DNA of 34,649 bases, taken from NCBI GenBank assembly GCA_903900795.1, contig CAIUOO010000117.1, positions 1-34,649 on the forward strand. Direction: 5' to 3'. Positions 1 through 34,649 of this stretch are shown piece after piece. The notes below the pieces were generated by a model. That model ran no database searches. It worked only from the letters and a program-made list of their open reading frames with translations, and had not been told where the DNA came from. The translations under genes were made by a program, and so were the position numbers. This DNA is from an uncultured Gemmatimonadota bacterium. GTDB taxonomy: Bacteria; Gemmatimonadota; Gemmatimonadetes; Gemmatimonadales; Gemmatimonadaceae. Within the stretch, counting starts at the first letter, position 1. The number at the start of each line of letters is the position of its first letter.

Positions 1-290
1 ACATGCAGGGCGGTCAATCCAGGGTGCGCGACCTCGCGCTGCACCAGTCCGTGCGGCATCACGCCGATGACGTCGCCGCCCGCCGCCAGCGCCGCGTCCG
101 CCAATGCCCCCATCAAACCCACACGCCCGCCCCCATACACCACCGTCAAACCGCGCTGCGCCAACAGGGTACCCAGCGCGGACGCGCAGGCCATGTATTC
201 GGGGCGCACCCCATCGTTCGAGGCGCAATACACCGCAACCCGATGCAGTGACCGATGCGTTGCTGGTGGGATCGGGGAGGTCGTACTCAT
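1..290 (-). CDS. LOG-family protein (TIGR00730-type, putative nucleoside 5'-monophosphate phosphoribohydrolase), truncated by window edge
   Basis: Reverse-strand reading from CAT at 288-290 gives MSTTSPIPPATHRSLHRVAVYCASNDGVRPEYMACASALGTLLAQRGLTVVYGGGRVGLMGALADAALAAGGDVIGVMPHGLV..., with the family-typical VYGGGRVGLMG motif. The frame is open through position 1. Confidence 0.85.
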   Translation of the reverse strand, partial: MSTTSPIPPATHRSLHRVAVYCASNDGVRPEYMACASALGTLLAQRGLTVVYGGGRVGLMGALADAALAAGGDVIGVMPHGLVQREVAHPGLTALH

Positions 291-420
291 ATGGGAAAGC
301 TAATCCGGAAGTCACGCAGTGGTCGCGACGATCCGCGCCACATACCAGGCCCGCACGGGCGGAGAAGTCACGGCGTTGCGTACTACCCGGGCAGCGCTGA
401 CCGTGACTACCTTCGTGCGC

Positions 421-1071
421 ATGACCCCCTCACTGCACACGTTGCCGACCCTGAGCGTGATCGAGCATCCGCTGGTCCGCCATAAGATCACGCTGCTACG
501 CGATCGCGCGACACCCACGAAGCAGTTCAAGGAGCTCGTGGATGAGATCGCCATGCTCATGGCCTACGAAGCAACGCGGAACCTCGCGCTCGAACCGGTG
601 CCGGTAGACACGCCGCTCGAGTCCACAACGGGCTGGTCGGTACGAGGGAAAAAACTCACCTTGGTGCCCATCCTGCGCGCCGGCCTCGGCATGGTCGAAG
701 GCATCCTGCGGCTGATTCCATCAGCACGCGTCGGACATATCGGCTTGTACCGGGATCACGAAACCCTCGAGCCGGTGGACTACTACTTCAAGGTCCCGGG
801 CGACGTCAGTGAGCGCGATTTTCTCGTGCTTGACCCGATGCTGGCTACCGGCGGCAGCGCCTGCGCCGCGGTCTCGTCTCTGAAGCGCGCCGGAGCGACA
901 CGTATTCGCTTTCTCTGTCTCGTAGCCGCCCCGGAAGGCGTCGAGCGGCTCGCGCGCGAACATCCCGACGTGCCCATTCTCACGGCGGCCCTCGACCGCG
1001 AACTCAATCAGCACGGCTACATCCTCCCCGGACTCGGCGACGCCGGCGACCGGTTGTTTGGCACCCGTTAA
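421..1071 (+). CDS. upp: Uracil phosphoribosyltransferase
   Basis: [28 protein letters not shown]...[11 protein letters not shown]...[10 protein letters not shown]...[20 protein letters not shown]-binding DPMLATGGS motif. The 319 ORF start includes a non-conserved extension; ATG 421 is preferred. Confidence 0.95.
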
Positions 1072-1220
1072 CCGCGCAGCACCAAGTACGGACTAGGATG
1101 GTCCGTCTTCTGTTGATCCGCCGCCCGCAGATAGAGATCGGCCAGGCGGCGAGCTTGTACCGCCCTGATCTCGCGGCTATCTTCTCGCGACTTGTTCGGC
1201 GATTTGCGCTCGTAACTCAC
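1068..1220 (-). CDS. Putative small protein (50 aa), hypothetical
   Basis: Minus-strand GTG-initiated frame [50 protein letters not shown], fills the upp/1250 intergenic gap. An AGGAG lies about 12 nt upstream of the GTG. Below the ORF-track length cutoff. Confidence 0.35.
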
Positions 1221-1249
1221 GAGCGCGTCGGTCTCCTGTTCCCGGGTCG

Positions 1250-2209
1250 TTGATGTTGATCAATCTGGTACCGGATTTTCTCGCCGTACTCGAAGCCGAC
1301 GACCGCGTGTCGGCGTATCTCGCCTATTTCGAGCGCCACAAGGCGTTGCTGACGGCCTACTGGGACAACTATGTCCTCGAACCGTCTGGGCCGCATTTCG
1401 AGGACGTCGTCCAGTCCACGGTCAACGCGAATCGCGATGATCTGCTCACGCTCCTCTCACGCACCGATGTGGTGGCGCTGGCGCGTCTGGCCGAAGAAAA
1501 GGTCCGAATCCTGCTCGATATCGACGTCAGCTACGATGTCGTGCTCATGGTTGGCGTCGGCGCGGCCAACGCCGGTGAGCTGGTCGTCAACGGCCGGGGC
1601 GTGGCGTTCGTGTGCCTCGAGCACTTCACGGGTGTCGCCAACCCGGACACGCAGGGGCTCGGGCTCGATCCCGAACTGATTCCCCTCTGGCTCGCGCACG
1701 AAATCACGCACGTCGTGCGCTATACGTCTCCGTCCAGCCGCAGCGACATGCGCGGCTTTGTGGAAGACGCCGGCGGGTACTACTCGTACTGGGAAACAGG
1801 CCGCCAGGCCTCGCTGCGCGAACTGCTGGTGAACGAAGGACTGGCCGTGCACGTCTCGCGCGCCATAAGCCCGGGCCATGCGGCGTGGGAATATTTCGGG
1901 TTCGCTCGCAAGCAGTACGCCCGTGTGCGCGAGGTCGAGCCCGTGCTCCATCGCGCCCTGATCACCGACGGCGACCGCACGGCTCTGGGGCTGCGCCTGC
2001 GCTACCTCTCCGGCGGTATGAGCGACGAGGCGCGCACCGTTGAGCGCACGGTGCTTCCCGAGCGCTCTGGGTACTTCCTGGGCGCCCGCATGGTCGAAGC
2101 CGCCATCGCTGCCCGCGGCTACGCTTGGGCCACCCGCGCCAGCGTCATGGATTTGGCCACCGTAAACGACCCGGTGATGGAGCGGCCGAGGCTCACGATC
2201 GTCGGGTGA
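1250..2209 (+). CDS. Hypothetical protein with HExxH metallopeptidase motif (DUF2268-like putative Zn protease)
   Basis: 319-aa ORF with WLAHEITHVVRY (HExxH) and a downstream NEGLAVHVSR segment, reminiscent of DUF2268-type predicted Zn-dependent proteases. Confidence 0.65.
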   Translation: MMLINLVPDFLAVLEADDRVSAYLAYFERHKALLTAYWDNYVLEPSGPHFEDVVQSTVNANRDDLLTLLSRTDVVALARLAEEKVRILLDIDVSYDVVLMVGVGAANAGELVVNGRGVAFVCLEHFTGVANPDTQGLGLDPELIPLWLAHEITHVVRYTSPSSRSDMRGFVEDAGGYYSYWETGRQASLRELLVNEGLAVHVSRAISPGHAAWEYFGFARKQYARVREVEPVLHRALITDGDRTALGLRLRYLSGGMSDEARTVERTVLPERSGYFLGARMVEAAIAARGYAWATRASVMDLATVNDPVMERPRLTIVG

Positions 2210-2229
2210 GATTGGCTGGGACGGTTTGA

Positions 2230-2426
2230 CAACTGTACCGTCAACAGCAACGGCAACGGCGACTGCCAGAACACGGATACCACGGATTTACACAGAAATA
2301 ACACAGATAAACCGACAGCGCTTTTTGCTTATCCGTGGCCGTTTCCGTGTCATCGGTGATCTCCGTGTTCTGGCTCTTGTTTTTGCTGTTGTTTTTTGCT
2401 GTTGCTTTTTGCTGTGGCTGTTTCGG
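2230..2426. repeat. Composite palindromic repeat, copy A: 108-bp core (2266-2373) flanked by 12-13-bp tandem units
   Basis: Core GCCAGAACACGGATACCACGGAT...ATCGGTGATCTCCGTGTTCTGGC (imperfect inverted arms). It aligns end to end with 30435-30542. The 3' flank has tandem TTG(T/C)TTTTTGCTG-like units 2377-2426. Confidence 0.85.
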
Positions 2427-2429
2427 ATC

Positions 2430-3803
2430 CTACTTCCCGATGCAGAACTCCCGGAAGACCCGGTCGAGCACGTCCTCGGTATCCACGATACCGATCAGAT
2501 CGGAGAGAGCCTCGCGGGCCGCGTACAAATGCACCGCAGCCACCGGCGCCGGCAGCGCCCCTCTCTCCCACGCCATCAGAAACTCGGTGAGTTCATCGTG
2601 CGCCACCGCCAGGCCAGCGCGATGACGCTCGCGGGTCACGAGCACGTCGTCACCGGCGGGCAACGCCACCGAACTGGCCATCGCAACGCGATCAATAGCC
2701 TCAAGCAACGCCCGCAGCCCCTGCCCCGTCTCGGCGCTGACATGGTGCACCGGCTCGTCGGATGCCGATGCATCCAAGTCGGCTTTCGTACGTACCGGAA
2801 GGACCGATCCCCCCGTCCGCGACGCAATCACGGCGAGTGTCGCATCGATATCCGCCGCGCTCGCCCCGCACACCAGCACCACCTGCGCCTGCGCTAGATA
2901 GCGCGTGCTCACTTCGATGCCGAGTCGCTCGATTTCGTCGTCGGGGTCGCGGAGGCCGGCGGTATCCACGAAGCGCAGCGGCAACGGCGCGCGATCGAGC
3001 ACGGCTTCGATCGCATCACGGGTCGTACCGGCAATCGGTGTCACTAAGGCGCGCGACTCACCCAAGAGGGCGTTGAACAGCGATGACTTACCGGCGTTGG
3101 GTGGGCCGGCAATCACGACCAACACGCCATCACGCAGTACAGCGGCCTGCGGGGCAGTGTGCATCAGCGCGCGCAGCGCGTCGCGCAGCGACTCCGCCGC
3201 ATTTTTTATACGGGCGGGGGCGATCGGGCCATCGTCTTCCTCGGGGAAGTCGATGTCGTAAGCGATCAGCGCTTCGAGATGGATCACCTCGTCGCGCAAC
3301 GCGAGCAACCGCCGGGAAAGTCCGCCGTCGAGCTGTGACAGCGCCTGCCGCAGCATGACGGTAGTACGCGCATCGATCAGATCGGCCACGGCTTCGGCTT
3401 GCACCAGATCCATGCGGCCATTCAGCACGGCGCGCCGCGTGAATTCACCGGGGGTGGCCGGCCGTGCACCGGCCGCCGCGCAGGCCGCCAGCACGAGCGC
3501 CGGCACCACGTGGCCACCGTGCGTGGCAATCTCCACCACATCCTCACCGGTATACGAGCGCGGCGCGGCGAACCAGGTGATCAGGGCGTCATCGAGTGGC
3601 GCGCCATCGGGGTGACGCAGTGCCACGCGGGTGGCGCGGCGCGGCGGCGGGTCGGACGCGCCAGGAAATGCACCAAGGGCGCGAGCGATGGATATCGCTC
3701 GCGCCCCTGACAGCCGGATCACGGCAATCGCCCCGCGTCCAGCGGCCGTGGCACAGGCAACGATCGTGTCGTCGCCACCAGGCAGCTGGCGGACCGTCAC
3801 CAC
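2430..3803 (-). CDS. mnmE: tRNA uridine-5-carboxymethylaminomethyl(34) synthesis GTPase MnmE
   Basis: 457 aa, GTG start; DTIVACATAAGRGAIAVIRLSG N-terminus, GPPNAGKSSLFNALL P-loop, DTAGLRD, C-terminal FCIGK. Confidence 0.97.
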   Translation of the reverse strand: MVTVRQLPGGDDTIVACATAAGRGAIAVIRLSGARAISIARALGAFPGASDPPPRRATRVALRHPDGAPLDDALITWFAAPRSYTGEDVVEIATHGGHVVPALVLAACAAAGARPATPGEFTRRAVLNGRMDLVQAEAVADLIDARTTVMLRQALSQLDGGLSRRLLALRDEVIHLEALIAYDIDFPEEDDGPIAPARIKNAAESLRDALRALMHTAPQAAVLRDGVLVVIAGPPNAGKSSLFNALLGESRALVTPIAGTTRDAIEAVLDRAPLPLRFVDTAGLRDPDDEIERLGIEVSTRYLAQAQVVLVCGASAADIDATLAVIASRTGGSVLPVRTKADLDASASDEPVHHVSAETGQGLRALLEAIDRVAMASSVALPAGDDVLVTRERHRAGLAVAHDELTEFLMAWERGALPAPVAAVHLYAAREALSDLIGIVDTEDVLDRVFREFCIGK

Positions 3804-3807
3804 GTCG

Positions 3808-5505
3808 TTATCCTCGCACCACCGGGGGTTGCGCCTTCGTACGCTCCTGAGAAATCAGCCACTGCTGCGGCAACGACGCGAGGTTCTGCACGAAATAATA
3901 CAGGTTGAGTCCCGAGGCCATGTTGAAGAAAATCACCATCATCATGGCGGGCATCAGGTACATCATCATTTTTTGCTGCTCGTTCGCTTTCATGCCGCGC
4001 ATGCCGATGTACGACAGCCCCATCGCCGTGATGGCCACAAGCACCGGCAACACGAAAAACGGATCCTTGAGCGAGATGTCGGGGAACCACAGGAATGACA
4101 CGCCGCGGAACTCGATTGTGTTCTGAAATACGAAGAACAGCGCGAAGAACACCGGCAACGGAATCAACATCGGCAGACAGCCCGACAGGGAGCTGAACGG
4201 CGACATGCCGTGCTCTTTATACACGCGCATCATTTCCGCTTGCAGCTTGGTCGGGTCGCCCTTGTACTTGGTCTGGATTTCGGCCAGGTGCGGTTGAATG
4301 CGCTGCATCTGCATGGAACTGCGCATCGCCTTCTGATTCAACGGCCACAGAATGATGCGCACTGCCACGCCGAACACCACCAGGATCCATCCGTACGAAA
4401 GGCCAAGCGTGGACTTCATCCACAGCAGCAGGCGGATCACCATCGTGGCGAACGGTTGCACGACGCCCTGCAACCAGCCACCGTACGGGTTCGACGTTTC
4501 AAACGACCGACCGATGGCAACCAGACGCTTGAACTCCTGGGGCCCAGCGTACACTTCGAACGCCACGGCGCCGCTCTTGAGCGACGCGACAATCGTCGCT
4601 TCGCTGCGTGTAGCGGCCTTCGCCACGCGCATACCGCCCGTGAAGTTCACCTCGGCGAAGCCCGGCGCGCCTTGCGGGGACAGCACACCAAGCAGGAAAT
4701 ACTTGTTCTTGGCGACGGTCCAGTTGATCGGGCCGGCCTCGATGCGACGCTCGCCAGGATCGAGCGAGGTGAAGGAGACACCACTCGCATTCTGCTGGTC
4801 AGGCTTGTACGCGTATGCGAGATGCGACTGATCTTCGGTCGTATCCGACTCCGAAGAGCGGAAGCCGGGCGGCATATCGATCAGCAGGAAGCTGTTCTCG
4901 GGCGCGCCGGTTACGAGCGCCGACACATTCACGCGATAGCTGTCGGGGAGGAACGAATACGCGATCGTGATCGCGCGAGCGCCGACGGTGGCGTCATAGC
5001 GGACCACGGCGCGTCCATTTTCCTCGCTGCGCGTGCTGGTGAAGGTCTGCGCATTCAGCGCGACCGTGTCACCGGGCGTGACGAGACGGAAGCTCAGCAA
5101 CCGGTCACCCGCCGTCGCGAGTTCCACGGGGCCACCCTTCGTGCGCCCCTTGTTGGAGAGAGCGACATACTGCTGCATCTCCACACCGATCAACGCGGCG
5201 CCACGATTCGTGGTGCGAAAGACCGCCGGCGTGGTGGTCACCACAGCGGTATCGATCGGCATCACGTCGGGCTGAAGCACCGCGTTGACGGAGTCAGGCA
5301 GGGCACGCATGCCGGGCGCCGGGGCACCAGCGGAGGCGACGGCTACAGCAGCCGCGGGATCCGCGACAGCAGGGGTGGTGCTGGCAGAGTCTGTTACCGC
5401 GGTCTTGCTTCCGGGCGCCGGCAGAGGCGACGGGAAGAGGATCGGCGTCAGAATCAGGACCGCCGCCATCAGGACGACAGCGAGGACGATGCGACGTGGT
5501 TCCAT
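3808..5505 (-). CDS. yidC: Membrane protein insertase YidC
   Basis: Start MEPRRIVLAVVLMAAVLILTPILF (ATG at 5503-5505). C-terminal 60KD_IMP region: YGWILVVFGVAVRIILWPLNQKAMRSSMQMQRIQPHLAEIQTKYKGDPTKLQAEMMRVYKEHGMSPFSSLSGCLPMLIPLPVFFALF. Upstream in-frame ORF extension is likely not translated. Confidence 0.97.
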   Translation of the reverse strand: MEPRRIVLAVVLMAAVLILTPILFPSPLPAPGSKTAVTDSASTTPAVADPAAAVAVASAGAPAPGMRALPDSVNAVLQPDVMPIDTAVVTTTPAVFRTTNRGAALIGVEMQQYVALSNKGRTKGGPVELATAGDRLLSFRLVTPGDTVALNAQTFTSTRSEENGRAVVRYDATVGARAITIAYSFLPDSYRVNVSALVTGAPENSFLLIDMPPGFRSSESDTTEDQSHLAYAYKPDQQNASGVSFTSLDPGERRIEAGPINWTVAKNKYFLLGVLSPQGAPGFAEVNFTGGMRVAKAATRSEATIVASLKSGAVAFEVYAGPQEFKRLVAIGRSFETSNPYGGWLQGVVQPFATMVIRLLLWMKSTLGLSYGWILVVFGVAVRIILWPLNQKAMRSSMQMQRIQPHLAEIQTKYKGDPTKLQAEMMRVYKEHGMSPFSSLSGCLPMLIPLPVFFALFFVFQNTIEFRGVSFLWFPDISLKDPFFVLPVLVAITAMGLSYIGMRGMKANEQQKMMMYLMPAMMMVIFFNMASGLNLYYFVQNLASLPQQWLISQERTKAQPPVVRG

Positions 5506-5525
5506 GGATCGGTATAGGGGAGCGC

Positions 5526-5738
5526 TCAGGGCACCGGATCGAATCCGCCGGGCCGGAACGGATGACACCGCCCGATTCGGCGCAGCGCCAGCCATCCTCC
5601 GCGTAACGCACCGTGACGCTCCAGCGCCTCGATGGCATACGCGGAACACGAAGGATAATAGCGGCAGGCGCCCCCAAAGATGGGGGACAGCGTGAGCTGA
5701 TACCCGCGCACTACGAGAATGAAGAGCTTCGCAATCAC
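5526..5738 (-). CDS. yidD: Membrane protein insertion efficiency factor YidD
   Basis: [70 protein letters not shown]; the classic YidD pattern. Confidence 0.97.
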
Positions 5739-5754
5739 GGCAGGAACGCTCGAG

Positions 5755-6066
5755 TTACCGCACGATCTTCCGCACGGCCTGCAACACTTCGGCCCGAAGC
5801 GTCTCGAAGTCTCTGGCGTAGGCCACAGGAAGCACCTTGAACACCAGGTCCATGGGTGCGAGATCGGGAAGCACGTCGAGGCGGGTGAGTTCGCGGAGCC
5901 GGCGCTTCAGGCGGTTCCGCTCGACACCCGAGTGCTTGTACTTGGGCACCACGAAGCCAACGCGTGGAACGCCAAGAAGGGAAGACAGAGCTCGCACGTC
6001 CAATGAGGCGGTGCGCACTCGCTTCCCTTCGTGTCGTACCCGCTCGAGATCAGACCCGCGCGTCAG
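5755..6066 (-). CDS. rnpA: Ribonuclease P protein component (start codon uncertain)
   Basis: ORF from GTG 6018 gives ...[34 protein letters not shown]; the conserved N-terminus [18 protein letters not shown] lies upstream in frame without ATG/GTG/TTG. The end given here is an in-frame CTG at 6064-6066; the true start may differ. Confidence 0.9.
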
Positions 6067-6094
6067 TCGCTGCGCGCGCGGGAACGACCGGGAA

Positions 6095-6259
6095 TCAGGC
6101 GCCGGTATACTTCGACGGGATCTGGACGGTCAACACCTTGCGTCCCTTGCGGCGACGGCGGGCGAGCACCTCACGGCCCCACTTCGTCTCCATACGCGCA
6201 CGGAAACCGTGCTTGCGGACTCGCTTGGTATTGCGCGGATTGTATGTCGGCTTGCCCAT
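6095..6259 (-). CDS. rpmH: 50S ribosomal protein L34
   Basis: [54 protein letters not shown]; start CAT at 6257-6259. Confidence 0.97.
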
Positions 6260-6610
6260 AGTAATGCTCGAGGTAACGCGGGATGAATCGCGGCGGTTCG
6301 ACTTGAGTGTTTCAGCACCCGCACCACCCACGCGACCTGATATCCGCGGTGTGGTAGAGCCCTGACCTAGCCGTACAAATTACTCGCGCGACTGGCTTGA
6401 GGTCAACCCCGCCAAGTACACCTGCGGCAATGATTTGCCCTGTTCCGCCAAATCCGCGCGAGGACTTGCTTGCGCTCACGAATGCGAGGCTGGTGTCACA
6501 TCACTGACGCGATTGACTTATCCACACACGAGCGTAAGCTTCGCCCCCCCGCCTGATTCTCGTGCGAGTATCCCCCTTGGCGGGGACCGCCCGAACCCCG
6601 ACCTCTTGTC
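6260..6610. promoter_or_regulatory. rpmH-dnaA intergenic region, candidate oriC/dnaA regulatory region
   Basis: Divergent rpmH/dnaA synteny; one consensus DnaA box TTATCCACA at 6518-6526. No AT-rich unwinding tract or box cluster was obvious by eye. Confidence 0.5.
6518..6526 (+). promoter_or_regulatory. Consensus DnaA box TTATCCACA
   Basis: Exact 9-mer match upstream of dnaA. Confidence 0.7.
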
Positions 6611-8029
6611 ATGTCCCTTACGCCTGCCGAAACCTGGGATCGCCTGCGCCAACGCGCACGGCAGCTCCTCCCGGAGCAGACGTACCGCACCTGGCTCGAG
6701 CCCACCGACGCCCTCGGCGTTGAAGGCGACACCCTGCTCGTCGGCGCCCCAGACCAGTTCTCTGCAGACTGGAACGAGTCCAAACACGCCGATCTGCTGA
6801 CCAGCTTTGCGCCCGTCGCCCTCGGTCACCCACTGAAAGTGCGCTTCAAAGTGGCCGAAGAGCGCTTGGGTCGGGTGCAGATGGACATGTTCGTGCAGCC
6901 GATTCCAGCCCCTGTTGTTGCGCCACTAACAACACATCAACAGCGCTTATCAGCGCCACTGAACCCACGCTATACGTTCGACCAATTCGTCATCGGCAAA
7001 TCGAACGACGTCGCCGCTGCTGCCGCCCAAGCCGCCGCCCAGGCGCCCGGGAAGGTCTACAACCCGCTCTTCATCTATGGAGAAACGGGGCTGGGTAAGA
7101 CGCACCTCATGCAAGGCATCGCCCACGAGCTGCTCAAACGCACCCCCACACTGCGCCTCGCCTTCGTGGGGACTGAGCAGTTCACCAATGAGTTCGTCAA
7201 CGCAATCCAGACCGGACAAATGGGCGATTTCCGTCGGCGCTTCCGGGAAATCGACCTGCTGCTGGTCGACGACGTCCAGTTCCTGAAGGGGAAAGAATCC
7301 ACCCAGGAAGAATTCTTTCACACCTTCAACGCCATCTACGAAGCCGGTCGTCAGATCGTCCTCACCTCCGATAGACCCCCCAAGGAAATCCCGGGACTCG
7401 AGTCCCGACTGGTCTCCCGCTTCGAGTGGGGCATGGTGGCCAATGTCGATGCCCCCGATCTCGAGCACCGGATCGCGATCCTCCGCAAGAAGGCCAGCCT
7501 CGACCACCTCGAGCTCACCATTCCCGACGAGGTCATCGAGTTTATCGCCCAACATGTGAAATCGTCGGTGCGCGAACTGGAAGGGTCGATCATCAAGCTC
7601 CTGGCCTACGCCTCGCTCAAGCACCGCGAGATCTCCATCGAGCTCGCCCGCGAGGCGCTTCGCGACAAACTCAGGAACGCCACGACCTCGGATTTCCCCG
7701 ACATCCCACCCACCACGATCACCGTGGCCACCATTCAACAGGTGGTCTCGCGCGAGTGGGGCGTCACTCCAGACGGGCTGCGCTCCAAAACCCGCACCAA
7801 GCAGCTCACCACCCCACGTCAGGTCTCCATGTACCTGTGTCGGGAGCTGCTGGCCCTCCAGCTGGTCGAAATCGGCAACGCGTTCGGCGGACGCGATCAC
7901 TCCACGGTGATCCATTCGCTCGACCGGGTCGCTGAAGATATGGGCGGAGAACCTGGTTTCGCCGACCGGGTGTTGAAGGTCCGAGGCATGTTGGAAACAC
8001 TCCGATCCACTGGACAACTGGGCACCTAA
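6611..8029 (+). CDS. dnaA: Chromosomal replication initiator protein DnaA
   Basis: 472 aa; NPRYTFDQFVIGKSNDVAAAAA, GETGLGKTHLMQGI, LLVDDVQFLKGK, C-terminal GGRDHSTVIHSLDRV DNA-binding signature. Confidence 0.99.
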   Translation: MSLTPAETWDRLRQRARQLLPEQTYRTWLEPTDALGVEGDTLLVGAPDQFSADWNESKHADLLTSFAPVALGHPLKVRFKVAEERLGRVQMDMFVQPIPAPVVAPLTTHQQRLSAPLNPRYTFDQFVIGKSNDVAAAAAQAAAQAPGKVYNPLFIYGETGLGKTHLMQGIAHELLKRTPTLRLAFVGTEQFTNEFVNAIQTGQMGDFRRRFREIDLLLVDDVQFLKGKESTQEEFFHTFNAIYEAGRQIVLTSDRPPKEIPGLESRLVSRFEWGMVANVDAPDLEHRIAILRKKASLDHLELTIPDEVIEFIAQHVKSSVRELEGSIIKLLAYASLKHREISIELAREALRDKLRNATTSDFPDIPPTTITVATIQQVVSREWGVTPDGLRSKTRTKQLTTPRQVSMYLCRELLALQLVEIGNAFGGRDHSTVIHSLDRVAEDMGGEPGFADRVLKVRGMLETLRSTGQLGT

Positions 8030-8259
8030 CTCCCCAATCATCCACATCGCCGCGCATCTTTCCCCCCATCCGCGGGTCCCGATGTGCAGCAATGCGGAGA
8101 AAAAGCACGACTCGACATGGAATGCACATGATACGGCATGGCGGAAGTGCTTTGACAGATGTAGCTTGCGGCGTTTGTAGACAAGCCCACACACCCTGCT
8201 GCTACTACCAGTTTTTTCTCTACGACCTCTTTTAACAGCAGTCCTTCCACACAACGGGC

Positions 8260-9372
8260 ATGCGCTTCACGATCTCGCGCGAGAAACTCCAAGAAGGACT
8301 CGCGGCGGTAACCGCCGCTGTACCGGCCAAGACCACCTTGCCGGTCCTGTCAAACCTGCTCGTCGAAACTACCGAGCGCGGAATTCGTTTCTCCGCGACC
8401 GACCTCGACATCGCCGTCAGCACGGAAGTCAGTGCCGACGTCCAAACGCCAGGGGCGATCACGATTCCCGCCAAGAAATTGAGCGAGATTGCGCGCGAGC
8501 TGCCGCCATCACCCGTCAAGATTTCGGCCAGCGGCGAACAGCGTGTCACCATCGAATGCGGACGATCCAAGTTCAAGCTGCTTGGATTGCCGCGCGATGA
8601 ATTTCCGACGTTCCCCACCGTGCGCTTCAATGATTCGTGGCGCGTGAAATCGGGCGAACTTCAGAAGCTCATTTCGCATGTGGCGTTCGCGGTGAGCACC
8701 GAAGAGTCGCGACCCATTCTCAATGGTGTACTCTGGGAGCTGCGCGAAGATCGCATGCGCATGGTAGCCACCAATGGGCACCGTCTATCAAAGATGGAAT
8801 TACCGGTCGAAGCGAGCAGCGCGCCCCCGGGTGACTTGATCGTGCCACCCAAGGCGCTCGAGCAGATCAAGCGACTGTTCCCCGCCGAGGAAGAACTCGA
8901 AATCGCGCGCGGTGAAAATCATCTCGGTTTCCGTTCGCCGTTCACGTCGGTATTTACGCGCCTGGTCGAAGGCCCGTATCCGAATTACGAACAGGTCATT
9001 CCGAAGGACAACGATCGCTTCTGTCTCTGCGACAAGGCAGCGCTCACGAGTGCGCTCAAACGCATGAGCGTGATTGCGTCCGATCAGACGCATCGGATCA
9101 AAATGTCGTTCAATACCGGTATGCTGAAGTTCAGTGTGACCACGCCCGACCTGGGCGAAGCCTCCGATGAACTGCCGGTGAATTACAATGGTGATCAGCT
9201 CGATATTGGTTTCAACGCCACATATCTGCTCGAGATCCTCCGCTATATGCCCACTGAGCAGGTGCGCCTGACGTTCAAGGCACCGGAACGCGCGGCCACG
9301 ATCGAGCCCGAAGGGTGGGATGATCCGGCCAAGTACCTCTGTCTGGTCATGCCGCTGCGCTTGATGGATTGA
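8260..9372 (+). CDS. dnaN: DNA polymerase III subunit beta (sliding clamp)
   Basis: 370 aa; MRFTISREKLQEGLAAVTAAVPAKTTLPVLSNLLVE... and C-terminal YLCLVMPLRLMD. Confidence 0.98.
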   Translation: MRFTISREKLQEGLAAVTAAVPAKTTLPVLSNLLVETTERGIRFSATDLDIAVSTEVSADVQTPGAITIPAKKLSEIARELPPSPVKISASGEQRVTIECGRSKFKLLGLPRDEFPTFPTVRFNDSWRVKSGELQKLISHVAFAVSTEESRPILNGVLWELREDRMRMVATNGHRLSKMELPVEASSAPPGDLIVPPKALEQIKRLFPAEEELEIARGENHLGFRSPFTSVFTRLVEGPYPNYEQVIPKDNDRFCLCDKAALTSALKRMSVIASDQTHRIKMSFNTGMLKFSVTTPDLGEASDELPVNYNGDQLDIGFNATYLLEILRYMPTEQVRLTFKAPERAATIEPEGWDDPAKYLCLVMPLRLMD

Positions 9373-9411
9373 GCGGAACGCCGTAACTGCCGCTCAGCGT
9401 CTACGTTCCGC
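9371..9411. terminator. Candidate bidirectional terminator/hairpin between convergent dnaN and lipoprotein genes
   Basis: Inverted repeat GCGGAACG (9373-9380)...CGTTCCGC (9404-9411), plus nested GAGCGG/CCGCTC. No clear T-tract. Confidence 0.3.
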
Positions 9412-10317
9412 CCGGATCTCTACTTGTTGCAGCACCTGCTGCGAACGCGGAGATCCGGGCGGAATGCGTTCCACGACTTGCAAGGCCAGTGTACTTGTAC
9501 CGCTCAGCTTCTCCAGAATACCCGTGAGCGCGGCGATCTCCAGGCGTTGCGACCCTGACCCTGTGCCGGCAACTTCGAAGGCGCGAAACGCGGCGCCGCC
9601 TTTCCCTTCAAGTGCAGTACGGAGCTCGCGAGTCACGATCAACGTTTCACGCGACATCGTGGTCAACGTGGAGCGCGTCGTCGTATACACGGTGAGGGGC
9701 ACGCCGTTGCGACAGACCAATGTGACAGTACTATCGCGCCACTGACTTCCCTCCACCACACCATCGGGAATACGCACCATCAGCTCACGTGCCAGCTGCA
9801 TGGCGCTCACTTCAGGTCGGTCGCACTCGTTTGCCAATGGCGGACGGCTGACGACACGCAGAATGGTGCTGTCACTCAGCGCATCGATTAACAAAGATGA
9901 TGACGGTCTGATCGAGGTCGCGGCTGTCACGGAACGTGGTGCTGAGCTCTCCGCGATACTGCTGCGTATGGTGAACGAATCCACCTGTCCCGATCCACGC
10001 AGGGCGCCACTAATCATTCGATCAAACGACATCGAGACCAACGCTCGCGTGTCAATGCGTTGTTCATCAGAAATACCTTTCGGCAACGCGCTGCCGCTGA
10101 CGGTAAGGCGCGTGATGGCCGAGATGGTCCAAGCGGTACGTCGCTGAGTTCGCGGCAGCATCACGCGATTGCTCAGCACCGGCGCAGCTGTGGACACCAC
10201 TGACAAAGGTGTAGGCGCCGCTGCCGGCGCCACGGGTGGCGGTGCCGCTGGTGCGCAGGCCAGGATCAGTATGGAGCCAGCCACGCACCATACAGCCGAA
10301 TGGACACGGCATTTCAT
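9394..10317 (-). CDS. Putative lipoprotein, hypothetical
   Basis: From ATG 10315-10317: MKCRVHSAVWCVAGSILILACAPAAPPP..., a lipobox-like LILAC signal; remainder unrecognised. Confidence 0.65.
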   Translation of the reverse strand: MKCRVHSAVWCVAGSILILACAPAAPPPVAPAAAPTPLSVVSTAAPVLSNRVMLPRTQRRTAWTISAITRLTVSGSALPKGISDEQRIDTRALVSMSFDRMISGALRGSGQVDSFTIRSSIAESSAPRSVTAATSIRPSSSLLIDALSDSTILRVVSRPPLANECDRPEVSAMQLARELMVRIPDGVVEGSQWRDSTVTLVCRNGVPLTVYTTTRSTLTTMSRETLIVTRELRTALEGKGGAAFRAFEVAGTGSGSQRLEIAALTGILEKLSGTSTLALQVVERIPPGSPRSQQVLQQVEIRAERRR

Positions 10318-10364
10318 CGGTTCGTTTCCACGTGCCACTCCACTGGGATCCCGAGATCTCATGG

Positions 10365-10792
10365 AAAGTCGCCGGCCTATAAGCCGGGTTCTGTCAGTGC
10401 TGACATACGCAAGCGCACACCAACACCGGACGGTCATTCCTCTCGGCGTGCAGTCACCCACACGCTCCAGCAGCCTACCCGCGGCTCGACGTCTTGCGAC
10501 GTCCTTGCGAGACGGATCATCTCTCGCCGCTTATTTGGCCTTGCTCCGACTGGGGTTTACCGAGCCACCTTCGTTACCGAAGGCGCGGTGGGCTCTTACC
10601 CCACCCTTTCACCCTTACCGCAACATCGGTTGCCCGATGAGACGGCGGTTTGCTTTCTGTTGCACTGTCCGTCGCACGAAGCTCACGCCGCATGCGCCCA
10701 GGCGTTACCTGGCAGTCTACCCTGTGGAGCCCGGACTTTCCTCGGTGCCTGAACTTCCGTCCAGACATCGCGACCATCCGGCCGGCGACCGA
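10365..10792 (-). ncRNA. rnpB: RNase P RNA component (bacterial class A type)
   Basis: Minus strand contains GAGGAAAGTCCGGGCTCCACAGGGTAGACTGCCAGGTAACGCCTGGGCG near the 5' end and ACAGAACCCGGCTTAT near the 3' end. The P1 helix GGTCGCCGGCC/GGCCGGCGACT pairs the two ends. Confidence 0.97.
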
Positions 10793-10807
10793 TCCATGAG
10801 TAGCCGG

Positions 10808-10813
10808 AATATA
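10808..10813 (-). promoter_or_regulatory. Candidate -10 element (TATATT) for rnpB
   Basis: Minus-strand TATATT about 16 nt upstream of the inferred rnpB 5' end; no strong -35 seen. Confidence 0.35.
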
Positions 10814-10986
10814 ACCGGCCCGCGCTCCTGCTTGTATGGTGATGCGGTTGTATCGCCGCCGACTACATCCTATCGCCACACAGTGACGGCATGATGACGA
10901 CACCGCGGTAGCCTGTCGTCGTGATTGGCCCGCTGCGCTCGCAGTGTCGGTCCGGGGAATGAACACGCTTCACGAGTGAGGCACGT

Positions 10987-11994
10987 ATGACAGCTCCGTC
11001 AAGATCGTCGTCGGCATTGCAGGCTCGTACCACAGTCTATCCGATCACGTCCGGACAGTCGGCCCCGGTGCCAACCAACGGCGACGCGCGCTCGCAGTCG
11101 ATCGTGACGTTTCTCACGCCAGCGGAGCGGCAACGGGTGGACGCACTGGGGCAGGGGAGCTACACGACCGTACACCGCGAAAGTCTTGACGATATGCTGC
11201 GTGATCTTCGTACGCAGCCAGTGTCTGCCATCCTCGTGTCGGTGTCGCGCTATCAGCAGCATCACGCCACCCAGGTGGCGCGGATGGTGCGCGAGTTTCC
11301 GCGCGTGCCAGCGGTGGCGCTGCTTACCGGCAACGAAGCGCGCACCACGCAATCGTTACTCGCGTTGGGGCAGCAAGGAGTGCAGACGCTGGTGGACGCG
11401 CGCGACCCGGCCGGATGGCGTGACCTTCGACAGTTCGTACATCGGGAAGTGACGACCACGATTGAGGCGGTGGCCATTCGCCGTATTCGCGCTGATCTGC
11501 TTGGCGCCAACGACGATTGCCTGCGCTTTTTCGACGAATTGTTCCTCGCGCCGCGGGCGCTTACGACAGTCCGCCAGCTGGCACGGCGGTTGGGGGTGGT
11601 ACCCACCACCTTTATGAGTCGATTCTTTCGGGCCGGTATTCCCGCACCCAAGAAGTATCTTGCGACCGCGCGGTTGGTGCGTGCGGCGCGACTGCTCGAG
11701 AACCCTGGCTACAGTCTTACCCAGGTCGCGTTTCTGCTCGAGTACTCGTCACCGCAAAGTTTCTCGCGGCATGTGATGCACTCACTCCAATGTGGTGCCG
11801 CCAAGTTCCGCACGACCTACAGCGGCGAGGCTATGCTCGACCACATGCGGCAGCGACTTATTTTACCATATCAGCAACAACTCATCGCGTTCGTGCCCGT
11901 AGAGGTCACACCGCAGTGGATGTCCCGGCCGGTGTTGGTGGCAACCCCTGGGTCTGAGCTGGCGGGATCAGCGGTAGCAGATCGGTCGCGGTGA
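10987..11994 (+). CDS. AraC-type HTH transcriptional regulator with degenerate receiver-like N-terminal region
   Basis: C-terminal YLATARLVRAARLLENPGYSLTQVAFLLEYSSPQSFSRHVMHSLQCGAAKFR resembles an AraC HTH. Confidence 0.7.
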   Translation: MTAPSRSSSALQARTTVYPITSGQSAPVPTNGDARSQSIVTFLTPAERQRVDALGQGSYTTVHRESLDDMLRDLRTQPVSAILVSVSRYQQHHATQVARMVREFPRVPAVALLTGNEARTTQSLLALGQQGVQTLVDARDPAGWRDLRQFVHREVTTTIEAVAIRRIRADLLGANDDCLRFFDELFLAPRALTTVRQLARRLGVVPTTFMSRFFRAGIPAPKKYLATARLVRAARLLENPGYSLTQVAFLLEYSSPQSFSRHVMHSLQCGAAKFRTTYSGEAMLDHMRQRLILPYQQQLIAFVPVEVTPQWMSRPVLVATPGSELAGSAVADRSR

Positions 11995-12523
11995 CCAGGC
12001 TGATCACCTTGAGCCCGGCGGCTTCGAGGGCGTCGCGGCCCCCTTCCTGACGATCAACCAAAGCCAACACGCCCACGATGTCACCGCCGGCGGCTCGAAT
12101 GGCCTCGACCGCCTTGAGGGCCGAGCCGCCCGTGGTGATCACGTCTTCCACGACCACGACCTTGTCGCCGGCTTGGAACGGGCCTTCGATCAACTTACCG
12201 GTGCCGTGCTGTTTCGCTTCTTTGCGGACAGTAAAGGACCGAACCATTCCCCCCGTGCCGGCTTCCGCTTCGAGGGCGGAGGCGTGGGCGATGGCGTAGG
12301 ATATGGGATCGGCACCCAAGGTCAGCCCTCCAACCGAGTCCACCGGCCAGCCGCTGTGGCGGAGGGCGGCGAGGGCCTCACGCCCGATGAGCATTTGCCC
12401 TTCAGGGCTCATCGTGGTGAGGCGGCAGTCAACGTAGAGCGTTGAACGGCGGCCTGAGGCCAGCACAAAGTCGCCCCGCTTGGCCGATCGCTCGGCGAGC
12501 AGGGCGGTTAGTTGCGTCGAAAT
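11906..12523 (-). CDS. pyrE: Orotate phosphoribosyltransferase (start codon uncertain)
   Basis: FVLASGRRSTLYVDCR...VVVVEDVITTGGSALKAVEAIRAAGGDIVGVLALVDRQEGG; PRPP motif VVVVEDVITTGGS. N-terminus TQLTALLAERSAKRGDFVLASGR is in frame upstream of the GTG at 12466; 12523 marks an in-frame ATT. Confidence 0.93.
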   Translation of the reverse strand: MSTQLTALLAERSAKRGDFVLASGRRSTLYVDCRLTTMSPEGQMLIGREALAALRHSGWPVDSVGGLTLGADPISYAIAHASALEAEAGTGGMVRSFTVRKEAKQHGTGKLIEGPFQAGDKVVVVEDVITTGGSALKAVEAIRAAGGDIVGVLALVDRQEGGRDALEAAGLKVISLVTATDLLPLIPPAQTQGLPPTPAGTSTAV

Positions 12524-13464
12524 AAGCCCTTCATTTTGCCGAAGAGTCCGCTCTTGTCCTCGCCGTCCGACACGGAGCCAGCGGTATCGCTGGTCGGGCT
12601 ACCTCCGCTGGACAGCGTCGTCTGCGCGGCCTCCGTGAAGGCGTCCGAAAAATCTTTGACCGACGGGTACCGATCACCGGGCTGCTTGGAGAGCGCCTTC
12701 ATGACGACGTTCTCGACGGCAACCGGGAAGGCCAGATTGGGCTTGGCCTTGTTGAGCGACACCGGGGACTGCGTGAGGAGCTGGGAAAACAGTTCGCGAG
12801 GCGACTTGCCGGTGAACGGCAGCGTTCCGGTGAGCAGGAAGTACGCGATGGTGGCCAGTGAGTACTGATCGGCCGCAGGACCGACGAGCTCGCCTGACAA
12901 CGCTTCCGGGGCCACATACATAAGCGTGCCGACGAAGAAGCCGGCGCGCGTGAGGCGCTGATCGGGGGTGGCGTCGGTATCGGCCGCGATGCCGAAGTCC
13001 AGCACTTTCACATGATGGGTCGCCGGATCGTATACCAGGTTTTCCGGCTTCAGGTCGCGGTGCACGATGCCAACATCATGCGCGGCCTGCACGGCGCCAC
13101 AGATCTGCGACATGATGTCGCCCACTTCCTTCGAGGGGAGCGGTCCGGACTTTTCCGCGTACTTATCGAGGATGTCTCCCGAGGCCCATTCGATGGCGAG
13201 GTAGTAGCGATCGTTCTCGGACTGCCCGTAGTCTAGGGTGCGGACGATGTTCGGGTGTTCTATTCGTGCGCCGTACTGCGCTTCGCGGAGAAATCGCGCG
13301 ACAGCAGTGGCGTCCTGCTGCAACTTTTCGCGCAGCACCTTCAGGGCAACGGTACCGTGCTGGGCATGATCGGCGCGAAACACGGTGGCGGTACCACCTT
13401 CGCCGATCTTGGCCTGCAGCGTGTAGCCTGCCAGCGTTGTTCCAACTAGCGTGTCTATGGTCAC
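12508..13464 (-). CDS. Serine/threonine protein kinase
   Basis: IGEGGTATVFRA glycine loop, VALKVL, GIVHRDLKPENLVYD, KVLDFGIA, GTLMYVAPEAL. The probable start is GTG at 13462-13464 (VTIDTLVGTTLAGYTLQAKIGEGG). Confidence 0.93.
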   Translation of the reverse strand: MTIDTLVGTTLAGYTLQAKIGEGGTATVFRADHAQHGTVALKVLREKLQQDATAVARFLREAQYGARIEHPNIVRTLDYGQSENDRYYLAIEWASGDILDKYAEKSGPLPSKEVGDIMSQICGAVQAAHDVGIVHRDLKPENLVYDPATHHVKVLDFGIAADTDATPDQRLTRAGFFVGTLMYVAPEALSGELVGPAADQYSLATIAYFLLTGTLPFTGKSPRELFSQLLTQSPVSLNKAKPNLAFPVAVENVVMKALSKQPGDRYPSVKDFSDAFTEAAQTTLSSGGSPTSDTAGSVSDGEDKSGLFGKMKGLFRRN

Positions 13465-13607
13465 GGGGCGAACGTAACGTGGTCGTGCGGTACCAGCAAG
13501 ACGCATCCGCTCATAATGTGTTATCCGTGACGCATTCGTCAGATCGACACGGCTTCGCAGGTGATCAGCAACCACGGCGGACACGCGGTGTCTGCACGGA
13601 CGGTAAA

Positions 13608-15059
13608 ATGCATTTCGTGAACTCACGCGCCCTGCTTGTTCGAATTCGCGCCATGGCGACGGCCACGCTGGCGACGGCCACGCTGGCGACGGCCATAATG
13701 TCTGCCTGTTCCGGGAAGCGACCGGCAGTCGGACCGGGCTCAGCTATTCCAACCCCCAGACCCGGCGGTGGAGCAGGTGCCGCTGGTGGTGCGGTGGTGC
13801 CCGGCTCTCCCGCCGACATGCAGCGCTTGTACCGCAGTATGGGCCTGGTCGCTGGCACTGGGGCGATCCCATTCGTGTCGTCCGTGTCATTCCTGCGGTC
13901 TCCCACCCCCGACAGCACGCTCACCCTGGTCGCCCTCAGCCTGCCATCGCGCGTGCTGGGCTTTACGCGCCAAGGCGAGCGATACGCCGCGAGCTACCTG
14001 GCGCGTCTCGAAGTGCGACAGGGCTCCACGGTGGTGAAGCTCATTGAAGCCACCGAAAAAGTCTTGGTCCCCACGTTCCGCGAAACGTCGCGGACCGACG
14101 AGAGCATCATCTGGCAACAGTTCCTCAAGCTGGCCCCCGGTCGCTACAGCGTCGCGCTCAGCATCAAGGATGAGTCGAGTATCCGCATCGCGTCCGAAGA
14201 GGTGCAACTCGAGGTGCCGCGCCTTTCGCCCGACATGTTCGGGTCGCCACTGCCGGTGTACGAAGCCATTCCACGAAGCACGGCGGACTCGCTTCCGCGC
14301 CTGCTCGCTCGTCCTCGCGCCACGGTGGTGTTCGGACAGGACTCTGTGCTTCCGCTGTATCTCGATGCGGTCGGTGCCTCGGCGCCGACCCGTGCCCATG
14401 TACGTATTTTGGGCGATGGCGACACACGATTATTCGATGCCGATATCGAATTGCCGGCGCGTGGTGACGGACATAGCACCACGTACGGTGTGCCCGTCGC
14501 CAAAATGGGCATTGGTATCAACACCGTGCTGGTGAGTGTGCCGGGACGCGCCGACACGGCGCGGGCCCGGGTGCTCGTGAGCCTTGGCGATGATCTGCCG
14601 ATCGCCTCGTTCGACGAGATGTTCGCGTACCTGCGCTACTTCACCACGGCCGACCGACTGAAGACGTTGCGCGACGCGACGCCGGCCTTTCGCCCCGAGG
14701 CGTGGGCCTCGTTTCTCAAGGCCACCGATCCGATTCCGGGCACGCCAGAGAACGAAGGACTGCGCGATTATTTCGCGCGCATTCGTGTGGCCAACATTCG
14801 CTTCCGCGACGACGGCCCGGTGGGCTGGCAGAGCGATCGCGGCACGGCCTTCGTGGCCGTTGGCGATCCCGATAACATCGTCGATACCGGCATGACTAAT
14901 CCGAATGCGCGTGTGCGTCAGCAGATCTGGGAGTACCGCGAACTGCGCGTGCAGATCGTGTTCGTGGATCAGTCCGGCTTTGGCCGCTGGCGTCTGTCCA
15001 CGCAGGGACGTGTGGAACTCGATAACGCGATTCGTCGTCGCATGGCGTTGCGGCAGTGA
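13608..15059 (+). CDS. GWxTD domain-containing putative lipoprotein
   Basis: MHFVNSRALLVRIRAMATATLATATLATAIMSACSGKRP signal; C-terminal VGWQSDRGTAFVAVGDPDNIV matches the GWxTD-type motif. Confidence 0.8.
   Translation: MHFVNSRALLVRIRAMATATLATATLATAIMSACSGKRPAVGPGSAIPTPRPGGGAGAAGGAVVPGSPADMQRLYRSMGLVAGTGAIPFVSSVSFLRSPTPDSTLTLVALSLPSRVLGFTRQGERYAASYLARLEVRQGSTVVKLIEATEKVLVPTFRETSRTDESIIWQQFLKLAPGRYSVALSIKDESSIRIASEEVQLEVPRLSPDMFGSPLPVYEAIPRSTADSLPRLLARPRATVVFGQDSVLPLYLDAVGASAPTRAHVRILGDGDTRLFDADIELPARGDGHSTTYGVPVAKMGIGINTVLVSVPGRADTARARVLVSLGDDLPIASFDEMFAYLRYFTTADRLKTLRDATPAFRPEAWASFLKATDPIPGTPENEGLRDYFARIRVANIRFRDDGPVGWQSDRGTAFVAVGDPDNIVDTGMTNPNARVRQQIWEYRELRVQIVFVDQSGFGRWRLSTQGRVELDNAIRRRMALRQ
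13656..13700 (+). repeat. Three tandem 15-bp units GCGACGGCCACGCTG (third degenerate)
   Basis: 13656-13670 and 13671-13685 identical; 13686-13700 GCGACGGCCATAATG. Encodes repeated ATATL in the signal peptide region. Confidence 0.9.
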
Positions 15060-18055
15060 GCGACGTGCAACGTCCCACCGCGCCACGTCTGTTCCTGATC
15101 GATGGCTATGCCCTGATCTATCGCGCATTTTTTGCCCTGATGACGCGCCCACTCACGACGAGTCACGGCGAAAACACCTCGGCCGCCTGGGGCATCGCGA
15201 CGTTCCTCAAGCGACTCTTGGTGACGCACAAGCCGGAGTTGCTGGGCTGGGTGCACGACTCGGGTGCGACCTTTCGCGACGACCTCTATCCCGACTACAA
15301 GGCCACGCGCGAGAAGCTTACTGACGAGTTGCAGGCGGACTTCGATCGCGGGCTCGAGCGCATCAATCAGCTGCTCGCCGCTTATAGCATTCCGGTGCTC
15401 GCGGTACCCGGCTTCGAAGCCGACGATGTGATCGGCACGCTCGCGCGCAAAGGGGTCGACGCCGGCTACAACGTCGTGATTGTCTCCGGCGACAAGGATT
15501 TCCAGCAACTCGTGCGCCCCGGCGTGTGGTTGCTCAATCCCGGTCGTGGTGGTCCGGCCAGTGTGGAAGAGCAGTGGGTGGGCATTGAGAATGCCAACGA
15601 CCGTCTCGGTGTGCCGCCCGATCGTGTGATCGACTATCTCGCGTTGGTGGGTGATTCGTCGGACAACGTGCCCGGCGTAAAGGGCATCGGCGAAAAAGGG
15701 GCGCAGGAGCTCATCGCGCAGTTCGGTCCGCTCGAAGAGATCATCGCGCACGTGCACGAGATCACGAAGAAGCGGCCGCGGGAAGCGTTGCTGGCGCAGG
15801 AAGCGGAAGCGCGTCTGTCCAAACAGCTGGTCACGATTCATCAGGACGTGCCGATCGCACTCGATCCGTCCACGTTGCAGATGAGTGCACCAGATACACA
15901 GGCCTTGCGTCATCTGTATCTCGAGCTCGAATTCACGTCGCTGTTGAAGGACTTGGGTGGCACCACGCCGAGCGCCGTGGTGCCAAGCGCCGTGGTGCCA
16001 AGAGTGGCTGCGTCGCCATTTCCGCTGGTGCCGCGCCCGGCGGAGTTGTCGTTCGACACAGATGTGGCCGAGCGTGCGCCGTCGTATGCTCACCGTCCAG
16101 CCGCCCTGGCGATGACCATGGGCGCGAGCGGCGTGCCGGTGTTGGCCGACGCGCGCTATGTCACCGTGGACACTGTGCCGGCGCTCGCGTCACTGTTGAC
16201 GCGCGTGCGCGAGGTCCCCTGCATTGCGTTCGATACCGAGACGGTGCCGGAACCTGGCGCACCGGCTACGATCGATGCCATGCGCGCTACGCTCGTGGGC
16301 TTGTCCATCGCGGTCGCTCCCGGCGAGGCCTACTACCTGCCATTCGCGCATCGCCATGACGACGGGGGCGGCAATCTCGCGTTGTTGTCGGGCGATGCCG
16401 GTATCGCCGGACGACGGTTGAACGCGGGGGTCGAGCTACCGGTGAATCTGCCGGCCTTCGACAGTGAGGCGATAGCGCCGTTGCGCGCGATGCTGGAAGA
16501 TCCGAGCGTGAAGAAGCTGGCGCAGAATGCAAAGTATGACGTGCTGGTGTTACGTGGCGCCGGTGTGCGATTGGCCGGGCTCGAGTTCGATACGATGTTG
16601 GCGAGTTATGTGCTCGATCCGGGCCGCCGTTCGCACGGACTCGACTTGCTGGCGCTCGAATTTCTCGGCCACACCATGACGGCGTACGAGCAGCTGTGTG
16701 GCAAGGGGCGTAATCAGCTGCCGTTTGATGTGGTACCTGTGGACGCGGCGCGCGACTACTCGTGCGAGGACGTCGACATCACGATGCGGTTGCGTGGAAC
16801 GCTCGAGCCGATGTTGGGCACACACGGGATGTCGGAGCTGTTGCGCAACGTGGAAGTGCCCCTGGTTGAAGTGCTGGCCGATATGGAGTGGGACGGCATC
16901 GCCATCGACCTCACATGGTTCGAATCGCTGAAGACGCGATTCAAGAGTGAACGCGAGCGCGTGGAGCAACTGATCTACGCGGAGGCGGGTCAGGAGTTCA
17001 ACATCAATTCCAATCCGCAGTTGCGCGTGATCTTGTTTGACAAGCTTGGCCTGCCGGTGAAGAAGAAGACGGCCACCGGGCCCAGCACCGATGCGAGTGT
17101 GTTGCAGGAGCTGGCCGAGGAAGGGCACACACTGCCCACGCTGCTCATGGAATATCGCGAGATCTTCAAGCTGGAAGGCACGTATATCGACGCGTTGCCG
17201 AAGCTGGTGCATCCGCGCGATCACCGATTGCACACGTCGTTCAATCAGACAGTGGCGGCGACAGGGCGCTTGTCGAGCACCGACCCGAACCTGCAGAACA
17301 TTCCGAACCGTCGTGAACTGGGGCGTGAGATCCGTCGTGGTTTCGTGCCGCAGCCGGGATGGCGGTTGCTCAGTGCCGATTACTCACAGATCGAACTGCG
17401 CTTGTTGGCGCATTTGTCCGGTGACCCGGCGTTCGTGACAGCGTTCAAGGCGGGCGGTGACATTCACCGGCAAACGGCGGCGATCATTTTCGGCGTGGAG
17501 CTGGCCGATGTGACCAGCGAGATGCGTGCCCGGGCGAAGACGATCAACTTCGCGACGATCTATGGACAGGGAGCGCATGCCTTGTCCCGTCAGCTCAAGT
17601 TGCCGCATGCTGAAGCGAAGGCGTTCATCGACACGTATTTCGAGCGGTTCGCGGGGGTCAAGGCGTTTCTCGATCGCTGTGTGGTGGAGGCCAAAGCCAA
17701 GGGGTATGTGGAGACGTTGTTCCATCGTCGACGCTATATCCCGGAACTCAAGGAGCGGAACCACAACATGCGTGCCTTCGGCGAGCGGGTGGCGGCGAAT
17801 GCCCCGATCCAAGGCTCGGCGGCTGACCTGATCAAGATCGCGATGATCCGGGTACACCGGGCGCTGACGAGCGAGGGGCTGGCGTCGCGCATGCTGCTCC
17901 AGGTGCACGACGAACTGATCTTCGAGCTGCCGGCCAGCGAGCAGGCCGTGCTCTCGGCGCTCGTGAAGCGCGAGATGGAGTCGGCGGCAACGCTCGATGT
18001 CCCGTTGCTGGTGGAGATGGGAGTTGGCGATGACTGGGTGGCCGCTAAGTCGTGA
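15056..18055 (+). CDS. polA: DNA polymerase I with 5' nuclease, 3'-5' exonuclease and polymerase domains
   Basis: 999 aa, GTG start overlapping the upstream TGA (GTGA). LFLIDGYALIYRAFFAL, FDTETVPEP (ExoI DxE), NAKYDVLVL (ExoII), DYSCEDVDIT (ExoIII), SADYSQIELRLLAHLSGD, LQVHDELIFE. Confidence 0.99.
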   Translation: MSDVQRPTAPRLFLIDGYALIYRAFFALMTRPLTTSHGENTSAAWGIATFLKRLLVTHKPELLGWVHDSGATFRDDLYPDYKATREKLTDELQADFDRGLERINQLLAAYSIPVLAVPGFEADDVIGTLARKGVDAGYNVVIVSGDKDFQQLVRPGVWLLNPGRGGPASVEEQWVGIENANDRLGVPPDRVIDYLALVGDSSDNVPGVKGIGEKGAQELIAQFGPLEEIIAHVHEITKKRPREALLAQEAEARLSKQLVTIHQDVPIALDPSTLQMSAPDTQALRHLYLELEFTSLLKDLGGTTPSAVVPSAVVPRVAASPFPLVPRPAELSFDTDVAERAPSYAHRPAALAMTMGASGVPVLADARYVTVDTVPALASLLTRVREVPCIAFDTETVPEPGAPATIDAMRATLVGLSIAVAPGEAYYLPFAHRHDDGGGNLALLSGDAGIAGRRLNAGVELPVNLPAFDSEAIAPLRAMLEDPSVKKLAQNAKYDVLVLRGAGVRLAGLEFDTMLASYVLDPGRRSHGLDLLALEFLGHTMTAYEQLCGKGRNQLPFDVVPVDAARDYSCEDVDITMRLRGTLEPMLGTHGMSELLRNVEVPLVEVLADMEWDGIAIDLTWFESLKTRFKSERERVEQLIYAEAGQEFNINSNPQLRVILFDKLGLPVKKKTATGPSTDASVLQELAEEGHTLPTLLMEYREIFKLEGTYIDALPKLVHPRDHRLHTSFNQTVAATGRLSSTDPNLQNIPNRRELGREIRRGFVPQPGWRLLSADYSQIELRLLAHLSGDPAFVTAFKAGGDIHRQTAAIIFGVELADVTSEMRARAKTINFATIYGQGAHALSRQLKLPHAEAKAFIDTYFERFAGVKAFLDRCVVEAKAKGYVETLFHRRRYIPELKERNHNMRAFGERVAANAPIQGSAADLIKIAMIRVHRALTSEGLASRMLLQVHDELIFELPASEQAVLSALVKREMESAATLDVPLLVEMGVGDDWVAAKS
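15971..16000 (+). repeat. Exact 15-bp tandem duplication AGCGCCGTGGTGCCA inside polA
   Basis: 15971-15985 and 15986-16000 identical; encodes PSAVVPSAVVP in the predicted inter-domain linker. Confidence 0.95.
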
Positions 18056-18327
18056 CGGCGCTGAAACGTGCCGCTTTTCTCGTATACCGGGGTTGCACTT
18101 TGCATGAACTGATGGGCGCTGCGAGAGTCGTTTTCATGTCATGAACCGTGATCAATATCCATAAGTGATTTTCTAGTAATGGGTTACGGTTTTTCGGCAG
18201 GCGCAGCACGTATTTTGCTTGGGACTATCGGGCATAGCCGCATCGCGGCCAGTGCGCTCCACCGCCACTGCGCCTCATCGCCTGAACCCGGGATGACGAT
18301 GTTCCGGCCCGACCCCGAGGAAGCCCT

Positions 18328-18717
18328 ATGCGACCGTCCCGTTCCCGGCAGGGATTTACACTGATTGAGCTGCTGGTTGTCGTTGTCGTGCTCGGGATTC
18401 TTGCTGCGCTGGCGATCCCCAAGTTCCAGAACACGAAGGGCAGGACGTACGCCGCGGCGCTGAAGAGTGATTTGAAGAATGTCGCGTCGATGCAGGAGGA
18501 CTACTTTTATCACAACGAGACATACGCCAGCAGCGTCGAGGCGCTGAGCTTCGCCAGCACCGAAGGCGTGACCATTCATATTGCCGAGGCGGACGGTCGG
18601 GGTTGGTCTGCCACGTCCACCCATCCCGCTGCCTTTCCGCTTACCTGTGCGGTGTTTTATGGCCAAGCGGCTCCGGTTGGTATGGCCACGGTTGAAGGCG
18701 TGGTACACTGTCAGTAG
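18328..18717 (+). CDS. Type IV pilin-like protein (prepilin N-methylation signal)
   Basis: MRPSRSRQGFTLIELLVVVVVLGILAALAIPKFQ: class III prepilin signal G^FTLIELL; 129 aa. Confidence 0.92.
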   Translation: MRPSRSRQGFTLIELLVVVVVLGILAALAIPKFQNTKGRTYAAALKSDLKNVASMQEDYFYHNETYASSVEALSFASTEGVTIHIAEADGRGWSATSTHPAAFPLTCAVFYGQAAPVGMATVEGVVHCQ

Positions 18718-18766
18718 GTGCCTCTACAGCGCCATCACACGAGCACATTAAGATCAGTTAGGAGTT

Positions 18767-19132
18767 GTGAACGTTTTTGAATTCTCTATCGCGACCGAGC
18801 CCGACCCGCAGCGGCGAGCCGCCCGCATGCGCGATGTCACCTTCGCGTCCGGTGCGCGGGAGTTCCGGAAACGCCGAGAGGGGATGATTTACGCGATGGA
18901 CGGCGGGCTGTGGTTGCACCGGCACGTCTGGCTTGGCCGCCCCATGGTGCACTTCGTGAGCACCGACCGGGCGCGGTTGCTGGCGTACGGCGAAGCGGTG
19001 GGGATTCCCGCGAGCCGCCTGCAGTACAAGCCGCTGCGCGATCCGCGCACCGGCGTGCGTCGCGAGGCCTGGCACTGGGATCTTGGTGGTCCTGTGTATC
19101 CCCCGGTGGACGAGCGGCTGCTGAGTGAGTAG
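18767..19132 (+). CDS. Hypothetical protein (121 aa)
   Basis: GTG start preceded by TTAGGAGTT; coherent protein-like sequence ...LQYKPLRDPRTGVRREAWHWDLGGPVYPPVDERLLSE. Family not recognised. Confidence 0.65.
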   Translation: MNVFEFSIATEPDPQRRAARMRDVTFASGAREFRKRREGMIYAMDGGLWLHRHVWLGRPMVHFVSTDRARLLAYGEAVGIPASRLQYKPLRDPRTGVRREAWHWDLGGPVYPPVDERLLSE

Positions 19133-19166
19133 CTCGCCGGTCGCGCCTTCGAGCCCGGACTTCAAC

Positions 19167-19201
19167 GGGGATACGAACCGCCGGTTTCCATTCTTATCCC
19201 C
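19167..19201. terminator. Candidate hairpin between convergent genes
   Basis: GGGGATA (19167-19173)...TATCCCC (19195-19201), between ORF end 19132 and the convergent PlsC-like end 19207. Confidence 0.3.
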
Positions 19202-19206
19202 AGCGC

Positions 19207-20601
19207 TCAGCGCTCCGCCGCGAGCCGTTCCAGCGCGAAGGCGTCCTGCCGGATGGCATCGGCCTCGGCCAATAGCGTCCCCTGCAGGAGCGGGTCGCGC
19301 CGGAACGCGAAGTAGGCCCGGGCCCGGTCTCGGGCGCGACGGGTGCGGTCTCCGTACCGGAGGTCGCTACTGGCCGACGGCACCAGGCTCAGGAAGAAGG
19401 CGAGGGCCCACCATCCGCCGGTCAGGGACGCCACGAGGGCGGTTTGCACGACATACGCCGCCAGCACGAGCAGCAAACCGACCACCAGCGTCCGCATGGC
19501 TGGTTCGTCGAGGGCCTGCACATTGCGCAGGGCCAGTCGGCGGGCGAGCTGGATCGGCACGAAGTGGGTGATACGCCCCCAGAGGCCGATGGGGGCCGCG
19601 ATCATGGCCAGCATCGCCTCGCGGATCGCGAAGCGCATGCCGGCGTATGCGTCCGCACTGATCGCCAGATCGTGTGGGTCGATGCCCTGGTCACCGAGGC
19701 GTGCGCGGAACGCGCGGACGCGCGCTTCAAAGCCATCGATTCGCGCCTGCAACTCGGCATCGTCGCGCGCGCGCAGCGTGCCATGCACGCGGTCGAGGCG
19801 CCGCAACAGCTCGAGGACACGGCCCAGCGCCGGTGTGCCCTCCGCCACCGATGGCGTCGGTTCGAACAGCGCACTTAGCGTCCCTCCCACCCGTTGCAGG
19901 CGCTCGGCGTTTTCCGGTGAATCGAAGTTCAATGTCACCGCAGCGAGACGTGCGGCGACCAGCTGCGTGAGCGTCGCTACCGACACGCCGGCGTCCATCA
20001 ACGGGTCTACGTGGATCGGGTCGCCGACCTGCATCAATACGCGCGAACGCGGAGCTTCCTTGCGCTCGAAGAGCAGGCCGATCGGGACGATGCGTACGCC
20101 GCGCACGCCGTGCTCCGCATACGCCTGCAGCGTCATGCGGGCCAGTCCGGTGCGCAGCGGTGCAAGTTGGGGCAGATCGTGACTCTTGCCCTCGGGGAAG
20201 ATCACGATGGCGCCCTGTTCGGCGAGCGCCTGGGCCACCGCTTCGAATGAGGACGCGTTCCGTTCGGCATGCCGCTCGGCGTCGGTCGCGGCCGGTGTGC
20301 CGGATTTGCTTTCGTCGCTGGCGCGTCGCAGCGGTACCACGCCGACTGTCTGCAGAAATCTGGTGGCGAGCGGATTGGCGAAGATCGTCGCTTTGGCGGT
20401 GAAGCGCACACGTCGAGGCACCGTGTAGCCCACCACCAACGCATCGATCAGCGCGTTGGGATGGTTGACCGCGAGGAACACCGGTCCGCTTTTCGGCACC
20501 CGCTCGATCCCCTCGGTGAGGATCGAGCGATAGTACCAATGCAGCGCGACCCCGACGACGGGCTTCAGCAGTTCGTAGAGCATCAGTGATGCATCAGTCA
20601 C
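19207..20601 (-). CDS. PlsC-like lysophospholipid acyltransferase family protein
   Basis: VFLAVNHPNALIDALVVGY (NHxxxxD-type motif), IVIFPEGKSHDLPQLAPLRTGLARM (FPEG motif), C-terminal hydrophobic segments. Alternative start at ATG 20581-20583. Confidence 0.85.
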   Translation of the reverse strand: MTDASLMLYELLKPVVGVALHWYYRSILTEGIERVPKSGPVFLAVNHPNALIDALVVGYTVPRRVRFTAKATIFANPLATRFLQTVGVVPLRRASDESKSGTPAATDAERHAERNASSFEAVAQALAEQGAIVIFPEGKSHDLPQLAPLRTGLARMTLQAYAEHGVRGVRIVPIGLLFERKEAPRSRVLMQVGDPIHVDPLMDAGVSVATLTQLVAARLAAVTLNFDSPENAERLQRVGGTLSALFEPTPSVAEGTPALGRVLELLRRLDRVHGTLRARDDAELQARIDGFEARVRAFRARLGDQGIDPHDLAISADAYAGMRFAIREAMLAMIAAPIGLWGRITHFVPIQLARRLALRNVQALDEPAMRTLVVGLLLVLAAYVVQTALVASLTGGWWALAFFLSLVPSASSDLRYGDRTRRARDRARAYFAFRRDPLLQGTLLAEADAIRQDAFALERLAAER

Positions 20602-20620
20602 GCCTGTGCGTGATGCATCA
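20587..20620. repeat. Paired TGATGCATCA palindromes forming a larger hairpin
   Basis: TGATGCATCA at 20587-20596 and 20611-20620; TGATGCATCA-gt-CACGC / GCGTGATGCATCA can pair around CTGT. Confidence 0.75.
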
Positions 20621-20628
20621 CGCGTGCG

Positions 20629-21996
20629 CTACACCGCACGAAGATTCACGTCGGCGTCGCGCGCGGCGCGCTCGCCTTCCTGCACGTTGACCTTGGCCAG
20701 AATGGCGCCGCCGATCACGAAGAAGGCGATCACCCAGAGAATGGCGCCGCGGCTGCTGCCCGTCTGCCCGATGGCGATCGCAAACACCAGCGGACCCAGA
20801 ATGCCGCCGAACTTCTCGAACACGGAGTAGAAGCCGAAGAACTCGCCGCTCTTATGTTTCGGTACCATGCTGGCGAACAGCGACCGGCTGAGGGCCTGCG
20901 TGCCGCCCTGCACGAGCCCCACGAGTACGGCGAGAATGTAGAACTCGCGTTCGGTGTGAATGCCGTAGGCATACATGCAGATGCCGGTATAGACCACCAG
21001 CCCGAGGAAGATCGAGCGTTTTGCCCCGAGCTTGCCGGCCAGCGTGCCGAAGGCGAACGCGAACGGAATGCCGACGAATTGCACGAGCAGAATGGCTTTG
21101 ATCAAGGCAGGCCGCGCGATGCCGATTTCCGTGCCGAAGGCGGTCGCCATCTTGATGATCGTTTGAATGCCGTCGTTGTAGATCGTGAACGCGAGCATGG
21201 CAAGGAACGCCTGCTTGTAGTGGCGCATCTCGCGCAGCGTTTCACCAAGTCGGGAGAAGGCGACCGTAAACGGGTTCGCGGTTGATCCCTCATCGGACTC
21301 GACCGTTCGTGGCGGTTCCGGGACGGTGCGCAGCACGGGGATCGAGAAGAGCAGCCACCACACGCCGACCGACACGAACGCGAGTCGCGCCGGCAACGTG
21401 GCCTGATTCGCCGTGATGCCGTCGCCGCTGGGCAGTCCCAGCAGCCCCGGATTGCTGATCCACGCCAGATTGATGGCCAGGAGCAGTCCACCGCCGATAT
21501 ACCCAATGGCGTAGGCCGCGGTGGAGACACGATCGATCTCCTCCTCGGTGGCGATGTGCGGCAGCAGCGCCTCATAGAACGTCATGCTGCCGGTGGCGCC
21601 GGCGATCGAGAGGATGAACAGCGCGGAAGCGAAGAGCAGTTCGCCGCGGTCGATGAAGAACATGCCGGCGGTGGCCACCACACCGATCAGCATGAACGCG
21701 AACAGGAAGCGTTTCTTGGCGGCCTTGAAGTCGGCGACGGCCCCGAGAATCGGGGCCAGTAGCGCGATCACGATGGCCGCGACGGTGTTGGCGTAGCCCA
21801 GCGATTGGGTGGCGGCTTCAGGCGTACGATCAGCGCCCGCCACTTGAATGAAGTAGATCGGGAACACCGCGGTGGTGATCACGGTCTGCATGGAGGACAC
21901 GGCCCAGTCGTACATTGCCCAGGCACGCAACTCGGATCGATGCAGGCCGAGTGCGTTCAACAATCCCTTGCGGGATTCCGTGCGGGCATCAGCCAT
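20629..21996 (-). CDS. MFS transporter, UMF1/Atg22-like family
   Basis: ELRAWAMYDWAVSSMQTVITTAVFPIYFIQ, multiple TM segments, GLVQGGTQALSRSLFASMVPKHKSGEFFGFYSVFEKFGGILGPLVFA; typical of the UMF1-type family. Confidence 0.9.
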   Translation of the reverse strand: MADARTESRKGLLNALGLHRSELRAWAMYDWAVSSMQTVITTAVFPIYFIQVAGADRTPEAATQSLGYANTVAAIVIALLAPILGAVADFKAAKKRFLFAFMLIGVVATAGMFFIDRGELLFASALFILSIAGATGSMTFYEALLPHIATEEEIDRVSTAAYAIGYIGGGLLLAINLAWISNPGLLGLPSGDGITANQATLPARLAFVSVGVWWLLFSIPVLRTVPEPPRTVESDEGSTANPFTVAFSRLGETLREMRHYKQAFLAMLAFTIYNDGIQTIIKMATAFGTEIGIARPALIKAILLVQFVGIPFAFAFGTLAGKLGAKRSIFLGLVVYTGICMYAYGIHTEREFYILAVLVGLVQGGTQALSRSLFASMVPKHKSGEFFGFYSVFEKFGGILGPLVFAIAIGQTGSSRGAILWVIAFFVIGGAILAKVNVQEGERAARDADVNLRAV

Positions 21997-22084
21997 GAGC
22001 AGTCTTGGTCAGGAGTCTCGAAATGGGCAGTACTCTGCGGCAGATTATAGTCCGTGCTTACACCCACGCTGTCCAGTACGCCGC

Positions 22085-23071
22085 ATGACGTATCTCCATC
22101 TCTCCCCACTGAACAGCCTCTTTGACCCGCTGCGACCCGTGCGTGTTATCGCGGCGGGTGTGGGGTTGTTGACGCTGGTCGCGTGCGAGAACCGCCCGTC
22201 CACGTCGAACCCTGATTCGACAGCAACCGCAGGGGGTCCCCGCACGGCGGACCGCGTCGCCACATCGGTCTCGAGCAACGGGTGGGAGGCCGGTGCCGAC
22301 GCGTTTGTGGTGCTTCCCACGGTGGACGGCGGTCTGATGGCGGGGTCGGTGTTGCGTCCAGACGGCAGCGAGCTGACGGTCGGGGATACGGCCGGTGTCG
22401 CTGTCGCATCGGCCGACGGTCGCATCGAGCTCTTCGCCCGCAGCGGTACCGTGGGCATGGCGCGGCTCACGGTTGAGGCGGCCACCCGCGTGGATGACGG
22501 GTGTACCGCGTGGCCCGTCGCGCGTCTCGCGGTGGACGCTGGCGTCACCGTGGTACCATGGACCGCCGCGTTCGTCGTGGGACGCGTCACGGCGATCCCG
22601 CTCGATTCGATCGAAGGGCTGGCGCCGCGCGACTCTGCGCGCCTCGCCTCTGATCTCACGCGACTCGCGTCGGGGTTGGCTGATGACACCAGCGGCACCT
22701 TTCGCGGACTGCCGTTTGTGGTCTTGCGGGCGTGGCGTACACGTGGGCTCGACACCGCCTTCATCGTGGCCACGCTGGCTCGCCGCGTGAATCAGGAAGA
22801 TGATCCCAAGGAAGAACGGCTGGTGATCGTCGTCGATGCCGTCGGCGACAACGCCAGGGCGTGGACCGTGGCATGGCACGAACGGGCTGCCGGTCATGAG
22901 GAAGATCTGGTGGTGGCCGAGCCCTTGCTCGCCTTCCGGAATGTCGGTGTCCCCGATGTCCGCCTGTTGTTCGGTCGCGATGATGGCGTGGCGCTGGGCG
23001 CCGCCGTGTTGACGCGCGGGAAGACGGGGTGGCGGGTGCTCTGGGAGAGCGCGGTCGCGGGCTGCAATTGA
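22085..23071 (+). CDS. Putative lipoprotein, hypothetical
   Basis: MTYLHLSPLNSLFDPLRPVRVIAAGVGLLTLVACENRPSTS lipobox (LVAC); rest unrecognised. The ORF start at 21872 would overlap the divergent MFS gene. Confidence 0.65.
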   Translation: MTYLHLSPLNSLFDPLRPVRVIAAGVGLLTLVACENRPSTSNPDSTATAGGPRTADRVATSVSSNGWEAGADAFVVLPTVDGGLMAGSVLRPDGSELTVGDTAGVAVASADGRIELFARSGTVGMARLTVEAATRVDDGCTAWPVARLAVDAGVTVVPWTAAFVVGRVTAIPLDSIEGLAPRDSARLASDLTRLASGLADDTSGTFRGLPFVVLRAWRTRGLDTAFIVATLARRVNQEDDPKEERLVIVVDAVGDNARAWTVAWHERAAGHEEDLVVAEPLLAFRNVGVPDVRLLFGRDDGVALGAAVLTRGKTGWRVLWESAVAGCN

Positions 23072-23167
23072 TGCGGCGCTGAGTGCGAGCCCGGACGCGA
23101 TGTGCTGGTCGCGACGGAAAATGCAAGGCGTGGAATTCGGTTCGCCCGACGCGTAGAATCCGCAAAC

Positions 23168-25516
23168 ATGACCGACACGATCGCTCCCGCCATCGTCGCA
23201 CGCGTTGCGACGGAACTCTCGTTGAATCCGCAACAGGTTCAGCGCACCCTCGCCCTTTTTGCCGAGGGTGCCACGTTGCCGTTCGTCGCGCGCTACCGCA
23301 AAGAGATGACCGGTGGTCTCGACGAGGTGCAGCTGCGCGATGTCCGCGAGCGTGCCGAATATCTCAACGAACTCGAGGATCGCCGCGCGGCGGTACTCAA
23401 GAGCATCGACGAACAGGGCAAGCTCGACGACAGGCTCAAGGCGTCGATTCTATCGGCGGATACCAAGCAGGCCCTCGAAGATCTGTACTTGCCGTTCAAG
23501 CCCAAGCGTCGCACGCGCGCGATGATTGCGCGTGAACGCGGACTCGGGCCCTTGGCGGAAGGGTTGTGGAACGGATCGCTCGATGATGGCGCCGCACTGG
23601 CGACGGCGGTGGCGTATCTGCTCCCCGAACTCGATGGCAAGCCGTCGGAAGTGCCCACCGTCGAGGCGGCGTTGCTGGGCGCGCGCGACATCCTGTCTGA
23701 ACAGGTCGCCGAAGATGCGCTTATCCGCGGTTGGGTGCGCGAGATCACACGCGCCAAGGGTGTGGTGAAGAGCAGCGTGATGACCGGCAAGGCGAGCGAT
23801 GAATCGAAGTTCAAGGATTACTTCGAGTACTCGGAATCGTTGGGCACGATTCCCAGCCATCGTATGCTGGCGATCCGTCGCGGCGAGACGGAAGGGGAGT
23901 TGATGTGGCGGGTGGAAGCGCCGATCGAAGAGATCAATGCCCGCATGGCGCGCGAAGTGATCGGCAACCGTACGGCGTCGCAGCAGCTGACGCTGGTGGC
24001 CACCGATGCCTACAAGCGCCTGCTGTCGCCCGCGATCGAAGTGGAATTGCGCGTCGAGCTTAAGACGCGCGCCGACGATGAAGCCATCACGATCTTCGGT
24101 CGCAATCTCGAACAGTTGCTGTTGTCGTCGCCGGCTGGCGAGAAGCGCGTGATCGGTCTCGACCCGGGCTTCCGTACGGGCGTGAAAGTGGCCGTGGTCA
24201 GTGCGACGGGTGCGTTGGTGCACACAGACACGTTGTATCTGCACCAGGAAGACCGGTTCGCCGGGGCGATTCGGATGCTACTGCAGCGCTTCACGCCGGA
24301 GCTCATCGCGATCGGCAATGGAACGGCCAGCCGCGAAACGGAGAATCTCACCAAGGCCGCCATGCGTGAGCTCGACCCGCCGGTGGGCGGTGAGCGCCCG
24401 CAGGTGGTCGTCGTCAATGAGGCGGGGGCGTCGGTGTACTCGGCCTCTGATCTGGCCCGCGCCGAGTTCCCCGAACTCGACGTGTCGCTGCGTGGTGCCG
24501 TATCGATTGCCCGTCGATTGCAGGATCCGCTGGCGGAACTGGTGAAGATCGATCCCAAGAGCATCGGAGTCGGCCAGTATCAGCACGATGTCAACCAGTC
24601 CCGTCTCAAGCAGCGTCTCGACGATATCGTGGAAAGCTGCGTAAACCGCGTGGGTGTCGAAGTGAATACGGCCTCGGCTGCCCTGCTCGGCTACGTGGCC
24701 GGCATCGGTCCGGGGCTCGCCCAGGCCATCGTGGCGCTGCGCGATCAACGGGGCCGTCTCACGTCGCGCGCCGACCTCAAGGACGTCCCGCGTCTCGGCG
24801 CCAAGGCGTTCGAACAGGCGGCGGGCTTCCTTCGCGTGCGCGGGGGCGTGCATCCGCTCGATTCAAGCGCCGTGCATCCTGAGCGCTATTTGCTCGTGGA
24901 GCGCATGGCCAAGGATCTCAAGGCCGATGTGAGCTCACTGGTGGGTAACGAGGCGCTGGTCGATTCGATCGAGCTCGCCAGGTACGTGAGCGATGATGTC
25001 GGTATGCCAACGCTGCGGGACATCGTGGCCGAGCTCAAGAAGCCGGGGCGCGACCCGCGAGCCGCTTTCGAGCCCCCCGCCTTCCGTGACGACATCCAGA
25101 AGCCTTCCGATCTGCTGCCGGGCATGGTGCTCGAAGGTGTGGTCACGAACATCGTGGCCTTCGGTGCCTTCGTGGACATCGGCGTCCACCAGGACGGTCT
25201 GGTGCACGTGAGTCAGCTGGCCGATCGCTACATCAAGGATCCGAACGACGCCGTGAAGGTCGGGCAAAAGGTGAAAGTCACGGTGCAGGCGATTGATCTG
25301 GCCCGTGGACGCATTGCCCTGAGCATGCGCAGCGATGGCGGCAGTGGCGTCGGCAAGCCTCAGGGCGGTGGGGAGCGGGGCGAAGGGGGAACGCGCCGCG
25401 ACGTGACGGCCAATAGCCGTGGTCCGGCTCGGCCGGCGCCGAGCAAGACGCCGGCCGCCAAACTCTTCGTGCCAACCAAGGGCGCGGTGGCCCCCAACGG
25501 GATTCGCTTCAAGTAG
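23168..25516 (+). CDS. tex: Tex family RNA-binding transcription accessory protein (S1 domain)
   Basis: MTDTIAPAIVARVATELSLNPQQVQRTLALFAEGATLPFVARYRKEMTGGLDEVQLR..., VIGLDPGFRTGVKVAVVSATG, C-terminal S1 domain LPGMVLEGVVTNIVAFGAFVDIGVHQDGLVHVSQLA. Confidence 0.96.
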   Translation: MTDTIAPAIVARVATELSLNPQQVQRTLALFAEGATLPFVARYRKEMTGGLDEVQLRDVRERAEYLNELEDRRAAVLKSIDEQGKLDDRLKASILSADTKQALEDLYLPFKPKRRTRAMIARERGLGPLAEGLWNGSLDDGAALATAVAYLLPELDGKPSEVPTVEAALLGARDILSEQVAEDALIRGWVREITRAKGVVKSSVMTGKASDESKFKDYFEYSESLGTIPSHRMLAIRRGETEGELMWRVEAPIEEINARMAREVIGNRTASQQLTLVATDAYKRLLSPAIEVELRVELKTRADDEAITIFGRNLEQLLLSSPAGEKRVIGLDPGFRTGVKVAVVSATGALVHTDTLYLHQEDRFAGAIRMLLQRFTPELIAIGNGTASRETENLTKAAMRELDPPVGGERPQVVVVNEAGASVYSASDLARAEFPELDVSLRGAVSIARRLQDPLAELVKIDPKSIGVGQYQHDVNQSRLKQRLDDIVESCVNRVGVEVNTASAALLGYVAGIGPGLAQAIVALRDQRGRLTSRADLKDVPRLGAKAFEQAAGFLRVRGGVHPLDSSAVHPERYLLVERMAKDLKADVSSLVGNEALVDSIELARYVSDDVGMPTLRDIVAELKKPGRDPRAAFEPPAFRDDIQKPSDLLPGMVLEGVVTNIVAFGAFVDIGVHQDGLVHVSQLADRYIKDPNDAVKVGQKVKVTVQAIDLARGRIALSMRSDGGSGVGKPQGGGERGEGGTRRDVTANSRGPARPAPSKTPAAKLFVPTKGAVAPNGIRFK

Positions 25517-25553
25517 CAGCCGTTGGAGAGGTCAGGGTTAGACTTCGCTGGTC

Positions 25554-28500
25554 ATGATTCCTGTCTTGCTTGAGCAGTGCTTTCCGCCGGATGTTCGCGA
25601 ACGCGGGGAAGCGTACATCGATCCGTTCGTGCTCACCCTTGAGCATGTGGATGCCGTGGCGGCGACCGCCGCGGTGCAGGGCACTCGCCTATATGGCGTG
25701 TTCCTGCGCCCGCGACCCGGGCGCCTGCACCTTGGCTGCACCTGCCCGCATGGGCAGGAGCATGGTGCGTGTAAGCATCTGTGGGCGCTGCTTCGCGTGC
25801 TGGACGCACAGGGCACGTTGGCGCCGCTGCTCGAGACCGCGGCGTCATCCAGCGCGGAACCGCAGGTCACCTTCGAGCGCCATGCGCTGGCGGTGATGAA
25901 GCCGCAGGCGCGGGCGATCGAAACGAAGTCCACTCCCGCACCGGAGTGGCAAACCGCGTTGCGCGACACCAGTGGTCGTCAGCGGTCGGTGTTTACCGAA
26001 ACGCGCGTCACCAACCGTGCCACGTCGCTCCCGGCTGATCGGCGCATCGTGTATCTCTTGCATCTCACCGAGAGCGCGCAGCATCGTGGCGTGCGTGTCG
26101 AGATCACGACGCAGCGCCGCGATCGTGACAGTGTGTGGGAAGAACCGAAGCACTTTCAGTACTCCATCGACGCCTGGTGCAATGCCCCCGATCCGGTCGA
26201 TCGGCAGCTCGCCGAAATGCTGCTCGGCAGCTCGGATGCACAGGGCATTGCCACCATGCCCACTGGCGGGTTCATCGTTCGCCCGCGGGCGTATCACACC
26301 ACCCTACGCATGATCTGTGACACGGGCCGCGCGCGGTTGCGCAGCAACCGTCCGTCGCTCGACGCCCGCATGATCTCGTGGGACGACGCGACGCCGTGGC
26401 ATGTCGCCATGCGGCTCGATCGGCCCACGCCCGACCAGTACCAGTTGGTGGGCGAGTTGTTGCGCGACGACACCGTGCGTCCCCTCAGCGATGCGAACTG
26501 GATTCACGAGTCAGGACTCGTGCTGTTCGGCACAATGCTGTCGCGCCTCGACAGTGATCAGGTGTGGCCGCTGGTACAGAAGCTGTGGACCGCGGGCGAG
26601 TTCGAACTGGGCGATGATCCGTCGGCGTTTCTGGCCGAGTACCATGCGCTGCCCAACATGCCGCGCTTGTCGTTGCCCGCCGGCGAAATGCACATCGAGA
26701 GCGATGCGGCGCCCGTTCCCATGGTGCGGGTGACGAATGGCGTCGGCTCGTGGCGCACGTCGCCGTCGTGGCTCACGCTGCGTTTCCGGTACGGCTCGGA
26801 GTTCGTGGACGCGGCGTCCGCGGCCTCGACCTGCTTCGACAGGAAGACCCGTACGCTGTATCGCCGGCGCGCGGCGGCCGAACGCAATGCGATGACGCGC
26901 CTGCGGGCGCTCGGCGCGCAGGAGATGTATTCGTACGCCGAGAGCCGCATGTCGCTCATGGTGCAGCCGCATACGTTGCCACGGCTGATCTCCACACTCG
27001 TGCGCGACGGATGGCTGATCGAGTCCGACGGGGCTACGTTCGTGGCGCCGAGTCCATTGCAGGTGCGTGTGAGCTCGGGCATCGACTGGTTCGATCTCAC
27101 CGGGACGCTGCGGTATGGCGACCATGAGCTCACGTTGTCGCAGCTCCTTACGGCCATGGAAGAAGGCTCCGAGATCATCGAGTTCGGTAACGGTGTGATC
27201 GGCTTTCTTCCCGATGAATCACTCGATGAACTGCGCGCGCTCCTGGCGATCGGTGTGCGTCGCGGCGATGGCATTCGGTTCCGTTCGTCGCAGCTCGCGT
27301 TGCTCGATGTGTTGCTGGCCGCACTCCCCGATGTCGATGTGGACGAAACGCTCGCCTCGGGTCGTGCGGAGCTCAAGAAATTCCAGGGGGTCAACGCGAT
27401 CCCGGTACCGCGCGGCTTCGTGGGCACCTTGCGCGGCTATCAGGAAGAGGGGCTGTCATGGTTCGGTTTCCTGCGTCGCTTCGCGCTGGGCGGATGTCTG
27501 GCCGACGACATGGGTCTGGGCAAGACGATCCAGGTGCTCGCCATGCTCGAGGCGCGACGCGAAGAAGGCGCCGGTATGTCGTTGCTGGTGGTGCCGCGTT
27601 CGCTCGTGTTCAACTGGGTGCGCGAGGCGGCGCGCTTTACGCCGGCGCTCAAGGTGCACGACCTCAGTCACGCGGAACGGTCGGTCGAGGACCTCGACAC
27701 GGTCGACGCGCACCTGGCGATCACGACCTACGGTACGTTGCGCCGCGATATCGCCCGACTCGGCTCGCGCCGATTCGATTACGTGATTCTCGACGAGGCG
27801 CAGGCGATCAAGAACGCCGGCACCGCCACCGCGAAAGCGTGTCGGTTGTTGCAGGCCGATCACCGGCTGGCGTTGAGTGGTACGCCGATCGAGAATCGGA
27901 TCGAGGAACTTTGGAGTCTGTTCGAGTTCCTCAACCCGGGTATGCTGGGTGCGGCCACGACCTTCAGCTCGGCCACGCGCACGTTGGCGGCGTTGCGCCC
28001 CGGCATGCCAGCGGGCACCGGCGTATCGGCGCAGGAGCTGCTGTCACGTGCGTTGCGGCCGGTGGTATTGCGACGCACGAAGGCCATGGTGGCGAAGGAA
28101 TTGCCGGCCCGTATCGAGCAGACCATCGAAGTGGAGCTCGAGCCCGGGCAGCGCGCGTTCTACGAACAGCTGCGCAGTCAGTACGCTACGAGTCTGCTTG
28201 ATCGTGTGGAGCGCGACGGCCTTGGCAAGTCACGCATGCATATCCTCGAGGCGCTGCTGCGCCTGCGTCAGGCGGCCTGTCATCCGGCGTTGGTCGATCC
28301 GACCAAGGCTTCGCTGCCGTCGGCCAAACTCGATGCGGTGGTGCCCGCGTTGCAGGAGATCGCGGCCGAGGGCAACAAGGTGCTGGTGTTCTCGCAGTTC
28401 ACGAGCTTCCTGTCGTTGCTGCGGGCGCGTCTCGATGCGCTGGAAGTGCCGTACGAGTATTTGGACGGACGCACGCGTGACCGTCAGGCCCGCGTGGACC

Positions 28501-28826
28501 GGTTCCAGTCGGCCGATGGACCGCCGCTGTTCCTGATCAGCCTCAAGGCGGGCGGACACGGGCTCAACCTCACGGCCGCCGAGTACGTGTATCTGCTCGA
28601 TCCGTGGTGGAATCCGGCCGTCGAAGCGCAGGCGATCGACCGGGCACATCGTATTGGCCAGACCAATCAGGTCATCGCCACGCGCGTCGTGGCCCGCGAT
28701 ACGATCGAGTCAAAGATTCTCGAGCTGCAGGCCAGCAAGCGGGCGCTGGCTGACGCCATTCTCAGCGAGGACAAGGGCGGACTCGCAGGCGTCGGGCGTG
28801 AGGAGCTGCAGTTGCTGCTGGGGTAA
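25554..28826 (+). CDS. SNF2-family DEAD/DEAH helicase with N-terminal SWIM zinc finger
   Basis: SWIM-type [115 protein letters not shown]. Confidence 0.95.
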   Translation: [1090 protein letters not shown]

Positions 28827-28860
28827 CGGCGAAGTACGGGGTGCTGTCGGACGGGTTGCC

Positions 28861-28947
28861 GTGAGTATCGAGTGGTGAGTTCACGTTTGGAGTCGCAAGT
28901 TTTTTCCACTCAGAACTCCAGACTTCAACTCACCACTCAGTACTCAC
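28861..28947. repeat. Long imperfect palindrome in convergent intergenic region
   Basis: GTGAGTATCGAGTGGTGAGTT (28861-28881) versus AACTCACCACTCAGTACTCAC (28927-28947): 19 of 21 positions complementary, with a GAGT/ACTC-rich interior. Confidence 0.85.
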
Positions 28948-28959
28948 GTGACGGCCAGT

Positions 28960-30276
28960 TCAGCGCTTCGATCCGGCGGCCGCCTTCTCCACCGCTGCCA
29001 TCACCCGCAGCAAATTCCCGCCCCAGATCTTCTCGATCTCGCTCTTCGAGTAGCCGCGCCGTACGAGTTCCGCCGTGACGTTCAACGATTCCGACGCGTT
29101 GCGCCAGCCGTCCACGCCGCCGCCGCCGTCGAAGTCGGAGCTGATGCCGACGTGGTCAATGCCGATGAGTTTCGCCACATAATCAATGTGGTTCACGAAG
29201 TCCTTCACGTTCGCCGGTGGATCTGACGGATAGCGCCGTGCCGTGATGTCTTCCTGCTTCGCGAGATACGCGTTGCGCTTCTCGTCAGCGAGCGCCTGAA
29301 TCTGCGCCTGCTGTTCGCGGCGATCGGTGGCGGTGATGCCGAACTCGGCGCGCAGATCGGTCATCGCGGCGGCGCGCGCCTGTTCACGCGGCAGGTCGCG
29401 GGTGGGGTCGCACTTCACGTACGCGTTGAATGCCACGAGCTGAATCACGCCGCCGTTTCTCTTGAGCGCGGTGAGTTGCTCGTCGTCCATGTTGCGGCTG
29501 TGATTGCAGATCGCGCGCACGCCCGAATGCGACGCGATGATCGGCGCCTTCGAGATGGCGATGGTCTGCAGCATCGACTGTTTCGATGGGTGCGATACGT
29601 CGATCATCATGCCGAGCCGATTCATTTCCACGATGACTTGCTTGCCAAGCGGGCTCAGACCGTTGTGCATCCACACACCGTCGCGTTCGCCGGTGTTGGA
29701 GTCGGAGAGCTGGCTGTGTCCGTTGTGCGCCAGCGACATGTAGCGACCGCCGCGATCGAAGAATTTCTTGACGTTCGTGAGGTCGGCGCCAATCGGAAAA
29801 CCGTTTTCGACACCGATGAAGATCACGCGCTTTCCCGCCGCATGAATGCGACGTGCATCGGCGGCGGTGTAGGCGATTTCCGAGCGGGTTGGGGCGAGCT
29901 CTTCGGTGAGACGGTGAATCGCGTCGAACTTCTCCAGCGCCTGCGCATTGGCGCTGGCGAACGCGGCGTCGTCGAGCTTTGGTGATTGTCCTACGTACAC
30001 CACCAGAAACGCCCCGCCGAGTCCGCCTTCTTCCATCTTGGTCAGGTCGACCTGCGTACGTGGCAGTTTCTGGGTGTAGTTCGGGCCGCTGACGGTGAAG
30101 TTGGCCGGCGCGATATCCACGTGGGTGTCGATGGACAGCACGGCGGCGTGGATGGCCTTTGCGTTGGCCGTCACGGCGGCTTCATCGGTAACCGGCTTGC
30201 GGCCCTGCGCGGTCAGCAGGGCCGGTGCGGCGACGCATGCAATGGCGGCATACCGCAGAGTGTTCGAGATCGGCAT
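28960..30276 (-). CDS. Membrane dipeptidase (peptidase family M19), secreted
   Basis: N-terminal signal MPISNTLRYAAIACVAAPALLTAQ; IDTHVDI, YMSLAHNGHSQLSDS, GMMIDVSHPSKQSMLQTIAISKAPIIASHSGVRAICNHSRNMDDEQL, IDHVGISSDFDGGGGV. Confidence 0.95.
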   Translation of the reverse strand: MPISNTLRYAAIACVAAPALLTAQGRKPVTDEAAVTANAKAIHAAVLSIDTHVDIAPANFTVSGPNYTQKLPRTQVDLTKMEEGGLGGAFLVVYVGQSPKLDDAAFASANAQALEKFDAIHRLTEELAPTRSEIAYTAADARRIHAAGKRVIFIGVENGFPIGADLTNVKKFFDRGGRYMSLAHNGHSQLSDSNTGERDGVWMHNGLSPLGKQVIVEMNRLGMMIDVSHPSKQSMLQTIAISKAPIIASHSGVRAICNHSRNMDDEQLTALKRNGGVIQLVAFNAYVKCDPTRDLPREQARAAAMTDLRAEFGITATDRREQQAQIQALADEKRNAYLAKQEDITARRYPSDPPANVKDFVNHIDYVAKLIGIDHVGISSDFDGGGGVDGWRNASESLNVTAELVRRGYSKSEIEKIWGGNLLRVMAAVEKAAAGSKR

Positions 30277-30375
30277 AGTCTGAGTATCTGAGGGGACTGC
30301 GGGGTGTAACGTGAACCGTTGCTACTAGAGTCTACGCTCGACCAGACCGACCCGCTGGTTCGGTACATGGGGCGC

Positions 30376-30589
30376 GCGAACCGCTACCGCGAACCGTTAC
30401 GCGAAGGGCTACTGCGAACGGCTACTGCGAACAGCCAGAACACGGAGACCACGGATTCTCACAGAACCAACACGGATAAGCCAACGGCGCTTTTGGCTTA
30501 TCCGTGGTCGTTTCGGTGTGATCCGTGGTCTCCGTGTTCTGGCTGTTCGCAGTGGTCGTTATTTGTGGCCGTTATTTGTGGCCGTTTGG
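30376..30589. repeat. Composite palindromic repeat, copy B: 108-bp core (30435-30542) with inverted 13-bp tandem flanks
   Basis: Perfect 32-nt outer arms 30425-30456/30521-30552; perfect 14-nt inner arms 30471-30484/30493-30506; left tandem units GCGAACnGCTACT 30376-30434; right units (T/A)GTGG(C/T)CGTTATT 30551-30589. Confidence 0.9.
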
Positions 30590-30642
30590 AGCCGCCGGTT
30601 CGCATGCGCTCGTCGAGGGTATCCCCGAGGGAATTGCACACG

Positions 30643-31566
30643 TCATCCCACGCGCCGCGCTCCTCGCTGTCCCGTCACTGCTAACACCACCAGCGTGAGC
30701 ACGTAGGGGATGGCGAGGAACAGCTGGTACGGAATGCCGGTCCACCCCATCGATTGGAAGAGCGTCTGAAGCGAGGTCGCGGCTCCGAATAGCAAGGCTG
30801 CGGCGGCGACGCCAAGCGGGCGCCACCGTCCCAACACTACGATCGCAATCGCGATAAAGCCGCGTCCGGCGGACATCCCCTCTGCGAACGTGCCCGCCTG
30901 CGCCAGCACCAATGTGGCACCGGCGAGGCCGGCCATCGCGCCGGCAAACAGCACCGCGTACAGCTGCGTTCGTCGTGGCGATATCCCCGCCGCAATGGCC
31001 GCCGGTGGGTATTCGCCGACGGCCCGCAGCGCCAGCCCGGCATGGGTTCGTTGCATCCACCATGCGAGCAGCGGCGCGATCAGGTACAGCGCGTAGGTCA
31101 CCAACGGCTGCGCAAAGAAGGCGCGACCGATCACAGGCAACGCCGAGAGTACGGGGATGGCGTGCGTGGCTGCCGTTGGGGTGGTGAGCGCCACGCCGCC
31201 CGATCCGTATACCGTGCGATACACGGTGCCCGTGAGCCCAAGCGCGAACAGTGTGATCGCCGTGCCGGTGATGATCTGGTCGGCGCGCAGCCCCACCGCG
31301 AACAGGGCGAAGAGCGCGGCGACCACCAGGCCCGTCACGGCGCCGGCCACAAAGCCTCCACCCACCCCGATCGCTCCGGCCGCGATCGTCGCACTGAGCG
31401 CCCCTGCGATGATCGAACCCTCGAGTCCGATGTTGATCACACCGGCCCGTTCGCTCACGCTCTCGCCCAGCGCCGCATACGCCAGTGGCGTCGCGGTGCG
31501 CACCGTCGCCTCTAGCAATCCAGCAGCGACGGCCAGCGCGCCCACGCTCACGGACACGTCTGGCAT
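30643..31566 (-). CDS. ABC transporter permease (BMP/simple sugar-nucleoside type, YufQ-like)
   Basis: LEATVRTATPLAYAALGESVSERAGVINIGLEGSIIAGA..., typical of the second permease of BMP-family importers. Confidence 0.92.
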   Translation of the reverse strand: MPDVSVSVGALAVAAGLLEATVRTATPLAYAALGESVSERAGVINIGLEGSIIAGALSATIAAGAIGVGGGFVAGAVTGLVVAALFALFAVGLRADQIITGTAITLFALGLTGTVYRTVYGSGGVALTTPTAATHAIPVLSALPVIGRAFFAQPLVTYALYLIAPLLAWWMQRTHAGLALRAVGEYPPAAIAAGISPRRTQLYAVLFAGAMAGLAGATLVLAQAGTFAEGMSAGRGFIAIAIVVLGRWRPLGVAAAALLFGAATSLQTLFQSMGWTGIPYQLFLAIPYVLTLVVLAVTGQRGARRVG

Positions 31567-32612
31567 CAGGTGCCCGTCTCGTCAGCGCGTGATGGCCGCC
31601 AACGGTCGGCCGCCAACACCAGCAGAATCAGCAGCGCCTCCACCACCGACACCACCACACTTGGCACGCCGGCATCGCGCTGCATCGCGTTCGCCCCTGC
31701 TTCGAGCGCGCCGAACAGGAGGGCCGTGGCCAATACGCCCAGGGGATGCAATCGCGCCAGCAAGGCCACCGCGATCGCCGTGTAACCGTAGCCGGGCGAG
31801 AAGTTCTCATATAACGCGTAGGTGATGCCGGTGTATTCCACCGCGCCTGCCAATCCCGCCAGCAACCCGCTCACGAGGAACGCGCCGAACATCGTGCGCG
31901 GGACGTCGATGCCACCGGCACTGGCCGCCGCGGTTGGGGTGGCACCCACGGCGCGCAACCGAAACCCGCTGGCCGTACTGCGCAGCCACCACCATACCGC
32001 GATCGCCACCAACACCACGACCAGCACGCCGGCGTGCAAACGCGTGCCCTCGAGCAGCACCGGCATTTGCAACTCGGGAGCGAGCGTCACCGACTGCGGA
32101 TTCACGCGTGTGGGTTCCTGCAACGGACCACGCACCAGCCAGCCGGTGAGATATTGCGCGACAAAATTCAGCATGATGGTACTGATGACTTCCAGTACAC
32201 CGAATCGCACTCGCAACGTACCCGCGATCGCGGCCCACAAACCCCCGGCCAGCGCTCCCGCCACTAACATCACGGGGATGCCGATGAACCACGGCATACC
32301 ACCAACTGTGCCGCTGATCGCCGTGGCCGCCGCCGCACCTACCAGCAGCTGTCCCTCGGCGCCGATGTTGAGAATGCCAGCACGGAACGCTACCGCCACC
32401 GCGAGGCCGGCCAGCGCCAACGGCACCATGCGTACGATCGTGGCCGACGTGATCGCGTAATACGATCCGAATGCCCCGCGCACCATGGCCGACAAGGCGG
32501 GCATGACTTCGTGTCCCGTCGCGATCAATAGCACGGCCAGCATCGCGATCGCGATCGCCAGTAGGACCAAGACGCGAGCCGTCGTGGCAGTGAACGAGCG
32601 CAGGGCTGTCAT
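31566..32612 (-). CDS. ABC transporter permease (BMP/simple sugar-nucleoside type, YufP-like)
   Basis: ATIVRMVPLALAGLAVAVAFRAGILNIGAEGQLLVGA..., FGVLEVISTIMLNFVAQYL, YGYTAIAVALLARLHPLGVLATALLFGALEAGANAMQ. Confidence 0.92.
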   Translation of the reverse strand: MTALRSFTATTARVLVLLAIAIAMLAVLLIATGHEVMPALSAMVRGAFGSYYAITSATIVRMVPLALAGLAVAVAFRAGILNIGAEGQLLVGAAAATAISGTVGGMPWFIGIPVMLVAGALAGGLWAAIAGTLRVRFGVLEVISTIMLNFVAQYLTGWLVRGPLQEPTRVNPQSVTLAPELQMPVLLEGTRLHAGVLVVVLVAIAVWWWLRSTASGFRLRAVGATPTAAASAGGIDVPRTMFGAFLVSGLLAGLAGAVEYTGITYALYENFSPGYGYTAIAVALLARLHPLGVLATALLFGALEAGANAMQRDAGVPSVVVSVVEALLILLVLAADRWRPSRADETGT

Positions 32613-34159
32613 GCGTCTGGTCCGGACGCCATTCCGTCGTTGACACCGGTGGCGCCACTCAACATGGCGCGACCGAGTGCGTCGCGATCTTTCACGCTCT
32701 CGATCACGGTTCCTTCGTGCATCGCGAACACACGATCGGCCAACAGCACCACTTCATCGAGATCGCTGCTGTACACCACCACGGCCATCCCGGCGTCGCG
32801 CGCCACCCGCAGCGCCCGATGTACGGCCTCGGTGGCCACGAAGTCCAAACCACGTGATGGATTCTCGACCACCAGCGCTTCGCGGGCCGCTTCGAGTTCA
32901 CGACCCAGGACGAGCTTTTGTTGGTTGCCGCCGGAGAGCGTTCTCGCCACGGTCTCGGTGCCTGATGCACGCACGTCGTATCGGTGCAGTAAGGCCGATG
33001 TGCGCGCACGAACGTGGTTCCAGTCTATCAGGCCGCGTCGTGCGCCGGCGCCGTGTAAAGCAGTGTTCTCGAAGAGAGGTGCATCGAGCAGCAATGCATC
33101 ACGATGGCGATCTTCCGGCACGAAGCCCACGCGCTCGGGAATGGCGCGGCGACCCGAGGTCGGCGAGAGGCGTCCGGCCAGCACGCGTAACAGTTCGCGT
33201 TGCCCCGCACCTTCCACCCCGCCGATGCCGACGATCTCCCCGGCACGCACCTGCAGCGTGGCCGATCGCACCCGCTCTACGCCGTTGGTATCGCGCACCG
33301 AGACCCCATCGAGCGCGAGCACGGTCGGTCGAGCGGAGGGGCGTGCGGTGGCCAGCGCCTCGGGCGCCACCTCGCGAACCGCTAACTCCACGGGGTCGCT
33401 GACAGTGTGCACATCGGCCGTCCGCATCGTGGCACCGCCCAGCATCGCATCTGCCACCCGCGCCTGATCGGTGTCGCGCGTCGGCGTGGTCAGCACGGTA
33501 CGTCCGCGGTGCAGTACCGTGAGGTCGTCGGCCACCGCGAGTGCGTCGCGCAGCTTGTGCGTGATGAGCACCACCGCGTTGCCGGCATCCGCATACCGGC
33601 GAATCCAGCGCAGCAACTCTGCGGCCTCGGCCGGCGCCAACACCGCGGTCGGTTCGTCGAGAATGAGCAGCGTCACGTCGCGCGCGAGCGCCTTCACGAT
33701 TTCGCAGCGCTGCTGCGCCCCTATGGGCAAGTCTTCCACGTGGGCGTTCGGGTCGAGGACGAGTCCTGCCCGTGCGGCTACGTCGCGCACGCGCTCCGCC
33801 GCCCGCTGTGGAGCAAACCCGCCATGACCACCGAGTGCGATGTTCTCGGCCACGGTCATGCTGGGCACTAGCGTGAAGTGCTGGTGGACCATGCCGATAC
33901 CATGGGCCAATGCGTCCGCTGGGGATCGCATCGTGATCGGCGCCCCGCGCCAGTGCATCACGCCATGCTGGGCGCGCAATAGTCCGAACACCACGCGCAT
34001 GAGGGTGGTCTTGCCGGCACCGTTTTCACCGAGTAGGGCGTGCACACTGCCGGCGCGGACTTGCAGCGAGGCGCCATCGAGCGCGCGCACGTGTCCGAAC
34101 GTGTGCGCAATGCCGTCGAGCGAGAGCAGCATGGCGCCCGTCGGCGCAGCCGTCACCAT
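32609..34159 (-). CDS. ABC transporter ATP-binding protein, two nucleotide-binding domains (YufO-like)
   Basis: GENGAGKTTLMRVVFG, LPIGAQQRCEIVKALARDVTLLILDEPTAVLAP, second domain GIGGVEGAGQRELLRVLAG, LSGGNQQKLVLGRELE. 4-bp overlap with the permease gene. Confidence 0.95.
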   Translation of the reverse strand: MVTAAPTGAMLLSLDGIAHTFGHVRALDGASLQVRAGSVHALLGENGAGKTTLMRVVFGLLRAQHGVMHWRGAPITMRSPADALAHGIGMVHQHFTLVPSMTVAENIALGGHGGFAPQRAAERVRDVAARAGLVLDPNAHVEDLPIGAQQRCEIVKALARDVTLLILDEPTAVLAPAEAAELLRWIRRYADAGNAVVLITHKLRDALAVADDLTVLHRGRTVLTTPTRDTDQARVADAMLGGATMRTADVHTVSDPVELAVREVAPEALATARPSARPTVLALDGVSVRDTNGVERVRSATLQVRAGEIVGIGGVEGAGQRELLRVLAGRLSPTSGRRAIPERVGFVPEDRHRDALLLDAPLFENTALHGAGARRGLIDWNHVRARTSALLHRYDVRASGTETVARTLSGGNQQKLVLGRELEAAREALVVENPSRGLDFVATEAVHRALRVARDAGMAVVVYSSDLDEVVLLADRVFAMHEGTVIESVKDRDALGRAMLSGATGVNDGMASGPDA

Positions 34160-34186
34160 CGCGAGGGGGTCACGATCCCGTTGGGA

Positions 34187-34649
34187 TCACGATCCCGTGG
34201 GGAGGTGCAGGAACGTCCACGGGAGTCCGAATCGCGTTTCGAGGAATGCACCGAGCGCCTGCACGCCAAGCGTCTCCGTGGCATAGTGCCCGGCGTACAC
34301 CACGCAGAGGTCATGCTCCATGGCATCGACCGTCGTGTGGTGCGGTCCCTCACCTACGATGAGGGTATCCACGCCGAGATCGCGGGCTTCGCGCAACGTT
34401 TCGGTCGATGCGCCGCCTCCGGTGCAGATGGCCCATCGATGCGTACGTCGGCCCTGCGCCGGAATCGAGGTGCGTACCGTGCCGCCGTAGCGGGCCGAGA
34501 AGGCGATTATGCGGCTGAGCAGTTCGTCGGTTGGCTCGTTGGCCGTGCCCGTGACGCCGATGTCCACCGACTTGAAACGCGCGAAGCCACCATCGGGCGC
34601 AAGTCCCAAGGCTTGAGCCAATCGCACGTTGTTCCCGTACTCGGCGTGG
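34187..34649 (-). CDS. Nif3-like dinuclear metal center hexameric protein (partial; N-terminus beyond window)
   Basis: HAEYGNNVRLAQALGLAPDGG...RWAICTGGGASTETLREARDLGVDTLIVGEGPHHTTVDAMEHDLCVVYAGHYATETLGVQALGAFLETRFGLPWTFLHLPTGS; matches the Nif3/YbgI C-terminal pattern. Confidence 0.85.
   Translation of the reverse strand, partial: HAEYGNNVRLAQALGLAPDGGFARFKSVDIGVTGTANEPTDELLSRIIAFSARYGGTVRTSIPAQGRRTHRWAICTGGGASTETLREARDLGVDTLIVGEGPHHTTVDAMEHDLCVVYAGHYATETLGVQALGAFLETRFGLPWTFLHLPTGS

Follow-up and report, generated by a model that had tools for sequence, protein, structure and literature searches.

The window analysed here, a stretch of 34,649 nt from an uncultured Gemmatimonadota bacterium, carries two copies of a dispersed hairpin family with a core of about 119 bp, whose members lie mostly 3' of genes and bear short tandem arrays at the feet of their stems. 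These arrays are periodic and phased from the end of the core, and they change from one species to the next at sites that keep the hairpin. The family is read as a new one of 3'-end hairpins, comparable to ERIC or REP repeats, with VNTR feet derived from misaligned replication. The account preferred, which is considered somewhat more likely than not, is that of a family belonging to one clade of Gemmatimonas, in which the foot arrays were made by slippage and the hairpin has a role in RNA at the 3' ends of genes.

Two copies of the hairpin in the window

The core of copy B is a quasi-palindrome at 30430-30548, from which pairing continues to 30424-30553 and, imperfectly, to 30404-30573, as indicated by the inverted arms (30404-30484 and 30493-30573; 81 nt, 79% complementary) and by the predicted RNA fold (-149.8 kcal/mol, z -14). 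The left foot array, at 30375-30432, reads outward on the minus strand as 12-13-mers resembling TAGCCGTTCGCAG (in order, TGGCTGTTCGCAG/TAGCCGTTCGCAG/TAGCCCTTCGCG/...), the last of them falling within the end of the core, and the right foot array, at 30540-30589, reads outward on the plus strand as TGGCTGTTCGCAG followed by three 13-mers resembling TGGYCGTTATTTG (TGGCTGTTCGCAG/TGGTCGTTATTTG/TGGCCGTTATTTG/TGGCCGTTTGGAG). On both sides the outward reading is TGGCYGTT plus 4-5 nt and starts within the core's own end, and the two arrays mirror one another around the core. TRF identified the left array at 30375-30432 (period 13, 4.5 copies, 82% match, 4% indel), where direct repeats were also found, and the right array at 30552-30586 (period 13, 2.7 copies, 95% match), the three 13-mers spanning 30551-30589. 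None of 2000 dinucleotide shuffles reached the score of either array (p<=0.0005), the left scoring 17.0 against a shuffle maximum of 13.5 and the right 19.5 against 11.5. When the whole window was scanned in 1383 windows of 75 nt, nine equalled or exceeded the left-array score and six the right-array score, and the high-scoring windows beyond the two palindromes correspond to two 15-mer arrays at ~13.6 and ~15.9 kb. The first-pass annotation had described about 4.6 units of 12-13 nt on the left, three 13-mers on the right, an opposite orientation of the two arrays and a symmetry that extends beyond the stem; all of this is borne out, including the units that it quoted. It had also placed the arrays beside the palindrome, and here a correction is needed: they do flank it, but they start with the palindrome's last hexamer rather than adjacent to it.

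Copy B is located between two minus-strand genes and, because of this arrangement, is 3' of only one of them, from which it is separated by 95 nt, farther than is typical of the family. The gene to the left (28960-30276, minus strand, ORF of 438 aa) has its start facing the element and is conserved beside the site in genomes G017, G027, G026 and G020; the gene to the right (30643-31566, minus strand, ORF of 307 aa) has its stop facing the element and is present in 28 of the 30 genomes of the genus.

Copy A follows the same plan as copy B, with hexamers at the left foot and 13-mers at the right. Its core quasi-palindrome (2261-2378) is 85% identical to that of copy B, its left foot array (2242-2260, minus strand) is the hexamer (CAACGG)3, which is (GCCGTT)n when read outward, and its right foot array (2380-2423, plus strand) consists of 3.4 copies of the 13-mer TTTTTGCTGTTGC. 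Both were found by TRF, and the score of neither was reached by any of 2000 dinucleotide shuffles (p<=0.0005). Elsewhere in the window, a different quasi-palindrome (28860-28948, arm CGTGAGTATCGAGTGGTGAGTTCACGTTTGGAGT) lies between the convergent genes 25554-28826 and 28960-30276, with similar hairpins in genome G029 (L242, L249, L255), and positions 10364-10789 on the minus strand encode a bacterial RNase P RNA of class A.

Anatomy of the core and periodicity of its feet

The family consensus is AACAGCCAGAACACGGATnCCACnGATnnCACnGAACCAACACGGATAAGCnAACAGCGCTTTTnGCTTATCTGTGTTGTTTCCGTGTnATCCGTGnTCTCCGTGTTCTGGCTGTT. The core measures ~113-130 bp, and 113-121 bp in most copies, and its arms are built of a 9-nt micro-repeat (self-match of 0.48 at lag 9 vs 0.29 in shuffled sequence). 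Both feet end in GCYGTT, the ends AACAGCC and GGCTGTT being mutually paired, and in most copies this terminal hexamer extends outward as (GCNGTT)n. The resulting outward flank, GC[TC]GTT GC[CT]GTT and so on, is phased from the core end and fades over about 30 nt; GCNGTT occurs 1.86 times per 60 nt in outward flanks vs 0.17 times in control flanks 200 nt away. Covariation calculated with RNAalifold is small (-0.26, with changes on both sides in 3 of 31 pairs) because most pairs are invariant, and it therefore neither shows nor excludes conservation of the structure.

In a test in which an array had to start at the core edge, 119 of 209 ends exceeded the 99% control level, which served as the threshold, and 95 exceeded the control maximum. 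The right foot of copy B, whose first unit has diverged, does not score in this stricter test for that reason and is detected by TRF and shuffling. The period among the 119 periodic ends was 6 in 93, 12 in 13, 13 in eight, 7 in four and 9 in one, and so the 12-13-bp unit reported earlier holds at copy B and not as a rule of the family. Given the dominance of period 6 and the start of the array inside the core, the 12-13-mers of copy B are a higher-order or locally altered version of the hexamer array. The first-pass annotation had itself named copies of the core without periodic flanks as the observation that would speak against it, and such copies exist in part: among the 98 elements with both feet assessable, both were periodic in 29, one in 55 and neither in 14. 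The arrays are thus optional and variable.

Turnover between species and the origin of the arrays

Unit number and sequence were compared across copies and species, as had been proposed, and the arrays were found to differ in length and period at orthologous sites. The comparison drew on 42 ortholog pairs, with one genome per species. In these pairs 59 ends have an array in one or both of the orthologs; with the core kept, a length difference of 5 nt or more was seen at 42 of these ends and a different best period at 28. Many of the comparisons share genomes, so that the counts are not independent. At the copy-B site, G017 carries GCGAACA repeats on the left and GCAGTTGTAGTT repeats on the right, and G027 a short GCAGTT array. 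In locus L136 of G029 the core ends in CAGGCTGTT, a variant of its own end, and is followed by (CAGGCTGTT)6, with no 9-mers of this type at the same foot in its orthologs. Because this copy repeats its own variant terminal 9-mer, the units must have been duplicated locally from the foot; together with the variation at orthologous loci, this supports the earlier suggestion that terminal units are amplified iteratively. The similarity of the left and right arrays within a copy hardly exceeds that of arrays taken from different copies (9.32 vs 8.85, sd 0.25), which argues that the feet grow independently and led to the rejection of a joint evolution of the two arrays of one copy.

It is suggested that the arrays arise by tandem duplication at the foot. 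On either side of the GCYGTT at each foot are short direct repeats (GTT...GTT 9 nt apart and GC...GC 6 nt apart). One strand would fold into the hairpin during replication, the polymerase would pause at its foot, and the nascent end may then slip back by one short direct repeat and be extended again, each slip adding a unit of 6, 9 or 12-13 nt immediately outside the stem. Such slippage, if independent at each foot, would leave arrays that are mutually inverted, that differ by copy and that change between species without loss of the hairpin; duplication between direct repeats would in this way explain the position, phase, mirror orientation, copy differences and turnover of the arrays. In its simplest form, as generic slippage at any hairpin, the proposal was rejected: under the same generous scoring, the other long hairpins of G029 had a foot array at 1 of 36 ends, as compared with 109 of 209 in the core family. 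Stalling alone is therefore insufficient, and a seed sequence or a family-specific factor is needed: the GCYGTT foot may seed arrays unusually well, or there may be a function or machinery particular to the family.

Several further rearrangements were observed. Between the orthologs L022 and L059 the core is inverted in place (93% identity inverted vs 79% direct), as expected of an active long hairpin, and several other loci, copies A and B among them, show weaker signs of such inversion. Larger units are duplicated as well: whole palindromes are amplified in tandem in L108, L027 and L154, with steps of about 140-165, 228 and 255 bp, four palindromes at steps of roughly 140-165 bp standing at the copy-A site in G020 and steps of about 228 bp being seen in C451. 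In two orthologous gaps of G029 (L240:7837-8116 and L237:18633-18836) the element is replaced by a different palindrome family with other micro-repeat arms, which suggests that it is the position of the gap, and not the sequence, that is kept.

In some 0.8 Mb of G029 (L220-L259), long hairpins with arms of 9-15-nt micro-repeats make up at least six more families, among them CGCGAAGnn, CTCTGCGCCCTCTGCG, CTTAGGnAGCAGGGAGGAGG, AAGTAAGGGGTAGGGAGTACGG, GGCGCTAAGAnTCAACG and GAGTnnTGAGTGGTGAGTT, nearly all without foot arrays. The repeat-built arms of these families and the 9-nt repeats of the core arms raise the possibility, judged improbable at present, that palindromes grow outward from their feet, outside units being copied across the hairpin by template switching to become new stem. 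A point in its favour is that the first array unit of copy B (CGCAGT) already pairs with its mirror. If general, outward growth of this kind would explain how long hairpin repeats arise de novo in bacteria without a transposase.

Distribution and descent of the family

About 40 sites in the 3.97-Mb source assembly carry the core, and the two genomes in which copies were counted hold about 20 and about 40. Carriers make up 10 of 30 genomes of the genus, which would be Gemmatimonas and is represented mostly by freshwater MAGs. No carrier was found among 31 genomes of the family and order, and the core was absent outside the genus among 298 genomes sampled across the phylum. A phage or plasmid origin was considered and rejected, as no match to the core was found in records of plasmids, phages and viral contigs. 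In G029, which has a 5.18-Mb chromosome, nearly all of the ~20 copies lie within 3.16-5.17 Mb, with one at 1.94 Mb and none at 0-1.9 Mb, a clustering that is perhaps related to distance from the origin. Hairpins with CACGGAT micro-repeats like those of the core arm were seen in the archaeon Candidatus Methanoperedens (L198) and in Terrimonas of the Bacteroidota (L149), and a partial match to this type in a second Candidatus Methanoperedens sequence (L164).

A dispersed, multicopy, short, non-coding palindrome with near-identical terminal inverted repeats has the form of a MITE, and its patchy occurrence within the genus would also suit a non-autonomous transposon, the arrays then being its mobile ends or its preferred target. 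This is the most serious of the alternatives, yet it is still rather unlikely for several reasons: first, for most copies in genome G000 an orthologous copy stands at the corresponding site of another carrier, so that they are old, and in the gene tree of the copy-B locus all nine sampled carriers form one clade (support 0.988), so that the positions, in contrast to those expected of a MITE, are old and vertically inherited. Second, no clean empty site or target duplication was seen, absences of the element among orthologous gaps being either deletion remnants or other palindromes. Third, no partner transposase was found in the two families searched, Y1_Tnp being absent from G029, a carrier with a complete genome, and RVT_1 being present in no carrier. 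Finally, the arrays are inverted around the core and so cannot be a pre-existing tandem target.

Gene context and a possible role at 3' ends

Gaps that hold the element are convergent in 43 cases, tandem in 46 and divergent in eight, against 41, 123 and 66 in a background of gaps of 100-600 bp, genes having been called with a simple codon-usage caller; the p value of 1.3e-7 is optimistic because orthologous copies are not independent, and the safer figure is that of the G000 copies alone, in which divergent depletion and convergent excess lie in the same direction with p about 0.02 each. The distance between a stop codon and the start of the stem is usually about 30 nt. In fold and context, a hairpin just downstream of genes, the element resembles an intrinsic terminator, and T is enriched and A depleted in the first 12 nt outward (36% and 7% vs 18% and 16% in control flanks). 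A standard U-rich tract after the stem was not found, and a terminator scan returned one site where 1.8 were expected by chance. Judged by its location, the hairpin is most likely an RNA structure of 3' ends that serves one or both neighbours as a terminator or 3' protector.

This context raises the possibility that the arrays themselves are selected, the outward GCNGTT units serving as binding sites or supplying a bidirectional terminator with the U/G-rich tail that it needs. The nucleotide bias outside the stem, the strong 3' location bias and the restriction of arrays to the core hairpin family agree with such a function. It is nevertheless doubtful, slightly more so than a mobile origin, given the copies that have one periodic foot or none, the free change of unit and length between orthologs and the lack of terminator-like sites above chance.

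Relation to known repeats and significance

The ERIC or IRU elements of enterobacteria are imperfect palindromes of about 120-130 bp that are dispersed, intergenic and probably transcribed, and the core family is like them in palindrome size, dispersal and intergenic place. The two are not known to share any recognisable sequence similarity, and ERIC is not known to carry tandem arrays that grow from its feet. No paper describing the hairpin family was found in the open-licence literature searched.

REPs are likewise intergenic palindromes near gene 3' ends, mostly between convergent and unidirectional genes (PMC3733652), and this shared placement is what could suggest an element made by a REP-associated tyrosine transposase (RAYT). 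However, REPs measure 20-40 bp, carry GTAG or CGTC as an unpaired tag and are often accompanied by a RAYT (PMC3733652), whereas the core is far longer and has no conserved tag, its ends being mutually paired. Among carriers 3 of 10 have a RAYT gene, G029 not being one of them, and among non-carriers 5 of 20; the palindrome near the RAYT of G000 is a different one (TTCAAGGGGTCAGAGTCGTTGAA). An origin through RAYT or reverse transcriptase, the genes for which do not match carriage across the genus, was accordingly rejected, and a RAYT-made element is very improbable; the family works like ERIC or REP repeats but is not REP, in size, in tag or in RAYT. The iteron-like process proposed in the first-pass annotation, for which tandem 13-mers adjoining a palindrome are the one point in favour, can practically be dismissed, as a family of about 40 copies, dispersed at the 3' ends of genes, with a variable unit and no match to plasmid or phage records, is unlike the fixed-unit repeats of a single replication or partition site.

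The foot arrays resemble bacterial minisatellites or VNTRs, in that they consist of tandem units of 6-13 nt, present in different numbers at a given locus in different lineages, as seen here between species only. They differ from them in that a dispersed hairpin acts as their seed and anchor, with one array per foot, in opposite orientation. They are ready VNTR markers for freshwater Gemmatimonas. In addition, orthologous sites in about ten species, at which the hairpin is kept and the feet change, constitute a natural replicated experiment on the effects of long hairpins, and through their comparison hairpin-linked tandem duplication, arm-to-arm correction and in-place inversion become testable. 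The family thus bears on how palindromic repeat families of bacteria originate and persist without an identified transposase.
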